Positions 1 through 64,000 of a stretch of 64,000 nucleotides of DNA are shown piece after piece; positions within the stretch are counted from its first letter, which is position 1; each line of letters opens with the position of its first letter. The DNA comes from a virus. The DNA lies in IMG/VR virus record IMGVR_UViG_3300042907_001325, positions 1-64,000 of that record; one strand, given 5' to 3'. The position numbers were made by a program, and so were the translations under genes. The notes under the pieces are model-generated. The model was not told the DNA's origin. It saw nothing but the letters and a program-made list of their open reading frames with translations, and did not search any database.

Positions 1-17
1 TTTCAAATTTAAAACAA

Positions 18-374
18 ATGAAAAGACAACTTGAAATGATTATGGAAATGGACCCATCTGCAGTTGACCACATAATTCAAAATGGACATGATTGGGCTGA
101 TGACCATATTTCTGAAGCCAAAACAAATATTGACCAAGTTTTTGATTTCTTAAAAAATGAAATGGATAAAGAATCACAATATGTTGATTTTGAAGAAATG
201 AATGAAGGTAGAAAAAAAACAGGTACACCCCTTTGTGCAAGAGGAAAGGCGGCCGCAAAGGCAAAATATGACGTGTACCCAAGTGCTTATGCTAATGGAC
301 ATGCGGTTCAAGTATGTAAAGGAAAAATTAAAGGACTTGATGGTAAAAAACATTGTTCGGGAGCTTATTGTTAA
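18..374 (+). CDS. Small phage protein with C-terminal Cys-rich YPSAYAN module
   Basis: 118 aa. The N-terminal half is helical and acidic (DWADDHISEAKTNID, about residues 25-40). The C-terminal half is Lys/Cys-rich, with the segment DVYPSAYANGHAV and four Cys (C73, C99, C113, C118). I recognise this C-terminal module from many tailed-phage hypothetical proteins; no function is known to me. It ends exactly on a Cys, as the family usually does. The gene stands alone at the window edge, so its promoter is not visible. The DUF6321-like tail of the next minus-strand gene is a comparable Cys/Lys-rich phage module. The coding call is secure; the role is unknown. Confidence 0.75.
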   Translation: MKRQLEMIMEMDPSAVDHIIQNGHDWADDHISEAKTNIDQVFDFLKNEMDKESQYVDFEEMNEGRKKTGTPLCARGKAAAKAKYDVYPSAYANGHAVQVCKGKIKGLDGKKHCSGAYC

Positions 375-447
375 AAAAAAAACATATAATTAATTTTTTT
401 ATTTAAATAATATCATTATATTTGTAAATAAATACTAATATAAAATT

Positions 448-843
448 ATGAAACAAATTATTCACAAATTAAAACGATTAATCCAAAAACAATATATTAA
501 AATATATCGGTCGTCAACTCCAAAAATTACTACATACGAAAAAGATTGTGTTTCTATTTGTGAAAAATTAATAAAAAAAAATGAAACTGTTTTATTGTTA
601 ACTCCAATTTCAAACAAACGTTATATTAAAAACGAAGAAGACCAAATTTTTGTAATTTTAGAAAATTATAGTGTAAAAATAATCAACCACGTTTATTCAT
701 ATACTGTAATATTAGGAGATAATTCGTGGAATTCTGTTGTTACTTTATTTGATTCAGAAGTTGAGTCAAGACGTAATAAGTTTGAAAAAGAAATTACTTC
801 TAATATCAAATATTCTATTAAAAAAATTTTAGAAAAAATATAA
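448..843 (+). CDS. Hypothetical protein, basic
   Basis: 131 aa, Lys/Ile-rich, with no motif I recognise. The first 27 residues are strongly basic (MKQIIHKLKRLIQKQYIKIYR), followed by a mixed alpha/beta-looking region. A host-type minus-7 box TATATTTG lies at 417-424 and the start ATG is at 448, so it probably has its own transcript. An ATAAATA string also lies between the two. It converges with the minus-strand gene ending at 851. Function unknown. Confidence 0.7.
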   Translation: MKQIIHKLKRLIQKQYIKIYRSSTPKITTYEKDCVSICEKLIKKNETVLLLTPISNKRYIKNEEDQIFVILENYSVKIINHVYSYTVILGDNSWNSVVTLFDSEVESRRNKFEKEITSNIKYSIKKILEKI

Positions 844-850
844 CAAAAAC

Positions 851-1561
851 CTATTGTTCTGTAATAATTTTTTTAATAATTCTAATTAAATCATTTTCAG
901 TTAATCTTATTATCTTTTTTATTGACTCATTTTTTGGTTTATATGATGTCATTACAGGTTTTTGACCTTTACCTGTTTGAGTATCTTTTTTCTCGGCGGT
1001 TCTTTTTTGTTGACATGCGCTTCGTTTTTGTGAATCACTCATTTTACCTGCAACTCCGGCTGCTCTACATTTAGGGTAAGACCCTTTAGACGTATCTTGT
1101 CGTCCACATGGAGGATGTTTACCGTCAACTTTACTACAAATGTTAACCCAAGGACCTTTTGGTTGATTACTACCTTTTGGTTTTTTCTTTGTTCCAAACC
1201 AAACCGCCAAATCTTCTTTAAGTGTGCCAATAGCCCTTTGTATAATTTTTTCAGGATTTTTAACATCGCCAATGTTACCACCATCCTCATTATTTTGTCC
1301 TGTGTAAAAATTTTTTAAGTATGTATCGATTCTGGAAAGTAATTCTGTTTTATTTTCTATTTTTTTTCTTTGTTCGGGAGTTTCTTTAAAATCACCATCA
1401 GATTCTTCATACGCCAACTCCGCATTAGTATAATGATAAACAGGGTTATTAAATGGAGCCAATTGTTCATCCTTCCAATCTTGTGGGGCAAGAACAATTG
1501 GTACTTTAAAAGTTCCGGCGTTTCCTGAACCTGTGGCTTCACTAATTCGATTTATTTTCAT
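851..1561 (-). CDS. Phage structural-type protein with DUF6321-like Cys module and C-terminal leader-like tail
   Basis: 236 aa. Residues about 130-190 contain GPWVNICSKVDGKHPPCGRQ and the following SYPKCRAAG, which resembles the DUF6321 Cys/Lys-rich module of phages (resemblance from memory). The last 18 residues, RLTENDLIRIIKKIITEQ, are the same amphipathic segment that other proteins in this window carry at their N-terminus; here it sits at the extreme C-terminus. A phage-type element (TATTTAT read on the minus strand, 1571-1577) lies 9 bases upstream of the start and is in the spacer shared with the divergent gene at 1582. Possible virion component; function unknown. Confidence 0.75.
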   Translation of the reverse strand: MKINRISEATGSGNAGTFKVPIVLAPQDWKDEQLAPFNNPVYHYTNAELAYEESDGDFKETPEQRKKIENKTELLSRIDTYLKNFYTGQNNEDGGNIGDVKNPEKIIQRAIGTLKEDLAVWFGTKKKPKGSNQPKGPWVNICSKVDGKHPPCGRQDTSKGSYPKCRAAGVAGKMSDSQKRSACQQKRTAEKKDTQTGKGQKPVMTSYKPKNESIKKIIRLTENDLIRIIKKIITEQ

Positions 1562-1581
1562 ATACTTACAATAAATATATT

Positions 1582-1788
1582 ATGGAGGCAGAAAAACAAC
1601 CTTATATCTTCTTATTTGATGATGTTGCAATATACAAACCTGAAGATATTGAACATTTAATTGATAATTTAACAGAAGAACAAGCAAAGTTTATGTTAAT
1701 TAAATCTATTCAAATGGCATATAAACATGGTATATATTCATTAACCGAGTCTGAAATTGTTTCAAAATCACTTAGAATATTTAAATAA
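1582..1788 (+). CDS. Small conserved-looking acidic protein
   Basis: 68 aa, helical and charged (KPEDIEHLIDNLTEEQAKFM in the middle). It is divergent from the gene at 1561 with a 20-base spacer, and a strong hairpin terminator follows immediately. No family recognised. Its compact size and terminator support a real gene. Confidence 0.65.
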   Translation: MEAEKQPYIFLFDDVAIYKPEDIEHLIDNLTEEQAKFMLIKSIQMAYKHGIYSLTESEIVSKSLRIFK

Positions 1789-1794
1789 AAAAAA

Positions 1795-1818
1795 AAAGGG
1801 ACAATTACTTGTCCCTTT
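1795..1818. terminator. Bidirectional intrinsic terminator
   Basis: Perfect 10-bp stem AAAGGGACAA/TTGTCCCTTT with a 4-base loop and A/T tracts on both sides. It separates the plus-strand gene at 1582 from the 3' end of the minus-strand major capsid gene, so it can end both transcripts. Confidence 0.85.
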
Positions 1819-1839
1819 AATTATTCTTTAAGATTTTGA

Positions 1840-3630
1840 TTATCTCAATTCTCTTAAATCAAATGTACGAACGCCATCTACGGTAATTCTTCCGTAAAAA
1901 CGATTATTTACAATTTTCTTCGCGTATCTTGTCATTATTCCTTTAATCGGAGTAAAGTTGAACGGATTATACATTGTAGGTGTTAATTGTAGAGGTACAT
2001 ACGGTGCGTAAATATAACCTGTGTCTAACAATGATGTTCCTTTGTGTCCCATTAACACTTGGTTAGCTGGGAAGTAAGGGTCACGGTAAACTTGGTAACG
2101 ACCTGCTAATGTACCAACTCTTTCAATACCCATGTTGTATTGGTCTTGCTCAGGAGCCGCGTTTGATACGTGGAAGTATTCCAAGTCATCAAATATAGCA
2201 CTGATTTCAGAAGAAACAACAATCCAGTTAGCTCCACCTCTTAAGGTAGATTTGTGGATTTGAGCCGAAATTTGGTTGATAGCTGTAATCAATGTTTGAT
2301 TCCAGTCTTTTTGAGTGTAAGGAACTGCACTTGAACCTAGACGTTTCCAACCATTGTAATCCCAACGTAAGTTCCAAGCCGCACCTTTACGTAAATCTCT
2401 TAAGATTTCACGGTCGATTTCAGCCGCAACTTGTTCAGATAATAAAGCCGTTAATTCAGCTTCAGCATCAATGTTGTGGAACGCAGCAACGTCTTGTGCC
2501 ATTTCTGGAGACCATTGAGCTCTTAATTTTCTTTCTGTTACAGAAACTGTAACTGACATAAGGTCAAAAGATACCTCACCAATTTTATCTTCAAATTCTA
2601 AATTCTTATATATTCTATAAGTAGATGTAAACGCATTGTTAATAGCTGTAGTAGAAGAGAATGTTGAACCTGTGTAACCGTCCATAGAACCACCACAAGT
2701 AATACATACTGGTACCTGTAAATCAATTTCTAAATAGATTTTACCTTCACCATCACACAGATTGTCAAATTGACCACCACCTGTTCTACTATTAGGGAAA
2801 GTTAATGTATCGTTGTTGTTACCATACTGAACAATACCTTTACCATATCTTTGTGTTACTACTCTGAATAAGTAAGGGTTAGTTGTGTTAGCCGAAGTTG
2901 TTGTGTTTCCAGCAGCACCATAGACAGTCAAATCAGATAAGAAAGATTCGTTATCCATTGGTTGACCATCAGGTCCGATTAATTTACCAGCTCCATCAGA
3001 TGCAAAACCTGACAAAACTACCAATACTTTTCTGTAATCAGATGAAGTATAAGCAGAACCAATTAATGCATCACCTGCCCAAGCAACAGTAGCAACATCA
3101 GCAGTGATTGCGGAAAATTGTCCTTTAGAATAGTCAAATAACCCTGGAGGGTCTAACGCTGGTTCGTTACCTTCGTAGAATCTATCGTAAAGGTCTTTAG
3201 TATTGTTATAGTCATAACCGCTGTTTGGTGTTTGACCCGCAGCTTCGTTTGGTGAACCATAAGGTGCGTAGTGCTCAGAAGTACCTGGTTGGTAAGCCTG
3301 AATGTTAGGTACAAAGTAGAATAATTTACCGATTGGTAAGTTCATTGCTTGTACTGAAACGATGTCATTCGCTAATAATTTAGAGAATACACGTCTAACA
3401 ATTGGGAAAACCACTGTTTCAAATGCACCTGTATCAGATGTAGATGATGCTTCATTGATTAAGAATGATGCTTGGTTTTCGTATAATTGTGCTACGTTTT
3501 CTCTCATGTGACCTTTAAGACCCTCTAAGAATCCTAATTTGTCCCATTTGTTGATTGTGTCTTCTTTGATAACTTTAAGGTGTTTTAACCCAATGTTACC
3601 AACAAGACCTGATTCTAATAATGCTCCCAT
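1840..3630 (-). CDS. Major capsid protein (T4 gp23-like)
   Basis: 596 aa. Forms the head shell. Evidence is position (last of the terminase-portal-protease-scaffold-capsid series), length near T4 gp23, and HK97-type features: an N-terminal propeptide with a prohead-protease site FLINE|ASST at E60/A61, then FPIVRRVFSKLLANDIVSVQ, and a C-terminal P-domain-like region (residues 350-596). The propeptide site fits the (L/I)-x-E rule of gp21-type proteases. Residues about 421-520 are mirrored in the small protein at 56836. Downstream is a strong terminator, as expected for a highly expressed late gene. Confidence 0.93.
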   Translation of the reverse strand: MGALLESGLVGNIGLKHLKVIKEDTINKWDKLGFLEGLKGHMRENVAQLYENQASFLINEASSTSDTGAFETVVFPIVRRVFSKLLANDIVSVQAMNLPIGKLFYFVPNIQAYQPGTSEHYAPYGSPNEAAGQTPNSGYDYNNTKDLYDRFYEGNEPALDPPGLFDYSKGQFSAITADVATVAWAGDALIGSAYTSSDYRKVLVVLSGFASDGAGKLIGPDGQPMDNESFLSDLTVYGAAGNTTTSANTTNPYLFRVVTQRYGKGIVQYGNNNDTLTFPNSRTGGGQFDNLCDGEGKIYLEIDLQVPVCITCGGSMDGYTGSTFSSTTAINNAFTSTYRIYKNLEFEDKIGEVSFDLMSVTVSVTERKLRAQWSPEMAQDVAAFHNIDAEAELTALLSEQVAAEIDREILRDLRKGAAWNLRWDYNGWKRLGSSAVPYTQKDWNQTLITAINQISAQIHKSTLRGGANWIVVSSEISAIFDDLEYFHVSNAAPEQDQYNMGIERVGTLAGRYQVYRDPYFPANQVLMGHKGTSLLDTGYIYAPYVPLQLTPTMYNPFNFTPIKGIMTRYAKKIVNNRFYGRITVDGVRTFDLRELR

Positions 3631-3666
3631 TTTTTTAGTATTTTTTTTTTAGTTTATTTTTATTGT

Positions 3667-5367
3667 TTAACCTAATTTACCCATTAAGTCCTTCATTCTT
3701 AAGAATTGAGGATTTTCATAAGTTTTTGATTCAATTAGGGTTGTTGATGAACCTGTAGAAACTGATTTGTTTAATTTTGTTGTTACCGATTCATTAATTG
3801 ATTTTGTATCCGTCGAAGTTAATTCGTCTTTAAGAGACCTATAAAGATTTTTAGATTCTTTTAAGGTTTCAACATCGTCAAATCTTCTAAGAATGTTTAT
3901 TTTTTCTTTTTTAGTTGTTGAATGTTCTGTAAACAATCTTGTAGCATAAGCCAAATTTGAATTAAAGATTGCAACTTCGTTAAGTTTTTCTCTAAAAACA
4001 TTTAATGCTTTTCTATACTCCTCATTTTTTCCTCTCAACATTCTAACTTCTTCTTGAGTAGATTCTGTTTTAACACCACTATTACTATAAACATAATTTC
4101 TATTATTAGTGATACCTTTTCTCAATCCTCTACCTTCTTTGGAACCCATTCCATATGTTCTAGCTGCTTCTTTAGTTTCAGATTTTTCAAAATCTGCGTC
4201 ATCTCTACGACCTTTAGTAGTCTTAATGTCTTTTGATGCAATTTTACCATGCTTCATTGACAATCTTTCATCTTCTTTGTCTTTGTATCCTTGACCTTCT
4301 TTAGTTTCTGCTTTAACAATTTTGGATTTAGCACCCATATTTTCACCTTTCTTGTATTCAAACTTAGGTTTACCAGTACCAACTGATTTAGGACCTTGTT
4401 TTCTTTTTTCATTAAATCCGCCATTAGTCTTATTTTTATAAGAAAATTTAGGACCTAATCCTATTCCAACACCTTTAGGTTTATAAGTTTCATTGTAGTA
4501 TCCGTTGTCTCCGTCTTCGTCATCTTGTTCGTCCATGTTAAATTCGTTGAATCCGTCTTCGTCATCTTGTTCGTCCATGTTAAATTCGTTGAATCCGTCT
4601 TCGTCTTCGTCATCTTGTTCGTCCATGTTAAATTCGTTGAATCCGTCTTCGTCATCTTGTTCGTCGATTGGTATTAAGTTGTCGTCATCCAATTCAAGTT
4701 CATAAATAGTTTCAACTTTTTCTGGTTCACCCATCTCAATTTCATAAAGAGTTTCTTCTCCGTCTAAATCATCACTATCAACATCACTTACATCACCAGA
4801 GTCAGAGAAAATAGCATTAATAACATCATCTACTGATTCGTCTTGTTCATCCCGCATACTATAATTGTTTTTTTTGTCTTTATAAGATTCACCAAGTTTC
4901 ACAAGATATTCTACATTAGCATCATCATCGGATAAATAAACGTTCTCACCATCTTTTTTTACGATAATACCGTCATCTTCACCCATAGCTTTGAATACTT
5001 TTAAAATTTCTTCGTCAGAAGCGTCAGTTAAATCTATTGGACTTTCATCTGAATCCATATCCATGTCCATATCCTCTTCATCAGAGTACATATCTTCTTC
5101 GTCATAATCCATATCCTCTTCATCAGAGTCAATGTCTTCTACATCAGAGTCCATATCAATATCATCATTATCAACGTCAGCATTCGCGTCAGTATCTAAA
5201 TCAATCTCATCTTCTTCTTCTTGTTCAGAAAGAGATTCTTTTACTAATTGGTTGATTTCTTTCTTCATGGTTGAAGCAAGTATTCCTTTTGCATTTTCGG
5301 CTATAGCTTCTTCAACTTGTTTCATTTGAATAAGAGCCTCTTGAACTAAAGATTTGTTTTCTTTCAT
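3667..5367 (-). CDS. Acidic prohead scaffold/core protein candidate (gp22 position)
   Basis: 566 aa, extremely Asp/Glu-rich in the first 300 residues (many DSDEEDMD-type runs), then a basic middle and a helical C-terminus ending MKDLMGKLG. It lies between prohead protease and capsid genes, the place of the T4 scaffold gene 22. The N-terminus contains a gp21-type site, SLVQE|A (residues 6-11), so it may be processed with the head. It carries four tandem copies of an EFNMDEQDDEDGFN unit. Sequence similarity to gp22 is not visible by eye; the call is from position, composition and the cleavage site. An acidic internal head protein is the alternative. Confidence 0.65.
   Translation of the reverse strand: MKENKSLVQEALIQMKQVEEAIAENAKGILASTMKKEINQLVKESLSEQEEEDEIDLDTDANADVDNDDIDMDSDVEDIDSDEEDMDYDEEDMYSDEEDMDMDMDSDESPIDLTDASDEEILKVFKAMGEDDGIIVKKDGENVYLSDDDANVEYLVKLGESYKDKKNNYSMRDEQDESVDDVINAIFSDSGDVSDVDSDDLDGEETLYEIEMGEPEKVETIYELELDDDNLIPIDEQDDEDGFNEFNMDEQDDEDEDGFNEFNMDEQDDEDGFNEFNMDEQDDEDGDNGYYNETYKPKGVGIGLGPKFSYKNKTNGGFNEKRKQGPKSVGTGKPKFEYKKGENMGAKSKIVKAETKEGQGYKDKEDERLSMKHGKIASKDIKTTKGRRDDADFEKSETKEAARTYGMGSKEGRGLRKGITNNRNYVYSNSGVKTESTQEEVRMLRGKNEEYRKALNVFREKLNEVAIFNSNLAYATRLFTEHSTTKKEKINILRRFDDVETLKESKNLYRSLKDELTSTDTKSINESVTTKLNKSVSTGSSTTLIESKTYENPQFLRMKDLMGKLG
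4511..4664. repeat. In-frame tandem repeats of about 45 bp inside the scaffold gene
   Basis: A block encoding EFNMDEQDDEDG is repeated about four times. One copy carries an extra 6-base insertion (two additional acidic residues). Copies are near-identical at the nucleotide level, which implies recent expansion or ongoing slippage within an acidic low-complexity region. Confidence 0.85.
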
Positions 5368-5473
5368 TTAAATCTGTTATTTTTACAATATAAATAGTGT
5401 CAAATCATAAAAAATTCAATTTTATGGTATTACATTTTTTTTTATTTTATATAAGATTTTTAAAGCATAAAAA

Positions 5474-5500
5474 AAAGCGGTCGATAAACCACTTTTTTTT
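5474..5500 (-). terminator. Intrinsic terminator candidate
   Basis: Stem AAAGCGGT/ACCACTTT with one mismatch and a T tract on both strands, between the DUF4494-like gene and the scaffold candidate. It may attenuate transcription coming from the protease side so that scaffold and capsid are driven separately. Confidence 0.55.
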
Positions 5501-5520
5501 GTTAAATTTTTATTGAGATA

Positions 5521-5730
5521 TTATTCAATTACCTCATCAATTTTACTTTCCGATACTGAAGTAATTCTCCAATCATTTGTAAATCCTTGATACTTTTCTG
5601 TGACTTTAGCTTCCACATCGGTTACTGAGAATCCTTTAACAAGTTTCTCTTCTCTAATTTTTTTAATTTTTCCAGTATTATCATCAAGTAAATCGTACTG
5701 AATTTTTGCTACAAAATATTTTTCGTCCAT
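5521..5730 (-). CDS. DUF4494-like small protein
   Basis: 69 aa: an N-terminal beta-rich start (DEKYFVAKIQYDLLDDNTG), a central KIKKIREEKLVKGFSVTDVE and a C-terminal ITSVSESKIDEVIE. The pattern, with the LV-x-x-FS-x-T-(D/E)-A/VEA step, matches my memory of DUF4494 proteins common in Bacteroidota. It lies 6 bases after the prohead protease, within the head operon. Function unknown; its conserved-looking place suggests a head accessory or a host-derived regulator. Confidence 0.65.
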   Translation of the reverse strand: MDEKYFVAKIQYDLLDDNTGKIKKIREEKLVKGFSVTDVEAKVTEKYQGFTNDWRITSVSESKIDEVIE

Positions 5731-5736
5731 AATTTA

Positions 5737-6459
5737 TTATTTTCCCAAATAATCGGTTAATTTTCTCATTAAGTCAACTCCTTTAGTTTGAAATTCTGAA
5801 TTTTCAACCGATTTATATTTTTTTTCTTCTTCTAAATTCTCTTCATATTTATTTCTATCGTTTGGATTGGTAAATAAATACGCTCCTGGTGTTGACGGAG
5901 ATGATACCAAGTCAAAACAAATTAACTCAAAATCATCTTGAACTTCATTTCTTTCTCCAACTTTTTTTAACGAACCAACTCCTCTTGAAGAAACTCCCAT
6001 TGTTACACCTTGTCTCATTAAATTAGCCGCTTGGTCTCCTTTAGTTGAAACAATACCTCTTTCATGAAATCCTGGTGATGTTAACAATTTAAGTTTACCC
6101 ATTAAGATGTTTTTATCCCACCATACTTCTGTGATAATATGGGACACTCTATCCAAGTCAATTAAAGAAGATTCGGGATGGTTAAGTTCTGAGGTAGATA
6201 AGCCCTTCTCAATTGCCTTTTTATAATTTTCTGCTTCTCTTTTTAATATTTTTTCAGGATAAAATCTTCCGTTTCTATTTGGAGTATCATACTTCTGTAA
6301 TACCGCATAAAATTCAAATGGATTTCTATAATCCATTTCAGATGCTTCTTTTAAGATTTTGGCATTTCTAATATCTTTTGGTGATATCCAACCCGCGTCT
6401 GTTTCAACCAATATTCCATGGCCTACTTCACTTGCTTCTAAAATTCTTAATTGTTTCAT
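5737..6459 (-). CDS. Prohead core protease (T4 gp21-like)
   Basis: 240 aa serine protease that matures the prohead by cutting scaffold, capsid and internal proteins after (L/I)-x-E. Visible are ELNHPES with the candidate catalytic His94, and the GVSSRGVGS block with the candidate nucleophile Ser157 or Ser158, in the usual His-then-Ser order. Its own N-terminus carries sites of the same type (RILE|AS at 5-10 and ILKE|AS at 35-40), consistent with self-processing. The family core FEFYAVLQKYDTPNRNGRFY is present. A TATTTAT element (6474-6480, minus strand) lies upstream, so the protease can start its own transcript. Confidence 0.92.
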   Translation of the reverse strand: MKQLRILEASEVGHGILVETDAGWISPKDIRNAKILKEASEMDYRNPFEFYAVLQKYDTPNRNGRFYPEKILKREAENYKKAIEKGLSTSELNHPESSLIDLDRVSHIITEVWWDKNILMGKLKLLTSPGFHERGIVSTKGDQAANLMRQGVTMGVSSRGVGSLKKVGERNEVQDDFELICFDLVSSPSTPGAYLFTNPNDRNKYEENLEEEKKYKSVENSEFQTKGVDLMRKLTDYLGK

Positions 6460-6504
6460 TAATTCTTTTTATGATAAATATATCATAGAAGTATCTTTTT
6501 AATG

Positions 6505-6936
6505 TTATTCGTTTTTTGATGGTGAAAATTCAAAATATTTATTTTGAATTACATTTTCTTTAACAATATTTTTAATAATTGTTTTAACCGATTCTTTAAT
6601 TTCAGAACATTTAAAATCCATTTCATTATTGGTATATAAATTAACTTCTAAATTTAAAAAAGATTTTTTACCGTGTAAAATACCACTTGTTCTTAAGTCT
6701 AAATCAACAATACTTTGTTCTTTAAAAAGTTTATGATTTATGGAATTAAATACCGAATGTTTAATATCTCGACTTAGATTACAAACAACTCTATTCCAAT
6801 TGTTGTGCTCAAATTTGGGAGTAACCCATGATTGAATGTTTATATATAATGATTTTAAATTTTTTGAATCTACCGTTCCATATACAGTTTTAATTGGTGT
6901 ATATAAATTTATCTTTACACTTTTTCCTTTTTTCAT
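6505..6936 (-). CDS. Hypothetical protein in head cluster
   Basis: 143 aa with basic and aromatic character, alternating strands (SLYINIQSWVTPKFEHNNWNR) and a C-terminal helix. No family recognised. It lies between prohead protease and the gene next to portal, on the same strand, and is absent from the T4 arrangement I know. Start chosen at MKKGKSVKINLY. Confidence 0.65.
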   Translation of the reverse strand: MKKGKSVKINLYTPIKTVYGTVDSKNLKSLYINIQSWVTPKFEHNNWNRVVCNLSRDIKHSVFNSINHKLFKEQSIVDLDLRTSGILHGKKSFLNLEVNLYTNNEMDFKCSEIKESVKTIIKNIVKENVIQNKYFEFSPSKNE

Positions 6937-6994
6937 TAAGTTTCATATTGTCAATGTTTATTTGTTTAACAAAATATAGGAAAAATAACCCCAA

Positions 6995-7027
6995 TTGTCA
7001 AAAACTTTAAAAAAATTGATATATTTG
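6995..7027 (+). promoter_or_regulatory. Host-type (Bacteroidota) promoter for the bS21 gene
   Basis: Minus-33 TTG at 6995-6997, a 22-base spacer, and minus-7 TATATTTG at 7020-7027. The ATG of the bS21 homologue follows at 7034. This placement rules out the longer reading frame that would start with TTG at 6995, because that start would lie inside the promoter. Confidence 0.65.
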
Positions 7028-7033
7028 TATTAT

Positions 7034-7222
7034 ATGATAAAGATAGATGTAAAAAAAAATGGGATAGAAAAATCCCTAAAGATGTTAAAGTCAAAGGTGA
7101 TTAAAACTAAACAAAATCAAATATTGTTTGGTAAAAAAGAATTTGTTAAAAAATCAATAAGGTTGAGACAACAAAAATTAAAATCTTGTTATATTCAAAA
7201 AATAAAATCTAAATTAGATTGA
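7034..7222 (+). CDS. rpsU: Ribosomal protein bS21 homologue
   Basis: 62 aa, very basic. The start MIKIDVKKNGIEKSLKMLK matches the bS21 pattern (short strand, then a helix with Leu/Lys spacing). KKEFVKKSIRLRQQK matches the conserved Phe-x-x-(K/P)-(S/T)-x-R-(R/K) segment, and the C-terminus SCYIQKIKSKLD matches the Bacteroidota version, including a Tyr at position 53. bS21 sits on the small subunit near the 3' end of 16S rRNA; in Flavobacterium it helps mask the anti-Shine-Dalgarno sequence. The gene is alone on the plus strand inside the minus-strand head cluster, and its 3' end overlaps the next gene's 3' end by 9 bases. No Shine-Dalgarno is visible; the leader is short or absent. Confidence 0.82.
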   Translation: MIKIDVKKNGIEKSLKMLKSKVIKTKQNQILFGKKEFVKKSIRLRQQKLKSCYIQKIKSKLD

Positions 7223-7915
7223 TTCGTCTAAGTTTTTTAATTTAAAAAAATTAAGTTGGTCAAATTTTTCTACTTTTAATTTATCTATTGTTTCAGACAA
7301 TTTTGTTTTAATTTCAGACTCTTTTTCATTTTCTAAAAGATTTGTTAATTTAACAATTGTATTTTTTTGTAAAGTTTTAAATTTTCTTTTAAGTAATGTA
7401 GTGTCTTCAGACATTAATTGAATAAATTCTTTTTTTGCGGATTCGTCAAGATTTTCAATATAACCATTCATTGTTTGGTTGGCGATGTTAATCATCGACT
7501 TTAATGGAAGATTAATTGACTCTTTTATAGGTTCAGGTTTACTTGAAACTAATATTTTAATTAAATTTTTCTTTGACTCAACTCTCTCCATTAAATCCAA
7601 TTTATTTACATAAACCAAAGAATCAATATTAATATATTGATTTGATACATTTTTAGATGATATTCTTGTTGTTTTAATTGTTGGGGTTAATTTTTGTATT
7701 AAATTAATACCCTCTTCCAAAAAATCTTTTGCCTCTGTTTCAGTTAATCCTTGAGGTGTTGTTAATTGGTCATATAATGAATATAGACGTGACATGTTTT
7801 TATTGTTCAACACATCTTGTTTGAACTCTTTTAATGATTTCTTAAATTCCTGTTTATTATTATAGGATTTTAATAAATTATTTTCAATAATAGATTTAAT
7901 TTCTCCAAAAGTCAT
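7214..7915 (-). CDS. Hypothetical head-cluster protein next to portal
   Basis: 233 aa, mostly alpha-helical and Lys/Glu/Leu-rich, with no Cys and no membrane segment. It lies directly after the portal gene, where T4 has its small prohead-core genes 67/68. By position it may be a core or assembly protein, but I see no sequence proof. A TATTTAT element lies upstream on the minus strand (7932-7938). Confidence 0.65.
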   Translation of the reverse strand: MTFGEIKSIIENNLLKSYNNKQEFKKSLKEFKQDVLNNKNMSRLYSLYDQLTTPQGLTETEAKDFLEEGINLIQKLTPTIKTTRISSKNVSNQYINIDSLVYVNKLDLMERVESKKNLIKILVSSKPEPIKESINLPLKSMINIANQTMNGYIENLDESAKKEFIQLMSEDTTLLKRKFKTLQKNTIVKLTNLLENEKESEIKTKLSETIDKLKVEKFDQLNFFKLKNLDESI

Positions 7916-7938
7916 TTTGTTTGTTTTGAATATAAATA

Positions 7939-9753
7939 TTACGAGTTTAACAACTTATCCAATTCTTTTGATATTTCTCCTAAAGAATCTTGTCCTTGAC
8001 TTAAATTTAAAAATCTTGAATGTTTATCAAAATTTTGTTCCAATAAAATATTCATGTTAGCTTTTTTAGATTCAGGAGTTATTTCGGCTGCGGGAGGTTC
8101 GGCAGGAGGGGGTTCAACATCACCTGCTGGTGGAGCAGACTCAAAACCACCTTCTGATGGTGCTCCTTCAGCTCCTGTAGTTGATGCATTTCCTGTACTA
8201 CCTGAGGATTCCCCATATAATTTATCAATATTATCAAAAATTCCGGTTTTACTAATAACCGTAGGAGTTGCTTTAAGTTCTTCTCCAACCGCTCTTTCAA
8301 GTCTTTGTTGTTGTAAATCCAATTTAATTTCTTCATCAGACCATCCAAAAATATGTTCTTTGGCCCATGTAGATGATGTGGCTTGAATACCGTTTCCTGG
8401 GTCAGCAACCAAATCTTTATATAATAACACTTTTTCTTTCCAAACATCAATTTTTAACAAATCTGCTTGAGTTGACGGATTAGTTAATCCTAATGTAAAA
8501 TTTTGTAACTCATCTTCAAACCCTAATAAAAATAAATGCACAATTGCAATTTTATTTAATTCAGAAATCATACTTTTTTGAATTCTGTTTATTGTACGAG
8601 CAAATCTAATATCTTGTAACGCCAAATTTTTTCCATCACCAACTACTTCTTCAAATCCTAAAAATGCTTTAGGAACACGAAGAGCCGTTAATAATTTCTT
8701 TTGAATATATTCTATGTCTGCAATTTCTGATAGGTTTGTTGCTCCAGGTAAAGTCGTAATTGGGTCTGGCGCTGAAGGGTCACGGACAGGAATAAAATAA
8801 TCTTGGTCAACCGCCATTTGGTTAAACCTCATATCCACGTTTCCTGTTTTAGAATCCACAATTTGTTCTCTTTTGAACTTGTTGGCAACACGGTTTACGT
8901 ATGCTTCAACGTCATCGTCATTCATATTACCCACAAATACTTTAAACATTCTTCTTTCAGGAGCTCTTGATGTACGATAGATTAACATCGCATCTTCTGA
9001 CAATAATAATTGTTTCCAAATACGTCTTGCTTTTTCTAACATAGATGTACCATAAGGAAGTTTTCGGTCGTCTCCCAATAATCTAAAGTGGGCTATCTCC
9101 CATGATTGGAATTCCATGTTTTTATTTTTCCAAGTAAAATGAAGTGGTTTTTTATCAGTATCTTTAGTAATATCTATAGTGATATTACCGGCCACACCAG
9201 ATTCTCTACGTTCAATTTCAATTGTTGGTAATTGTTGACAACCAACAATTCCCTTTTCAGGGTCTAACTTTAAATAAACGAAATTATCACCGTATTTACA
9301 AGTATTTCTTGTCCACATTGATAAGTTAGTGTTAATATCTAAGCTATTATTAAATAAATCGGCTAAGACAGTTTTAATTCTTTTTGATTCAGAATAAATT
9401 TGTAAAATAAAACCATCTTCATTTGTTGTTGTAGATTCTTCAGAATATATGTCTAATGCTGCCGAAATTTCAGGTGTATATTCCATACTTTCGTAATCAT
9501 ATTGAGCGGATAATCTTGATGGCTCATAATAAACTGCTTGAGTATATAAATTGTTTTCAACTTTTGCCCATTGATTTGTTAAATAAAATGTTTGTTGAGC
9601 TTGAAGTTTTTCTTTCTCGTAATCATCTCGATTTGGTGTACGTAAAAGTTCTTTTTTATCAAACTTAAAGGTTGGATAATCTTGATTCAATAGTGAATTT
9701 GGACCGAATGTTTTTGATAGTCTCTGCCAGACCGTTAGATTTTCTTGACTCAT
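7939..9753 (-). CDS. Portal protein (T4 gp20-like)
   Basis: 604 aa. Forms the dodecameric portal at the packaging vertex and start point of head assembly. Typical gp20 features are the early LTNQWAKVENNLYTQA region, the segment MEYTPEISAALDIYSEES, a central RTSRAPERRMFKVFVGN block and the following DPITTLPGATNLSEIADIEY. The Pro/Ala/Gly-rich stretch near residue 540 is a linker, and the C-terminal tail contains LLEQNF. It lies immediately downstream of the terminase gene in the usual order. The TATTTAT element at 9782-9788 (minus strand) lies in the terminase-portal gap. Confidence 0.93.
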   Translation of the reverse strand: MSQENLTVWQRLSKTFGPNSLLNQDYPTFKFDKKELLRTPNRDDYEKEKLQAQQTFYLTNQWAKVENNLYTQAVYYEPSRLSAQYDYESMEYTPEISAALDIYSEESTTTNEDGFILQIYSESKRIKTVLADLFNNSLDINTNLSMWTRNTCKYGDNFVYLKLDPEKGIVGCQQLPTIEIERRESGVAGNITIDITKDTDKKPLHFTWKNKNMEFQSWEIAHFRLLGDDRKLPYGTSMLEKARRIWKQLLLSEDAMLIYRTSRAPERRMFKVFVGNMNDDDVEAYVNRVANKFKREQIVDSKTGNVDMRFNQMAVDQDYFIPVRDPSAPDPITTLPGATNLSEIADIEYIQKKLLTALRVPKAFLGFEEVVGDGKNLALQDIRFARTINRIQKSMISELNKIAIVHLFLLGFEDELQNFTLGLTNPSTQADLLKIDVWKEKVLLYKDLVADPGNGIQATSSTWAKEHIFGWSDEEIKLDLQQQRLERAVGEELKATPTVISKTGIFDNIDKLYGESSGSTGNASTTGAEGAPSEGGFESAPPAGDVEPPPAEPPAAEITPESKKANMNILLEQNFDKHSRFLNLSQGQDSLGEISKELDKLLNS

Positions 9754-9792
9754 ATTATAATTTACTAATTAGTTTGATAAAATAAATACTTA

Positions 9793-11553
9793 TTAGGAAC
9801 CAAATAACCATCCGTATTTTTGATAATCCGCCTTTGTTGCTTGTCCAACATTATTTAAACCACTATCTCTACCCATTTGAGGAATCATAGGATTAAAGAA
9901 TTCTGACGAATTTTTGTTTTCGGTTACATTTGTTGCCCACGAGTTAATCATTGCTTTGGTATGGTTTGTAACTTTTTCTAATGATTGGAATGATTTTTCT
10001 GCAACATATAGTGCCATAGATACTCCCATAATACAGTCATCATGATGTCCTTTTTGGTGGTCAGGTCTTCCATTAATATAAATAAACGTATTCATTTCAT
10101 TGTATAAACGATTTGAATACACTTTAAACCCGTGTCTTACTCCTTCTTCAAATGCTGATATAATTTGAACCCTTTTTGAGTTAAAGTTAATTCCTGGAAT
10201 TCTTTCATTAATCTTTGGGTCCCATTTCCATTTATTTGTGGTATCAACATTGTCGACATATAACCCCCCCTGATAACTTAATTCTTGTAATTTTCTTGAC
10301 GTGGAAATACCCATACCACCTGTAATATCAATAACACAGTAAGCATTATACATTGTTCCCCATTTATATGCAATTTCTGCCACAACATCTGGTGGAACTT
10401 TGGCAACATATTCTAACACCTGTTCCCTTTCGTCAAAATCGATGATTTGGATACATGAGAAGTCCTCAGAGTCACCTCTTGATACATCGACACCCATCAC
10501 ATACTTGTGTCCGTTTACCGGTTCTTTAAATATCCATAGGGACCCACCCATTAGTTTGGCTTGTGGTTCACGTAAAGTATTCTTGGATATTTCTTGCATC
10601 AATTCAGATTCGAATACATTATCACCCGAACCTAAAAAGTCACATTCTAATTCCTGAGCAACTTTTCTTCTATCAAACTTCAATTTCTTAACCATACCTT
10701 CAAACCATGCGGAACATGGTTTGTATCCTTGTTTAATATAATCGGTTACAACAGAGTGGTCTCTCTCATATGGATTTTCCATCGATAATTTAATAATATC
10801 TTTTTCAGAATATTCTTCTCTATTTAATAGAAAATGTACTAAGTCAGGAGTTTTAACCATATACAAATCTTTTGTATATCTTGGGTCACGATACCAAAAC
10901 ATCTCAGATATTTTGAAATCATTCATATTCCTTAATGACTGGTCATAGATTTCATAGTAAATTTGGTCATATCCGTTTGGTGTGGATACAACGATAACTT
11001 TACCACCTGTAGATAGGGACGCCATACAAGCTGACCAGAAATCTGAGTCTGCTTCGATAAACGCCGCCTCATCAAAGACAAGAATTGTAGGTGTATAACC
11101 CCTCAAGGCATCTTTTGATGTTGCAACGGCTTTAACTTCACAATTATTATTAAGTTTAAAATGTCTTTGTGAGTTTTTTTCTTTTGAGAATGAAATACCG
11201 ACCCAATCTGGCCATTGTTCAGTAAAACCTCTAACTTTGTTAGCCATCTCCATTGATGTATCTAACTTGTTGGCAATAATAAGAATTTTTTCAGGTTTGT
11301 TTTTTTGGGCAAATGCCAATTTTTTTGATATCCAAGCGGCGGTTACGGTTGTTACACCCGCCTGACGATACTTTAATGCAATGTTTTCATTGTATTTGTC
11401 GTAATCATCTATTAAACTAACTTGGTCGGGAAATAAATCTAATGGAACATACTTTGATACGGTATTATCGTATGTTTGTAAATAAGTTCTAAGTGCGTAG
11501 GGAGTACTCCTTATACACTTTGTTAACTCGATAATTAATTGTTCTTTGTTCAC
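9793..11553 (-). CDS. terL: Terminase large subunit (T4 gp17-like)
   Basis: 586 aa DNA-packaging motor and nuclease. Walker A is YRQAGVTT (62-70), an R-Q-x-G-x-T-T variant like T4. Walker B is TILVFDEAAF (about 156-164), and a coupling-like STPNG follows near 190. The C-terminal RNase-H-like nuclease has MGVDVSRGDSEDF (D356, D361) and HHDDCIMG (D505/D506). The start codon is GTG, 6 bases after the upstream gene, so translation is coupled within the operon. Length is close to T4 gp17. No intein or break is seen. Confidence 0.95.
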   Translation of the reverse strand: MNKEQLIIELTKCIRSTPYALRTYLQTYDNTVSKYVPLDLFPDQVSLIDDYDKYNENIALKYRQAGVTTVTAAWISKKLAFAQKNKPEKILIIANKLDTSMEMANKVRGFTEQWPDWVGISFSKEKNSQRHFKLNNNCEVKAVATSKDALRGYTPTILVFDEAAFIEADSDFWSACMASLSTGGKVIVVSTPNGYDQIYYEIYDQSLRNMNDFKISEMFWYRDPRYTKDLYMVKTPDLVHFLLNREEYSEKDIIKLSMENPYERDHSVVTDYIKQGYKPCSAWFEGMVKKLKFDRRKVAQELECDFLGSGDNVFESELMQEISKNTLREPQAKLMGGSLWIFKEPVNGHKYVMGVDVSRGDSEDFSCIQIIDFDEREQVLEYVAKVPPDVVAEIAYKWGTMYNAYCVIDITGGMGISTSRKLQELSYQGGLYVDNVDTTNKWKWDPKINERIPGINFNSKRVQIISAFEEGVRHGFKVYSNRLYNEMNTFIYINGRPDHQKGHHDDCIMGVSMALYVAEKSFQSLEKVTNHTKAMINSWATNVTENKNSSEFFNPMIPQMGRDSGLNNVGQATKADYQKYGWLFGS

Positions 11554-11559
11554 ACATTG

Positions 11560-12843
11560 TTATTTAGGTCTTGTTATTCCTAAACTATTTAAGAAATCAT
11601 CTAAATCATCATCATCATTACTGTCAGGGTCAATATCTTCATCTTCTTTATAATCTTCAAATTCCTCTTGCATTTGTTTTGCTTCTTCAACAATTTCTTC
11701 AAATCGTTTTTTGGCTTTACTAACCTTAGAAGAATCTTCAGAAATGGCATTTCCAATAACTTCTAAAAATTCTTTTGCCTCTATTTGATATAATAATACG
11801 TGGAAAAAATTTATTAATCCTTTATATTCAGGATTAAAAACATCATCAGGTAATGCAAACCGTAATTTTTCAACAATTTCAGGTCCAATACGTAATTGCA
11901 TTGGCTCGTTTGATAATACATCAGTTTGACCTAACACTTTTGCCCTAAGATTAGAGTCTGATGGTAAACCAGCTCTACCTTTAGCCTCTTCTAATCCTTT
12001 AATAATTTCATGACAAAGAATTGGAAAAAATATTCCAGTTGCAATAATTTTAGTGTCAGGTTGTTCTTCACCTTCTTCACCTTCTTCTTCATCTGCGTCA
12101 TCTAATTCAACTTTACCTGCAATACCTTGAGCTGTTTGAGCCATATGTTCAATCGCATCTTCAAAATTAAAATACAAAAAATCGGTGATTGCCATTATAC
12201 CTAAATAATCTCTATATAAAGATGGGTCAATAGCATCTAATCTTGATTTAACTTCAGGTTTTTGAAAAAGGTAATGTCCTTTTTTTGCTGCTCCTTGAAT
12301 AAGAGCGTTAATAATATTTCTTTTGTGCTTTTCTAATTCTAAAATTTCCTCATCAGTTAATTCGTCAAGGTCAAAAGATGGGAATTTTAATTTTTCTTCT
12401 TTATCTTCTTCTTCATCTTCTTCATCTTCAGGTTCCATTCTAAAATTACCAGTATCTGGCATTCCTAAATTAGCCTCAATTTGATATCTTCCTTCAGGAA
12501 CTTCACTTTCATCTAATGACGATTGTATCGCTAATTCAATTAATTCGTTTTTATGAGCAGCCTCAATCCTCATGATATCAGGAAATTTTCTCATCATGTC
12601 TTTGTAAAGCATTTTTTGAACTTGTTTAGAACTTAAATCTTGGATACCAGTAACCTGTTTTAACTTATCTGTGACTTTTTGAAACCTATCACTAACTAAT
12701 CTTTGAACATCGGCAACACCTTTTTTCATTGCAGGATTTGTTGCATAAAGACTATCAGGACTCGCCAATTTTCTTTCTAAATTTGGGTCCATCCTTTCAG
12801 GTGTGTTCCCGTAATTAATCTGTTCTTTTAATTTTCGTCTCAT
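11560..12843 (-). CDS. Acidic structural/assembly protein upstream of terminase
   Basis: 427 aa with three acidic low-complexity blocks (about residues 138-152, 245-262 and the C-terminal DPDSNDDDDLDDF). The globular middle is helical (PILCHEIIKGLEEAKGRAGL). The N-terminus, MRRKLKEQ, has an L-x-E-Q step. It lies in the same transcript as the terminase, 6 bases upstream of it. A small-terminase role is conceivable from position, but the length and composition do not resemble gp16. Unrecognised. Confidence 0.65.
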   Translation of the reverse strand: MRRKLKEQINYGNTPERMDPNLERKLASPDSLYATNPAMKKGVADVQRLVSDRFQKVTDKLKQVTGIQDLSSKQVQKMLYKDMMRKFPDIMRIEAAHKNELIELAIQSSLDESEVPEGRYQIEANLGMPDTGNFRMEPEDEEDEEEDKEEKLKFPSFDLDELTDEEILELEKHKRNIINALIQGAAKKGHYLFQKPEVKSRLDAIDPSLYRDYLGIMAITDFLYFNFEDAIEHMAQTAQGIAGKVELDDADEEEGEEGEEQPDTKIIATGIFFPILCHEIIKGLEEAKGRAGLPSDSNLRAKVLGQTDVLSNEPMQLRIGPEIVEKLRFALPDDVFNPEYKGLINFFHVLLYQIEAKEFLEVIGNAISEDSSKVSKAKKRFEEIVEEAKQMQEEFEDYKEDEDIDPDSNDDDDLDDFLNSLGITRPK

Positions 12844-12846
12844 AAA

Positions 12847-13623
12847 TTATTTTTCTAATAGTTGCATTATTACATCAATTACCTTTTCTTTGGCGTCTTC
12901 AGGAGAAACTTTCTTTGCCTTTGGTGCCGGATTTTCTCCAGGATTTGGATTTTTAAAAGGGTTCTGTCTTTTGCCAGGTTTTGTGCCAGGAGTTGTTCCG
13001 GGTTTTGTCGTTGGTTTTGTTGTTGGTGATGGGGAAGTTTCTTGTTCAGAAATATACTTCATTAAATCACCTTTAGTTATTTTTGGAGGCATGTGTTTTT
13101 CCACTATTTTTTGTATTTGAGATTCTAAAAACAAAGATACAGGATTTTTTCCTTCTTTTAACTGTTTTTTTACAGACATTACACATCTTTCAAATTTTCG
13201 GGTTCGTTTTGGTCCAACTTGTGCATGACAAATAGCCCAAGCGTTTGGTTTATCTGTTTTTTCTTCCGACATACCAATCATTTTACTATTGTGGTTTTCA
13301 GGTGATGTGTCATCGTCCATACCATCGTCAGACGCTTGATATTCATCATGAGAACCTTGTTGTCCTGTATATGCTTGGTCGGCATCTAAATCAAAGTCAT
13401 CTTCCTCTTCCAATCCGATACCTTTCATTTTTGCACCCACTTCACCTACTTTTTGATTTAAGATATCAAGGTCTTTAATTTTTTGGGCAATATTAGGATT
13501 TGCCACTTGTTCACCCAATAATTTTGAATGTAAGACATTAATTTGTGATTCAGTTAATTTACTAACTGTTTTGGGTGATAAACCTTTTTCAACCAAGTTT
13601 AGTGCTTTTATATTAGTTTTCAT
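12847..13623 (-). CDS. Phage structural protein with leader-like segment and Cys motif
   Basis: 258 aa. The N-terminal region contains KLTESQINVLHSKLLGEQ, the TESQ-type amphipathic module followed by an L-x-E-Q site. Then come an acidic linker, a compact module AWAICHAQVG...FERCVMSVKKQLKEGK (two Cys) that I know from other phage proteins, a second ISEQ site, and a Thr/Pro/Gly-rich tail. Genes on both sides overlap or nearly abut it. Likely a virion or head-internal protein; function unknown. Confidence 0.65.
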   Translation of the reverse strand: MKTNIKALNLVEKGLSPKTVSKLTESQINVLHSKLLGEQVANPNIAQKIKDLDILNQKVGEVGAKMKGIGLEEEDDFDLDADQAYTGQQGSHDEYQASDDGMDDDTSPENHNSKMIGMSEEKTDKPNAWAICHAQVGPKRTRKFERCVMSVKKQLKEGKNPVSLFLESQIQKIVEKHMPPKITKGDLMKYISEQETSPSPTTKPTTKPGTTPGTKPGKRQNPFKNPNPGENPAPKAKKVSPEDAKEKVIDVIMQLLEK

Positions 13624-14008
13624 AGACTACTTTTTGTTCAAATTCTAAAACCAAATCTCTTTCATAGAGTTTGTCCTTTATTTCTTTTTCAGGAGTTCCG
13701 AATCGAAATACTAATCTTTTTTGTGATTCTAATTCTTCATCTTCCCATGATAATGCAACAATATCATCCATTGCATCTGTCATACAAAAAAAATCAGAGT
13801 TCTGAATCAATTCTAATTTCAAATCAGTATTTCTTAAAACTCCTACTTTCTTAATATATTTTAATTCAGGTGGTGTTGGGTATCCATTAGAAGGTTTATT
13901 TTCCCAAGATTCTCCCCAAACATCCAATTCATCTGAAAAAATAAACTCATATAAATTATCTCCCTTATAGTTTGGACCTAATCCATTAACATAAGTTAAA
14001 TAACTCAT
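13613..14008 (-). CDS. Hypothetical beta-rich structural-type protein
   Basis: 131 aa, acidic, starting MSYLTYVNGLGPNYKGDNLYEFIFS and rich in strands and Trp/Tyr. It overlaps the upstream gene by 4 bases and the downstream gene by 11, so it is translationally coupled in the head operon. It may be a virion connector or neck piece by position only. I do not recognise the family. Confidence 0.65.
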   Translation of the reverse strand: MSYLTYVNGLGPNYKGDNLYEFIFSDELDVWGESWENKPSNGYPTPPELKYIKKVGVLRNTDLKLELIQNSDFFCMTDAMDDIVALSWEDEELESQKRLVFRFGTPEKEIKDKLYERDLVLEFEQKVVYEN

Positions 14009-15303
14009 AATACTCTTCCGTTTGGCGTAATTTTAAATTGTCTACCATTAGTCTCAAATACCAAATTTTTCTTATTTGTAATACCAACAAATTTAGAATT
14101 TAAATTTTTAGTTACAAATTTTTCTGCCTCCAATTCTTGTTCTATAGTTTCAGTCATTTGTTTAACTGATTCCATAATCTTTTTAACAATAGATTTTTTA
14201 TATAAAGTTTTTTGAACTTGTTTTTCTGTGTGTTCTCTAATTTCTGATTTAGAAACTTCAAAATATTTTGAAATAACTTTATCTACTTTAGATTCTCCAA
14301 AAATACTATCAAAAATTTTTCCATGACCTCCGTAACCTCCATCTTCTTCCTCTTCTTCCATTTCTCTATCACCGAACGAACCATACATACCTTCTCCCAT
14401 TTCGGCATCAACAGGAACATCCATATCAGCTTGGATGTCTTCAACTTCACTATCATCAGTTAAGTCTTCTCCATCCATATCGTCTTCTTGACCATAATCT
14501 TCATCTTCGTATTCTTCAAATTTACTAATAATATCTTCCTTATCTTCTTCAGATAACTCTCCTAAATTAATAGATGATAAAACCATATTAATAACATATT
14601 TAATATCTTCAGAAGTCATTCCTTCGCTATTATCTAAAACTCTAATTTTTTGAGTTAATTTTCCAGTTAATTTTTGAATTGTTTTAAATGTTACTTGGTC
14701 TTCACCTTCCATGTCATCCGTAGGCATTTCATCACCTTCCATATCATCCATAGGTATTTCTTCTCCACCCATATCATCCATAGGCATTTCTTCACCTCCC
14801 ATATCATCCATAGGCATTTCTTCACCTCCCATTGGTGATGGTGGTAATTCAGGACTTGGAACTGCTGGTGGAGCCATAGGTAATTCTGCTGGTGGTCCTG
14901 CTGGCATTTCAGGTGCTGCTGGTTTTGGAGTTTTTAACGTGAATCTTTTTTGTTCACCATATAAAGACACACCTTCATCATTTTCGTTAAGCCTATTTAA
15001 CTCACCGGCAACAAGATTTAATCTTTTAAACGCTTGAGAATATGAAGAATAGTATTTTCTATTTCTCATAGGTTCAATATAATCCGTTTCAGATTCTGAA
15101 ATGGTTTTTTTAATTATATATCCTTGTCTTTCTCTAACAATTTGATAATTATTTCCATCTGCAAGAGAAATTGAATACTCTGATGTCTCATTTTCATTTA
15201 TAGTCTTAGGGGTCGATTCGTTAAAACGAGCAATTTCCATAATTCTATTTATCTTGTTTTGGCCAGTAAGTTTTTCACTTCCAATTGGTTTTAAGTTTGA
15301 CAT
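14005..15303 (-). CDS. Acidic Pro/Met/Glu-repeat structural protein
   Basis: 432 aa. The N-terminal 115 residues are globular. A Pro/Ala linker follows, then four to five tandem units of GGEEMPMDDM type (about residues 157-205), an acidic helical region, and a globular C-terminus ending ETNGRQFKITPNGRVL. The repeat units are near-identical in DNA, which suggests recent expansion. It opens the run of head genes leading to the terminase. Possibly a core or scaffold-associated protein; unrecognised. Confidence 0.65.
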   Translation of the reverse strand: MSNLKPIGSEKLTGQNKINRIMEIARFNESTPKTINENETSEYSISLADGNNYQIVRERQGYIIKKTISESETDYIEPMRNRKYYSSYSQAFKRLNLVAGELNRLNENDEGVSLYGEQKRFTLKTPKPAAPEMPAGPPAELPMAPPAVPSPELPPSPMGGEEMPMDDMGGEEMPMDDMGGEEIPMDDMEGDEMPTDDMEGEDQVTFKTIQKLTGKLTQKIRVLDNSEGMTSEDIKYVINMVLSSINLGELSEEDKEDIISKFEEYEDEDYGQEDDMDGEDLTDDSEVEDIQADMDVPVDAEMGEGMYGSFGDREMEEEEEDGGYGGHGKIFDSIFGESKVDKVISKYFEVSKSEIREHTEKQVQKTLYKKSIVKKIMESVKQMTETIEQELEAEKFVTKNLNSKFVGITNKKNLVFETNGRQFKITPNGRVL

Positions 15304-15321
15304 GTTTGTTTTTATTTATTT

Positions 15322-16635
15322 TTAGTTATTTAATCCACCAAATCCTCCAATGCGAATAGAATTTAATTGTTGGACAGCTTTTCCTTCGTTATTTATGTAT
15401 ACTGGATGAGGGGCTACTCCATCTGCGGGTCCACCCTCGCTAATTGAGCCACCACTAAAGTTACCTAATATTTCAATAGTGTATGCGTATTGTTGGTCAG
15501 CCGATAATCCTGTAAATCCTGGAGTATTAGTTGGTGTTGGTGTTTTTGTTACAGTTGGAGTATTTGTTACGGTTGGAGTATTTGTTGGTGTATTAGTTGG
15601 TGTTACTGTATTAGTTGGTGTTACTGTTGGTGTTACAGTATTAGTTGGTGTATTTGTTGGAGTTGTAGTATTTGTTGGTGTATTGGTTGGTGTTTTAGTC
15701 GGTGTTGTAGTATTTGTTGGTGTTTGAGTTTGAGTAGGTGTCTGAGTATTTGTCTGAGTATTTGTTTGTGTATTAGTAGGTGTCTGAGTATTTGTTTGTG
15801 TTGGTGTTTGAGTTTGAGTGTTTGTTTGTGTTGGTGTTTGAGTTTGAGTAGGTGTTTTAGTTGTAGTTACTGATGGTGTTGGTGTATTACTTGCAGTATT
15901 TGTTGGAGTTACGGTAGGTGTTGGCGTTGGTAATGGGCATGAACCTAGTGAAACAAAGTTACCATCACCTTGAATTATAATAACTTCTGTCGCACATTTT
16001 ATAAGTATTTTATATGGTTCTAACGTAAATTTAAAAGTAAATCCGTCACAATCTATACCTACAAATGAGGTACCCTTATTTCCACCATATAACTGATATG
16101 TTTTACACACATTAGGTGTATTACTTGGAGTTACCGGTATAGTTGGAGTTACTGTTGGTGTTACGGTTGGTGTTGCAGTTTTAGTTGGTGTGTTTGTATT
16201 TGTTGATGTTACAGTATTTGTTGGTGTATTAGTTGGTGTTACTGTTGGTGTTACAGTATTAGTAGGTGTTTTAGTTGTAGTTACTGATGGTGTTGGTGTA
16301 TTACTTGCAGTATTTGTTGGAGTTACGGTAGGTGTTTGAGTAGGTGTTTTAGTTACTGTTGGTGTATTAGTAGGTGTTGAGGTTGTAGTTGGTGTAGGTG
16401 TTACAACCGCCTCACAAGTAATACAATCACGATAATCTACTGATATGGTTACTACTTCGTCAATAGCTGTTGCAGGTTCTGCATTGTCAATAATATCATA
16501 ACACCCCGGAGCTGCTCCACTTTTAAACGTTAAATAATAATTACCATTTACTGCCGGTAATGATGAACTATCAAAATCGACTAATATTGATGCTCCTCCA
16601 GAACAAGGACCTATAAGATATGTAACTAATGCCAT
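15322..16635 (-). CDS. Thr/Pro-rich (TPTNTPT) repeat surface protein
   Basis: 437 aa with three globular pieces: an N-terminal beta domain ending in a C-x2-C-containing strand, a central Cys-containing domain (about residues 175-240, TYQLYGGNKGTSFVG), and a C-terminal piece ending GGFGGLNN. They are joined by two long tracts of T-P-T/T-N-T units. Such mucin-like stalks occur in phage fibres and decoration proteins and can be O-glycosylated in Bacteroidota; that use here is inference. TATTTAT at 16649-16655 (minus strand) precedes the start. Confidence 0.75.
   Translation of the reverse strand: MALVTYLIGPCSGGASILVDFDSSSLPAVNGNYYLTFKSGAAPGCYDIIDNAEPATAIDEVVTISVDYRDCITCEAVVTPTPTTTSTPTNTPTVTKTPTQTPTVTPTNTASNTPTPSVTTTKTPTNTVTPTVTPTNTPTNTVTSTNTNTPTKTATPTVTPTVTPTIPVTPSNTPNVCKTYQLYGGNKGTSFVGIDCDGFTFKFTLEPYKILIKCATEVIIIQGDGNFVSLGSCPLPTPTPTVTPTNTASNTPTPSVTTTKTPTQTQTPTQTNTQTQTPTQTNTQTPTNTQTNTQTNTQTPTQTQTPTNTTTPTKTPTNTPTNTTTPTNTPTNTVTPTVTPTNTVTPTNTPTNTPTVTNTPTVTKTPTPTNTPGFTGLSADQQYAYTIEILGNFSGGSISEGGPADGVAPHPVYINNEGKAVQQLNSIRIGGFGGLNN
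15525..16415. repeat. Two degenerate hexamer/nonamer repeat tracts coding T-P-T/T-N-T
   Basis: Tracts at about 15525-15925 and 16105-16415 consist of gttggtgt(a/t)-type units in many shuffled versions. They share a nearly identical 60-80-base segment (around 15860-15925 and 16270-16340), which points to internal duplication. Confidence 0.8.
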
Positions 16636-16711
16636 TTAATTTTTCTTAATAAATATACGATTAATGTTAATTATTTGAATATTCTTGAATTGTTATTTAA
16701 ACTAACAATAT

Positions 16712-18175
16712 TTAATTTTTTTTTGAGGAAAATGATTTAGCTAATTGTATTAAATCTTTTTCTGATAATTTACCGTCTGGCGTTAAATTATTGTCGGATT
16801 GAAAAGATTTGATGATTTTTTCAGTCTCATCTCCAAATTTTCCGTCATTACCAAATTTAGGTAATAAATACCCTAAACTGATTAAGGCTTTTTGTATTTT
16901 TGCAACATCATCATCGTAAGATATCTTTGAATCTGATTTTTTTAAATTTGTAAAATTTTTACCTGATTTTGTGATAGTTTCTAAATCTGATAAAAAATTT
17001 TTTTCATCCTCCTTAGGAACTGTTTTAGTATTTTTTTTTGACCCCGTAAATATTTTATCGGCATTATTTAAAAGGTCTTTTAAATGTTTTCCTCTTGGTA
17101 ATCCAATATGTACATGAGTCGTACTTTCATGACCTATCCATTCTGAAATTTCTCCAATATAGTCGCCAATTTTAACAACATCATCTTTTTTCAATTTAAC
17201 ATTTTTTAAATGAGTATAAAAAATATCAGGAAATTTCCCTGTACCTTTGATAGACACTTGAGTTCCAAATATTTTACCTGAGTTTTTTCCGGTATCTCTA
17301 ATTTTAGTTACAACACCATCAGTATAAGAATTTACTACTGTTCCTGGAGGTGAAAATATATCCCAAGCATTGTCAGATTGCCAATTACCGAGAGCTCGAC
17401 CAGAATGGTTTTTAGGTCCGTTTACTAAATCAGTTTTAAAAGTTCCACCAATATTTGTGGTAGATTCTTTAATTGATAATTCTTTATCGGTTTCTTTGTC
17501 TGCCGTGTTAAACAATTTTTCAATATGACCTGACCTTCTTAAAAATTTAAACACAAGATTTTCATAAGACAATTCACCATCTTTTTCCAATCCTGACTTT
17601 CTATAGTCCTTTAATTTTTCTTTGATTTTTTCCAAATCTTTACCTTCATCAATTGCCGTATTAATCTTTTCCGTCCAACATTTAATTTTATTTGTTAGGA
17701 CTTTTTTATCAACATTATTCTTAAATTTTTTTGGTTCAGATATCCATTCATTATTCATAACGGAATATACTCCCGAACTATAATGAGATTCTTCAACATC
17801 TTGAGCATATAGTTCAACATCGTATCCAAAGATTCGGATATCATGTTTATCGTTAAACACTTGTTTTTTTAAATTAAATAATTCCTTATATAGTTCCGAT
17901 TGATTTTCATATTGTTGTAAATCAACAATTACGTGTAAATCAAAATCTGAGAACTCGGACCAATTGTAATTTGCTAAAGAGCCTGTAAGATGAATATCTT
18001 CAACAAAAACCTCATCACCCAAATATTCAATAAATTTTTCTGCAATACGTGAAAGAGCCTCTCTAACCTTTGGTATCATAACCGATTGGTCAGGTTTTTT
18101 AGGGTTTTCCCAAACTTTAGGGTTTAAAGATTCTTTAAGTGAAAAACTATTAAGGATTTTTTGAAAATTATTCAT
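16712..18175 (-). CDS. Fusion: nucleotidyltransferase-like domain + M23 (LytM) peptidase + PG-binding domain
   Basis: 487 aa. The leader MNNFQKILNSFSLKESLN holds the site SLKE|S (12-16). Residues 35-130 show the NTase signature IHLTGSLANY followed by SDFDLHVIV (G65-S66, D77, D79). Residues 258-370 form an M23-like domain with NAWDIFSPPGTVV and the His pair THVHIGL (H354, H356), while the usual first-motif His appears replaced. Residues 420-480 look like a PG_binding_1 repeat (IQKALISLGYLLPKFGNDG). A cell-wall hydrolase carried in the virion is plausible. The NTase partner is unexpected. TATTTAT at 18181-18187 precedes the start. Confidence 0.8.
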   Translation of the reverse strand: MNNFQKILNSFSLKESLNPKVWENPKKPDQSVMIPKVREALSRIAEKFIEYLGDEVFVEDIHLTGSLANYNWSEFSDFDLHVIVDLQQYENQSELYKELFNLKKQVFNDKHDIRIFGYDVELYAQDVEESHYSSGVYSVMNNEWISEPKKFKNNVDKKVLTNKIKCWTEKINTAIDEGKDLEKIKEKLKDYRKSGLEKDGELSYENLVFKFLRRSGHIEKLFNTADKETDKELSIKESTTNIGGTFKTDLVNGPKNHSGRALGNWQSDNAWDIFSPPGTVVNSYTDGVVTKIRDTGKNSGKIFGTQVSIKGTGKFPDIFYTHLKNVKLKKDDVVKIGDYIGEISEWIGHESTTHVHIGLPRGKHLKDLLNNADKIFTGSKKNTKTVPKEDEKNFLSDLETITKSGKNFTNLKKSDSKISYDDDVAKIQKALISLGYLLPKFGNDGKFGDETEKIIKSFQSDNNLTPDGKLSEKDLIQLAKSFSSKKN

Positions 18176-18196
18176 CTTTAATAAATAGTCCGTTAA

Positions 18197-18439
18197 TTAA
18201 ACTTTTTTATATGAATATTGAGTTGCAATGTTGGTAGTAAAAAATTTACCTTGAGATTCTGCCAATCTGAATTTTGTATAGACTTGGTGAGGTACTTTGT
18301 CGTACTTGTATTTGGCTCCGTTATTGAATTCTACGACCAACTCTTTAGATTCTGTGTCGTATTCACTTGATTTAATATTTGAAGATTTAATTTCGTTTTT
18401 AATCTTCGTCCCATCAATTACTTCTTTGATTATTCCCAT
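18197..18439 (-). CDS. KTSC-domain protein
   Basis: 80 aa. SSEYDTESKELVVEFNNGA, then KYKYDKVPHQVYTKF and SQGKFF match the small KTSC domain (named after lysyl-tRNA synthetase C-terminal context), common in phages and bacteria. It overlaps the upstream gene by 26 bases. Binding role unknown. Confidence 0.8.
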   Translation of the reverse strand: MGIIKEVIDGTKIKNEIKSSNIKSSEYDTESKELVVEFNNGAKYKYDKVPHQVYTKFRLAESQGKFFTTNIATQYSYKKV

Positions 18440-18731
18440 TTTTTTTAAGTGGTGTTAGTTCATTTATTTTTTCTAATAATGGTGTTAGATAAGCACTTAA
18501 CTCATTAAAATTCATATCAAAACCATAAGATTTAACGTCATTAAGTAAAGAGTTTCTATCATTATCAAATTTGTGAAATAAATTCATCATTTTTCTAGTA
18601 TAATGTGGTGGTTTTTCTAGTTGGTCTTCACTAAACCCCAACTCTTGGAAATGTTGTCTTAATTCAAGGTATGTATCAAGTAGTTGTCTTAATGTAAATG
18701 ACTCTTCCAAGAACTTTTCATATAGTTTCAT
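18414..18731 (-). CDS. Small helical protein with T4 internal-protein-like leader
   Basis: 105 aa. It begins MKLYEKFLEES, which follows the pattern M-K-x-Y-x-x-F-(I/L)-x-E-(A/S) of the T4 internal-protein capsid-targeting sequence, with a predicted prohead-protease cut at FLEE|S. The remainder is helical and basic (PPHYTRKMMNLFHKF) and ends in a basic tail. TATTTAT lies at 18736-18742 (minus strand), 5 bases from the start. I infer a head-packaged protein; function unknown. Confidence 0.7.
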   Translation of the reverse strand: MKLYEKFLEESFTLRQLLDTYLELRQHFQELGFSEDQLEKPPHYTRKMMNLFHKFDNDRNSLLNDVKSYGFDMNFNELSAYLTPLLEKINELTPLKKNGNNQRSN

Positions 18732-18745
18732 GAATATAAATATAA

Positions 18746-18769
18746 AACCCCCACCATTTGGTGAGGGTT
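18746..18769 (-). terminator. Intrinsic terminator after the UVR-protein gene
   Basis: Stem AACCC(T)CACCA/TGGTG(G)GGGTT read on the minus strand, followed by TTTTAT. It lies just past the stop of the gene ending at 18776. Confidence 0.8.
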
Positions 18770-18775
18770 ATTATA

Positions 18776-19180
18776 TTAGGATTTTAATTTTCTTAATTGG
18801 TCTCTAATCTCGATGGACTTTTCAAAGTTTTGTTCTTTGATTGATTCCTTTAATTCCAATTCAAGATTTTCAATCATCTCTTTATTGGTTCCCAAGTTTT
18901 TAATTTGGTCTCTTAACTTAACCGCTTCTTCAAAATCTTCCATTTCAATCGCTCTTTCAAGTTTAATATTAAGGTATTCTTCCTTACTCATTTCTTTTGG
19001 ATTATCATTATCTAAATCCGATAAATCAAATACTTTTACATAACGAGTATATTTGTAATTCCCATCAGGAGATTCAAAAGTATTGGTCGTCCAATCTTGT
19101 TTATTAAAATCTTCCATGATTTTGTCGTAACGAGCCATTAGGTCGTCAATGTTAAAATTAAATTTTCTTCTGTGAAACAT
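18776..19180 (-). CDS. Tandem UVR-motif protein (possible Clp adaptor)
   Basis: 134 aa. Two UVR-like helical hairpins are visible: LERAIEMEDFEEAVKLRDQI (about 79-98) and LKESIKEQNFEKSIEIRDQL (about 111-130). UVR motifs mediate contacts in UvrB-UvrC and in ClpC-McsA. The N-terminal 65 residues are unrecognised and there are no zinc-finger Cys, so it is not a full McsA. It is transcribed divergently from the phage ClpC-like unfoldase, which has a UVR insert of its own. I infer an adaptor or regulator of that unfoldase. Confidence 0.7.
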   Translation of the reverse strand: MFHRRKFNFNIDDLMARYDKIMEDFNKQDWTTNTFESPDGNYKYTRYVKVFDLSDLDNDNPKEMSKEEYLNIKLERAIEMEDFEEAVKLRDQIKNLGTNKEMIENLELELKESIKEQNFEKSIEIRDQLRKLKS

Positions 19181-19271
19181 ATTTTTTTGTTTTTTTAAAT
19201 TTATTTATTATCTTTGTTCTTGTCAAGTATCATACCGATGATAAATATAAGATATTATTTTATATAATCCA

Positions 19272-19314
19272 TGACATTATGTCAGGTTAATAAAATTATT
19301 ATGACAATTTGTCA
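19272..19314. promoter_or_regulatory. Paired palindromic operator TGACA-N3-TGTCA
   Basis: Two perfect 5-bp-arm palindromes, at 19272-19284 (TGACATTATGTCA) and 19302-19314 (TGACAATTTGTCA), have centres 30 bp apart, about three helical turns. They lie in the 188-bp divergent region between the UVR protein and the ClpC-like gene, 55 bases upstream of the latter. This is the geometry of a cooperative dimeric repressor. No matching regulator is recognised in the window, so it may be a host stress regulator. Confidence 0.6.
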
Positions 19315-19368
19315 AAATATTTGGATATGTATGAAATTTGACCGTAATTTGTAAAACAATTAAAAAAT

Positions 19369-21384
19369 ATGAACGACTTAATGGACGACGACGACAAAAT
19401 GATGAACAAAAAAACTAAATCATCTGGAGAATCTAACACACCTGTGTTAGATAATTTTAGTAGAGACTTAATGAAACTAGCGGAAGCTGGAAAACTTGAC
19501 CCCGTTATTGGTCGTGATAGAGAAATCTTAAGGATTGCTCAAATTCTTTCTCGTAGAAAGAAAAATAACCCGATTATACTCGGAGAACCTGGTTGTGGTA
19601 AAACCGCACTTGTTGAAGGATTGGCAATCAAGATTGTAAATGGTGATTGTCCCCGTAACTTGGTAGATAAACGTATTGTTAATCTTGACCTTACATCAGT
19701 TGTTGCCGGTACAAAGTATCGTGGACAATTTGAAGAAAGAATGAAAGTGATTATCGAAGAACTTCAATCAAACCCAAACATCATTGTATTCATTGATGAG
19801 ATTCACACATTGGTTGGTTCAGGAAATTCTTCAGGTTCAATGGATGGTTCAAATATCTTTAAACCCGCATTGGCACGTGGGGAAATTCAATGTATCGGGG
19901 CAACTACATTAGATGAGTTCCGTAAAAACATTGAAAAAGATGGAGCATTGGAACGTAGATTCCAAAAGGTAATCGTTGAACCATCATCAATTGATGAAAC
20001 AATTCAAATCCTTAAGAATGTTCGTGACAAATACGAAGATTTCCACAAGGTGAATTACAGCGATGAGGTAATTGAGACTTGTGTTAAGTTGGCAGACCGT
20101 TATATCACAGACCGTGAGTTCCCTGATAAAGCATTTGACATTTTGGATGAGGTTGGAGCAAGAATGCAGACCGAACTAAAGATACCTGAAGCAATTGAGG
20201 AGTTAAAAAGACAAGCAGCAGAAATCAAACTTCAAAAAATGGAAGTGGTTAAAAAACAAAACTACGAACAAGCTGCAGAGCTTCGTGACAAAGAAAAAAA
20301 ATTGTTACTGAAGTTGGAGCAAGAAAAAATTAAGTTTGATGAAAAGTTGTCCAAAGAAAAACAACTCATCTTATTGGAACATGTTTATGATGTTGTATCA
20401 AACATGACAAAAATCCCTGTAAATAAAATGAGTGTGGATGATACTAAATCTTTGTTGGACTTGGACAAAACTTTGATTGACAAAGTTATCGGTCAAAACA
20501 ATGCGGTAGTTAAGATTGCAAAAGCAATCAAAAGAAATCGTTTGGGTATTAAAGACCCTAATCGTCCAATTGGGTCATTTGTGTTTTTAGGTTCGACAGG
20601 TGTTGGTAAGACATACCTGGCAAAACAATTGGCAAAAGAAATGTTCGGTTCCGAAGATGCTCTCATTCGTGTCGACATGTCTGAATACCAAGAGAAACAC
20701 ACAATATCCAAATTAATTGGAGCACCTCCAGGATACGTAGGTTATGAAGAAGGCGGATTGTTAACTGAGAAAGTTAAAAACAAACCTTACTCTGTAATCT
20801 TATTTGATGAGATTGAAAAAGCTCACAAAGATGTATTCACCATCCTACTTCAGGTTTTAGATGACGGTCATGTAACCGACAGTTTGGGACGTAAGATTAA
20901 CTTCAAAAATACCTTGATTATCTTGACATCAAACTTGGGGGTTAAAAAACTACAAGACTTTGGGGCTGGTATTGGTTTCTCAAGTAATTCATATAGTAAT
21001 GAAGAAGCTAAGAAACAAATGTTAATGAAGGAAATGAAAAACTTCTTCTCACCTGAGTTCATTAATCGTATTGATGATACGGTTGTATTTAACTCATTGA
21101 CTAAAGAAGACATCAAAAAGATTACCGACATTGAATTAAAGAAGTTGGTGACTCGTCTTGTAGATATGAAGTACAAAATCACATATGACGAATCTTTGGT
21201 TGAGTATTTATCAAAGATTGGATACGATGAATTGTACGGAGCTCGTCCATTGAAGAGAGCTATTCAGGATAAGGTTGAAGACCTATTGTCAGAAGAAGTT
21301 CTAACGGGTAAGATGATTGAAGGTAAGACCTATCACATCAAAGTAGTGGGTGAAAACGTGGTGGTCCAAAAAAAAGGACGATAA
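19369..21384 (+). CDS. ClpC/ClpA-type AAA+ unfoldase, N-domain-less
   Basis: 671 aa ATP-driven unfoldase. D1 has Walker A LGEPGCGKTAL (71-81), Walker B IIVFIDEIH (138-145) and arginine finger ERRF (195-198). The middle region holds a UVR motif (KKQNYEQAAELRDKEK, about 295-310) as in ClpC. D2 has Walker A GSTGVGKTYL (408-417) and Walker B VILFDEIEKAH (476-486). An IGF tripeptide (535-537) lies where ClpA/ClpC/ClpX carry the ClpP-docking loop. The usual N-terminal Clp_N substrate domain (about 150 residues) is missing and replaced by a short Asp/Lys-rich start. A phage ClpP is encoded at 36893, so the two may form a protease. Paired palindromes lie upstream and a terminator follows. Confidence 0.92.
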   Translation: MNDLMDDDDKMMNKKTKSSGESNTPVLDNFSRDLMKLAEAGKLDPVIGRDREILRIAQILSRRKKNNPIILGEPGCGKTALVEGLAIKIVNGDCPRNLVDKRIVNLDLTSVVAGTKYRGQFEERMKVIIEELQSNPNIIVFIDEIHTLVGSGNSSGSMDGSNIFKPALARGEIQCIGATTLDEFRKNIEKDGALERRFQKVIVEPSSIDETIQILKNVRDKYEDFHKVNYSDEVIETCVKLADRYITDREFPDKAFDILDEVGARMQTELKIPEAIEELKRQAAEIKLQKMEVVKKQNYEQAAELRDKEKKLLLKLEQEKIKFDEKLSKEKQLILLEHVYDVVSNMTKIPVNKMSVDDTKSLLDLDKTLIDKVIGQNNAVVKIAKAIKRNRLGIKDPNRPIGSFVFLGSTGVGKTYLAKQLAKEMFGSEDALIRVDMSEYQEKHTISKLIGAPPGYVGYEEGGLLTEKVKNKPYSVILFDEIEKAHKDVFTILLQVLDDGHVTDSLGRKINFKNTLIILTSNLGVKKLQDFGAGIGFSSNSYSNEEAKKQMLMKEMKNFFSPEFINRIDDTVVFNSLTKEDIKKITDIELKKLVTRLVDMKYKITYDESLVEYLSKIGYDELYGARPLKRAIQDKVEDLLSEEVLTGKMIEGKTYHIKVVGENVVVQKKGR

Positions 21385-21390
21385 TTAAGA

Positions 21391-21418
21391 AAGGGAGATG
21401 AAAATCTCCCTTTTGTTT
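21391..21418 (+). terminator. Intrinsic terminator after ClpC-like gene
   Basis: Stem AAGGGAGAT/ATCTCCCTT with a GAAA loop, then TTGTTTTA. It lies 6 bases after the stop codon. Confidence 0.85.
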
Positions 21419-21432
21419 TATATTTATATTTG

Positions 21433-21606
21433 ATGAGAGAGTTAATCAGAAAAGTTATCAGAGAAATCGTCACAAATAAAGAAATAATTTGTGACAAATG
21501 TGGATGGTCGTGGGATATTGTTGATGGCGGCGATGACTTATATATCTGTCATGAATGTAATCATGATAATGAACCAAAATCGAAATCAAAGTTAGATAAA
21601 TTATAA
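21433..21606 (+). CDS. Small zinc-ribbon protein with leader (CDKCGWSW...CHECNHD)
   Basis: 57 aa. An amphipathic start MRELIRKVIRE is followed by a Cys4-type ribbon: CDKCGWSWDI, then YICHECNHDN. I recognise the CxxCGxSW...CHxCxxD module as widespread in phage proteins. TATTTAT (21421-21427) and TATATTTG (21425-21432) overlap directly in front of the ATG, so the leader is extremely short. Position 4-10 resembles the head-leader modules. Function unknown. Confidence 0.75.
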   Translation: MRELIRKVIREIVTNKEIICDKCGWSWDIVDGGDDLYICHECNHDNEPKSKSKLDKL

Positions 21607-21614
21607 AACTTTAT

Positions 21615-22454
21615 TTAAAACACTGACCGATTTCTCCAACCATGTTCAACCATTTCTTTATAGTGTAATTTATGACCAAGTTTATCAATCATTTTCTTAC
21701 CCATGTCGATACCATTAATTACGTCTTCAACAACGACGTATTCATGGGTTGTGTGATATTGGTAGTATCCAATTGAGAAGTTAATACAAGAGAAGTCAAA
21801 CTTACCTCTTAACGCATATACGTCAGTATAAGGGTGAACCATGTATCTCATTCTATTTCCCATACCTTCTGTTAATACCTCATTACAAGCATCAAAAAAT
21901 TCAGTCTCTCTGTCAAATAAAACTTGACCAAAACATTTTTCAGTAATCATCCAGTTTTCAGGTGCGTCAAATTGAATACCATATCCAACATTATCAAAAA
22001 ATGATGAATCCGCCATCATTGAACCTTTACAACCGGTTTCTTCAGATACAAAGAACGCGGCCTTTACATACGGTAATTCTTTTAATAATCTAAGACATGC
22101 AAATACACCACATTTATCATCACCACCAATACCTGTTGGTTCTCCATCATTGTCATATGCCTTATATGATAATTTAATTTCTTTTTGAGCATTTGGTAAC
22201 ATTTCCTCTCGGATATTAATATCGTTAAGTCCATGTACCGTATCCGTATGTGAAATTACACATGGGAAATAAAATCCTTCAGGAAGTTCTTTTGATTCTT
22301 GTTTTGTTGCGTAGACGTTATTATATTCGTCCACATAGTGCTCAATATTATTTTCAGTTAACCAGTTAACCAAAAACTCAACCATTCTGTCCTCGCGATA
22401 CGTTGCCGTAGGTACGCTCAAAACGGCTTTAAGTAATTCTAAATTTTGTTCCAT
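21615..22454 (-). CDS. M20-family (PepT-like) metallopeptidase
   Basis: 279 aa. M20 motifs occur in order: SHTDTVHG (H69, D71), GIGGDDKCG (D112/D113), SEETGCKGS (E138, E139), and a late THEY His. This is a co-catalytic di-zinc exopeptidase pattern. The protein is shorter than tripeptidases, with little room for the dimerisation domain. A host-type minus-7 box (TATATTTG on the minus strand, 22459-22466) lies just upstream, so expression is likely early. It may recycle peptides produced by ClpCP or host proteolysis, which is inference. Confidence 0.85.
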   Translation of the reverse strand: MEQNLELLKAVLSVPTATYREDRMVEFLVNWLTENNIEHYVDEYNNVYATKQESKELPEGFYFPCVISHTDTVHGLNDINIREEMLPNAQKEIKLSYKAYDNDGEPTGIGGDDKCGVFACLRLLKELPYVKAAFFVSEETGCKGSMMADSSFFDNVGYGIQFDAPENWMITEKCFGQVLFDRETEFFDACNEVLTEGMGNRMRYMVHPYTDVYALRGKFDFSCINFSIGYYQYHTTHEYVVVEDVINGIDMGKKMIDKLGHKLHYKEMVEHGWRNRSVF

Positions 22455-22475
22455 AGAGCAAATATAGAAAATTAT

Positions 22476-24278
22476 TTACACTTCACCAAATTTAAATAAC
22501 TCTGGTTGATATAATAAATTATTAAATTGCTCTTCATTCAGTTTACGGGTAGTAAATCCTGTAGGTAGTTGTAATTCAACAACAATTTGCATATTGTCTC
22601 TATCAAAATTTTTAACTTTGAAATTTATTGATTCATCTTTTGGTAATTTATACCATTTACCTATCTCGTATTTAGATAATATTTTTTGTCTAAGTTCCAA
22701 AAATTTTACTATTGGGGTTCCATCTTCTTCAATCTTTTCTAAGATACTATCAAATTGTCTTCCAACCTCTCTGTTGAATGACTCAGTATCAAAATTATCA
22801 GAATCTTGATATTCATATGTGTCGTCATACCAACCGCCCATACTACCGCCACTTTGTTCAACAATCTGATTAAATAATGAAATAACATCAGTTTTATTGA
22901 TTTCAAGTCTTGTTGACCACATTAATAGATTTGCCGGTGTTGTTGTAATCTCATCATATCTTCTTTTAAGGGCAAATCCTGTAGATTCTAAAACGTCATT
23001 AATTTCTTTTGTGATAGATTCTTTGGCGGTAATGCTCATTTCTCTATTTTTTTCTACAAAATAATCATTTATGATATTATCGGTTTCTGTTTCAAATAAA
23101 TCTAATAATACCGCAGCTAACTCTTGTTGATACTCATTTAACAAACTAAATGATTTTGATGGCAATAAAACGTCTGAGATTTGTTTTATTTTTTCTGTGT
23201 TCTCATCATTTAAGTCAGCAAATATAAGATACCCTTCTTTAAAATCGTCATAAATAGTATATTCATCCATAAATTCATAATCACTATAACTTGAAGATAC
23301 CGCATTCATAAACCACACGTCGTCGTCACTTACATCAAAATTTTTAAAAAAATTCTTATCATCACCAAAATCAATAACAATTTTACTTTGTCCCAATGGG
23401 TCCTTAATTATAACATCAAGAATCGATGGGTCAGAATCTATTAATTCTTCAACAGTTGCAATCCCCCTTGTAAATTCTCTTAATTTTTTAATGAATTCAC
23501 CAACACCCGTTAAATCGTCAATAAGGTCACTTTGATTTGGAAAATATTCTTTAAGGTATTCAATAGTTTTTGCGAAATCTTGAGCATCAAATACTTCAGT
23601 TTTTTTTTCACTTTCATTTTGATATAACGCAATTTTATTGTTAGTTTTTTTATTTAAAAAATAATATAAATTACCATCTCTTGTATATTTGTCAAAATAC
23701 GATGTTGACCCTTTTTGAGTTGTACACCATTTGGTGTTGGTACCATAATAACAAGATGCTGAATGTGATTTTGGTCTAACCACCAACACTTCATCATCTT
23801 CATAAATTTTATCAACTTGAGATTTAATCTCCAGTTCAATTTGTTTTTGAGTTTTTCTACTATCAATAATGGACATTAATTTCTTAATGAATTGAGGATT
23901 TTCATATTGATTAATATCCTTTGGTGAACGAGCAATCCCCACAATATTTGGTACTAAATAACTATTATTTGTGTCGGCGATAAATTCAGTTTCCGCTTTC
24001 CAAATATCATCTTCAGTTATTCTATTAACATTTACATGGAACCAAGGAATTATTATTCCAAATAAATCTTGTAGTGATTCTGACTGCCGAACATTTAATC
24101 CACCTTTTTCACCTGATAATTCAGGAATAATTTTTTCAAGTTTTTTTGCAATATACTCAACATATTTGTAGTTTGTTGGGTCAACACTTAATATCCTGTC
24201 AATGAATGGGCCATCATACTCAAACCGTTGTTTAAGTTGTTTTGCAATATCTTCCTTTTTACCTTCAATTATAATCAC
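22476..24278 (-). CDS. WCT-motif family protein, paralogue 1
   Basis: 600 aa; GTG start (GTGATTATAATTGAAGG), as the region upstream has no in-frame ATG and TATTTAT lies at 24293-24299. The start MIIIEGKKEDIAK carries a possible IIIE|G site. The core IYEDDEVLVVRPKSH followed by YYGTNTKWCTT (about 159-187) is shared with the genes at 24879 and 49217, as is the following aromatic G-x-LYY block. The C-terminal 400 residues are unique and acidic. Function unrecognised; the strictly kept Y-G-x-x-T-x-W-C-T suggests an active or binding site. It lies back to back with tmRNA. Confidence 0.75.
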   Translation of the reverse strand: MIIIEGKKEDIAKQLKQRFEYDGPFIDRILSVDPTNYKYVEYIAKKLEKIIPELSGEKGGLNVRQSESLQDLFGIIIPWFHVNVNRITEDDIWKAETEFIADTNNSYLVPNIVGIARSPKDINQYENPQFIKKLMSIIDSRKTQKQIELEIKSQVDKIYEDDEVLVVRPKSHSASCYYGTNTKWCTTQKGSTSYFDKYTRDGNLYYFLNKKTNNKIALYQNESEKKTEVFDAQDFAKTIEYLKEYFPNQSDLIDDLTGVGEFIKKLREFTRGIATVEELIDSDPSILDVIIKDPLGQSKIVIDFGDDKNFFKNFDVSDDDVWFMNAVSSSYSDYEFMDEYTIYDDFKEGYLIFADLNDENTEKIKQISDVLLPSKSFSLLNEYQQELAAVLLDLFETETDNIINDYFVEKNREMSITAKESITKEINDVLESTGFALKRRYDEITTTPANLLMWSTRLEINKTDVISLFNQIVEQSGGSMGGWYDDTYEYQDSDNFDTESFNREVGRQFDSILEKIEEDGTPIVKFLELRQKILSKYEIGKWYKLPKDESINFKVKNFDRDNMQIVVELQLPTGFTTRKLNEEQFNNLLYQPELFKFGEV

Positions 24279-24308
24279 AGGATATTTTTACAATAAATAC
24301 CAATTTTG

Positions 24309-24339
24309 TTTGTAATATTTATTTTTTGTCCTATCTTTG
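24309..24339 (+). promoter_or_regulatory. Host-type promoter for tmRNA
   Basis: Minus-33 TTTG at 24309-24312, a 19-base spacer, and minus-7 TATCTTTG at 24332-24339: a full match to the Bacteroidota consensus. The mature tmRNA 5' end is 31 bases further on, leaving room for a short processed leader. Confidence 0.8.
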
Positions 24340-24370
24340 TATTTATAATATTACAAGTTATTTGACATAT

Positions 24371-24779
24371 GGGGGTGTTTTTGGATTTGACAGGTATTGG
24401 CTGAAGACAAAGGGCACGTGGAGACTGAATTAATCTCCTTAAAAACTGATTCACAAAAACAATCGGCGACGTTTTATCGAAAATGGAAACTCTTGGTTTA
24501 CTAAGAGGTTCTGAAGTTACTGTATCCTAAGAGGTTTACGGAAACGGGGGGTCGGTGGACACATAACCTAGCAACAGAAGTCTTTATGGTGGAATACGAT
24601 TGAACCATAAATCGAGTCGTCCATTGGTTGTTGATTTACGATGGTGAAGAACAAATCAACTTTGTTTTTGGTCAAATTAAAACCAAATATTTTGGGGTAT
24701 TAGAAAATACCAACCTAAACGTGTAGTCCTTATCTGACAGGATATTATGGACCGGAGTTCGAGCCTCCGCACCTCCACC
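24371..24779 (+). ncRNA. ssrA: Transfer-messenger RNA (tmRNA)
   Basis: About 407 nt. The acceptor stem pairs GGGGGTG (5') with CACCTCC (3'), then comes discriminator A followed by CCG, so the CCA end is not fully encoded. The T-arm is CGGAG-TTCGAGC-CTCCG at the 3' end. The 5' part has the usual TTTGGATTTGACAGG D-arm-like start. The tag frame is ambiguous: one frame starting at GGC (24463) reads GDVLSKMETLGLLRGSEVTVS and another reads ATFYRKWKLLVY before stop. Neither ends in the common LAA. Rescues stalled ribosomes and tags products. Own promoter and terminator. Confidence 0.93.
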
Positions 24780-24784
24780 GTAGA

Positions 24785-24812
24785 CCTCAATAGAAATATT
24801 GAGGTTTTTTTT
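24785..24812 (+). terminator. Intrinsic terminator of tmRNA
   Basis: Perfect 7-bp stem CCTCAAT/ATTGAGG, 6-base loop, followed by eight T. It lies 5 bases after the tmRNA 3' end. Confidence 0.9.
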
Positions 24813-24878
24813 ATTACTTTTTTCCGTAGTAATTAATCATTAAACAACTCATAAGTACAAAATCGCATATTTATTATT

Positions 24879-26405
24879 ATGAGATTAACTCCAATCCTTA
24901 TTGTTGAAGGTCGTAAAGAAGATTTACGTAAAAAATACACTGAAAAATTTAAGGAGTATCCCGAAAATTTAGATTTTATTTTGGGTATTTCAGATTTAGC
25001 AGATACCAACTTCAAATATGCCGATTTTGTGTTAAAGAATACAAATCCAAACGCCTCTTCTGAAGAAGTTGAACATATTGTAGACCTTGTTAAAGATTTT
25101 GATAGATTTCAACCATCATTAGAGATTAAAGATATTAACAAATATGATGTCTATAAATTAGTGACCGCAATTGACAAACATAGAGAAACCTCAAAAACTC
25201 AACAAAAAAAATCAATTGATACCTCAGACGCCAAAAAATTATACGAAGACGATAACCTATTAATTGTTAAACCTTTAACTTACGAATCGTCTTGTAAATA
25301 TGGTTCAGGTACAAGATGGTGTACTACCAGTACACAATCTCATTTTAAAGGTTATACTGAAGATGGCCAATCCTTATATTACGTCATTCTTAAGAAATTT
25401 GACAGAAGTAATAAGTTTTATAAAATTGCAATTCATATGAAACCAAATTTGGAAACATGGTATGACGCAACTGATGAAGTAATGTCAGACAGAGAAAAAG
25501 AAGTTTTTAATCTTGGAGCTCCAAAAGTAATTCAAACAATTAGAAAAAATTATGAGGAAAGTTTAAATAAAAAATACGATTTATTTTTTAAAAATTTGTT
25601 TAATTTTAATAATTACAAATTCGCTAATGTATCATCATTATTTAAAACAACACACAAAATAGGGATTGAATTTCAAAAACCAGAACTTATTTCGGATATG
25701 CCAAATCATGCAACAATTGAGTTAAATATTTCAGTTGATGAGGATAATATCGACCAATATTTGGTTATGATTACTTATGATGTTAGAAAAATGGAAAATA
25801 TTTACAATGGTAATGATATTCTTTTTACTATTGGATACTCAGGCGATGATTTTGAAATTAAACCTGAATTTGATTTTGGTATTGAAAATGTGACAAACAA
25901 AGTTCAAATCTATATACCTAATTTTCATTATTTTGATGATAAAACCATCATCAATACTTTCAATGAAATTTGTCGGAAGATTGAGTCGCAAGTTATTAAT
26001 AAAATGAAAGAAAATGACGAGTTTATGTTAAGTATAACTGATGGAAAAGGAAAAACCGTTTGGACACCAAACAGAAGTTCTTATGGTTTTACATTTAAAA
26101 GAAACTCCGGATTAATTAAAAAACTTATAGATTATTTGGATTCAGGAAAAGAAGGAACAAAATTAGATTTTTTAGTTGCTATTGGTTCGTTAGATAAAAT
26201 GAATATTAATGGTAAACCACAATATTCGCATAAAAACAAAAATGATTGGAGGATATCATCAGAATTTAGAGGTCAATTAAGCGCATTCTTTAATTCAGCC
26301 AAATTAGCCGGAATATTAGATTACGATAAAAAAGGTAATCAATTCATTTTGAAAAAAGGGAAAAATTTTGATAAGTTCAAAGAAGGACAACTTGAAGCTA
26401 TTTAA
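24879..26405 (+). CDS. WCT-motif family protein, paralogue 2
   Basis: 508 aa. The leader MRLTPILIVEGRKEDLRKKY holds the site LIVE|G (7-11) and matches the start of paralogue 1 (I-x-(V/I)-EG-(K/R)-KED). The core LYEDDNLLIVKPLTY and KYGSGTRWCTT (about 121-150) is the shared motif. The rest is alpha/beta with no recognised fold; KTVWTPNRSSYGF near residue 400 is notable. TATTTAT lies at 24868-24874, so I infer a late, possibly packaged protein. The two paralogues flank the tmRNA on opposite strands. Confidence 0.75.
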   Translation: MRLTPILIVEGRKEDLRKKYTEKFKEYPENLDFILGISDLADTNFKYADFVLKNTNPNASSEEVEHIVDLVKDFDRFQPSLEIKDINKYDVYKLVTAIDKHRETSKTQQKKSIDTSDAKKLYEDDNLLIVKPLTYESSCKYGSGTRWCTTSTQSHFKGYTEDGQSLYYVILKKFDRSNKFYKIAIHMKPNLETWYDATDEVMSDREKEVFNLGAPKVIQTIRKNYEESLNKKYDLFFKNLFNFNNYKFANVSSLFKTTHKIGIEFQKPELISDMPNHATIELNISVDEDNIDQYLVMITYDVRKMENIYNGNDILFTIGYSGDDFEIKPEFDFGIENVTNKVQIYIPNFHYFDDKTIINTFNEICRKIESQVINKMKENDEFMLSITDGKGKTVWTPNRSSYGFTFKRNSGLIKKLIDYLDSGKEGTKLDFLVAIGSLDKMNINGKPQYSHKNKNDWRISSEFRGQLSAFFNSAKLAGILDYDKKGNQFILKKGKNFDKFKEGQLEAI

Positions 26406-26626
26406 GGTTTTTTAGACAATCTTCTCAAGTATATATAAACTCCAAAAAATAACACCGCAACGCAATACAAAATAGCATTGGCCTTCCATAAACTTCCTGT
26501 CCACGACATTAGTCCATACTGAATAACGTCGAATCCAAATGGATTCAGGAATAGCGCAATCATTAAAGCTAGTTGTGATAGATTTTCCTGAAATGTTTTT
26601 CTCCAAGTTTTTATTTTTATTATCAT
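26402..26626 (-). CDS. Small two-helix membrane protein
   Basis: 74 aa. Two hydrophobic segments (about 19-38 and 48-67) are followed by a basic tail YLRRLSKKP, the positive-inside pattern. Another frame starting 7 bases upstream (26633) codes a less membrane-like peptide; I prefer this frame because of its composition. It ends overlapping the 3' end of paralogue 2. Possible holin-like or inner-membrane effector; not recognised. Confidence 0.55.
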   Translation of the reverse strand: MIIKIKTWRKTFQENLSQLALMIALFLNPFGFDVIQYGLMSWTGSLWKANAILYCVAVLFFGVYIYLRRLSKKP

Positions 26627-26665
26627 TATCCATGAATATAAATTAAAATTTTATGCCCATTACGC

Positions 26666-26696
26666 TTTGTATTCTAATATAAATATATTATATTTG
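26666..26696 (+). promoter_or_regulatory. Host-type promoter of the PspC operon
   Basis: Minus-33 TTTG at 26666-26669, a 19-base spacer and minus-7 TATATTTG at 26689-26696. The first ATG (26701) is only 5 bases downstream, so that transcript may be leaderless. Confidence 0.8.
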
Positions 26697-26700
26697 TATA

Positions 26701-26769
26701 ATGAAACCAATAATAATACTAATTATAATATATGCGATAACACTTACGTATATGCTTACCAAAATTTAA
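26701..26769 (+). CDS. 22-residue hydrophobic peptide
   Basis: Reads MKPIIILIIIYAITLTYMLT then KI and stop: a single membrane helix. It starts right after a consensus promoter and ends 7 bases before pspC, so it is first in the operon. It could be a membrane micropeptide or simply a leader peptide coupling translation of pspC. Confidence 0.4.
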   Translation: MKPIIILIIIYAITLTYMLTKI

Positions 26770-26776
26770 TTAAATT

Positions 26777-26992
26777 ATGAAAAAATTATTTAGAGCAAAA
26801 CAAAGTAAAATTGCCGGAATATGTAAAGGACTTTCCCGTTATTTTAATATTGATGAATCAGTTATTAGAACAGTATTTGTTGTTCTAATTTTTTTACCAT
26901 TTCCAATAATAACAATATATTTATTGATGTGGTTGATAATACCAAAAGAAAATAATGAAAACAATAAACATATTCCTACAAACTTTTATTAA
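26777..26992 (+). CDS. PspC-domain membrane protein
   Basis: 71 aa. KIAGICKGLSRYFNIDESVIR followed by a hydrophobic helix (about 36-56) and LLMWLIIPKEN is the PspC domain almost end to end, as in the phage-shock-protein envelope-stress system. A phage copy might stabilise the inner membrane or interfere with host envelope-stress signalling; this is inference. Driven by the promoter at 26666. Confidence 0.9.
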   Translation: MKKLFRAKQSKIAGICKGLSRYFNIDESVIRTVFVVLIFLPFPIITIYLLMWLIIPKENNENNKHIPTNFY

Positions 26993-27101
26993 TTTTTTTA
27001 AACGTTTTTATAACCAAAGAAAAAACAATATTGAAATTAAAATAGAAAAAAACGATAAACCAAAAATAAAAAAATTAATTTACACTAAGAGAACCGACTA
27101 A
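26955..27101 (+). CDS. Small basic protein downstream of PspC
   Basis: 48 aa: a hydrophobic/aromatic start (MKTINIFLQTFINFFKRFY), then a Lys/Asn-rich tail ending KKLIYTKRTD. It overlaps the pspC 3' end by 38 bases, and its stop codon lies inside the terminator hairpin, so it is the last gene of that operon. Unrecognised; possibly peripheral to the membrane. Confidence 0.5.
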   Translation: MKTINIFLQTFINFFKRFYNQRKNNIEIKIEKNDKPKIKKLIYTKRTD

Positions 27102-27117
27102 TAGTCGGTTTTTTTTG
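27092..27117 (+). terminator. Intrinsic terminator of the PspC operon
   Basis: Stem AACCGACT/AGTCGGTT with a 3-base loop and a run of T. It overlaps the stop codon of the preceding small gene. Confidence 0.85.
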
Positions 27118-27137
27118 TAAATAACATATTTATATGT

Positions 27138-28472
27138 ATGAGTAGTCAAAAAAAATTAACTGAAGACATATTATTTTCTTACGATATAATTTTAGAAAAT
27201 AAAAATTTAATTCGAGAAGCTTTAAATATTGTTCCTCTTGCTAAGACTAATTATTCTCATGTTAAATATGATTATGATAATACTAAAAATGACTCAGTTA
27301 ATAAACCTTTATTAGACGATATGCAAGCTGCTGGACAATCTGTTGGTGTTGTTTTAACAATTACTACTGCCAAATCAGGTCATGGAGCAAAAACAAAATC
27401 AGGTAATTTAAGTCGACATACGAAACAGACAGCGGTTGATATTTCTAGATTAAATGGTATTGGCTCTAACGGAGCGTCAAATGGTACTAATGGTAATTCA
27501 GAATTTAGAGCTCTTGGTAATAAAGTTAAAAACGCCTTGGTTTCAATGGGATATAGATGGAATTCAGAAAGAGGTAATGATAAAGCTGTTTTGTGGCAAA
27601 CAGATATGGGTGGTAATCACTTTAACCATTTACATATTTCAAATCAAAGTGAGTCAGGTTCAGGAGCTCCTGTAGCTTCAACAGATGTTGAAAAACCCAC
27701 ATCAACAGAAACAAACACGTCTGCATCAACAGAAACTAACACGACCGCATCAACAAAAGTTCCAAAATCAGGAGGAGCAGAAACTTTTGCCAAAAATATT
27801 GGGGGTAAAATTTTAAAATCAATAATGGGAATTACAGAATCTTTTAATCTATCATCATTTGGTAATAACAGTAAATCTTTAGGCGGTAAAATATTTATAC
27901 CAAAAAATGATAATGTAAAAATTAAAAGCCCAGTTTCTGGAACCGCTGTTGACATTATTTCTAATAGTTCATGTGTTAATCAAATTGTTATTGAATTCAA
28001 CCATGAAGGACAACCTCATTATTTAGAATATTGTGGAATTAAAAGACCATCAGTTCAAGTCGGAGAAAAAATATTTATTGACAAAGTATTAGGTCATACA
28101 GATTCTAATGTAACCGTAAAATTATATTCTGAAGAAAAAAAAGTTAAGAATATTGATGTTAATCCATCTGACAATATTGCTCCAGTTGGTAATATTTTTA
28201 GAAAAAAAGATGACGAGGATAATAAAGTTAATCGTGACGGTAAAAATGACGAGGATAATAAAGTTAATCGTTATAAGATAAAAAATGATTATGACGATAA
28301 AAAAAATGATAGTGATTACGATAAAAACAATGATAATGATTACGATTTGAATAATAAAAATGAATATTCTAAACTATTCCTTAAAGCTTATCGTAATTTA
28401 AAAAAATCTTTTTATCCCAAACAAAAAAAGGTTGATGAACAGATTGAGCGAATTAAATCGCTATTAAAGTAA
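27138..28472 (+). CDS. M15-type endolysin with lipoyl/M23-like domain and charged repeat tail
   Basis: 444 aa. The leader MSSQKKLTEDILFSYDIILE... contains the site LIRE|A (24-28). Residues 55-170 look like an M15 DD-/LD-carboxypeptidase: SRHTKQTAVDIS (H94, D101) and FNHLHIS (H164, H166) give the zinc ligands. A Ser/Thr-rich linker follows, then a beta-barrel like lipoyl or inactive M23 folds (IFIPKNDNVKIKSPVSGTAV). The tail has tandem DEDNKVNR units and a basic helix. TATTTAT lies at 27127-27133. A holin gene follows, so a lysis role is likely, although the leader suggests it may also be packaged. Confidence 0.8.
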   Translation: MSSQKKLTEDILFSYDIILENKNLIREALNIVPLAKTNYSHVKYDYDNTKNDSVNKPLLDDMQAAGQSVGVVLTITTAKSGHGAKTKSGNLSRHTKQTAVDISRLNGIGSNGASNGTNGNSEFRALGNKVKNALVSMGYRWNSERGNDKAVLWQTDMGGNHFNHLHISNQSESGSGAPVASTDVEKPTSTETNTSASTETNTTASTKVPKSGGAETFAKNIGGKILKSIMGITESFNLSSFGNNSKSLGGKIFIPKNDNVKIKSPVSGTAVDIISNSSCVNQIVIEFNHEGQPHYLEYCGIKRPSVQVGEKIFIDKVLGHTDSNVTVKLYSEEKKVKNIDVNPSDNIAPVGNIFRKKDDEDNKVNRDGKNDEDNKVNRYKIKNDYDDKKNDSDYDKNNDNDYDLNNKNEYSKLFLKAYRNLKKSFYPKQKKVDEQIERIKSLLK

Positions 28473-28515
28473 GTTGTTTGATATTTATAGTATCATAAAC
28501 CTTTAATCAATTATA

Positions 28516-28680
28516 ATGAATAAAGAACAAATACAAGGGATAGTTAGACACTTACTCACATTTATTGGTGGTATTGTTGTTATGAAAGGTCTTACAACTG
28601 ATTCAGTTGTTCAAGAACTTATCGGAGCATCATTAACCGTTTTTGGTGGTGTATGGTCAATTATCGTTAAAAAAAAGTAA
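28516..28680 (+). CDS. Holin-like small membrane protein
   Basis: 54 aa: MNKEQIQGIVRHLLTFIGG, one to two hydrophobic helices (about 10-25 and 34-50), ending WSIIVKKK. This is the pattern of small phage holins seen in Bacteroidota phages (IxRHLLTFxGG...WSII). It directly follows the M15 endolysin; TATTTAT at 28482-28488 lies between them. It would permeabilise the inner membrane at lysis. Confidence 0.75.
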   Translation: MNKEQIQGIVRHLLTFIGGIVVMKGLTTDSVVQELIGASLTVFGGVWSIIVKKK

Positions 28681-28696
28681 TTATTTAAAATTAACG

Positions 28697-28727
28697 AAAG
28701 GGAAGATTATTCTTCCCTTTTTTTTTT
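28697..28727 (+). terminator. Intrinsic terminator of the lysis cassette
   Basis: Stem AAAGGGAAGA/TCTTCCCTTT with a TTAT loop and a T tract of about ten. Confidence 0.88.
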
Positions 28728-29334
28728 AATAAACAAAATCAACAAAAAAATAAAAAACACCACCACTATAAATCACACAAGTCGCTGCGATTGTTTTTGA
28801 TTCATACCCTAACTCATAAAAATATGAGTTACGTAAAACCCCTCGTTGAGCACATTTATGTGTGTATGAAGACTCCCAACACATAATCATGTGGTCGGCT
28901 AGTTCTTCATAAGTTTCAAACTTATATGTAGTATAACCCCCATTTTCTGTAAGAGTTAAACGAAATCCTTTATTTTTTGTTGGGTATACATCGTCTAAAA
29001 ATAAAAATTGATTTGTTGTGTCTTTCCACCATTCATTTCTATCCACATGAAACAATTTCTTTTGTTCCACATTTTCTAATGTGTTTGGTAATACCACGGT
29101 ATTATACAATTTTTCTGACCAAGTAAGTTGTAATATTTTGTGGTTATTTTTAAGATAAGGCCATGCAACATCCAAATCTTTACCATACCCTGTTTGAGTT
29201 ATGGTATCACGAAATTTGTTTAATTTTTCAAACAACACCAATGAGGCGTGTTTAGTGTCAAAATTATTATAATCTATTTTTTGTGAAAAGATTACTAACG
29301 GGAATAATAAAAGGGATACGATTAAATTTCTCAT
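28726..29334 (-). CDS. Secreted CAP/SCP-like protein
   Basis: 202 aa. It starts with a clear signal peptide (MRNLIVSLLLFPLVIFSQ, cleavage near residue 18). The mature part has LFEKLNKFRD, ILQLTWSEKLY and a late HKCAQRGVLR plus a hydrophobic strand end, broadly the CAP order (helix with N/R, then His regions). The similarity is weak, so the CAP label is tentative; the second secreted protein at 33794 fits better. It is probably exported to the periplasm or surface. Confidence 0.6.
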   Translation of the reverse strand: MRNLIVSLLLFPLVIFSQKIDYNNFDTKHASLVLFEKLNKFRDTITQTGYGKDLDVAWPYLKNNHKILQLTWSEKLYNTVVLPNTLENVEQKKLFHVDRNEWWKDTTNQFLFLDDVYPTKNKGFRLTLTENGGYTTYKFETYEELADHMIMCWESSYTHKCAQRGVLRNSYFYELGYESKTIAATCVIYSGGVFYFFVDFVY

Positions 29335-29376
29335 ACTGTAAAAGTATAAAAAATTTTTATTAATACAAAATTATTT

Positions 29377-31023
29377 TTAAATAATTTGAATTCCCCAACC
29401 TACTTGTCCTAACATATATCCATCAGGTGTGATTAATTTATCTTTGCCTTCTGGTGAATCTACATATCGTATTGCCGCAAGTTTATATTCTGTAACATAG
29501 TCGTACTCTAAACCACTATTATCATTGGCTGTTGCCTTATTCCATCCATTCCACATATAAGTTTTCCCATTAGCAACTATAGATAAAGATTTACTTGTTA
29601 TTGTTGTAGGTAGTTTAGTCGTATTGTTAAACGTACCTTGAGTTACAATCGGAATATATTCTTCAACCAATTTCATTTCTTCTTTTGAAACAATAAAAAA
29701 TCCATTAGGGTCTTTATAATGTTTTAATTTAACTCCCGCCAAATTTGGAGATAATGTGCCTAAATCGGTTTCATACATTTGTTCGGCTACTGCTATTTCG
29801 TTTTTAGATGCAAATTCTTTTGGAACATCTTGGTGAGCAACCGCGGCAGTTCCCATATTTGTAGGTCGACCTCTTTCATCATACACTTTTGGTCTAACTC
29901 CTGACAAATCCTTTCCTTGTTTTTCCCAATTTGTTGTAATTTCAGGTGTTACCAATACTGATTTATCAAATGAAAAATTAGGTATTTCAATAACAAAACG
30001 TCTATTAACACCATATTTTGTTTTGTCAGTTGCTGGCCATCCAGATTCTTCACCACCAAATTGAGTTGTTTGACCTTTACCAACACCAGCAAGAATACCG
30101 TTTAATTCAGGTAATTTATCCACTAAATAATTAACAATTACTCCGGCTCTTTGTTGTGACAATTCTAAATCGCTTTGTTCCGCAGTTTTACCATTTCTAT
30201 ATACCATTTTTGGGTCACTGTCTCTTGACGCATATCCATTAACACCAATTGGTTTTTTTGACGATAAAAACTCAATATATTTCTTATATGCTTCGTCACC
30301 ATTTTGTTTTTTAAAATCTAAAACCTTTATAATGTATTCATCAAGTTTTGCCTTTGCTTCAGGTTTTAATTCCGCTTTACCAATAACAAATGGGTCTGAC
30401 ATTGTGGATTCACCAAACGATATGTTTATTGAATTGTATACAGGTGGGGTAACTGTTGTACCTGTAGTTGTAATTGGTATTGCTCCAACGGCAACTTTAA
30501 ATGATTGTAATTTTCTAGTTTGACCTAATATAAAATTAGTTTTTTCTGCAATTCCGCCAAATAACGTCCCGTTTTTAAATTCGGCTGCGGCTCCATTAGC
30601 AGCACTTAAATTAATTGTCCCCACTTTAACTTTATCGCCTGTTAATGTTGGTGTTTCAGTACTATCTTCTTGATTTTGTTTAACTTGTTTTCCTTGTGAT
30701 TTAACTTCTTGACCAAAATATTTTTGATGAATTTTTTTGTCGTATTTTACACTAGTATATGATGCTTTCTCATCTTCAGAAGCATTTCTATATGCATCAT
30801 TAAAATCACTATATGTTTTATATCCTAATTCAGTTCCTTTTGCGGTGGGAATAAATTCTCCATTTGGTCCTGTAGCACAAATAGGTACTCCATTATACGA
30901 CCAAACCCTCCAATTTTTATCTTGTTCAGATAAAATCATCATTTGTTCCGATAATGTCTTTTTAGTGTCGTAACCGCTTAAAAGCTTAAACCTATTAATT
31001 TCTTCAAATAATTTATTATTCAT
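29377..31023 (-). CDS. OmpA-domain protein with head-leader
   Basis: 548 aa. The leader MNNKLFEEINRFKLLSGYD... is followed by KTLSEQMMILSEQ, two L-x-E-Q sites (about 24-34). Residues about 215-350 form an OmpA-like peptidoglycan-binding domain: GKAELKPEAKAKLDEYI, VNGYASRDSD, LSQQRAGVIVNYLV and NRRFVIEIP. There is no signal peptide, so it is not a normal outer-membrane protein; virion-borne binding to peptidoglycan during entry is my inference. TATTTAT at 31037-31043 (minus strand) precedes it. Confidence 0.8.
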   Translation of the reverse strand: MNNKLFEEINRFKLLSGYDTKKTLSEQMMILSEQDKNWRVWSYNGVPICATGPNGEFIPTAKGTELGYKTYSDFNDAYRNASEDEKASYTSVKYDKKIHQKYFGQEVKSQGKQVKQNQEDSTETPTLTGDKVKVGTINLSAANGAAAEFKNGTLFGGIAEKTNFILGQTRKLQSFKVAVGAIPITTTGTTVTPPVYNSINISFGESTMSDPFVIGKAELKPEAKAKLDEYIIKVLDFKKQNGDEAYKKYIEFLSSKKPIGVNGYASRDSDPKMVYRNGKTAEQSDLELSQQRAGVIVNYLVDKLPELNGILAGVGKGQTTQFGGEESGWPATDKTKYGVNRRFVIEIPNFSFDKSVLVTPEITTNWEKQGKDLSGVRPKVYDERGRPTNMGTAAVAHQDVPKEFASKNEIAVAEQMYETDLGTLSPNLAGVKLKHYKDPNGFFIVSKEEMKLVEEYIPIVTQGTFNNTTKLPTTITSKSLSIVANGKTYMWNGWNKATANDNSGLEYDYVTEYKLAAIRYVDSPEGKDKLITPDGYMLGQVGWGIQII

Positions 31024-31051
31024 TGTAACTTTAATTATAAATACTTAAGAT

Positions 31052-31768
31052 TTAGTTAATAAACGACTCTTCATATAAAGTGTCTATTTGTTGTTCTTCG
31101 GTATTATAGGTATGGTCCAAAGTAACCGTTGAGGTGTTAAAATCAAATATGAATGCTCCATCAGACCCTTCATTAATTTCCCAACCACCAAAATTATTTT
31201 CAAGTTGTTGGTAACACCAATCTTCAATTCCTGATGGTACCGCGTCAGTTCCGGGGTTAAAATGATTTTCTACAAATCCCGAATCACCACCACCATTGTA
31301 TTCTAATTTTAAGATACCATCAGATGGTACCTCAACATGACGTAAATCTTCATCCATCCATTTATCAAATCTTTCCTTGTCATCGGTAGAATCATATTCA
31401 ATCGTCTGTGAATTACCTCTACCGTAATAGAAAAGTTCGTGACATACGTCAATTGTTTTATCCCTACAATCAATTCTAATAAGAATTCGTTGATGATTAA
31501 TCGCATCAACCTCGGTATTTAAATTATCTAAAGAATCAGCATATTTAATAACTTTTTTTAATATTGGATATAATCCTTTAGGGATATCAGCGCTATAGTT
31601 ATTTGAAAAGTGAGTAATATACCGCCAATCAATATTTTCGGAGTTAATTTCAGTATCCTCGTATTCCATTTCAATTTCAATATACCCTTCCATCATACCC
31701 AACGATTGTAGGTATCTTGATGTTCTCATTAAGTATTGTTTTTCTTCTGATGTTAATATTCCTTTCAT
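31052..31768 (-). CDS. DUF6878-like protein
   Basis: 238 aa from the Met at 31768 (a longer frame to 31813 would overlap the upstream gene; this start leaves an 11-base gap). The C-terminal half has LKLEYNGGGDSGFVEN, IEDWCYQQLENNFGGWE and a strand-rich DGAFIFDFNTSTV end, which recalls DUF6878 proteins by the G-x-GDSG and negatively charged pattern. Coupled with the DUF6915-like gene. Function unknown. Confidence 0.6.
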   Translation of the reverse strand: MKGILTSEEKQYLMRTSRYLQSLGMMEGYIEIEMEYEDTEINSENIDWRYITHFSNNYSADIPKGLYPILKKVIKYADSLDNLNTEVDAINHQRILIRIDCRDKTIDVCHELFYYGRGNSQTIEYDSTDDKERFDKWMDEDLRHVEVPSDGILKLEYNGGGDSGFVENHFNPGTDAVPSGIEDWCYQQLENNFGGWEINEGSDGAFIFDFNTSTVTLDHTYNTEEQQIDTLYEESFIN

Positions 31769-31779
31769 ACTATTAAATA

Positions 31780-32127
31780 TTAGTCTTCTATTTTTATTGT
31801 CCTCAACATCCACTGAGGTCGTTTATTTTCCAAAATATTGTTAATCCATTCTTTTGCTGATGGAACGTAATTATTACAATCTTCCTTAACATGTTGTTCT
31901 CCAACATATCGAGTGTAAACAATTTTTCCATCACTATTTTTGAATTCTGTACCAAATCGTTTTTCCATTTCAAAAATTCCTTCACTATGGTGTCTAAACA
32001 TTCTATGTAATGAGTCTCCAATCCAACCTTTGGTCTCATCTAACCATTCATGTAAGTGAATATAATCTTCAGGAATTCCACCAAATTTTTTTGCGGAGCT
32101 TTTTGAATGTAAGTTGGGATGAGACAT
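31780..32127 (-). CDS. DUF6915-like protein
   Basis: 115 aa. The start MSHPNLHSKSSAKKFGG, then EWLDETKGWIGDSLHR, FRHHSEGIFEMEKRFG and GEQHVKEDCNNYVPSAKEW match DUF6915 in order as I remember it (His-rich, found in phages and bacteria). First gene of a two-gene unit with the DUF6878-like protein. Biochemical role unknown. Confidence 0.75.
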   Translation of the reverse strand: MSHPNLHSKSSAKKFGGIPEDYIHLHEWLDETKGWIGDSLHRMFRHHSEGIFEMEKRFGTEFKNSDGKIVYTRYVGEQHVKEDCNNYVPSAKEWINNILENKRPQWMLRTIKIED

Positions 32128-32179
32128 AATTGTTTATTTTAAATATTTAATTTTAATAATTCTTATAATCTACGTAATG

Positions 32180-32251
32180 TAGTCCCGTCTGGATTCGAAC
32201 CAGAAATAGAAGATTAGAAATCTACTGTGATATCCCTTTCACTACGGAACC
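32180..32251 (-). tRNA. tRNA-Arg (anticodon TCT)
   Basis: 72-nt cloverleaf: acceptor GGTTCCG/CGGGACT (with G-T pairs), T-arm TCTGG-TTCGAAT-CCAGA, anticodon loop TTTCTAA giving TCT (AGA codon), discriminator A. CCA is not encoded. The AGA codon is abundant in this AT-rich phage. Confidence 0.85.
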
Positions 32252-32269
32252 ATATTGTAGTATTTATTA

Positions 32270-32490
32270 GTTGGCTTGCCCCACCTGAGATTACGGTGGG
32301 TAAATTTATCTTCTATTTTCATATTGAAAATACGTGACGGTCTTACCCGCGCATAAAAGTCAAACATACTTGGTAGATTTGTTACGTCTATTATCCAAGA
32401 ACCCCCTCTATAAAGTCGTGGAAGGTGACAACTATACCATTTATCAGTAACGGTACCAAAACTACTGAGTATCTCTTACTCATTTGTTGT
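32270..32490. other. Non-coding, possibly structured RNA stretch
   Basis: About 220 bases with no convincing ORF, richer in G+C than the neighbours. It contains several stem-loops (CCCACC...GGTGGG at about 32280-32300; GAGTA-AGAGA-TACTC read on the minus strand near 32465-32485). A TATTTAT element on the plus strand (32261-32267) points into it. It is not a recognisable tRNA. It could be an unassigned ncRNA or a degraded tRNA region. Confidence 0.35.
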
Positions 32491-32494
32491 TAAG

Positions 32495-32596
32495 TCATTT
32501 ATTATAATAATATCTATCATATAAATATCTTTCATATTCTTCTGAGTCAATAAACTCTTCATAAATTTCTTGATGTATGTCTATGAAGTTTTCCAT
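32495..32596 (-). CDS. 33-residue acidic/Tyr-rich small protein
   Basis: MENFIDIHQEIYEEFIDSEE, then YERYLYDRYYYNK and stop. A host-type minus-7 box TATATTTG (minus strand, 32611-32618) lies 15 bases upstream of the ATG, which supports expression. It resembles many small anti-host phage proteins in size and charge only; no family recognised. Confidence 0.5.
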   Translation of the reverse strand: MENFIDIHQEIYEEFIDSEEYERYLYDRYYYNK

Positions 32597-32680
32597 ATTT
32601 TTGTTTTTAACAAATATACAAACTTATTTCAAATAGTAACTTTTTTATTATAAAATTACTATTTATTATAAAAAAGTTTT

Positions 32681-33769
32681 ATGAAAATAATGGTAACGGA
32701 ACAACAATTAAGAGTTTTAAATAAATTTTTAATAACAGAAGGTAATATTGATTTTACTAAACCGTATATAGTTGTAACACCAGCAAAACTTGGAGAGACA
32801 TACGTTCGCATAAAAGGGTTTATTACTTTTTCAGTTGCTTCGTCTGAAATGGCAACAAATGCCGTTACAGCCGCAATAAATACAATATTAGCCGACCTTA
32901 AAAATAAAGGGTATTCAACAAAAGGTTTGAGTTTTTTAAATATATATGGAGGAGCGAGCAATTATTTAAATGGAGCAATGAAGGCCGATAAAATAATGAC
33001 AGATGTTGAAGGATTTTTTAGTTCAACTTCATTTAAGTTTGCCGAGAATAACCTGCCAAGTTACCCTGGTGAAGCAAACAGAGCAAAAAATTTGGAATAT
33101 GCTCAAGCAAGGTGTGCGGTTTTAAAAAACGCATTAATAAAAAATTTCCCTCCCACAGCAGCTGCTGTGATAAGAGAACCAACTTCATTTGTAATGGATA
33201 CTGGCGGAGTTGTTGATTCAAAAAGAGACTTAACCAAATATCCTGTTCCAGGCCAAATGGCGATGTTTGTCGCTAAGGTTGATATACAACCTTTAACTAG
33301 TATAACGACATATAACGAAATAGGTCCAAATAATATAATGACTGGGTCTTATTATTGTAATGGTAAAAACTCACTTGGGATTGTTGCCGAAGAAGATACA
33401 TATGTTGAACAATGTAAAAATCAAGGCGGATTACCAATTAAGGATGGAAAATTTATGTCTGGTTTTGAAATTAAATGGGCCGCAGATGTGGTAGGTAACC
33501 CAAAGGTAATTCCTATTATGAGATGGAATATTTTTTGGAAGGAATCTATTAATAGGGTTAATGGTAAAGAAACAAAGTCATATTCTCCTTTTAAGGTGAC
33601 TAGAGTAATGTATAAAAATGAATGGTCCTCTATGGCAAAAATTCCTGAAGGTACGACAACTATTAATGACCCATCTTTAAAATATTTTATGGGACTTAAG
33701 GAAAATGACCCAAATGGTGGAACGGCTTGGAAAAAATTTCTTGCTCCCCCATACGGAGTTGCCAAGTAA
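32681..33769 (+). CDS. Leader-bearing phage protein, possible OmpA-like fold
   Basis: 362 aa. It begins MKIMVTEQQLRVLNKFLITEG, the TEQQL-type leader with the site LITE|G (17-21), a canonical gp21-type site. Downstream NRAKNLEYAQARCAVLKNAL (about 125-145) recalls the R-A-x-x-V helix of OmpA-like domains, as in the gene at 29377, but the flanking motifs are weaker. Later parts (GGTAWKKFLAPPYG) are unrecognised. TATTTAT at 32660-32666. Likely virion-associated. Confidence 0.7.
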   Translation: MKIMVTEQQLRVLNKFLITEGNIDFTKPYIVVTPAKLGETYVRIKGFITFSVASSEMATNAVTAAINTILADLKNKGYSTKGLSFLNIYGGASNYLNGAMKADKIMTDVEGFFSSTSFKFAENNLPSYPGEANRAKNLEYAQARCAVLKNALIKNFPPTAAAVIREPTSFVMDTGGVVDSKRDLTKYPVPGQMAMFVAKVDIQPLTSITTYNEIGPNNIMTGSYYCNGKNSLGIVAEEDTYVEQCKNQGGLPIKDGKFMSGFEIKWAADVVGNPKVIPIMRWNIFWKESINRVNGKETKSYSPFKVTRVMYKNEWSSMAKIPEGTTTINDPSLKYFMGLKENDPNGGTAWKKFLAPPYGVAK

Positions 33770-33793
33770 TAACTTACAACAAAAAATTTTTAA

Positions 33794-34366
33794 TTAAAAT
33801 TTTATATAAGTTAAATTTACAAAATTAACAAATATAAAATATTTACCTGTTATTGATTTTTTAACGGAACATGAAATTAATCCACTGAACCCAAAAACAT
33901 TTGTAAAATTACTCTCAATAGTTTTTTTATGCGGTGGAGAATTTAACCAAGCTTTAACACTAATTGATGCAAACTCTTGATATGTTGATAATTCATAGTT
34001 TTCAAAAACATTAAGTATCTCAGCATACGAATTCATATCTAACATATCTAAAGTCAATTCCGAGACTTTATTTATAACACATATTTCTTTGTATATTTTT
34101 TCATTAATAACTTTGTTGGTTCTATCGTATTTTGGGTGAAAACCTAAATCAGATTTGGCATTAAGTAATGCATGTTTTGAGGTAATTTCTTGATTAACTA
34201 CTTTAGATTTTGACAATACACCAATACCAATATTTTTTCTATGTTCATTAATTTGTTTAATAATTTCAGATTCAAGAATATCGTAATTAATAACACCGTT
34301 TTCAATCTTTTGAGAGTACCCAAAAAAAGAAAAAATAAATACAATAAACACAATAATATAATTCAT
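33794..34366 (-). CDS. Secreted CAP/SCP-domain protein
   Basis: 190 aa: signal peptide MNYIIVFIVFIFSFFGYSQ, then CAP features ISEIIKQ-like helix IIKQINEHRKNIGIGVL, VNQEITSKHALLNAKSDLGF (CAP His), and AWLNSPPHKKTIESNFT (second His region). The order and spacing fit the CAP superfamily (secreted, diverse roles). A TATCTTTG host-type box lies upstream on the minus strand. A CAP protein exported by an infected cell could act on the envelope or on neighbouring cells; this is inference. Confidence 0.75.
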   Translation of the reverse strand: MNYIIVFIVFIFSFFGYSQKIENGVINYDILESEIIKQINEHRKNIGIGVLSKSKVVNQEITSKHALLNAKSDLGFHPKYDRTNKVINEKIYKEICVINKVSELTLDMLDMNSYAEILNVFENYELSTYQEFASISVKAWLNSPPHKKTIESNFTNVFGFSGLISCSVKKSITGKYFIFVNFVNLTYIKF

Positions 34367-34445
34367 AACTTTTATTTTTAGATTGTTTGTTTAACAAAGA
34401 TATGGTATTTAATTCAATTGGCAATGAAGATTATTCATTATTTTG

Positions 34446-34518
34446 CGGTCCCGACGGGATTCGAACCCGTATCTCGCACCGTGACAGGGTGGAATTGTAA
34501 CCATTCAACCACGGGACC
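34446..34518 (-). tRNA. tRNA-Asp (anticodon GTC)
   Basis: 73-nt cloverleaf. Acceptor GGTCCCG/CGGGACC, T-arm ACGGG-TTCGAAT-CCCGT, loop CTGTCAC giving GTC, discriminator G as expected for Asp. Last gene of the five-tRNA operon. Confidence 0.9.
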
Positions 34519-34631
34519 AAAAGTTTGTGAGACCCGCTCCTCACTCTGAACTTGTACTTTGTTCTATTAAGCGTTTATTTAGTAAAGTCAAGGTATGAAC
34601 CCTTATCGTAGTAAAGCTTGGTTGGCTATAG

Positions 34632-34703
34632 TAGTCCCACCGGGAATCGAACCCGACTTTCCAGGATGAAAACCTGACGACCTAACCGATAGTCGATGGG
34701 ACC
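34632..34703 (-). tRNA. tRNA-Glu (anticodon TTC)
   Basis: 72-nt cloverleaf with acceptor GGTCCCA/TGGGACT, anticodon arm TCAGG-TTTTCAT-CCTGG giving TTC, T-arm CGGG-TTCGATT-CCCG. No encoded CCA. Confidence 0.88.
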
Positions 34704-34709
34704 AAAAAT

Positions 34710-34772
34710 AAGGGTAGACACGGGCCTAGCTAGCCATCTTTCAGGAAAGGCCCTTACGAATATTCTACCCTT
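34710..34772 (-). other. Long imperfect hairpin between tRNA-Met and tRNA-Glu
   Basis: A 9-bp outer stem AAGGGTAGA/TCTACCCTT encloses an inner stem GGGCCT/AGGCCC. It sits exactly between two tRNAs of the same transcript; it may be a processing signal or a small stable RNA. Confidence 0.55.
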
Positions 34773-34779
34773 TTGTTGT

Positions 34780-34850
34780 TGCGGGAACAGGGTTCGAACC
34801 TGTAATCTAGGCTTATGAGACCTAGCGGATGACCAATTTCCACATCCCGC
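34780..34850 (-). tRNA. tRNA with CAT anticodon (elongator Met or Ile2)
   Basis: About 71 nt. Acceptor GCGGGA/TCCCGC, T-arm ACAGG-TTCGAAC-CCTGT, anticodon loop CTCATAA giving CAT, discriminator A. G1-C72 pairs, so it is not an initiator. Lysidine-modified Ile identity cannot be excluded by sequence. Confidence 0.8.
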
Positions 34851-34856
34851 GATATG

Positions 34857-34930
34857 TAGTTAATATTGGACTCGAACCAATGACCTATTCCGTATCAGGG
34901 AATTGCTCTAACCAACTGAGCTAATTAACT
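34857..34930 (-). tRNA. tRNA-Ile (anticodon GAT)
   Basis: 74-nt cloverleaf: acceptor AGTTAAT/ATTAACT, D-arm TAGCTCAGTTGGTTAGAGC, anticodon arm ATTCC-CTGATAC-GGAAT, T-arm TTGG-TTCGAGT-CCAA. Strong canonical tRNA. Confidence 0.93.
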
Positions 34931-35009
34931 ATGTCCTCGTCTTTCCGAGATGTCAACTAAATTTCTTGGTAGAGGCACCTTTACACGGCCTTCAGTTCTA
35001 CTTGTGGTG

Positions 35010-35084
35010 GGGTAACTAATGGGAATTGAACCCATGGCACAAGGTACCACAAACCTTTGCTCTACCAACTGAGCTATAGTTACC
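35010..35084 (-). tRNA. tRNA-His (anticodon GTG)
   Basis: 75 nt. Acceptor GGTAACT/AGTTACC, anticodon arm AAGGT-TTGTGGT-ACCTT, T-arm ATGGG-TTCAATT-CCCAT, discriminator C as required for His. The base before G1 is T, so the G-1 identity element is not encoded and would have to be added or dispensed with. First tRNA of the operon. Confidence 0.92.
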
Positions 35085-35260
35085 ATTTATTTGTGATTCA
35101 TAGTTGACACACACTCTTGTCTCACCATCTTATGTCAACAGGTTAATGTACTTTACAAGTTTCCCGTTTCTTACTTCACACAATATTTTAATTTCAAAGA
35201 ACTTTTCTTTTTGTGTGGGAGTGAGTCCACCAACACATTTACTCACCCCCATCGTTTCTT
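35085..35260 (-). other. Structured 5' leader of the tRNA operon
   Basis: About 180 bases between promoter and tRNA-His without a convincing gene. It contains the hairpin GTTGACA/TGTCAAC (about 35102-35140) and a stem around 35205-35250 (GGGGGTGAGT paired with ACTCACTCCC on the minus strand). It may hold an unrecognised small RNA. Confidence 0.4.
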
Positions 35261-35263
35261 CTA

Positions 35264-35295
35264 CAAATATATGTAGTTTATTTCAATCTACCAAA
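35264..35295 (-). promoter_or_regulatory. Host-type promoter of the tRNA operon
   Basis: On the minus strand: TTTG (35295-35292), a 20-base spacer and TATATTTG (35271-35264). A full consensus match pointing into the tRNA-His to tRNA-Asp array. Confidence 0.8.
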
Positions 35296-35324
35296 CAATT
35301 TATATAGATTATTTTAATAAATTA

Positions 35325-35897
35325 TTACTTTTTAATTTTACTTTCGCATTTTGAACAAAGTTCGTCACCATTTCCTTTAGTTATTTCTAACGCACAATTG
35401 TCGGTAGTACAATGGTCAAGACCTGATAGGTGAGCATATTCGTGTATTAAAGTTCTTTTTAAAGTTTGGGTACTAACTATTGCCGTAGTACCGTTACCTG
35501 CCGCACAACCTCTAACGTGTGGATATTCTTCATTTAAGGTTAATTTTTCATTAGTGATGTAAAAAACTTTTTTACCTGAAATTTCCAAGTGGTCAAGAGC
35601 TTCACTACATTTAAGTCCATTTGAGTTATAAAACTCATTATTTAAATCAATGGACCCGTCTATAGTACATTGTATATTGTAATACCCCTCAAGAATGTTT
35701 TCAGCTTTTACTAAATCAGATTGATTAAAATCTCCTAAACCTTTAATGCAAACCACATCGTCTAAGTCATTAAAAATACCAATATTTATTTTGGGAAAAT
35801 CCCAATTGTGTTTTTCTAAATGCTCACAACCTTGCTTAGTTGCCTCAATTATTATGACACCCCATAAAACGTATAATAAAAATGTGTAAATCTTCAT
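35325..35897 (-). CDS. Archaemetzincin-like (M54) metalloprotease with N-terminal membrane segment
   Basis: 190 aa. A hydrophobic N-terminus (residues 3-18) is a signal or anchor. The C-terminal zinc site reads HEYAHLSGLDHCTTDNCAL (152-170), then C181-x2-C184. This is the archaemetzincin signature HExxHxxGxxHC-x4-C...CxxC, with the Met after the second Cys replaced by Leu and a shorter gap to the CxxC pair. A host-type TATATTTG box precedes the start. Phage archaemetzincins are uncommon as far as I know; an exported protease acting in the periplasm is inferred. Confidence 0.85.
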   Translation of the reverse strand: MKIYTFLLYVLWGVIIIEATKQGCEHLEKHNWDFPKINIGIFNDLDDVVCIKGLGDFNQSDLVKAENILEGYYNIQCTIDGSIDLNNEFYNSNGLKCSEALDHLEISGKKVFYITNEKLTLNEEYPHVRGCAAGNGTTAIVSTQTLKRTLIHEYAHLSGLDHCTTDNCALEITKGNGDELCSKCESKIKK

Positions 35898-35912
35898 ACT
35901 ACAAATATATAA

Positions 35913-36407
35913 TTAATTAATTTTAAATGCACTTTTTAGAGGTCTTTTTATTTTTATAGAATCCTCATAGTTACCAATCACAACACCATCTTTAATTGTA
36001 AAAGCGTGACCAGTAACCAACATAAAGAATGTTCCAACAGGGTTTTGTTTTGTAAACGTACCTACAGTCATTTTACGGTTAACTTTCACTCCTTTTACCT
36101 TAACCTCATAGTCCAAAGTTTGTACGCCAAAATTGTTAATTTTACCAACACACTTAACTTTTTTGTAGTTTATTTGTGTTCTATTTTTTGCAAGTTCTTG
36201 CATTTTAAATGATGTACCATATGTTCCTTGTCGGTCTTTACGTCCAAATTTTTCTTTAACATATTTATGAGCGGTATCATAAGGTATCTCAAAACAAGAT
36301 GCAAACGCTCTAACAACACAATCTCTATTTTCGTGTTTTGCGATTACAGAATCATCGTAATTTTTAATTGCCTTTGATGTAGATTCATATGGTAATATGT
36401 TTTTCAT
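35913..36407 (-). CDS. Papain-like/C39-type cysteine protease-like phage protein
   Basis: 164 aa. NRDCVVRAFASCFEIPYDTAH gives the Cys in the first helix (C30), and GTFFMLVTGHAFTIKDGVV gives the His before a strand (about H135), followed by an Asp/Asn turn (NYEDS). I recognise this Cys...His arrangement from a broad family of phage proteins of papain-like fold. No substrate is known; activity is inferred. A TATCTTTG box lies upstream on the minus strand (about 36411-36418). Confidence 0.7.
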   Translation of the reverse strand: MKNILPYESTSKAIKNYDDSVIAKHENRDCVVRAFASCFEIPYDTAHKYVKEKFGRKDRQGTYGTSFKMQELAKNRTQINYKKVKCVGKINNFGVQTLDYEVKVKGVKVNRKMTVGTFTKQNPVGTFFMLVTGHAFTIKDGVVIGNYEDSIKIKRPLKSAFKIN

Positions 36408-36508
36408 ACCACAAAGATACTATAATAAGTTGACTTTGCAATAAATTTTTTTTATATTTTTTTTTTATTTATTAAAAAAACTAAACTTATAAAAACAAAT
36501 AATTAAAA

Positions 36509-36829
36509 ATGGAAGATTATATAACCCCCTCAGAACAAGAAGGTCAAGAACAAAGCAAACAAGACTTAATTAACGCATCGTTAATATTTGCAAGAGCTTT
36601 AGGTCTTATTTTTAAAAACGATGAAGGTATTGTTGTTGATATTAATGAAGACGTTAAATTAGGTGATGAGGTTAAAAAAGTTATTGTATTCAAACAAAAC
36701 AATCAAGTTCACATTTATAAGTGTGATGAAGATGTTCAAGAAGGTACTGCAGTTAATTTAGGACAACCTGACGGTGAAGCACCATCTGAACCAATTGCCG
36801 AAAGTGAAACACCAATTGTTGAAGAATAA
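36509..36829 (+). CDS. Small acidic protein upstream of ClpP
   Basis: 106 aa, acidic, with a helical N-terminal half (QDLINASLIFARALGLIF), a strand-rich middle and an Ala/Pro/Glu-rich disordered tail. It precedes clpP by 63 bases on the same strand. It could be co-expressed with, and an adaptor or substrate of, the phage Clp protease, by neighbourhood only. Confidence 0.6.
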   Translation: MEDYITPSEQEGQEQSKQDLINASLIFARALGLIFKNDEGIVVDINEDVKLGDEVKKVIVFKQNNQVHIYKCDEDVQEGTAVNLGQPDGEAPSEPIAESETPIVEE

Positions 36830-36892
36830 TTTAAATCAATTTTGAAATTTCAAATAGTTTAACTATATTTTTATCTCACTAAAATATTAAAT

Positions 36893-37573
36893 ATGAATTA
36901 CGGAAACGACTTTAAATCTTATTACACTCAACATTTGGGTAAACCATCATCACATATCGATTATTTCTCACAACAAATTGAATCATCTATGACTCCATAT
37001 ATTTTGGAAGAAAGAGAATTGAGAGTAACTCAAATGGATATCTTTTCACGATTAATGAGAGACCGATTATTATGGGTTGCGGGACCTGTTAATGATACCA
37101 TGTCAACAATTGTACAAGCACAACTAATGTTTTTAGATTCAACCGACAAAAACGACATTACAATGCATATTGACTCACCTGGAGGAAGCGTTAAATCTGG
37201 TTTATCTATGGTTGATGTTATGGAATATATTAATTGTGATATTCGTACGGTAAATACAGGTATGGCAGCATCAATGGGGTCAGTATTGTTAGGAGCAGGA
37301 ACCAAAGGTAAACGTTCATCATTACGTTTTTCTAAAACAATGTTACATCAAACATCAGGTGGTGCTGGAGGTAACATTCAAGATGCTCGTATTAACATGA
37401 TTGAATGGGAAAAAACCAATAAAATTCTTTTTGAGTTGTTGGGGTCTTATTGTGGTAAAAAAGCAGAACAAGTAATGAAAGATGCAACTCGTGATTTGTG
37501 GTTAAGTGCCGATGAAGCTCTTAAATATGGAATAATTGACGAAGTTGTTAAAACAAAAAAGAAGGGTAATTAA
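36893..37573 (+). CDS. clpP: ClpP-family serine protease
   Basis: 226 aa. The catalytic triad is complete: MAASMGS (S127), TMLHQTSGG (H152) and ATRDLWLSADEAL (D201). The oxyanion region DSPGGSV is present, and the length is near cellular ClpP with about 35 extra N-terminal residues. It forms the proteolytic chamber served by an AAA+ unfoldase; the phage ClpC-like protein at 19369 carries an IGF docking tripeptide. It could instead pair with host ClpX or ClpC. Ends in a strong terminator. Confidence 0.95.
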   Translation: MNYGNDFKSYYTQHLGKPSSHIDYFSQQIESSMTPYILEERELRVTQMDIFSRLMRDRLLWVAGPVNDTMSTIVQAQLMFLDSTDKNDITMHIDSPGGSVKSGLSMVDVMEYINCDIRTVNTGMAASMGSVLLGAGTKGKRSSLRFSKTMLHQTSGGAGGNIQDARINMIEWEKTNKILFELLGSYCGKKAEQVMKDATRDLWLSADEALKYGIIDEVVKTKKKGN

Positions 37574-37587
37574 CCCTTCTTTTTTTA
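37558..37587 (+). terminator. Intrinsic terminator after clpP
   Basis: Stem AGAAGGGT/ACCCTTCT with a 5-base loop and T tract. It includes the clpP stop codon. Confidence 0.88.
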
Positions 37588-37662
37588 GATTTTAGAACAC
37601 CCCCTTTGTTTTATTCATCTTTATATTCAAGAGTTTTCACTCTATGAATTTTTTTATCTAAA

Positions 37663-38319
37663 TTATGCTGGTGTTTCTGCCGATAATTTAGATTCAACTT
37701 TTTCTGCATTACTTGTAAATTTACTAAATAACTCACAAATTCCTTTTGAAAATGCCCCTTCAAGACCTTCTATAAATGACGATTCTTTAATCACGCCACC
37801 AAGACTATTCCTTAAAAATGAATACCCAATACCATCAAAACCTTTTGCTTGTTGTAAACTCATAACTAACGATTCTGCGACACTTTCAGCAACTAATTTT
37901 GTGAATAATTTACAATCACCAAAAGATTTAATTAAGTCACTGGGTTTTGATGTTAAATATGATACTATAAAATTTGTCATATATCCTTCACCAAAAAATT
38001 TAGATACTATATTTTTTATAATTGGTTCAAAAAATGTTTGGGTTGCATTTCCAAAAAACCCACCAAAAATACCCTTAAGGGCTCCACCTAAGTCTTGCTC
38101 TAAAATTAATCCATTGGACTCTAAGTAAGATAGTTCTCGTAATATATTAAAAGATAATTGAGCCTTTTTATTTTCAGATAATTTATTAAAATCATCCTTA
38201 GTTTTAATGTGCTCAACAAGCACTAAAATTCTGCTTTTAACTAAATTTTCTTTAATTAAATTCTTATTTTTTTGTGTTTTAATCTCTAATAAAGATTGTC
38301 TTACTTTTTTTTCTAACAT
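37663..38319 (-). CDS. Leader-type phage protein with membrane-like helices
   Basis: 218 aa. The first 80 residues are basic and helical (MLEKKVRQSLLEIK..., LVKSRILVLVEHIK), ending with NGLILEQDLGG, an L-x-E-Q site at about 74-77. What follows is Gly/Phe-rich (GALKGIFGGFFGNATQTFF), a likely membrane-active segment. The whole looks like a long propeptide plus an amphipathic protein. Possibly packaged and membrane-active on entry; unrecognised. Confidence 0.65.
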   Translation of the reverse strand: MLEKKVRQSLLEIKTQKNKNLIKENLVKSRILVLVEHIKTKDDFNKLSENKKAQLSFNILRELSYLESNGLILEQDLGGALKGIFGGFFGNATQTFFEPIIKNIVSKFFGEGYMTNFIVSYLTSKPSDLIKSFGDCKLFTKLVAESVAESLVMSLQQAKGFDGIGYSFLRNSLGGVIKESSFIEGLEGAFSKGICELFSKFTSNAEKVESKLSAETPA

Positions 38320-38329
38320 AATTAGATTT

Positions 38330-39373
38330 TTAATTTAATTTCCATATTGAAGTATCACCATACGTTCTTGGTGCTTCTTTACCACCAGGTGCTGATTTAC
38401 CACCTCCCATTAGGTAGTCTATATATCCATCATACTTTTTGCCACCAAAAAGACCTTCCCACCGTGTATAATATCGATTTTTACACGCTTGAGCCTTTTC
38501 TTTCATAGGTATGATTTCATTAGGTTCAAAATTTAGGGAGTTTACGTATGCAAAATAATATGATTCAATTACAGTTTTACAATCATCATCATTTTCTGGA
38601 GTTTGGTCTTTAACAGCGTCTTCAAATGCTCTTGTAATATCAGAATTTTTAATTGTTCCTCGTGGACTAAACATATATAAATCCTCAACGAATATACCCT
38701 CAGATTTTGGACTAACTAACTCTTTTTTCCAAGATTTTTCTTGTTCAGCATCAACATCTTTTTCCAATTTATATCCTTGGGCTTGCCATTTCTTAATAAC
38801 CACTTTTTGTCTTTCATCTAAACCGTCTGTTATACCACTACCTGAAGTTCTTCTATATAAAGTTCTTCCATCGGATATTTTTTTCTCATACATCACAGGA
38901 TTTTCAATATTTTCTTTAGTATCGGTAGAAATCAATTCTTCGTAAGTTTTCCAACCACCTTCGGTTTTAAGGTTTGTAATGTTTGCATCTGTTGCAATTC
39001 CAGCAATTCTTGCGGCTTCGGCAGCAGCTTCTGCGGCAGCTTTATCTGACTCTTTTTTATTTAACGTAGTGGCAATTGCCGCACATCTCCACCTTCCACT
39101 TTTAGACCCGTCAACAAATACATACGTGAAATCCCCATAATAGTCAACCATTTTTGTTTTGTCTATTTGACTCTGTACACGATATATTGCCCGACCATTG
39201 TCTTTTCTTGTGTATAGGTTTCCACCCTTAGGAAAACACCCCGAAGCCATTGCAATTCTAAGTTTTTCTGTATCGTCAGCGAGGTCTTCTTTTAATAGAA
39301 AAGTTTTTTCTCTTTCTTTAGAATGCATTTTTAAGATATGTCTTACTTCTTCTTCGTTAATATTAATTTTCAT
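38330..39373 (-). CDS. Leader-bearing hypothetical protein
   Basis: 347 aa. The leader MKININEEEVRHILKMHSKE... ends in TFLLKE|D (about 24-30). The mature part contains RWRCAAIA, an Ala-rich helix (KAAAEAAAEAARIAG) and a C-terminal YIDYLMGGGKSAPGG. No family recognised. It is followed closely by the gene at 37663 (11-base gap), so they are probably co-transcribed. Inferred head-internal protein. Confidence 0.65.
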   Translation of the reverse strand: MKININEEEVRHILKMHSKEREKTFLLKEDLADDTEKLRIAMASGCFPKGGNLYTRKDNGRAIYRVQSQIDKTKMVDYYGDFTYVFVDGSKSGRWRCAAIATTLNKKESDKAAAEAAAEAARIAGIATDANITNLKTEGGWKTYEELISTDTKENIENPVMYEKKISDGRTLYRRTSGSGITDGLDERQKVVIKKWQAQGYKLEKDVDAEQEKSWKKELVSPKSEGIFVEDLYMFSPRGTIKNSDITRAFEDAVKDQTPENDDDCKTVIESYYFAYVNSLNFEPNEIIPMKEKAQACKNRYYTRWEGLFGGKKYDGYIDYLMGGGKSAPGGKEAPRTYGDTSIWKLN

Positions 39374-39400
39374 TTTTTTGGTTATTAATTTTATCTTTTG

Positions 39401-40390
39401 TTAAATGTTCATTGGGTCTTCACCATCTATCAGGTCAACATTCGGGTCAACAACAGGTGTAACCTTTGAGCCACAAGCCACGTCAACAGTATTTTGTGTT
39501 ATTTCAGTTCCAGGTAAACCTTTGGCAACTAATGCTGACTGAGTTCCTGTTCCAAATGCACCATCAGTTTTAATAGATAAACATCCTTGAACTTTTCTAA
39601 CGGTTTCGTTTTTACAATACATTGCAATTGGAAATGTGTCAGGACATGTTTTATACTTACTTGGTGTAGGATTAGGGTTTGGTGTAGGATTAGGGTTTGG
39701 TTCTGGGTCTGGGTTTGGAACAGGTGGTGGTATTGGGCTATTGTCTTTAAACAACCACCAAAGAACACCTACAGTTGCTATTCCTGCACCAACTTTTAAT
39801 AGTGTGGGCCACGACATACCCGCTTTAATCCTTGCAACAAGACTTTTTCCTGTACTAGACTTTCCAAGGTCAATAGCATCTTGTTTATTGTTTGTTCCTG
39901 TGCCCCTTTTTTTAGGTATGTAAGTTTTTGCAAGGTTTGCGTTTTTAGTTTTTGCGGTGTTAACTGCCGAAACTATATCATCGCTAGTTTTTAATTTTCC
40001 TGATGCAATATCTCTAATTACCTCAACTTTAGACATTTGTTTAAGTTGAGGACCCATAACACCGGCGGGATATCCAGACTTCAAATCTGCCCTTATTGCC
40101 GATTTTAATTCTTTTTCAAATGCTATAACATCCTTTACCAAAAGAGATTCCAATCTAGCCGCGCTTATTCCAAGTTGAAACTCTGCCTTCAGTGTCGCCA
40201 CAGTTTTACCTGCAAATCTACCAGTTTTAATTTTTCCCAAATTTTTTAATAAAGCGTCTGTCGCATAATTTTCGTTTAATAATTCAAAGTTTTTTGAATC
40301 TACTTTAATATTTTCAGTTAAAGTAAGGTTTGTGTTGTAATTAGAAAGTGTTCTATATCTTTCTAATTCTTCTGATAATAAGTTTTTCAT
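39401..40390 (-). CDS. Leader-bearing membrane-anchored protein with Pro stalk and PG-binding-like end
   Basis: 329 aa. The leader MKNLLSEELERYRTLSNYN... contains TLTE|N. Residues about 195-213 form one membrane helix (VGAGIATVGVLWWLFK). A stalk of PNPNPTP units follows (about 216-242), then a C-terminal PG_binding-like domain (VRKVQGCLSIKTDGAFG). The design fits a protein that spans an envelope layer and grips peptidoglycan. TATTTAT at 40396-40402 (minus strand). Packaged entry factor is inferred. Confidence 0.7.
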   Translation of the reverse strand: MKNLLSEELERYRTLSNYNTNLTLTENIKVDSKNFELLNENYATDALLKNLGKIKTGRFAGKTVATLKAEFQLGISAARLESLLVKDVIAFEKELKSAIRADLKSGYPAGVMGPQLKQMSKVEVIRDIASGKLKTSDDIVSAVNTAKTKNANLAKTYIPKKRGTGTNNKQDAIDLGKSSTGKSLVARIKAGMSWPTLLKVGAGIATVGVLWWLFKDNSPIPPPVPNPDPEPNPNPTPNPNPTPSKYKTCPDTFPIAMYCKNETVRKVQGCLSIKTDGAFGTGTQSALVAKGLPGTEITQNTVDVACGSKVTPVVDPNVDLIDGEDPMNI

Positions 40391-40418
40391 ATAATATAAA
40401 TATTAATCATTATGTAAT

Positions 40419-41789
40419 TTACGCAAATTCTTTGTTAATATAATCTTCTATTGACATTCCTTTTTCTTTTTGAAAATTAGATTCAATTTCCGTAGTATCC
40501 TGTGTTTGTCCTTGATAAATCTCAACCCCTTTTTTTATTGCTTTATCCGCTACCGTAATAATACCTGATGTTGTTGCACCAGCCTTAGCACCTTTAACAA
40601 ATTTTTGTGATGCGGTAAGTGTTGGAGCAACCGTTTTACTTGCCTTTATGGAACCTTTGCTAGCGGCTGTCGACAAATTTGATAAAGATTTTGCCATGTC
40701 TTTTAAAAACTTATTGGCTTTACCTAATATACCTGATAACCATTTGGAACCTTTAGCAAATTTTGTGGTTTTTAAATAAGATACCGCTTTGGATAAAAGT
40801 CTAGGAACGGAAGACAGAGCTCCGGCAATTTTTTGAATGAATTTTACTGTGTTTGGAGCAGTTTTTGCAATTGCCGCAAATTGTGTCATTGTTTTAGCCC
40901 CCCTAAAAACCTTAAATGCTGCTCTGGCGGCTGCCGCGACTCCACCGGCAAATACTAATCCTAAAACATCACACCCAATCATTAACCACCTCAACCATGT
41001 TGGCATATCTTTATCTTCATAATCACCACTGGCGACCTCATATATATCTAAACCTACAACAAATGCCCATGGAACCCATTGAACGCCCTTTCCAATACCT
41101 GTCGCAATTAATATTGAATCTAAAACAATACCAACAGGGTTATACAGTAAACTTCGTATTTTACGAGCTAAGTATAGAACCCCCTTACCTAATAATTCAA
41201 GTATTTTTTTGAAATCAAGTTGACTAATTGCAATTCCGGCTTTTTTAAGTCCTTCCCAACCTTTTTTTCCCATGTCGACAATGTCATTACCAAATTTTTT
41301 TCCTGCGTCAGACCAAAACTTTCCAATACCCTTAGCCGCCCCTTTAACGTCACCCTTAAACTTATCCCAACTGTATTCACTAAGTAATTCTTTAAAGATT
41401 GGTTTTAGTTTTGACATATCGCCATTAGTAGATTCTGTTAAAAGTAAAGATTTAATAGTGTTATTAATATTTTCTTTAATTTGTTGTGGTACATTGTTTG
41501 CGACATTAAATGAATGAGATATAAATAATTTAAAATTGTCAAAATTTTCCCAAATATCACCTAAATTCTTTTTAGAATGTAAATCATATAATTCATCAAG
41601 TAAAATTAAATATTTGTTATCAGGAGATATCCAATCAGTAATTACAACACATTCTGAGCTTACAGATGTATCTACAAAATTTTCAATAAGTGATAGTTTA
41701 TTTTCGTTTAAAGTTTTTGCAGGATTATACGACATTCGTAATCTTATTTCATTTAAAGATTCTTCAGCGGTATATCTAGTGTTAATCAT
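40419..41789 (-). CDS. Large leader-bearing hydrophobic protein (ejection-type candidate)
   Basis: 456 aa. The leader MINTRYTAEESLNEIRLRMS... has TLNE|N (26-30) and a second LIE|N. The mature part is rich in Gly, Ala and Lys with several hydrophobic segments (about 215-235, 262-290) and amphipathic helices (AKGIGKFWSDAGKKFG). This resembles membrane-active ejection proteins in composition, not in identifiable sequence. TATTTAT at 41803-41809 (minus strand). Confidence 0.65.
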   Translation of the reverse strand: MINTRYTAEESLNEIRLRMSYNPAKTLNENKLSLIENFVDTSVSSECVVITDWISPDNKYLILLDELYDLHSKKNLGDIWENFDNFKLFISHSFNVANNVPQQIKENINNTIKSLLLTESTNGDMSKLKPIFKELLSEYSWDKFKGDVKGAAKGIGKFWSDAGKKFGNDIVDMGKKGWEGLKKAGIAISQLDFKKILELLGKGVLYLARKIRSLLYNPVGIVLDSILIATGIGKGVQWVPWAFVVGLDIYEVASGDYEDKDMPTWLRWLMIGCDVLGLVFAGGVAAAARAAFKVFRGAKTMTQFAAIAKTAPNTVKFIQKIAGALSSVPRLLSKAVSYLKTTKFAKGSKWLSGILGKANKFLKDMAKSLSNLSTAASKGSIKASKTVAPTLTASQKFVKGAKAGATTSGIITVADKAIKKGVEIYQGQTQDTTEIESNFQKEKGMSIEDYINKEFA

Positions 41790-41835
41790 AAGATTTTTAT
41801 AATAAATATATGGATATTGATAATAATTTAAATTT

Positions 41836-42084
41836 TTACCAAACTTGGTTTGCAGAACCCCTAGTTAATCCTGTTACCCATTTTTCCCCCTTTTTCCCTA
41901 ACATGTTTGCATGTCCTCTTTTTGTTTGATATGAATCCTCCCATTTTGGAACATTTCCACCGCCACCACCTGTTGATGCTGCGGCAGCTTCTTGTTCTCC
42001 TAATTCTCCGTCAATTTTTTCTTCAAAATTTGAGTAAGAATTTTTATTAAAAAAATCAATTAAATAATCAACATCTAAATTCAT
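41836..42084 (-). CDS. Small processed-type phage protein (LGEQ site)
   Basis: 82 aa. The acidic N-terminus MNLDVDYLIDFFNKNSYSN... ends in GELGE|Q followed by Ala/Gly-rich linker (AAAASTGGGGG), then KRGHANMLGKKGEKWVTGL-type basic tail with TRGSANQVW. I know this tail type from phage hypothetical proteins. The layout of propeptide, cleavage site and mature basic peptide is especially clear. TATTTAT at 42089-42095 (minus strand). Confidence 0.65.
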   Translation of the reverse strand: MNLDVDYLIDFFNKNSYSNFEEKIDGELGEQEAAAASTGGGGGNVPKWEDSYQTKRGHANMLGKKGEKWVTGLTRGSANQVW

Positions 42085-42131
42085 ATTAATAAATATTTTT
42101 ATAATTGAAAAAAAGTATTTATATTTGTACT

Positions 42132-42668
42132 ATGGAAAAAATATTTGTGGTTTTAGGGTTTTTGTTTCTCCTGACTGGTTGTGAGAAATATGTTGTTGAA
42201 AAAAGTGATATCACTTTAAGTGGTAAATATGTTATATCAAAACTTAATGTTATTAATGTTGACCAAAATCAAACTCAAGATTCTTTATATTTAATGGGGT
42301 CAACATATATTAATGATAATCTACCAAAACCATTTGATTCTATTGTAATTGATAATTTTTATCTACACATGGATTATTCAACAATTAGAATTAATATGTT
42401 AGGAGTAACTTCAACAGGTCAAGATATTTGGGAATATGGTAATTCTTCTGATGAAATTTTTTACGATATTTTAGGTAATAACTCTTATAATAATGGATAC
42501 ATACAATTTACATATGTAACATCAGATGGTTATGCGGCAACAATGACTTTTTTAATTGAAGACGACGGATTTGAATCGTTACAACTTAAAAGTTCTGGTG
42601 CTTGGTTTGAAAGTGAAATGGGGCAAAAACAAGTAATGACATTAGGGTTGACAAGAGTTGGCCCTTAA
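42132..42668 (+). CDS. Phage-encoded lipoprotein
   Basis: 178 aa from the Met at 42132. The signal MEKIFVVLGFLFLLTGCEKY has a lipobox LLTGC (Cys17), so it is lipidated and anchored to a membrane. An earlier in-frame Met at 42105 would bury the promoter-like TATTTAT (42116-42122) and a TATATTTG box (42120-42127) and spoil the signal peptide. The mature part is beta-rich, like Bacteroidota lipocalin-like lipoproteins. Superinfection exclusion or surface change is possible; not proven. Confidence 0.75.
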   Translation: MEKIFVVLGFLFLLTGCEKYVVEKSDITLSGKYVISKLNVINVDQNQTQDSLYLMGSTYINDNLPKPFDSIVIDNFYLHMDYSTIRINMLGVTSTGQDIWEYGNSSDEIFYDILGNNSYNNGYIQFTYVTSDGYAATMTFLIEDDGFESLQLKSSGAWFESEMGQKQVMTLGLTRVGP

Positions 42669-42970
42669 TAATATTCCGTTTTTGGTAATAATTTTGGGTT
42701 TACCTCATAATATTCATTTAGAAATGATATAAGAACTTCTTCATCCAACTCAATTTTTGGGTCTTCATAGTAATCTTCCTCATCTTCAAATTCATCATTG
42801 TAAAATCCAAAATCTTCTGATTCAAGAATGTATCCATATTCTTCAGAAATTAAATAATCTATATTATCTGTTCTAAGAACGTCTTCACTATCATTAATGG
42901 TTCTGAATGACACTTCTAAAATGTTTGATTCTGTATTCAGGAAGTACGACACAATTTCTTTAATTTCCAT
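42665..42970 (-). CDS. Small acidic hypothetical protein
   Basis: 101 aa, strongly acidic (EFEDEEDYYEDPKIELDEE near the middle). The N-terminus EIVSYFLNTESNILEVSF is strand-like. It overlaps the lipoprotein 3' end by 4 bases. DNA-mimic-like charge, but no recognised family. Confidence 0.55.
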   Translation of the reverse strand: MEIKEIVSYFLNTESNILEVSFRTINDSEDVLRTDNIDYLISEEYGYILESEDFGFYNDEFEDEEDYYEDPKIELDEEVLISFLNEYYEVNPKLLPKTEYY

Positions 42971-43028
42971 AACATTTATTTTAATTAGAAATATATAGAA
43001 AAATGTAAAAATCTACATATTATAAAAA

Positions 43029-43050
43029 AACCCCTATTTTTGTAGGGGTT
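43029..43050 (-). terminator. Intrinsic terminator
   Basis: Stem AACCCCTA/TAGGGGTT with T tracts, directly after the stop of the gene ending at 43057. Confidence 0.85.
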
Positions 43051-43056
43051 TTTGTT

Positions 43057-44076
43057 TTAATTATATTTGTTAAAACGATTGAACATTTCTGTTATTTTAT
43101 TTTTTTGAATAAAAAACGATTCTTTTAAATCATCATCAATTTCCATATCACCATTAGGTTCTACCATACCTAAATATTCTCCACTAGAATTAAATGAAGG
43201 AACCGTTTCACTACCATCGTCCATATCATCGTCCTCATCATAGTCGTCATCGTCATCGTCGTTATAGTTGTCTTCATCGTCGTCATCATCGTTGTCATCA
43301 TCGTCGTCATCAAAAGCGGATTGCATTGGTTCGTAAGAGTTAATTGTATTATCTTCTAATTCATTTACATTATATCCACTATTTGGGCCATTAGATTCAA
43401 AGTCATACGCTCCCCACTCATTTTCTTCAAGTTCGCAATCATCATCTTCATCTAATTCAATGTAATCAACATCCTCGTCATCATTATCGTCTTCATCACC
43501 AAAATTAAAGTTTTTATCACCATAATATGGGTTATACATACTTCGGTCTTTATAATCTTCTTCGTCATTATAATCGTCTTCATCACCTCTAAGTAAATCA
43601 TCAATTTCTTCGGGACTCATTTTATTAGGGAATTTTTTATTACCAAATCTTGGGTGTCCATCATCCATACCACCTAATTCTTGAATGTTTGTTTTACCTG
43701 TACCTCCACATTGTTCACATACCTTACCTTCATTTGTTTCTCCACCACATTGTTCACATACTTTACCTTCATTTGTTTCTCCACCACCACATTGTTCGCA
43801 TACCTTACCTTCATTTGTTTCTCCACCACATGACTCACAAACGTTTTTATCATTAACTCCTTCGTTAATTCCCATATTGGTGTATTTTTTAATTTCACCT
43901 CTATTATTTACAACAAATCCGTCTTTGTCACCAGCATCATCATAAACGTATAATGGTTGGCGATTTGATACTTGCGGTTGCATTGTTTGGTATCCGTTAT
44001 AAACACTTTTATGTTGGTCTAAAATATCTGTCTTATCTGTTGCCGATAATTGACCTAATCCAAAATATCCTCTCAT
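43057..44076 (-). CDS. Acidic protein with four tandem C-x2-C zinc-ribbon-like knuckles
   Basis: 339 aa. The start MRGYFGLGQLSATDKTDILDQH is the LS-x-x-x-K-x-x-I-x-x-QH type start also seen at 59365. Four knuckles CEQCGG (C80, C93, C107, C120) are spaced by TNEGKV units, enough to bind two zinc ions or to act as repeats. A long Asp-rich region (EDD/DDDD, about 170-300) follows. TATTTAT at 44089-44095 (minus strand). Probably virion or head-internal; function unknown. Confidence 0.65.
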   Translation of the reverse strand: MRGYFGLGQLSATDKTDILDQHKSVYNGYQTMQPQVSNRQPLYVYDDAGDKDGFVVNNRGEIKKYTNMGINEGVNDKNVCESCGGETNEGKVCEQCGGGETNEGKVCEQCGGETNEGKVCEQCGGTGKTNIQELGGMDDGHPRFGNKKFPNKMSPEEIDDLLRGDEDDYNDEEDYKDRSMYNPYYGDKNFNFGDEDDNDDEDVDYIELDEDDDCELEENEWGAYDFESNGPNSGYNVNELEDNTINSYEPMQSAFDDDDDDNDDDDDEDNYNDDDDDDYDEDDDMDDGSETVPSFNSSGEYLGMVEPNGDMEIDDDLKESFFIQKNKITEMFNRFNKYN

Positions 44077-44150
44077 AGTTTTTTATTTATAAATACTTCT
44101 TAAACTCCAATTTATTTGACATACCAAAAAATAAGAGTTATGTTTTTATT

Positions 44151-44408
44151 ATGGGGATTATTGAGGATTATAATATTGATGAAATTGCCGAAGGAGCAGT
44201 AATATTAGATGGATTAAATAATGCAATTATTGGAGTAGTTGAGGAATTTGGTAATAGTCCAAGAATCTTATATTCAAAACATAAAATTTTAGAAATTTTG
44301 ACATCTCAATCTTCGATGACATGGTCTGAAGCTGAGGAGTTTTATGATTTTAATATTTTAGGGTTACACGCCGGAGAACAAAATCCAATTTTTTTAATAA
44401 CAGAATAA
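44151..44408 (+). CDS. Conserved small phage protein
   Basis: 85 aa. DGLNNAIIGVVEEFGNSPR, then ILYSKHKILEIL and a C-terminal GEQNPIFL match a small protein I have seen across many phages (GVVEEFG...ILYSK). No function known. It is expressed divergently from the zinc-knuckle gene; together with the next genes it forms a plus-strand run of small conserved proteins. Confidence 0.75.
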   Translation: MGIIEDYNIDEIAEGAVILDGLNNAIIGVVEEFGNSPRILYSKHKILEILTSQSSMTWSEAEEFYDFNILGLHAGEQNPIFLITE

Positions 44409-44442
44409 TTCTTATTTTTGTTCATATTAAATCCATTAAATT

Positions 44443-44940
44443 ATGAATATATTTTTTTTAGATGAAGATGTTAAAAAATGTGCTCAATATCATGTTGACA
44501 AACACGTAGTTAAAATGATTTTGGAAACCGCTCAGTTATTGTGTGGGGTTCATCACGTAACCGCTCATGATACCTCTCATGTTCCATACAAGTTGTCACA
44601 TAAAAATCACCCATGTTCTATTTGGTGTCGTGAATCATTATCAAACTATTTGTATTTGTGTGAATTGGGTTTGGAATTATGTAAAGAATACACTTACCGA
44701 TATGGTAAACGACATAAATCTCAAGATGTTATTGAGTGGTGTTTAATTAATAAACCAAACATCCCTGATATTGAATTTACAGAACCAGCTAAGGCGATGC
44801 CTGATGAATATAAAGTTAAATCCGTAGTTGAATCCTATAGAAATTATTATGTAGGTGCAAAATCAGGATTTGCAATTTGGAAAAATAGAGAAAAACCTTT
44901 TTGGTTTGAAAAAAAAGTGTTAGATTTACAATATAATTAA
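44443..44940 (+). CDS. Conserved phage protein, Cys/His/Tyr-rich
   Basis: 165 aa. The start MNIFFLDEDVKKCAQYHVDK, then HVVKMILETAQLLCGVHH, NHPCSIWCRES, CELGLELCKEYTYRYGK, AMPDEYK and a final YRNYYVGAK match a well-conserved phage family whose role I do not know. Abundant His, Cys and Tyr suggest an enzyme or metal site. A TATTTTTG host-type box lies at 44413-44420, 22 bases upstream. Confidence 0.75.
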   Translation: MNIFFLDEDVKKCAQYHVDKHVVKMILETAQLLCGVHHVTAHDTSHVPYKLSHKNHPCSIWCRESLSNYLYLCELGLELCKEYTYRYGKRHKSQDVIEWCLINKPNIPDIEFTEPAKAMPDEYKVKSVVESYRNYYVGAKSGFAIWKNREKPFWFEKKVLDLQYN

Positions 44941-44994
44941 AATAACATTCACAATTAATAAAAAAAAGTTAAATTAAATCTTACCACCAATAAT

Positions 44995-45180
44995 ATGAGT
45001 TGTACTGAGTGTCCATGGTCAATCAAAAATAAACACAACAAAAGAATCGTGGAATTTTCCAAACGAATGGATAAACCCCACAATTGCCATATGGTGAATG
45101 GAGGAAAAGAACTATGGAATATAAAAGAAAAAACAAAATGTTTTGGAAGAAAAGAATACGAAAAAATTAACAATCAATAA
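44995..45180 (+). CDS. Small Cys/His protein (CTECPW...CHM...CFG)
   Basis: 61 aa. CTECPW (C3, C6), DKPHNCHM (C30) and TKCFGRK (C49) are arranged like a small metal-binding protein that I know from many phages. Basic overall. The function is unknown; it may bind nucleic acid or a metal cluster. It lies in the run of small plus-strand genes. Confidence 0.7.
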   Translation: MSCTECPWSIKNKHNKRIVEFSKRMDKPHNCHMVNGGKELWNIKEKTKCFGRKEYEKINNQ

Positions 45181-45194
45181 TAAAAATAACTAAT

Positions 45195-45419
45195 ATGCAA
45201 ACACTCACATTTAACACAACAACAAAAATTGTTCAACTTTTAGATGGACAATCATTAATTCAATCAAAAATTCTTCAAAGCTATGAAAATGTTTCTACCG
45301 TTAGATGTTCGGAGTTAGGATTTTATGAGGTAATGCAAAAATTATCTGAAGATTCTATGACAACAATTCCGGTGTTTAGAGCACCAATCGCAAACACAAA
45401 CATGACTATTTATAAATAA
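45195..45419 (+). CDS. Small conserved-looking protein
   Basis: 74 aa, strand-helix-strand (KIVQLLDGQSL, SKILQSYENVSTVRCSELGFYEV), ending APIANTNMTIYK. It looks like a small phage protein seen in related flavobacterial phages by the ending P-I-A-N-T-N-M. It starts 14 bases after the previous stop. Function unknown. Confidence 0.6.
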   Translation: MQTLTFNTTTKIVQLLDGQSLIQSKILQSYENVSTVRCSELGFYEVMQKLSEDSMTTIPVFRAPIANTNMTIYK

Positions 45420-45450
45420 TTAAATTAAAATTACATAAATACATACTTAA

Positions 45451-45460
45451 GAAAGGAGGA
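45451..45460 (+). promoter_or_regulatory. Strong Shine-Dalgarno sequence (GAAAGGAGGA)
   Basis: AAAGGAGG is a near-perfect complement of the 16S rRNA 3' end and stands 10 bases before the ATG at 45470. It is the only such site I noticed ahead of a gene in this window, where most genes have A/T-only leaders. Confidence 0.8.
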
Positions 45461-45469
45461 TTAATTACT

Positions 45470-45670
45470 ATGACAAATGAGGAAAGAGTTGAAGAAAGAT
45501 TAATACATGCGTACCAAAGAGGGTATTATGATAAAGTAATGTCTCAAATTAAAGACTTGGAGATGAGGAATCCTAGTGAGAATAGGTACCGACTATATGA
45601 TATTGTTTGCGATAAATTAAAATCGGAATGGTTAAAAGAAAATAATGAATCCATTATAGAAAATACTTAA
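45470..45670 (+). CDS. Small helical protein with strong ribosome-binding site
   Basis: 66 aa, charged and helical (MTNEERVEERLIHAYQRGYYDK). No family recognised. Unlike its neighbours, it has a consensus Shine-Dalgarno at 45451-45460. In Flavobacteriia such sites are rare because bS21 helps hide the anti-Shine-Dalgarno, so this gene may be tuned to ribosomes lacking bS21; this is inference. Confidence 0.65.
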   Translation: MTNEERVEERLIHAYQRGYYDKVMSQIKDLEMRNPSENRYRLYDIVCDKLKSEWLKENNESIIENT

Positions 45671-45675
45671 ATCTA

Positions 45676-46284
45676 TTAAGTAAAATTTACATATAACAAC
45701 AAAAGTTTATCTGAGAATTTTCTAACATATTGATTAAATCGACCCATATCATCAAAATCAATATCAATATCATTACTTTCAAGGTATTTTATAATTCCTG
45801 TGATTAATTCATTTTTAGATTCTTCCGCCATTTCTAAAACTTCTTGAAAAGATTCATTATCTTCTTGGTTTTCTCCATAATATCGGTCAATCCATTCTCT
45901 ACCCGAATATAAAAATGGTGGAGCTTGAAGCATATTAATTACACCAGACTTTTTTACTTTAAGTAAATAATCTCTAAAAAATCGCCAATTAAAATTTTCA
46001 AAAATTTCTGGATTATTTCCAAAAAAAGCATATTCGTTTTGTTCGGTGATTTGTGTTGTAGTGTCTTTAACCCAACTATCAGTGGCCGATAATAGACTTA
46101 AATTACTACCATTATCCCAATCAACAGCAATAATTTTACTATCTGGTTCAAAAGGGTCACTCACAGTTCTTATAACAGTCCCTAATGTCATTGGGGGAAC
46201 ATCTGTTTCACCATCCATGTGAAGACACATAATTCTATCACCTTTAGATGTTGGAGGATTTAATTCTCTTTTAATTTTACTCAT
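45676..46284 (-). CDS. Protein with N-terminal DUF4314-like SH3-type domain
   Basis: 202 aa. N-terminal KGDRIMCLHMDGETD, then GTVIRTVSDPFEPDSKIIAV and DWDNGSNLSLLSATDSW resemble the small beta-barrel of DUF4314 (GDRI...V-x-WDNG-x-L). The C-terminal 120 residues are helical and unrecognised. TATTTAT at 46289-46295 (minus strand), 5 bases from the start. Confidence 0.65.
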   Translation of the reverse strand: MSKIKRELNPPTSKGDRIMCLHMDGETDVPPMTLGTVIRTVSDPFEPDSKIIAVDWDNGSNLSLLSATDSWVKDTTTQITEQNEYAFFGNNPEIFENFNWRFFRDYLLKVKKSGVINMLQAPPFLYSGREWIDRYYGENQEDNESFQEVLEMAEESKNELITGIIKYLESNDIDIDFDDMGRFNQYVRKFSDKLLLLYVNFT

Positions 46285-46317
46285 AACAATAAATATCTTT
46301 AGTATATTTATAAATAT

Positions 46318-46947
46318 ATGGAATTTTTAATTACAGAATCTCAACTAAAACTAATTTTACAAGAACAAGACCAATCTAAGATGAGTGATTACATGAAAGA
46401 AATGTACTCATACACTAAAAATCTTGTTGAAAAATCCAAAAAAATTTATGGGTTAAATCTTAAATTACTTTTAACATGGGGAGCATCAATTGGTGGATTT
46501 GTATTACCATTAGATAATTTTATTAAAACAGGTAGATTTGAATTAAATGATGTTGAACAAACATTAATCTTAATTGGTATTGCTTGTTCAATTTTCTACG
46601 ATAATTCAAGAACATTAAAATTAATTTATAAAAAAATTAAAGAACATGGTCTTGAAGATGTATTCAAAGAAGTTTTAGTTAAATCCAAAAATTTAAAAAG
46701 TTCGTTCTTAAGATTTTTATCTTCCGTCAATGTAACCGTAAGTTCAAGTTTAGATTTACTAGCGTATTCATTTTTAATCCCAATTATTACCGATATTTTA
46801 GATGCGTCAGTAAATGGCGGTGATATTGAAATAATGTCAAAAACTATCGCAAAAAGATTAATTGCTTCAGGAGTTGTAATTGTTAGTCAGGTATTTTTAT
46901 CTGAAACAATCAAAAAGTTAATTAAAAAATTTAGTCGACAAACATAG
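46318..46947 (+). CDS. Leader-bearing membrane protein
   Basis: 209 aa. It begins MEFLITESQLKLILQEQ, the clearest ITESQL leader, with an ILQE|Q site at 13-17. Then come hydrophobic segments at about 50-66 (LLLTWGASIGGFVLPL), 81-96 and 140-160. I recognise the GGFVLPLDNFIKTG block from other phage hypothetical proteins. TATTTAT at 46305-46311. Inferred to be head-packaged and inserted into membrane after cleavage. Confidence 0.7.
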   Translation: MEFLITESQLKLILQEQDQSKMSDYMKEMYSYTKNLVEKSKKIYGLNLKLLLTWGASIGGFVLPLDNFIKTGRFELNDVEQTLILIGIACSIFYDNSRTLKLIYKKIKEHGLEDVFKEVLVKSKNLKSSFLRFLSSVNVTVSSSLDLLAYSFLIPIITDILDASVNGGDIEIMSKTIAKRLIASGVVIVSQVFLSETIKKLIKKFSRQT

Positions 46948-47686
46948 AACTGTCAAACCCTAAATTATTGTATTTGAGTTCAGATTCTTTACCATTAATT
47001 CTATCAAGATAATAATGAGCATTGTAATATACATTGGCGTCAAGATGTTCTATTTTAGTGGTAGGGTCTAAAACCATATAGATATTATCTATTATTTCAT
47101 CTCGAAATTCATGATTATCTTGCAACATATCATTAAGTACTGTTGCAAATTTATCAATTTCACTTGGATTAATGTTTAATTCTCCATCATTCACAATAAC
47201 ATTGGATACGTCATAATAAAAATAAAAATCAATCGATTCATAATGGTCGTAAAACTTTTTTGCCTTCTTCCATTTTAAACTACCACTAATTTTAATTAAG
47301 TCAACTATCTTATTTTTATAAACGTTACCATTGTTTATTGAGAAGTTTGACATATTCCCATTTAACGCATTTATAATTTCATTTTGGTCTTCTTTAGTAA
47401 TATAAACCCCCATTTTAGGTACTGGTCTACCATCAACTAAAATTTTTTCATTATATGATATTACCGAACCAAGATAAGTACTAAACCTATTAATAATGTG
47501 ACTGATGTCTTGACTAAATTTTTCCACAACAAATGACTGCCCTTTTTTTGGTAAAACAACGTTAACTACAGTGTCTATTGCCCAATCTTGATAAGGTTCT
47601 ACAGATATAAATTGATATTCAAATCCATCCACGTTAAATGTTTCTGACATTAAAATTTTTTTAATAGTTTTAAAGTTATCAATCAT
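46931..47686 (-). CDS. Hypothetical protein coupled to HELQH metalloprotease
   Basis: 251 aa, alpha/beta, acidic, no Cys. DWAIDTVVNVVLPKKGQSF and SHIINRFSTYLG are the most regular parts. Its first codon overlaps the stop codon of the metalloprotease gene (TAATG), so the two are translated together. The N-terminal layout is loosely like that of its partner, but I cannot show homology. Its 3' end overlaps the membrane-protein gene by 17 bases. Confidence 0.6.
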   Translation of the reverse strand: MIDNFKTIKKILMSETFNVDGFEYQFISVEPYQDWAIDTVVNVVLPKKGQSFVVEKFSQDISHIINRFSTYLGSVISYNEKILVDGRPVPKMGVYITKEDQNEIINALNGNMSNFSINNGNVYKNKIVDLIKISGSLKWKKAKKFYDHYESIDFYFYYDVSNVIVNDGELNINPSEIDKFATVLNDMLQDNHEFRDEIIDNIYMVLDPTTKIEHLDANVYYNAHYYLDRINGKESELKYNNLGFDSSMFVD

Positions 47687-48705
47687 TATTTTGACTTAAG
47701 TATTTGGTTTATAACAGTCTCCATGTTTTTTGGATTTAAATTATGTTTTGATTGGTTTTTATTAAACCAATTTCTTACAATATCCTCAAAAGGTTTTCTT
47801 TCTTTTTGTGCCCTCCTTTTAAATCCAATAATTTGTGACTCTAACTCATGAGATTGTGTGTAATATTTTAAAGATTTTTTTGGTTCTTTTTTTGGAAATT
47901 CATATCCCGAATCTTTTTGAATTAAGTGTTGTAATTCATGGGCGACTAATTCATTTAATTCAAAATGAAGCTCCTCTAATGTTTCTCTGTCTAAATTTGG
48001 GTTTGACTCGATTATAATATCAATTGTGTCCTCATCTGGATAATATGCACCATCAACATCAATTGTATCAATTTCATCATTTAATCTCATTGACAAATTA
48101 ACAGTAAAACTTGATTTTAATTGTGGGAATTCATAAACCATATCCCCTCCACTAATTTCCTCAGGTAATTGATAATCACCTTCTTTTTGGTGTTTAAAAA
48201 TTTTTAATATGTCTTTTACAACTTGTCGAATAACACTACTATATTTACCCTCATTAAGGAGACTTTCATTTATATTTTTTGTGTGATTGCCGCTAATTTT
48301 ATTAATAATTCGAGTACAATCTACATAATTATTAATATTAAAATATTTCAAAAATTCACGTAAAATACTATTCATGCTGTTTTTTATTTCATACAAAACA
48401 AAATATGTATTTTTATGTTCCCCTCTTTTAATCGAATAATCTTGGGTTTGTTCAATTTTAGAAAGATGATTTAAGATTATTTTTCCAGTAACATCTTGAG
48501 TTTTTTCTAACGATATTGTATATTCGATGACATCACTCCATTCACCAATAGTAATCATAGGTTTGATATTAGTTACGTTAATTTTAACCTCAACATCAAA
48601 AGGATACGTAATATTAAATGAGTGCGAATTTAAAAATTTGTTAAGTCTTTCTATCGTTAAACTTAACTCAGGCTCTAAAGGTTCTTTAAAATTATTTATA
48701 TCCAT
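47686..48705 (-). CDS. Zinc metalloprotease-like protein (HELQH)
   Basis: 339 aa from the Met at 48705; the longer frame to 48723 would run into the TATTTAT element (48711-48717). An N-terminal beta-rich domain (1-140) is followed by NINESLLNEGKYSS (about 144-157), where LLNE|G is a gp21-type site inside the protein. The C-terminal domain has ELVAHELQHLIQ (H256, E257, H260) and QSHELESQ (third-ligand Glu candidate). This is a gluzincin-like pattern seen in phage hypotheticals. Cleavage at LLNE|G would release the protease domain. Confidence 0.7.
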   Translation of the reverse strand: MDINNFKEPLEPELSLTIERLNKFLNSHSFNITYPFDVEVKINVTNIKPMITIGEWSDVIEYTISLEKTQDVTGKIILNHLSKIEQTQDYSIKRGEHKNTYFVLYEIKNSMNSILREFLKYFNINNYVDCTRIINKISGNHTKNINESLLNEGKYSSVIRQVVKDILKIFKHQKEGDYQLPEEISGGDMVYEFPQLKSSFTVNLSMRLNDEIDTIDVDGAYYPDEDTIDIIIESNPNLDRETLEELHFELNELVAHELQHLIQKDSGYEFPKKEPKKSLKYYTQSHELESQIIGFKRRAQKERKPFEDIVRNWFNKNQSKHNLNPKNMETVINQILKSK

Positions 48706-48719
48706 TATACATAAATACT

Positions 48720-49142
48720 TCAATATTGAATAGATAATCCAACCCCTAATCTAAATCCGTCCATATAATTTATTCCAACCGCAAAATCAATACCAGACTT
48801 ATTTTTAGATATCATCCTAATTGGATAAATTTTAACCCAAATATCAGGAGTAATATCAACATTATCAAAATAGGTTTTAAAATATATACCCCCCATGATA
48901 CTAAAACTATTTTTTTTATTCACATACGTTAAACCAACTCTATTCACGATTGAAAGTGGAGTTGTATAAATATATGGTTGTGGAAAAGTCGTAAAAAAAT
49001 ATCCTCCAACATAAACCCCAACTTGTCTATAATTGTAAGAGGCCACCAAACTTTTTTGACTTGGCACATATAAAATATCTGATTGTTGAGCCCTTACAAT
49101 TACAGACACAAATAGTAATATTATTGTTATTGATTTTTTCAT
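48720..49142 (-). CDS. Secreted outer-membrane-like beta-barrel protein
   Basis: 140 aa from the Met at 49142, where a good signal peptide starts (MKKSITIILLFVSVIVRAQQ). The mature part is alternating strands (YRQVGVYVGGYFF, FAVGINYMDGFRLGVGLSIQY) ending with an aromatic residue, as outer-membrane barrels do. A TATCTTTG host-type box lies just upstream on the minus strand, so it is likely early. A candidate for receptor masking or superinfection exclusion. Confidence 0.65.
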   Translation of the reverse strand: MKKSITIILLFVSVIVRAQQSDILYVPSQKSLVASYNYRQVGVYVGGYFFTTFPQPYIYTTPLSIVNRVGLTYVNKKNSFSIMGGIYFKTYFDNVDITPDIWVKIYPIRMISKNKSGIDFAVGINYMDGFRLGVGLSIQY

Positions 49143-49216
49143 AAAACAAAGATACAAAAATAAGTTTGATGTTTAATTTTATTTTTACTATTATTTTAAA
49201 TAAAAAATTATAAAAT

Positions 49217-50185
49217 ATGTCTAAAATCACGGAATTAAAAAAACAAAACCCATCATTATCTTTTGATGGGGTAAACATTATAAATAAATTAATGGGTAAA
49301 AGTAAATATACCGAAATGATGATTGCTTTCATAAAGAATAGTAAACTTAATGAGTTAAACATGTCTCGTAAATCGTGGGAAAATGAACTTAAAGATATGG
49401 GAGTAAACGATGATAATTTTATTAAAAGTTTGGATATTTTTGAGTTAAATCATCTAATGTATTTTATTAATTCATATATTGGTTACAATAAATTGAAACT
49501 TATAAATAAATTTATTGAATTAAATGAAAAGAATTTAATTAAAAATAATGATTTAACAACATATAAATCATTTGATGAGATAGAACTCCAAATTTCATTA
49601 TCGGAACTAAAAACCATTGATAAAGAGTTTGAACGACAAATTAAAAAATTATATGAAACTGATGAGTGGTTGGTATGTAAACCTTTATCATATCAATCAT
49701 CGTTAAAATATGGAGCGTCAACAAAATGGTGTACGGCATCAAAAGACCAACCTGACTATTATTTTAGATACAGTAAAAGAGGAATTTTAATTTATTCGAT
49801 TAATAAAAAAACAGGTAATAAAATTGCCGGATTTAAAAGTCTTGATATTAGTTACGAAAATGAAACATCTTTTTGGGACATAAACGACCAGAGAATTGAT
49901 TCTATGGATAGTGGATTACCCGATGATGTTTTAAATATTTTTAGAAATGAATTTTTAAATACAAAACAATGTAACTGGGATATTTTAACTGACGAAGAAC
50001 GAAATAAACAAGTTTTGTGGTTTGAAAATAACAAAAATAAACGAATGGAATTGTGTCAAGAAGGAGAAACCCAAGAATTAGGTGAGGCAGTTGGCAGATT
50101 GGGTGATGCAGTTGGTAGATTAATTCCATTTGATAGAACAACAACTAATGGTCCTCAGTTTTCAGAGCCAACCATAGCAAATTAA
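49217..50185 (+). CDS. WCT-motif family protein, paralogue 3
   Basis: 322 aa. The core LYETDEWLVCKPLSYQSSLK, then YGASTKWCTASKD (about 145-177), and the following GILIYSINKKTGNKIAGF are shared with paralogues at 22476 and 24879. It lacks the (I/V)EG-KED start of the other two. The region after residue 235 has DEERNKQVLWFENNK and an acidic tail with repeated GEAVGRLGDAVGRL, perhaps an interaction helix. Function unrecognised. Confidence 0.75.
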   Translation: MSKITELKKQNPSLSFDGVNIINKLMGKSKYTEMMIAFIKNSKLNELNMSRKSWENELKDMGVNDDNFIKSLDIFELNHLMYFINSYIGYNKLKLINKFIELNEKNLIKNNDLTTYKSFDEIELQISLSELKTIDKEFERQIKKLYETDEWLVCKPLSYQSSLKYGASTKWCTASKDQPDYYFRYSKRGILIYSINKKTGNKIAGFKSLDISYENETSFWDINDQRIDSMDSGLPDDVLNIFRNEFLNTKQCNWDILTDEERNKQVLWFENNKNKRMELCQEGETQELGEAVGRLGDAVGRLIPFDRTTTNGPQFSEPTIAN

Positions 50186-50216
50186 TTAATTTTATCTATT
50201 TATATTAAAGATTATT

Positions 50217-50636
50217 ATGAATGAATTAGAACCATTAATATATGATAGTGAATTTTTACCAAACGTACAAATTGCAATTGTTGTAGATGAACATCCACAA
50301 TATAAAGACCTAAAACCATTATTTGATGAGTATGGATATGGATTTGTTGTACCTGGTAAAAATTTAATTATTATTGATGGAGAACAATTTATAGATAATT
50401 TTAATTCAGATGTTTTAAAATTTGTCGAAGCTCATGAAGTGTCTCACATTATTATGGGTCATGACGGACCAAGAAGTGATGAAGATGAATTGGATGCAGA
50501 TTTAGGGGCGTACATTTTATTAAAACAATCAGATAAAACAGATTCAATAAAAACCTTATTAAAAAATTTTAAAAATAGACACGGTATAAAATTTAACGAA
50601 AATTTACTAGAAAAAGTAAAAAAATATTTTATTTAA
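50217..50636 (+). CDS. Small zinc metallopeptidase-like protein (HEVSH)
   Basis: 139 aa. KFVEAHEVSHIIMGHDG gives HExxH (H73, E74, H77), with H82 or E91/D93 in DEDELDADLGAYILL as candidate third ligand; this helix-plus-E-x-D-A arrangement is common in small phage and toxin-associated ImmA/IrrE-like peptidases. It has no DNA-binding domain. TATTTAT at 50197-50203 precedes it. Confidence 0.75.
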   Translation: MNELEPLIYDSEFLPNVQIAIVVDEHPQYKDLKPLFDEYGYGFVVPGKNLIIIDGEQFIDNFNSDVLKFVEAHEVSHIIMGHDGPRSDEDELDADLGAYILLKQSDKTDSIKTLLKNFKNRHGIKFNENLLEKVKKYFI

Positions 50637-50653
50637 AAGACTTATTAATTTAT

Positions 50654-50685
50654 TTTGACGAATCTTATTTTTTTTGTTATATTTG
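50654..50685 (+). promoter_or_regulatory. Host-type promoter
   Basis: TTTG at 50654-50657, a 20-base spacer and TATATTTG at 50678-50685, before the small gene at 50702. Confidence 0.78.
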
Positions 50686-50701
50686 TAATAAAAATAAAAT
50701 T

Positions 50702-50923
50702 ATGGGAGCAATTAGTAATCATTACGGGGACATTTCAAATTGGATTGGAAAGACCATCAAATCTTGTAAAACACAAGAACAAACATTTGCGGTAGATAAA
50801 CTAATAAAAAATTTTCAAAATAAACTTATTAGTAAATCTCCATCAGATTATTGTCCAAACCAATACTATGACATTATCAAACCGTTAAAAGCACAATTGG
50901 AGTGTAAACGCGAAAATTTGTAA
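50702..50923 (+). CDS. Hypothetical small protein
   Basis: 73 aa, mixed helix with three Cys (KSCKTQEQTF, YCPNQYY, LECKRENL). It has a consensus host promoter directly upstream. No family recognised. Confidence 0.65.
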   Translation: MGAISNHYGDISNWIGKTIKSCKTQEQTFAVDKLIKNFQNKLISKSPSDYCPNQYYDIIKPLKAQLECKRENL

Positions 50924-50956
50924 AAATTTACTGTTTTTTTAGTATTTATATACTAT

Positions 50957-51598
50957 ATGGAAAATAACAGTCAATTCTCAAGATTACCAAAAAAACAACT
51001 ATTATTAATTGTTGAAAAATTATTGGATGAAGGGTTTTCCTCCGAAAATCCTTATGATGGAGATTTTGAAGAGTATTATAAAAAGTTAACAAGTATTAGT
51101 AAGTACTTTAATATTCGTGCGGTTCATGAAGATGTTGAGTTCATCTCAAAATTTATCCAAATAAACGACCGTATGCTTCCAGATATCTTTGAAAATGGTA
51201 CTACTTCTGTATACTACAACAGTCTTGTAATCCCAAGTTTAAAGACATACGAATTACGTTACAGTGTTTGGGGTTCATGTACTTATGATGATTATATGAG
51301 TCAAAAAATAGATTCTTACGATATTGATTGGGTTAAAGATTCGGCCTATCAAATGATGAATGATGGTAATTGGGATTTATATGACGGTAATAATATAAGG
51401 GATACTGAGTACGATAATTATGATGACTCAGAGTTCTCTTTTGATAAAGTTGTACTCTATGAGGATAAAAATGTAATTGATGAATCATTCTCTAATAGAA
51501 CATTAATTGAACATACGAGAAAATCAATTTTATCCTTGGACCGAAAAAACCTTTTAAGATTAAAATCAATGATTAACTCAAGACTTAAGTCTTTGTAA
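50957..51598 (+). CDS. Hypothetical acidic protein
   Basis: 213 aa. N-terminal helices (LPKKQLLLIVEKLLDEG), a strand-rich middle (YELRYSVWGSCTYDDYMS), an Asp/Tyr-rich region (DGNNIRDTEYDNYDDSEF) and a C-terminal basic helix. TATTTAT at 50943-50949. No recognised family; the stop overlaps the 3' end of the opposite gene. Confidence 0.65.
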   Translation: MENNSQFSRLPKKQLLLIVEKLLDEGFSSENPYDGDFEEYYKKLTSISKYFNIRAVHEDVEFISKFIQINDRMLPDIFENGTTSVYYNSLVIPSLKTYELRYSVWGSCTYDDYMSQKIDSYDIDWVKDSAYQMMNDGNWDLYDGNNIRDTEYDNYDDSEFSFDKVVLYEDKNVIDESFSNRTLIEHTRKSILSLDRKNLLRLKSMINSRLKSL

Positions 51599-51799
51599 TT
51601 TTTTTGGGTTACTGTTATTAACTAAATCACCTAAAGTTTTCTTTTTTGTGTCCGGAATTTCAAATCCTTTTTTCCACTTGTGTTCTACAGATATAGGCCC
51701 TGACTTAGTTTTAGAATAGTCGTATTTCCAAATAGACTGACAGTATTCGTCTTCATATATTCTTTCAAATTTAGTTTGTTTTTCTATTTTTTGTGACAT
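51578..51799 (-). CDS. Small basic hypothetical protein
   Basis: 73 aa, Lys-rich with Trp/Tyr (YCQSIWKYDYSKTKSG). 3' overlap of 21 bases with the opposite gene. A weak host-like box precedes it (CATCTTTG on the minus strand). No family recognised. Confidence 0.55.
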   Translation of the reverse strand: MSQKIEKQTKFERIYEDEYCQSIWKYDYSKTKSGPISVEHKWKKGFEIPDTKKKTLGDLVNNSNPKKLQRLKS

Positions 51800-51816
51800 A
51801 ATACAAAGATGTGAAA

Positions 51817-52851
51817 TTATTTTGGATTATCTAAACTTTTATAATATTCATCCTCAGCCTCATAATCGGAACGACAAAATCCTGACTGTGACTCTTTATT
51901 TGGAGTTCCGTGAACATTTAAAAATGTAATTTCATCTAATTCTGTAGTTTTACATTGTTTTTTTAATTTAACCAAAGTTTCACCATTATAAACTCGAATA
52001 TTCCAAAATTTTGATTCATTAGAAACACACCAATTTTCACACATATGTTTTCGATAACCCTTAGAATCTTCACATGCTCCCACGGATTTTTTAATTTGTA
52101 CGGGAATCCATTTATTTTCAGGATTTTTGACAACCATATCAATTCCAATCATATCCATAAATGAATAATCCCCAGAATATGTGATAACATTAGACCCACC
52201 TAATTGTTCTGTAATATAGTCATAAAACTTATCTTCAATTTCTTGACCGTCTTTTGTTTTTTGGGATATTGTTTGATTAATTTTATTTCTAATTTCTTGT
52301 TTGTTTGTTGTCTCGATTTTACCCATAAAATTTTCAAATGGGGTAATGCCATCATTATTTTTATAATCAAAAAAATATTTTAAAGAATCTTCAAAAGAGA
52401 CTGAGGTTTTATATTTTTCAGGTAATTCTACTGTTATCATATAAGCCGCAGCACTATAATTAGTGTTTAATTTGTTTAATAAATCATATTGTTGTTTCTC
52501 ATCCCAAATAACAAACTTTTCAGTAAATTTGGTCATCGCCTCTATTATATAACTTCTTAATTTTGGACAAGACAATTTAAACTTTCCAAGTGCGTCAATC
52601 ACCATGTCTCTTCTTTCTGAAAAAAACTCTATTCCTTTATCATATTTAACCGCCCTTACACCGGTCTCGTAGGTTGAAAGGTATTCTTTCTTATAATCTT
52701 CTAAAGCTTTGCTAACTTTTCGAGTATTTTTCATTAATTTATTTTCGGCAAATTTACACCATCGGTAATCATTGGTATTTTTCTCAAAAAAATCACACCC
52801 TACTAATGTTTTCTTTGATTCATTTAAAATTTTTTTAATTAAATCTCTCAT
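51817..52851 (-). CDS. PD-(D/E)XK nuclease-like protein with head-leader
   Basis: 344 aa. It starts MRDLIKKILNESKKTLVGCD with site ILNE|S (8-12). The C-terminal domain has GQEIEDKFYDYI, then MIGIDMVVKNPENKWIPVQIKK: E204/E206, D238 and Q252-x-K254 fit the E...D...(E/Q)xK core of restriction-like nucleases. Several conserved-looking Cys and Trp residues follow. The leader suggests delivery with the DNA into the host, where a nuclease could attack host DNA or rival elements; this is inference. Confidence 0.7.
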   Translation of the reverse strand: MRDLIKKILNESKKTLVGCDFFEKNTNDYRWCKFAENKLMKNTRKVSKALEDYKKEYLSTYETGVRAVKYDKGIEFFSERRDMVIDALGKFKLSCPKLRSYIIEAMTKFTEKFVIWDEKQQYDLLNKLNTNYSAAAYMITVELPEKYKTSVSFEDSLKYFFDYKNNDGITPFENFMGKIETTNKQEIRNKINQTISQKTKDGQEIEDKFYDYITEQLGGSNVITYSGDYSFMDMIGIDMVVKNPENKWIPVQIKKSVGACEDSKGYRKHMCENWCVSNESKFWNIRVYNGETLVKLKKQCKTTELDEITFLNVHGTPNKESQSGFCRSDYEAEDEYYKSLDNPK

Positions 52852-52878
52852 ATCTCTAAATACAATTATAATATTGTA

Positions 52879-53148
52879 TTATGTATTTTTTTTTTCTTTT
52901 TGTATTTGACTTACAATGTATCCAGATATTGCAAATTCAATACTAGCCCAAATTGCAATATCTGTACTGTCCAGTTTATCTATATTAACCATTAAAAAAT
53001 AAATCATACCAAATTGACCAACTAAAAATGCAACACCTGACTCAACTCGTTTTTTAGAGAAATAAGATATTTCAACGCTGTATAACTTTATTAGTTCTTT
53101 TATTAACCATTTAATATTTGACCATCCAAAAAACCATTTCTTTTCCAT
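52879..53148 (-). CDS. Small membrane protein
   Basis: 89 aa. EISYFSKKRVESGVAFLVGQ, a first helix (about 38-56), and WASIEFAISGYIVSQIQ as the second. I recognise the FSKKRVESG...WAxIEFAI pattern from phage membrane proteins of unknown role. TATTTAT at 53163-53169 (minus strand). Confidence 0.65.
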   Translation of the reverse strand: MEKKWFFGWSNIKWLIKELIKLYSVEISYFSKKRVESGVAFLVGQFGMIYFLMVNIDKLDSTDIAIWASIEFAISGYIVSQIQKEKKNT

Positions 53149-53169
53149 ATATCATTTATTAGATAAATA

Positions 53170-53330
53170 TATGAAAATAAAAAAGGAGAGATAATCTCTT
53201 AATTTTTAATTATTATAAAATATTTATAATAAAACAAGCCCCCCCAATTAATTTGGGGATTTTAGGACCGTTACTGTTTCGGTAACAAATTAAAGAGGGA
53301 TTCGCTACCCCTCTTTTTTATGTCAAGTTT
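53170..53330. other. Non-coding region with three consecutive hairpins
   Basis: CCCC-AATTAATTT-GGGG (about 53243-53260), GTTAC-TGTTTCG-GTAAC (about 53268-53285) and AAAGAGGG-ATTCGCTAC-CCCTCTTT (about 53291-53317) follow each other within 80 bases. The last has a T tract and could be a terminator. The cluster may be a small structured RNA; no ORF is seen in it. Confidence 0.5.
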
Positions 53331-53375
53331 AATTAACCTACATTTTTTGATAATTTTTATTATATTATTATAATA

Positions 53376-53660
53376 ATGGATAATAAAAGAAGACTTTTTC
53401 GTTTAATTGAAGTGTACCTTAATGGATTTAAGGGTGACTTGGTGGAGTCAATTTATGGTAATAGGTCAATAATTAAAGTTCATACCGTAAATTTTGGAGT
53501 TTCAGATAATAGTGTGTTGGTTGAACTTGTCGTTATTTTGGGTGACGTTATAAATGAAGAAATTTTGGACACTTCATTAACGGAAATCTTAATTCAAGAT
53601 GCTCTCGTTTATTTTTTTCCTGAAAAAACTATTAAAACAATTATAAGGTGGGATGTTTAA
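53376..53660 (+). CDS. Small conserved-looking protein
   Basis: 94 aa: RRLFRLIEVYLNGFKGDLVE and a strand-rich C-terminus with ILIQDALVYFFPEKTIK. Resembles a recurrent small phage protein; role unknown. It overlaps the opposite gene by 4 bases. Confidence 0.6.
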   Translation: MDNKRRLFRLIEVYLNGFKGDLVESIYGNRSIIKVHTVNFGVSDNSVLVELVVILGDVINEEILDTSLTEILIQDALVYFFPEKTIKTIIRWDV

Positions 53661-54277
53661 TTTTGTCTATTTGATGACAAGTATCCTGCAACTCTTTCTG
53701 AACGTGTTTTAAAATATTCTATTTCACTATCGGTAAGTTGTTTAGGTTCTAAAAAATCAACACCAACTGACCCCATAAGTTTTGATGTTCCAAAGTCAAA
53801 TAACCCAACAATATAACTTGATTTTGCACCTGTTGCCTCAGCACCTGCCTTTAAACCATAAGTTGCAACTGTTTCATCCTCATAATTAGGAATTGCAATA
53901 AATTTTGTTGTTAACATTTCGGAAAAACATCTTGAGTATAAAGATATTGGAATATTTGTAAAAATGGTCGACACGGGTAAGACTCCTGCGGCGTCTACTT
54001 CATATACAACTGAAAATTTTTGCATTGACTTATTTGAATGTAAAAAATGTCCTCCGTTGTGAAATTGTGTTATCCAAACTCTATCGGCATCTAATTTTTT
54101 TAAAACTTCTTCTATTTCTGTTGTTATTTTTTCCGTAGAATAAAGTTCAATTTCTAACTCATCTTTAGGTTTTGTTAATTTTTTTTTAACCCACAGTATT
54201 GCCACTGGTCCAAATAACGCTGTTATCAACGCCACTAACACACTTCCAAATATTTCCATAAAATGTTGATTCATCAA
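53657..54277 (-). CDS. Membrane-anchored GAF-like protein
   Basis: 206 aa. An N-terminal membrane helix (VLVALITALFGPVAILWV, residues 13-30), a coiled region, then a GAF-like sensor fold: RVWITQFHNGGHFLHSN, FSVVYEVDAAG and a C-terminal GSVGVDFLEP. This type is seen in other phages as a hypothetical protein. It might sense a small molecule or bind a host partner at the membrane. Confidence 0.65.
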   Translation of the reverse strand: MMNQHFMEIFGSVLVALITALFGPVAILWVKKKLTKPKDELEIELYSTEKITTEIEEVLKKLDADRVWITQFHNGGHFLHSNKSMQKFSVVYEVDAAGVLPVSTIFTNIPISLYSRCFSEMLTTKFIAIPNYEDETVATYGLKAGAEATGAKSSYIVGLFDFGTSKLMGSVGVDFLEPKQLTDSEIEYFKTRSERVAGYLSSNRQN

Positions 54278-54337
54278 TCCCTTTAACTTTTAAATAAATA
54301 TGGTCAACAAAGAAAAAGAACAATGTATCCAATTTTT

Positions 54338-54718
54338 TTAATCTATTTTTGTCCATGTCATATCCGAATTTAACACCACAGAATAAACATGTTTTTTGTT
54401 CCATTCTGATGGACTAATGATTGATAATGAATACTTACCATCTGAATCCTCATATAAGTGATATATTTCACCTATAATCGGTTCAAATTTATATTTGGAC
54501 TCGTATACCGTTTGAGTGATTAAAAACGATTTTTGAAGGGTTTCTGCTTGTTCTACAATTTCTTTGTATCTTCGGTCAAAAACTTTAGTAACCTTATCAA
54601 GACCGTTTTTCTTGAATGTCGTTAAATCAACAGGTTTAATAGATGGAGCACTGGCGTTACTACCGTATGGAAGTAATCCAGGTGTGTCCGCAATATTATC
54701 AGGTTTCTTATCCCACAT
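54338..54718 (-). CDS. DUF2452-like protein
   Basis: 126 aa from the Met at 54718 (a longer frame to 54736 would enter the terminator hairpin). KPDNIADTPGLLPYGSNAS, KPVDLTTFKKNGL and FKFEPIIGEIYHLYEDSDG match the order in DUF2452 proteins, which are known in Bacteroidota and their phages. Function unknown. Confidence 0.7.
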   Translation of the reverse strand: MWDKKPDNIADTPGLLPYGSNASAPSIKPVDLTTFKKNGLDKVTKVFDRRYKEIVEQAETLQKSFLITQTVYESKYKFEPIIGEIYHLYEDSDGKYSLSIISPSEWNKKHVYSVVLNSDMTWTKID

Positions 54719-54726
54719 AAAAAAAA

Positions 54727-54750
54727 AATGTCCCACAATTGTGAGACATT
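54727..54750 (-). terminator. Intrinsic terminator
   Basis: Stem AATGTC-CACAA/TTGTG-GACATT with one bulge on each side and a T tract on the minus strand, downstream of the leader-bearing gene ending at 54782. Confidence 0.75.
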
Positions 54751-54781
54751 AATTATAGATATATTTTATATAAGAATCAAA

Positions 54782-55267
54782 TTATTGACCTTTAATCATT
54801 CCCATTCCATGTTTTAAGAATTCTTTTGCTCTTGGAGACACATGTTGCATCCTATAAACCGATTCAATGTCTTTAACAAGTTCTTCCCCGTGTTCGTTTT
54901 CTTTGTAAAGTTCAATAATCTTGTCCATTGCTCCACCACACTCTTTTTTTGTTTCGTCAAAATAGTTGTAAGGTTTAAAACTTTTTAAATGGTTCATTAC
55001 CTCACTTGCCAAATGTTCACCACCATCAGAGACTTTTGGGTGTAACCTAAGAGTTTTTAATAACTCTAATTTATCAACTAAACCGTTAACTCCGGTTGGT
55101 CTAATCTTCACACCTTGAATATAGTCTTGTGGTTCATCATGACCAACAATCTCCTCAAGAGATTTTACATTTCCACCGTGGCAGAATTTTCGGTCATCTT
55201 CTTCTCTTAAAACTCGTCTAACTAATCTTGTTAAATCTCTTTCTGTCAATCTTTGAACTCTTCTCAT
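54782..55267 (-). CDS. Leader-bearing protein (RLTERDLTRLVRRVLREE)
   Basis: 161 aa. The N-terminus MRRVQRLTERDLTRLVRRVL carries the LTE-x-DL-type leader and a VLRE|E site at about 18-22; the same segment is at the C-terminus of the gene at 851. The mature part has a Cys/His-containing CHGGNVKSLEEI and helical end. Gene preceded by TATTTAT at 55272-55278 (minus strand). Unrecognised function. Confidence 0.7.
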   Translation of the reverse strand: MRRVQRLTERDLTRLVRRVLREEDDRKFCHGGNVKSLEEIVGHDEPQDYIQGVKIRPTGVNGLVDKLELLKTLRLHPKVSDGGEHLASEVMNHLKSFKPYNYFDETKKECGGAMDKIIELYKENEHGEELVKDIESVYRMQHVSPRAKEFLKHGMGMIKGQ

Positions 55268-55319
55268 ACAAATAAATATATTGATTTTGTTTATTATATG
55301 TAAATAGTCTTAAATTTGA

Positions 55320-55517
55320 TTAAAACAACTTTTGTGTGTCGGTATATAATTTTTTCATATTTGACTCAATTATATTAATTTGTCGTTGGTCTTCATCTGT
55401 AATTTCAAAATTTTTAGCTTTGATTAATCTAACTTGTTCTTCAAGTCTTTGGTATCTTAAAACCATATCATCATAAAGTCTAGCTTTTTCTTCTTGTGTT
55501 AAATGTTGTGCTCCCAT
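55320..55517 (-). CDS. Small coiled-coil protein
   Basis: 65 aa, all helical (LTQEEKARLYDDMVLRYQRL), with heptad-like Leu/Ile spacing. No family recognised. It lies between two other small minus-strand genes. Confidence 0.6.
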   Translation of the reverse strand: MGAQHLTQEEKARLYDDMVLRYQRLEEQVRLIKAKNFEITDEDQRQINIIESNMKKLYTDTQKLF

Positions 55518-55555
55518 TGTTTTTTTTTTAAATGATAATTCTTATTTTAAGTATA

Positions 55556-55753
55556 TCAAGAGATTTTATTTTTTTTTTGGTCGTTCCAATCCATCCAAAA
55601 TGCAAGAGCGACAATAATATTCATTCCAAATGATGCGAGTATTTCATAGATGTCCTTATAAACATTCATTGTTATGTGAATGTGACCAACAATCCAAAAT
55701 GGCATTGCCATATTTGACCCAATCCATCTTATCGCATAAATTATTAAAGGCAT
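55556..55753 (-). CDS. Small membrane protein
   Basis: 65 aa: an N-terminal amphipathic part (MPLIIYAIRWIGSNMAMPFW), a second hydrophobic helix (about 37-52, ILASFGMNIIVALAFW) and a basic tail. Possibly an inner-membrane effector; not recognised. Confidence 0.6.
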   Translation of the reverse strand: MPLIIYAIRWIGSNMAMPFWIVGHIHITMNVYKDIYEILASFGMNIIVALAFWMDWNDQKKNKIS

Positions 55754-55784
55754 TTATGGTAAGTTTAGTAAAAAGTTTTAATTG

Positions 55785-56216
55785 TTAAATGATTTCAATT
55801 GAGTTAATCTTATCTCCTTGTTGTATTTGGTCAATTATATCAAGTCCCTCCATGACTTTACCAAAACACGTATGGTTTCCATCAAGGTGTTGTGTTCCTT
55901 GTCTGTTATGACATATGAAGAACTGAGAACCACCTGTGTTACGTCCAGCGTGAGCCATTGACAACACACCTTTTTCGTGGAATTGTTTTGGTGCGGTTAC
56001 TTCACATGTAATGTTGTATCCTGGCCCACCATTACCAACTCCATTAGGACATCCACCTTGTATTACAAAGTTTGGGATGACTCTGTGGAAATTTAATCCG
56101 TCATAGAATTTTTTACTAATTAAACTTTTGAAGTTTTCTGTGGTGATTGGCGTTTCGTTGTCATACAACTCAGCAATCATATCACCTTTGCTTGTTGAAA
56201 TTTTTACTTTACTCAT
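55785..56216 (-). CDS. Cyclophilin-type peptidyl-prolyl isomerase
   Basis: 143 aa. FHRVIPNFVIQGGCPNGVG has the catalytic-loop Arg and Phe, SMAHAGRNTGGSQFFIC has the substrate loop (Gln), and LDGNHTCFGKVMEG follows: nearly the complete minimal cyclophilin. It lacks a signal peptide, so it acts in the cytoplasm or in the virion. Phage cyclophilins may help fold structural proteins; this is inference. Confidence 0.93.
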   Translation of the reverse strand: MSKVKISTSKGDMIAELYDNETPITTENFKSLISKKFYDGLNFHRVIPNFVIQGGCPNGVGNGGPGYNITCEVTAPKQFHEKGVLSMAHAGRNTGGSQFFICHNRQGTQHLDGNHTCFGKVMEGLDIIDQIQQGDKINSIEII

Positions 56217-56328
56217 ATATTTTATTTTTTAAAAAAATAAGTAAAATATATTATTGTATCAATAGTTAATTATGTTGAAAATTATCTTAATAGACTTGTT
56301 TTAACATAATATTTTATAAATATCAATC

Positions 56329-56514
56329 TTATTGCAGTATCTTCCAAACTTTTTTAATCGGTAATCCAAGTAGGTCATCAAAATGTCCAATAGCAAATTT
56401 TGAATCTTTATCACTATAATTTCTAATTTCAAAAACTAAAACTTCTCCTGAACGAATTGTTTGTTCATCAGTAATAGTATAATCTTGGCCTTCTATGTTA
56501 ATTGTTTTTGTCAT
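56329..56514 (-). CDS. Small hypothetical protein
   Basis: 61 aa, strand-rich (INIEGQDYTITDEQTIRSGE). It overlaps the upstream gene by 4 bases and follows the capsid-fragment gene in the same transcript. No family recognised. Confidence 0.6.
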   Translation of the reverse strand: MTKTINIEGQDYTITDEQTIRSGEVLVFEIRNYSDKDSKFAIGHFDDLLGLPIKKVWKILQ

Positions 56515-56831
56515 AAGTTTTTATTGTTATTCCATTTCCATCCAAAAAATAATTTCATAAATGTTCTATGTATCCAATTTGGTGTTTTATCTAAAAATAT
56601 ACGAAACTTTTTTTTATCTCCAATAGAATAACTACCAACATTTTTATTTGTTATTAGTTTTTTGTATTCCAAATATGGTTTTTCTGTATGAACTACTTTA
56701 TGAAAATTATCAAGACCAATTTTATCAATTTTAATATCTAAAATTTCTCTTTTCTTTTTAGGTTTGTAATATTTTTTTTTTGGTTCTTTTTGAACGTTTA
56801 TTTCAGTTTTAAGGTTTGTTTCTTTTTCCAT
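56511..56831 (-). CDS. Small Lys-rich protein
   Basis: 106 aa. A Lys-rich start (EPKKKYYKPKKKREILDIK), then a globular middle and a Trp/Phe-rich end (WIHRTFMKLFFGWKW). It follows the capsid-fragment gene by 4 bases. Could bind nucleic acid; unrecognised. Confidence 0.6.
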   Translation of the reverse strand: MEKETNLKTEINVQKEPKKKYYKPKKKREILDIKIDKIGLDNFHKVVHTEKPYLEYKKLITNKNVGSYSIGDKKKFRIFLDKTPNWIHRTFMKLFFGWKWNNNKNL

Positions 56832-56835
56832 TTTT

Positions 56836-57282
56836 TTAGTTTACGATTAAGTTTTCAATAATTACAAATCCAATTAATCCTTCGATATAATCGACGATTT
56901 GTTCTTCAGTACATTCAGAGATTTTTTTAAAATTAATTTCTCCATGTTTAGGTGTTTCAGGAATTAATTTTAAGTTTTCTAAGATTGAAAGATTTTCTAA
57001 GTTTATAACATATTTATCCATATTTTCATCCAAAACAACTTTAATATTCCCCATTAATATTTTTTTGTGTTCGTCATAGTAGTCAGGATGAAGTAATCCT
57101 TCCAATGATGGGTACATTGTTATTGTATCGGCACCTCCTCTAAATGAATTTCTATTAATTTGAGAGGAAATCTGTGTGAATTTATCTAATAATGTCTTAT
57201 TCCAATTTAATTGTACTCCAACATCTGGTTCAATAGTTTCTTTCCAACCCATAAAATCCCAATTAACAATATTTTCTTTCAT
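56836..57282 (-). CDS. Detached major-capsid-protein fragment paralogue
   Basis: 148 aa. WDFMGWKETIEP...NWNKTLLDKFTQISSQI and RNSFRGGADTITMYPSLEGL align with the major capsid protein WDYNGWKR...DWNQTLITAINQISAQIH and STLRGGANWIVVSSEISAI (capsid residues about 421-480). Similarity continues weakly to KKILMGNIKVVLDEN (capsid GTLAGRYQVYRDP). After residue about 105 the C-terminus is new and acidic. The ORF is intact, so it is a working gene or a captured decoy, not a pseudogene. Possible uses are capsid assembly control or interference with a rival phage's capsid. Confidence 0.78.
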   Translation of the reverse strand: MKENIVNWDFMGWKETIEPDVGVQLNWNKTLLDKFTQISSQINRNSFRGGADTITMYPSLEGLLHPDYYDEHKKILMGNIKVVLDENMDKYVINLENLSILENLKLIPETPKHGEINFKKISECTEEQIVDYIEGLIGFVIIENLIVN

Positions 57283-57318
57283 ATTTTAAAATATAGTAAT
57301 AAAAAATTAATAAAAAAG

Positions 57319-57348
57319 TTGTTATAATGAATTTTATGTATATCTTTG
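57319..57348 (+). promoter_or_regulatory. Host-type promoter
   Basis: TTG at 57319-57321, a 19-base spacer and TATCTTTG at 57341-57348, ahead of the small basic protein gene at 57378. Confidence 0.75.
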
Positions 57349-57377
57349 TTTTATTATTAATTTAAAAACAAAAAAAA

Positions 57378-57518
57378 ATGGCAAAAGCAAAAACTTTATC
57401 AACTTCAGGTAAAACAGGAAGACCAAAAACAAAACGTCCTGGAATTCACGCAAAGACAAAATCTTCAAAATTAAAAAAATCTAAAAATTACAAAAAACTT
57501 TACTGCGGACAGGGTTAA
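57378..57518 (+). CDS. 46-residue highly basic protein
   Basis: MAKAKTLSTSGKTGRPKTKR, then PGIHAKTKSSKLKKSKNYKK and a short LYCGQG end. About a third Lys/Arg. The GIHAKTKSSK...NYKK pattern recurs in phage and Bacteroidota small proteins I have seen. Likely RNA- or ribosome-binding by charge; own promoter and terminator. Confidence 0.7.
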   Translation: MAKAKTLSTSGKTGRPKTKRPGIHAKTKSSKLKKSKNYKKLYCGQG

Positions 57519-57535
57519 GATTAACCACTATTAAT

Positions 57536-57567
57536 AAAAAAACCCCTAATTACAGGGGTTTTTTTAT
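57536..57567. terminator. Bidirectional intrinsic terminator
   Basis: Stem AAAAACCCCT/AGGGGTTTTT with a 5- to 6-base loop between two convergent small genes; the minus-strand gene's stop lies inside it. Confidence 0.85.
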
Positions 57568-57666
57568 TTTACTTAAAAAATTAGTAACTTTTTCAATTCG
57601 TTTAACGTTTTTGGACAAATTTCTTCTATTTTTCTTTTTTTTACCTTCTTTTTTTGTTTTTGCCAT
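57550..57666 (-). CDS. 38-residue Lys-rich small protein
   Basis: MAKTKKEGKKKKNRRNLSKN, then VKRIEKVTNFLSKIKKPL and stop. It shares the MAK-x-K start with the convergent gene and ends inside the shared terminator. Coding support is only composition and context. Confidence 0.45.
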   Translation of the reverse strand: MAKTKKEGKKKKNRRNLSKNVKRIEKVTNFLSKIKKPL

Positions 57667-57691
57667 ATCTTTTATATTTTTATTGGTAAAA

Positions 57692-58651
57692 TTAACGAAC
57701 AGGTTGGTTTCCAGTTATTGCCGCTCCAGCCTTTGCTCTAAGATTTTGTATTCCTCTACCAAATCCAGTATCTGCACCCATTCCTAATGCACTCCTTACT
57801 TTACCTCTACCTAACGTGTTTTTTAATTTACTAATTGTTGCGTCAGTTTTTTCAAATGAGTCAAACATACTTTCTTTTTGTTTTGGGTCTGTAATTTTGT
57901 CCCATGCAGAACCAATTTCTGATTTTAACCAAGCGTCAAGTTCAGGAATATTAGTTGATTTTCTCTCTGGTGTTACAGATTGAACTGGTGAAAGTGAATT
58001 AAAAATTTGAGATAATTCAGAATTCTCTAATACTTTTTGATATTTTGGTGATTTTGTTATTGGGTCTACAATAACGACATGGGCCAAATCTTTATTCAAA
58101 GTACCATCTGTAATCGCCTTTGTTAATGTTTCTTTAGTATATGTTATTGGCGTCGCTTTACCATCAACAGATACTTTATATTCAGCTATTTCAGGAGCTA
58201 CTTTAGCAAACATAGATTTTAAATCTTCTGCAGTTCCGGCTGTAATCCAATTTGGCATACCTTCTTTCCATACTTTGGTGTCTGCTTTAATTTCTCCTTT
58301 TGATATTGCATCTTGTAATTGTGTGGCGTCCATAACTACATTACCAGTTGCGGTTTTAACGGTATATGATGTTGTACTTGGAGCCGCTTTTTTTGCTATT
58401 AGATAGTCACTTAGAGCTTTTTTTGTGTAAGTCCCATATTTTCCGTCCTCTTTCAATGCAATCCATCCCGGAGTACTCACATTTTTTTTATTTAATTTTA
58501 TTTGTATATCCTTCACAGTTGCGTTAGGGACATTTGGGTCTATTTTACTAAGAGCCGCCTGAGTTTCAACAGATTGTTCAAAAATATTTTTTTTATAGAG
58601 ATTTAAAATTTCTCTTTTTTCACTTTCAGTTATAATTAATCTTTTTCCCAT
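57692..58651 (-). CDS. Leader + PG-binding-like + GYF_2/DUF4339-type protein
   Basis: 319 aa. The leader MGKRLIITESEKREILNLYK... ends in NIFE|Q (about 22-25). Residues 45-90 look like PG_binding_1 (VKDIQIKLNKKNV, GKYGTYTKKALSDYL). Residues about 95-145 carry the GYF_2/DUF4339 pattern DAISKGEIKADTKVWKEGMP plus NWITA. A partially similar second copy follows (YTKETLTKAITDGTLNKD). Likely a packaged wall-binding protein. Confidence 0.72.
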   Translation of the reverse strand: MGKRLIITESEKREILNLYKKNIFEQSVETQAALSKIDPNVPNATVKDIQIKLNKKNVSTPGWIALKEDGKYGTYTKKALSDYLIAKKAAPSTTSYTVKTATGNVVMDATQLQDAISKGEIKADTKVWKEGMPNWITAGTAEDLKSMFAKVAPEIAEYKVSVDGKATPITYTKETLTKAITDGTLNKDLAHVVIVDPITKSPKYQKVLENSELSQIFNSLSPVQSVTPERKSTNIPELDAWLKSEIGSAWDKITDPKQKESMFDSFEKTDATISKLKNTLGRGKVRSALGMGADTGFGRGIQNLRAKAGAAITGNQPVR

Positions 58652-58673
58652 TTTATTATATGTGTTATATTAT

Positions 58674-59339
58674 TTATTGTATCTCAGCGGCAATTTTAGC
58701 TAAGGCAGCCTCGTCGTAGTTATCCACATCTGATATAATCTTTTCATTTTCAGGAGCTTGCACTGTTTGTACCGGTTGAACAACTGACTTAACTTCTGGA
58801 GTTTTAACCTCTCGAGTTTTAACCTCTTGAGACTTAACCTGTTCTGTATTTTTATTGTTTTCTATTTTCTTTTCAATGGTTTTACCCTTTACAAAAGTTT
58901 GAGATAACTGACATAAAGCAGAAACTTTCTGTGTTAATGTGGGGATATTTTCAATGTAAAAAAGATTTTTACATTTACCAATCGTTTGTGGACAAGGAGG
59001 TAATTTTTGTTCCGTTCCAATTGAAAATTTACCACTACTACAAGTATAATAAATATTACCCTTTCCTGACCCATCGACATTACCCGCGATATTTCCAACT
59101 TTTTGCCAATTAGTATTAGCATATAAAATACCTTTATTTCCTATATTAAAAGTGGTGCCTTTAAATAATTTAAGTTCAGACCCCCCATCGAATTTATTTT
59201 CAAGTTCAACCGTAGCACCGAGAGTAAATGAAGTTGGAATTGGGGTATCTTCCATTAAATAGTGGTTTTTCGTGGCAGTTTTATGTAGTTCTAATATTCT
59301 ATTTTTTTCTTCCAGTAATATTTTATTAATATTTATCAT
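58674..59339 (-). CDS. Leader-bearing protein with VK-x-x-EVK repeats
   Basis: 221 aa. The leader MININKILLEEKNRILELHK... ends with YLME|D (about 28-32). The mature beta-rich domain has four Cys (two in CPQTIGKCK). Then a repeat tail: VKSQEVKTREVKTPEVKS (about 165-185), where KT-x-EV units recur, and an acidic end. Inferred virion-internal protein. Confidence 0.65.
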   Translation of the reverse strand: MININKILLEEKNRILELHKTATKNHYLMEDTPIPTSFTLGATVELENKFDGGSELKLFKGTTFNIGNKGILYANTNWQKVGNIAGNVDGSGKGNIYYTCSSGKFSIGTEQKLPPCPQTIGKCKNLFYIENIPTLTQKVSALCQLSQTFVKGKTIEKKIENNKNTEQVKSQEVKTREVKTPEVKSVVQPVQTVQAPENEKIISDVDNYDEAALAKIAAEIQ

Positions 59340-59364
59340 ATCTTAAATTTATTTTTTATTTATT

Positions 59365-59691
59365 TTAATTTGAACCTGTGTGTCTTTTTCTTGGTTCCAT
59401 TTTTTCATAGTAACCTTCTTTAGAACCTTCCCAATCCCAAGGTAAATCATGTTCCATATTGTATTTAATTTTTTTTTCGGAAATACCTTTTAATTTTGCA
59501 ATAATTCGTTTAAGAAATGGCTGTGATTGGTCTTCATCTTCATCTTCTTCAGTAACCAAAGGTTTTGAATCTCCAAGTTTAGAGTTTGCTAACCTTGAAA
59601 AACTCTCAGTCATAACTTTCATTCCTCCGGTATGTTGGTTTCGGATATTATTTTTTTCCTCGTCTGATAAATCATTTAATAGGTGTTTCAT
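59365..59691 (-). CDS. Leader-bearing small protein
   Basis: 108 aa. The start MKHLLNDLSDEEKNNIRNQH is the LS-x-x-x-K-x-x-I-x-x-QH leader also seen in the zinc-knuckle gene (43057); a VMTE|S site follows (about 26-30). The mature part is acidic then basic (KRIIAKLKGISEKKIK) and ends RKRHTGSN. TATTTAT at 59705-59711 (minus strand). Confidence 0.68.
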   Translation of the reverse strand: MKHLLNDLSDEEKNNIRNQHTGGMKVMTESFSRLANSKLGDSKPLVTEEDEDEDQSQPFLKRIIAKLKGISEKKIKYNMEHDLPWDWEGSKEGYYEKMEPRKRHTGSN

Positions 59692-59757
59692 AATTTGTTT
59701 TATTATAAATATACAATAATTACAATAATTAAAATTATTTGCAACTAAATTGACACA

Positions 59758-60786
59758 TTAAACGCTGAACACTATCAATCTTTTAGAACTATAACCCAAA
59801 TTTTTTAAATATTGTTTTAATTCATCCCTGAATATCTCTCGATAACTATTCCAAGAACTTGCAGAATAAACAAGTCCTATCTCTCCAAGAAGTTTGGAAG
59901 TATTTGTGTTAAATTTTATTGAGTGTAATACGGATTTATTCCCCCAAGTTTTAATATCCTTTTTAATTTTTTTATTAAGAACATTTTTAACCCATTCATC
60001 AACACCTAAAAGGGTAAATCCATCTTGAAAAAAAAAATCAATATTTCCATGAACGGGACTCCCCATTTCAAACCCCAAATAATTTGTGATTAAATGCTTA
60101 AGTTCTCTTGAAAACTGTTTTATCTCATCCAAACTTCCATCGTATTTCATTGCAGGTTCAAACTCTGCGGTCATCCAACCTCGAACCACAAATGGTGTGT
60201 CTTCTTTAAAATGGATTTTAACAAAATCAGGTATGTCATACTTGGATATAAAATGGTCAAGAATTTTTTTAAATCTTTTAGTGAATATAATATCCTTTTT
60301 AAGGGATGGTAATTTTCTAACTTCTTTCTTAACTAATGCACGACCAATATTTGTCATTTGAGTTAATGTATTATTATATCTAATATCATAATCAGAAACT
60401 TCGTATTCCGTACCGAATTCTTTGATGTATTTTTTAACTAATAAGGACATAGGATATTCACCAATCTCATCGCCATGATTTTTTTTTATCCAAGTTCTAA
60501 ATTCCATGACAAAAACTTCCAAAAAATCTTCATCACTATATCCTGATATGTCAACATCTTCCGTAATTGTACTAATAATTGATTCTTCAATTTTAAAATC
60601 ACGTTTCAATTTCATCTTCATAATCCCAACAGAGTTATTAAGTTTTTTATACTCGTTAGAATCACCATAAATAGAATAATCTTTAATAAAATGATTAATA
60701 TCTTTAATAATTTCCTTAAGTTCATGCTGAGTATTACATGAAGTTATCTTCATAAGTAAATCATTAAAAGTTTGTCTTTTATTCAT
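59758..60786 (-). CDS. Hypothetical protein
   Basis: 342 aa from the Met at 60786 (the longer frame to 60864 would cover the TATTTAT element at 60791-60797 and overlap the next gene). A helical N-terminus (MNKRQTFNDLLMKITSCN), a conserved-looking FVVRGWMTAEFEP and a C-terminal region rich in strands and Ser. ITED at about residue 75. No family recognised. Confidence 0.6.
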   Translation of the reverse strand: MNKRQTFNDLLMKITSCNTQHELKEIIKDINHFIKDYSIYGDSNEYKKLNNSVGIMKMKLKRDFKIEESIISTITEDVDISGYSDEDFLEVFVMEFRTWIKKNHGDEIGEYPMSLLVKKYIKEFGTEYEVSDYDIRYNNTLTQMTNIGRALVKKEVRKLPSLKKDIIFTKRFKKILDHFISKYDIPDFVKIHFKEDTPFVVRGWMTAEFEPAMKYDGSLDEIKQFSRELKHLITNYLGFEMGSPVHGNIDFFFQDGFTLLGVDEWVKNVLNKKIKKDIKTWGNKSVLHSIKFNTNTSKLLGEIGLVYSASSWNSYREIFRDELKQYLKNLGYSSKRLIVFSV

Positions 60787-60829
60787 AACAATAAATACTA
60801 AAAAAATCCAAATTATTATTGGGTATAGT

Positions 60830-61864
60830 TTAATCCGTAAATGTATTATTGATTCTGTAATCAAATACGACCAATAATCCTGTTGATTTTCTTAATGTAT
60901 GTTTTAAGTCGTAAATTAACTCATCAAAAACAGACATTTTAGTTGCCGAATGTAAATTTATCGTTAATTTAAGATAAATTCCAGGTGTTGTATCATACAT
61001 ATTTCCTTCCATGTCAGTTCTTGCTCCTGAAATCATAACCACCTCATCAACACTTATACTATCAATTATGTCCACCTCATCACAAGTACTAAAACTAATA
61101 TGACTTGCGTAGTTATCAGCATTATATTCATTACACTGTTTTTTGATGTATTCTACATTATCATCAATAATTTCCTGAAATAATTCTTTTTTGCTTAACT
61201 TTTGTTCAGTTATAGTTTTCTCAGTGTCATCAACATCTATTGGTGATAATTTATTGTTAGATGTTTTTGGTGGAATTGGTGGGTCCAATATAAATTTATC
61301 ATTAACCCATTTTCTTAACTCATTTTCAACAAAGTATTCAGGAACTTCCTGATTGTTTGGCATACTATCTGCCAAATTGGCAATATGTCTGGCAAATTTA
61401 ATTTTATATTTATCATCCAACATGGTCATTAGACCATCAGATATAAAAAATATTTTTGAAAATGGGTCATCAAAATTAATTTCACCTTCAACAATTTTAA
61501 ATGAATTTAGAATTGCCTTACCCCAAAACGTTTTATAACTTTCAGTTTCTGTTAAACTTGGTTTTAATATTTTATTAATTGCTCTTGCAACACCCGCAAT
61601 AATACCAGGAATCATTAATTGTGGTAGAAAAAATGGAATTAATCTAATTGTTGCTTTAAATCCACCCTCACCAACATGTTTATATATTCTATTTTTAGAT
61701 GATTCTTGAACTAATGCTTTTAACTGACCAAAAGTAATTTTACCTTGAGATTTACAAAATTTTTCACTGTCACAAATGTTTTTTGCCGCGGTTTTGGATG
61801 GTTCAATATTTTCATCTTCCCCAATTAAAGTTTTATATTGTGATTCAGTAATAACGTATTTCAT
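60830..61864 (-). CDS. Leader-bearing phage protein with hydrophobic segment
   Basis: 344 aa. It begins MKYVITESQYKTLIGEDENI, the ITESQ leader with LIGE|D at 13-17. A hydrophobic stretch (IRLIPFFLPQLMIPGIIAGV, about 72-92) suggests membrane contact. TITEQ (about 217) is an internal (I/L)-x-E-Q site, so it may be cut into two parts. Cys in pairs (CDSEKFC, CNEYN, CDEVD). TATTTAT at 61871-61877 (minus strand). Confidence 0.68.
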   Translation of the reverse strand: MKYVITESQYKTLIGEDENIEPSKTAAKNICDSEKFCKSQGKITFGQLKALVQESSKNRIYKHVGEGGFKATIRLIPFFLPQLMIPGIIAGVARAINKILKPSLTETESYKTFWGKAILNSFKIVEGEINFDDPFSKIFFISDGLMTMLDDKYKIKFARHIANLADSMPNNQEVPEYFVENELRKWVNDKFILDPPIPPKTSNNKLSPIDVDDTEKTITEQKLSKKELFQEIIDDNVEYIKKQCNEYNADNYASHISFSTCDEVDIIDSISVDEVVMISGARTDMEGNMYDTTPGIYLKLTINLHSATKMSVFDELIYDLKHTLRKSTGLLVVFDYRINNTFTD

Positions 61865-61891
61865 ATAACGATAAATACTCTATAAAACAAA

Positions 61892-61918
61892 AAACCCCAC
61901 CTATTATGGATGGGGTTT
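61892..61918 (-). terminator. Intrinsic terminator
   Basis: Stem AAACCCCA/TGGGGTTT with a loop of about 11 bases and T runs on the minus strand, after the stop of the gene ending at 61943. Confidence 0.8.
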
Positions 61919-61942
61919 AAAATAGTTAAAAATATTTTTTTA

Positions 61943-62551
61943 TTATTTAATATCTGAACTTTCAATTAATGTGTATGTAAAATGATTGCCGTGTACTTTA
62001 GCAGCTTTTTTACAAATAGAGATAAATTCATTAAAATCTTTTACTCGTTTAAACACCTGACAACCTTCTGACCAATTTTCTACCCAAGTAGAATCAACAC
62101 CAGATTTATGTATATTAATACCAAACATTCCCGTATCTTGTTTAACTTCATCAAAAGTTAAATCTTTATTATCATCTCTCCACACAGTAACTTCTTGTAA
62201 TCTTTGACAAACCGCTTCATATTTTCCTTGATGTAATGATAATGCGTATGCTCCTCTATATTGTCCCGGTACTAATCTTGCAACACCATTTTTATTATGG
62301 AATTGTTTAACTCCTTTTTTTCCTGGGTCGCAGGTTGCTTTCCAGCAATAAAATTGTTCTACTAATTGAGCATCTTTAAAAGACACTGTTAAACAGTCAT
62401 CAAATACATTAGTCACTTTTTTATATATGCCAGGTAAGTTATTTCTTACTCCTACTATATTTACATCGTAAGTTTTATTTGAGGCATCTTCAAACCATTT
62501 ATATCCTTTTGATTTTACGGCCGTTTTGATTTGTTCTTTTGTATAACACAT
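61943..62551 (-). CDS. L,D-transpeptidase (YkuD)-like or related murein protein
   Basis: 202 aa. GMFGINIHKSG (H148) and NWSEGCQVF (S161, C164) recall the YkuD core H...S-x-G-C. Before that is a Lys/Gly-rich repeat region (CDPGKKG, RLVPGQYRGAYALSLH). No signal peptide, no leader. TATTTAT at 62566-62572 (minus strand). It could cross-link or trim peptidoglycan during late infection; the identification rests on the H-S-x-G-C pattern only. Confidence 0.65.
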   Translation of the reverse strand: MCYTKEQIKTAVKSKGYKWFEDASNKTYDVNIVGVRNNLPGIYKKVTNVFDDCLTVSFKDAQLVEQFYCWKATCDPGKKGVKQFHNKNGVARLVPGQYRGAYALSLHQGKYEAVCQRLQEVTVWRDDNKDLTFDEVKQDTGMFGINIHKSGVDSTWVENWSEGCQVFKRVKDFNEFISICKKAAKVHGNHFTYTLIESSDIK

Positions 62552-62586
62552 ATTCTAATTTATTAATAAATATTACATAAAACAAA

Positions 62587-62616
62587 AACCTCCACCTGAT
62601 AAAGGAAGTGGAGGTT
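62587..62616 (-). terminator. Intrinsic terminator
   Basis: 9-bp stem AACCTCCAC/GTGGAGGTT with a 12-base loop and T-rich flanks on the minus strand, downstream of the small membrane ORF. Confidence 0.8.
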
Positions 62617-62620
62617 AGTT

Positions 62621-62770
62621 TTATTTTTTTATTTTAGTATCCGTAGTCGTATCGTACCAAATAACAATAAGAAGTAATATATTAAAAATAATTAGTTTAA
62701 CGAAGTTTGAAGTTAAAATAATTAAAACTAAAAATAAGAATATAATACAATATATTATATATGTGTCCAA
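62621..62770 (-). CDS. Possible 49-residue membrane peptide (TTG start)
   Basis: Reads a highly hydrophobic stretch (LDTYIIYCIIFLFLVLIILT, then VKLIIFNILLLIVIWY) and a Lys end, then stop. It follows the gene at 62776 and precedes a strong terminator. There is no ATG; a TTG would be the start, so coding is uncertain. Confidence 0.35.
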   Translation of the reverse strand: MDTYIIYCIIFLFLVLIILTSNFVKLIIFNILLLIVIWYDTTTDTKIKK

Positions 62771-62775
62771 AATAA

Positions 62776-62997
62776 CTATGACTTTATAACACTCAATTCT
62801 TTGGCCCTTTCAACTGCGATATCTTTAGTCTTAAATCCTTTCTCAATCAATTTTTTAGAATGATAAATATTATAAACTGTAGACCCCACCTCTTTTTTGT
62901 CTCCTCTACCTGGTTGTTTTCTCATAACATCCACGGCATAAACATCTAAATAACCAACTTTACAAATGTAACGACCTCTTGTTGAACCTTTTCCCAT
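62776..62997 (-). CDS. Small hypothetical protein (MGKGSTRGR start)
   Basis: 73 aa, basic. YLDVYAVDVMRKQPGRGDKK and a helical end. A TATATTTG host-type box lies upstream on the minus strand (about 63030-63040). No family recognised; its charge suits an RNA-binding protein. Confidence 0.6.
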   Translation of the reverse strand: MGKGSTRGRYICKVGYLDVYAVDVMRKQPGRGDKKEVGSTVYNIYHSKKLIEKGFKTKDIAVERAKELSVIKS

Positions 62998-63147
62998 TTT
63001 TATTTTTTTTGTTTTAATTAATACTTCTACAAATATACTAATTTATTTTTATTCTGTCCATTAATATTATTTTTTTTTAAATATTTTTTTCTTTGAATTA
63101 AACTTAGTACATTTGTTATAAGTTAAACTAAAAAAAAAATAGAAATT

Positions 63148-63483
63148 ATGTTAAAGTCAAAAAAAGAAGCTAACGAATATAAAAACTGTTCACTTATTAA
63201 ATTAAAAAGTGTACGTATGATTTATCGTTTTTTATCATATACGAATTTAGATAATGTAAACTTTTTTTTTACTTTTTTTGTGTTAGGATTTTTTGTTTTC
63301 CTTTTTAATAAGGTGAATATTTTAACTTCATCATTGTTTGTCATTTTTCATTATTTTTTCTTTTGGAAATACCTTATATTAAATAAAAAATTTAAACTAG
63401 TTAACGATAAGGACAGAGAAGAAATTGAAGAAGTAATTTTTTTCTTGGATGAGTTTATAAAAAACAAAAAACCCCACCGATGA
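63148..63483 (+). CDS. Membrane protein with cytoplasmic tail
   Basis: 111 aa. Two adjacent hydrophobic segments (about 38-55 and 58-75; FFFTFFVLGFFVFLF) between basic ends. A TACATTTG host-type box is at about 63108-63115. Function unknown. Confidence 0.6.
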   Translation: MLKSKKEANEYKNCSLIKLKSVRMIYRFLSYTNLDNVNFFFTFFVLGFFVFLFNKVNILTSSLFVIFHYFFFWKYLILNKKFKLVNDKDREEIEEVIFFLDEFIKNKKPHR

Positions 63484-63493
63484 GGTAGGGTTT
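63468..63493. terminator. Bidirectional intrinsic terminator
   Basis: Stem AAACCC-ACC/GGT-GGGTTT (one mismatch) with a 4-base loop between convergent genes. Confidence 0.75.
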
Positions 63494-63510
63494 AAAGTTT
63501 TAATTTTTAG

Positions 63511-64000
63511 TTAGTCTTTCTTTTCCTTAAGTTTTTTGCTGTACTCAGCAAGAGTGACTGGTGTTCCTACTGGATAAGGAAATCCTGATTTAGCGGCAGT
63601 TATTGATTTCATACCATTTTTAGCGGGAACTGCTTTACGTAATGGAAATGCCGCCTCATTAAGTGGCCCATAAACTTTAGCCAATACAATACCTGTAGAT
63701 GTTGTATCAAAAACAACTCCTGGCATCGCAAACATATTACTCTCACTTGTACTTGGAGAATCTAAATTAATTATAAAAGACCTATTAACTGGAGACATCA
63801 TTTCCCACTCCTTAGTTGAAGGGTTAAATTGGGGGATAGTAGTTGTTGAATCATAATACCAAAATAAAGACCATATAGTATTATCTGTTCCGTCAGGAGT
63901 TTGGAAGTTTTTACTCACATTAAACTTTCCGTATGTTTCACTAACACCCTTCATTGCTAAGTTGGAAATAGATGGTCCTGACAGTACGGGACATATTGCA
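63511..64000 (-). CDS. Partial phage protein, 5' end outside the window
   Basis: The frame is open from 63511 to the window end, reading ...AICPVLSGPSISNLAMKGVSE at its visible start, so the apparent Met at 63954 is internal and the gene is cut by the window. At least 162 residues are visible. It is beta-rich with Gly/Pro turns (SLFWYYDSTTTIPQF, FAMPGVVFDTTSTG) and a Lys-rich C-terminus. It may be a tail or other structural protein; unrecognised. Confidence 0.65.
   Translation of the reverse strand, partial: AICPVLSGPSISNLAMKGVSETYGKFNVSKNFQTPDGTDNTIWSLFWYYDSTTTIPQFNPSTKEWEMMSPVNRSFIINLDSPSTSESNMFAMPGVVFDTTSTGIVLAKVYGPLNEAAFPLRKAVPAKNGMKSITAAKSGFPYPVGTPVTLAEYSKKLKEKKD

Follow-up and report, generated by a model that had tools for sequence, protein, structure and literature searches.

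Which regulator reads a pair of short palindromes placed between two divergent phage genes, and which of the two genes would it control? The question arises from a 64,000-nucleotide stretch of viral DNA (positions 1 to 64,000 of the 71,258-base IMG/VR virus record IMGVR_UViG_3300042907_001325; hereafter the window), in which a gene for a ClpB/ClpC-type AAA+ protein and a gene for a UVR-motif protein are transcribed away from a common intergenic region (Table 1). A preliminary description of this DNA had proposed that the palindromes control the Clp divergon and that a dedicated regulator, of phage or host origin, binds them.

The divergent genes and their palindromes

The Clp protein matched the Pfam families AAA, AAA_lid_9, AAA_2, and ClpB_D2-small, with no match to Clp_N. 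ClpB/ClpC unfoldases combine two AAA modules with a D2-small domain, and full-length members also have an N domain. Relatives of the Clp protein in the phage record collection were less than 60% identical in 165 of 166 records, and no relative of the UVR protein was found in that collection. In a comparison of ten window proteins with PHROGs, 3 matched, to the major head, portal, and large terminase families.

Table 1. Coordinates of genes, operators, and promoter-like elements in the window
Feature	Position	Strand	Remarks
KTSC protein gene	18197-18439	-	Identity by Pfam; adjoins UVR gene with the next
'LRQHFQELGFSEDQLEKPPHY' protein gene	18414-18731	-	Identity by reading
UVR-motif protein gene, 134 aa, two UVR stretches	18776-19180	-	Hsp20 gene at this place in other phages
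TTTG-N19-TATCTTTG, second Bacteroidota-type promoter-like match toward clp	19186-19216	+	Upstream of O1 and O2
Sigma54-like -24/-12 element CGGTATGATACTTGAC (GG-N10-GA)	19222-19237	-	Reads toward UVR gene
Possible decayed third operator	19250-19262	.	12 bp from sigma54-like element; placed by arithmetic, low confidence
Operator O1 TGACATTATGTCA	19272-19284	.	34 bp upstream of sigma54-like element of UVR gene (12 bp plus about two helical turns)
Operator O2 TGACAATTTGTCA	19302-19314	.	clp ATG 54 bp downstream
TATTTGG, candidate clp -33 element	19318-19324	+	Common to one subgroup of relatives; presumed promoter type
GTAATTTGT, candidate clp -7 element	19344-19352	+	Putative
ClpB/ClpC-type AAA+ protein gene, 671 aa, two AAA modules	19369-21384	+	Pfam
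TGGTATTCAATTTGAC, second sigma54-like word	21966-21981	-	In frame with a sub-threshold M20-peptidase match

The two operators, O1 and O2, have 5-bp arms and 3-bp centres, with 30 bp from centre to centre, and both the geometry and the coordinates of the preliminary description were confirmed. The exact word TGACANNNTGTCA occurs twice in the full record, as O1 and O2 only. Words of this type with at most 1 mismatch number 7 in the window versus 2.5 expected, a count attained by 3 of 100 shuffles, and a reversed control pattern also matched once on each strand of the record, so that a single palindrome is not rare.

CIRCE, the operator of HrcA, has the consensus TTAGCACTC-N9-GAGTGCTAA, and the CtsR box consists of tandem heptads, (A/G)GTCAAAN3(A/G)GTCAAA; both systems exert negative control, at other promoters, through operators that are short, either palindromic or repeated, and placed ahead of clp and chaperone genes. 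The palindromes are like these in being short operators before such genes and unlike them in sequence. Read against both consensus sequences, the intergenic sequence contained no CIRCE element and no CtsR box, its repeats being inverted and not direct, which agrees with what had been claimed earlier; a lone TTTGACC word near clp is distinct from the tandem CtsR box.

On the clp side, one phage subgroup has a TTTGG block about 5 bp past the operator and a block ending in TTTG about 20 bp further, which we take to resemble the -33/-7 promoter of Bacteroidota. Promoter-like matches of the TTTG-N19 type were found 17 times in the window versus 7.75 expected, with 17 reached by 1 of 100 shuffles.

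Operators and sigma54-like elements across phage loci

A search with the Clp protein yielded 80 virus loci, from which L031 and L035 were dropped for a missing clp start, leaving 78 and, with the window, 79. Up to 1 mismatch was allowed when the operator was scored in the 210 bases preceding clp, and the neighbouring genes were sorted by short peptide patterns, with 7 UVR-type, 5 KTSC, and 1 Hsp20 neighbours assigned by eye and one UVR-type and one Hsp20 example confirmed by Pfam. The neighbour divergent from clp was UVR-type in 39 loci and Hsp20 in 20 loci (59 in all, the window among them). The operator was kept in 57 of these 59 loci against a shuffle expectation of 0.7, and in none of the 18 loci with other neighbours (KTSC in 5, 'LRxxFQREGW'-type in 10, something else in 3); with near-identical upstream regions collapsed, it was present in 44/46 versus 0/18. 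Because of this association with the neighbouring gene, the O1/O2 pair stands above chance, and the question raised in the preliminary description, whether related phages keep the arms, has a positive answer. In L036 and L081 the neighbour was not assignable; these loci were placed in neither group, and both have the site.

Phages without a UVR or hsp20 gene carry proteins similar to the KTSC and 'LRQHFQELGFSEDQLEKPPHY' proteins of the window directly beside clp. Since the window genes beyond the UVR gene thus resemble the clp neighbours of other phages, this arrangement suggests that the partner gene and the operators come and go together. The operator arms vary by one-sided changes, for example to TGACA-N3-TGACA, and neighbouring sites (46 pairs) are spaced by 20 to 22 bp in 5 pairs, 29 to 32 bp in 27, and 41 to 43 bp in 10, with 4 pairs off this ladder (13, 38, 39, and 72 bp).

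We searched the same loci for a strict sigma54-like element, defined as a YGGYA-N6-TTG frame with the GG and GC/GA dinucleotides 10 bp apart. The window word CGGTATGATACTTGAC fits this -24/-12 pattern; the sigma54 consensus carries GC where the word carries GA. On the strand leading away from clp, the strict element was identified in 33 of 58 UVR/hsp20 loci, where 0.36 were expected, and in none of the 18 other loci, the count being out of 58 and not 59 because L023 also fell outside the groups. The strict element was missing from the divergent strand in 25 of the 58 loci, and the relaxed element too in 20, with the operator kept. Toward clp, it was found in 1 of the 58. The clearest phage target, judged by these patterns, is the UVR/hsp20 promoter, which appears to copy a module found in hosts. 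The conserved operators are tied to the divergon, as had been proposed; control of clp itself is left unexplained, since 57 of 58 loci lack a sigma54-like element directed at clp, and such control is plausible, less direct, and the weakest part of our reading.

Operator and element are coupled at 12 bp, or at 12 bp plus whole helical turns, and the commonest gap in phages is 12 bp, as in host dnaK. Across hosts and phages, the distances from operator to element show a periodicity of 10.5 bp (R = 0.89, n = 155; the distances are not independent, as the sequences share ancestry and several gaps can come from one promoter). By subset, R was 0.82 for the 83 gaps of 16 bp or more, 0.89 for host hsp20 (34 gaps), and 0.81 for phages (34 gaps); gaps of 37, 57, and 62 bp were out of phase. 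Sigma54 promoters need an enhancer-binding protein (EBP), and EBPs of the NtrC family combine an AAA+ Sigma54_activat domain with HTH_8, bind palindromic sites, and are placed on the same helix face relative to the -24/-12 promoter. The periodicity, with few exceptions, sets the operators on one face relative to the promoter, as for an EBP upstream activating sequence. The window copy of the third operator has more than 2 mismatches; its close relatives L005 and L006 have a 2-mismatch third site at -119, where a 12-bp gap to the element would put one.

Modules of operator plus element were then counted in 119 virus loci, which had been fetched for operator pairs. We identified 16 modules, and five altered element words, a control that leaves the operators in place, gave 0 each in the same loci; five shuffles also gave 0, although shuffling broke the operator pairs by which the loci were chosen. 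The modules precede genes for Hsp20 in 8 cases (seven by Pfam, one sharing its start with one of those), UVR-type proteins in 6 (one by Pfam, five by tblastn), a phage DnaK in 1, and a protein with no Pfam match in 1. The DnaK gene (L247:362-2224, minus strand), from a virus contig of 245,874 bases, codes for the full-length protein (HSP70, E 2.9e-257) and is preceded by TGACAGTATGTCA-N12-CGGTATACTTATTG, which is the module of host dnaK. The remaining protein (L281:4090-4425, plus strand; 112 aa) lies downstream of a module with a 10-bp gap.

The same operator before host heat-shock genes

Kordia zhangzhouensis was the one Flavobacteriaceae member recognised among the matches listed in a genome-wide pair scan. 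It carries an exact pair, 32 bp from centre to centre, that stops 86 bp short of the hsp20 start codon. Exact sites number 4 in its genome, against 2 for the reversed control: besides the pair, one lies 108 to 120 bp before dnaK, and another, apparently fortuitous, falls within the last part of a reading frame unrelated to these genes. A search of phage and host genomes for TGACA-N3-TGTCA pairs had been advised in the preliminary description. The phage record holds only O1 and O2 as exact words. Host pairs were rare, a relaxed class-wide scan finding them in 11 of 395 genomes versus 6 for the reversed control, and the pair was rejected as a host signature. Among the matches listed in the genome-wide scan, most were from outside Bacteroidota, including many Clostridia in which the centre differs and the spacing is 36 bp, and the Bacteroidota rows besides Kordia were L170 and L198. 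What is apparently a distinct operator system is seen in many Clostridia loci within L084-L201, where two TGACAC-n-GTGTCA palindromes flank a TATAAT-like word at a spacing of 36 bp.

The useful host signature is the operator plus the sigma54 element. We scored 250-base upstream regions from a sample of Flavobacteriaceae, with expectations from Markov shuffles. The sample comprised dnaK from 30 of 31 genomes (G023 truncated), groES from 28 of 41 genomes (30 loci, two short), 20 hand-picked clpB upstreams with rule-based start codons, some of them possibly off, 25 of 30 clpC loci, and 91 hsp20 upstreams, made up of 30 loci, a further 60, and that of Kordia, taken from a longer set in which two of G063, G048, the second of G069, and one of G002 were passed over. 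The 13-base operator with at most 1 mismatch was present before 30/30 dnaK (0.35 expected), 25/91 hsp20 (0.95), 4/20 clpB (0.25), and 0/25 clpC genes (0.1). It was also scored in 24/28 groES upstreams (0.5 expected), a count inflated because terminator hairpins were included: by eye, 8 of the 24 rest solely on an upstream terminator hairpin, and 16/28 were judged hairpin-free. When up to 1 mismatch was allowed, an 11-base core, GACANNNTGTC, was identified before 19/20 clpB (1.35 expected), 52/91 hsp20 (4.5), and 2/25 clpC genes (0.55), and the exact core in 0 of 28 groES upstreams.

The strict element was found upstream of 30/30 dnaK, 54/91 hsp20, 11/20 clpB, 1/28 groES, and 0/25 clpC genes. 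The relaxed element was present in 14/28 groES and 20/25 clpC upstreams (3.4 expected for clpC), and is unspecific on its own because clpC has it so often and operator-free. Operator and element within 60 bp of each other were found for 30/30 dnaK, 28/91 hsp20, 11/20 clpB, 12/28 groES, and 1/25 clpC genes. In host dnaK, the gap to TGG is 12 to 13 bp in 27 of 30 upstreams and the operator is centred near -45; the operator directly precedes the -24 element in most dnaK upstreams, in roughly half of those of clpB, and in some of those of groES. Host clpC upstreams such as L469, L475, and L485 show a relaxed GG-N10-G element and no operator; a different activator may serve clpC, or what the relaxed pattern detects there may be a sigmaA promoter.

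The exact module, with gaps of 8 to 17 bp allowed, was present in 44 of 60 Flavobacteriaceae genomes and absent from the reversed control (0), and the gap was 12 or 13 bp in all matches listed. The 30 family loci returned comprised 24 dnaK, 3 htpG, 2 grpE, and 1 secA, and two further listed matches without a returned locus stood before one htpG and one gene for a protein without a Pfam match. In a class-wide sample, the module was found in 11 of 90 genomes (control 0), before dnaK (3), grpE (2), hsp20 (2), thioredoxin (2), htpG (1), and a 4-fold beta flower protein (1), with seven identities by Pfam and the rest by reading. Host genes with the operator and a sigma54-like element at fixed phase are thus dnaK, grpE, htpG, hsp20, clpB, and part of groES. 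The thioredoxin modules come from two Bacteroidia genomes (L594 and L603) and hint at a link to thiol stress; the exact module upstream of the beta flower (Bflower) protein comes from one Bacteroidia genome (L596).

A candidate activator and competing explanations

We searched 13 genomes for PF00158 at E<=1e-30 and assigned the proteins to types by reading: a receiver plus AAA type without HTH, an orphan AAA type with C-terminal HTH_8 (EBP-B), and a third with receiver and HTH, in one genome. Pfam was run on single examples of the first two types, and the EBP-B example matched Sigma54_activat and HTH_8, with no receiver match. At this threshold Kordia has two EBPs, of which EBP-B alone carries HTH_8 (Pfam), and in G036, G059, and G082 EBP-B was the sole PF00158 protein obtained. 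EBP-B was present as one copy in each of 41 of 41 family genomes, at 65 to 100% identity; in 38 of them it is encoded on the groES strand, 1.6 to 2.7 kb ahead of that gene. These data make EBP-B the best candidate for the activator, likely the protein that would bind the operator. It is like NtrC-family EBPs in its domain pair, palindromic operator, and same-face placement, and unlike them in the missing receiver match and in host sites centred near -45. EBP upstream activating sequences usually lie 80 to 150 bp upstream; the host dnaK sites are near -45, and the intact sites of the window would be near -66 and -96.

Sigma54 control of Flavobacterium chaperones is not new, since it has been mapped (PMC9723704) and predicted (PMC12316311). 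Start mapping in F. psychrophilum placed sigma54 promoters at groESL, lon, dnaK, grpE-dnaJ, htpG, and clpB, with induction recorded for blood agar, osmotic stress, plasma, and freshwater; three PF00158 proteins were described as possibly distinct activators and were left unassigned (PMC9723704). That regulon resembles ours in its -24/-12 promoters at chaperone genes and differs in that its main text names no operator and no specific activator (PMC9723704). 'Heat shock' is also absent from that main text (PMC9723704), and we propose heat induction on the basis of gene content. The cross-phylum prediction lists GroEL, GroES, GrpE, DnaJ, DnaK, and IbpA as sigma54-dependent, most strongly in Flavobacteriia; it differs from our analysis in being a promoter prediction, the available text giving no enhancer site or activator for chaperones (PMC12316311). 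The available text of the two papers makes no mention of a TGACA-N3-TGTCA operator or a named chaperone activator (PMC9723704, PMC12316311). Searches of an open-licence library added nothing further on host heat-shock control in Bacteroidota and turned up no report of phages using an operator plus sigma54 module. Large phages with bS21, up to 331 kb and with predicted Bacteroidetes hosts, are reported to carry folding chaperones and Clp protease; they are like the phages described here in chaperone and Clp gene content and differ in that the main text makes no use of the word 'promoter' (PMC9723584).

Taken at sequence level, the comparisons favour, with a probability of roughly three in four, the reading that phage proteostasis genes are wired to the heat-shock circuit of a presumed Bacteroidota host. 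The palindromes would be enhancer-type operators, copied from that circuit or in register with it. In the host, protein stress would activate an EBP, likely EBP-B, which would bind TGACA-N3-TGTCA and, from the same helix face, drive sigma54 RNA polymerase at dnaK, groESL, clpB, hsp20, htpG, and grpE. In the infected cell, the host EBP on the operator array would also turn on the Hsp20 or UVR partner gene divergent from clp, and the operator beside the clp promoter would probably modulate clp, which it may repress or assist. We also lean, less firmly, toward a wider proposal, in which one EBP encoded beside groESL runs Bacteroidia heat shock through phased TGACA-N3-TGTCA enhancers and large phages have captured the module for Hsp20, UVR-type/Clp, and DnaK genes. 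A regulator dedicated to Clp is unlikely, because host heat-shock genes share the operator and the phased element and no EBP was found in the window or in 18 related phage contigs.

A second host heat-shock regulator, either a repressor or a non-EBP activator, might instead be layered on the sigma54 promoters, with EBP-B acting elsewhere. This explanation, which we hold to be unlikely, draws on the position of the host operators near -45, which is atypical for an EBP: where the site comes immediately before the -24 element, as in most dnaK, roughly half of the clpB, and some groES upstreams, it is nearer than usual. A 13-bp palindrome would suit other dimeric regulators as well, clp has its operator beside a sigmaA-like promoter and no sigma54 element, and in G066 only an HTH-less EBP was found in the sequence searched, yet its hsp20 (L411) has a 1-mismatch site. 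A repressor, however, would not need a 10.5-bp phase ladder reaching out to 54 to 75 bp, and sigma54 promoters depend on an EBP, the only HTH_8-bearing one of Kordia at E<=1e-30 being EBP-B.

That a dedicated regulator encoded by the phage binds the palindromes, the other option of the preliminary description, would account for an operator strongly conserved in phages and bound to one gene pair. We judge it very improbable, as host heat-shock genes carry the same operator at the same spacing and our searches for a phage-encoded EBP found none. In 18 related phage contigs (two longer than 300 kb, all possibly fragments), PF00158 gave a single weak match each, of 30 to 37 bits, and in 18 of 18 this match sits in an open frame of Clp length. 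With the EBPs as queries, tblastn returned no match in the window and one weak match among the 80 clp loci, in the clp region of L054. Single sites are not uncommon in a record this rich in AT, and small stems could form from 5-bp arms. Leader RNA hairpins or chance are nevertheless scarcely tenable as explanations: the inferred starts of partner and host genes are downstream of the sites, the arms change on one side, and conservation follows the identity of the neighbouring gene; on the first two grounds the RNA hairpin was rejected.

If the host-circuit reading is true, it supplies a binding site and a candidate activator for the sigma54 control of Bacteroidota chaperones, a point that published mapping left open. 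Phages would then plug chaperone genes into the stress circuit of the host and not solely into a viral timing programme, and viral proteostasis would be triggered by the host's own stress alarm.

Two minor sequence features were recorded along the way. The second sigma54-like word of the window, TGGTATTCAATTTGAC, is probably chance, as it has no exact operator with it and 0.36 such words are expected. In the groES leaders L428, L429, and L442, a common inverted repeat, AACGCTTAAGCGTT, lies just 3' of the promoter element, and in L431 the repeat takes the form AATGCTTAAGCATT, with paired changes relative to AACGCTTAAGCGTT.
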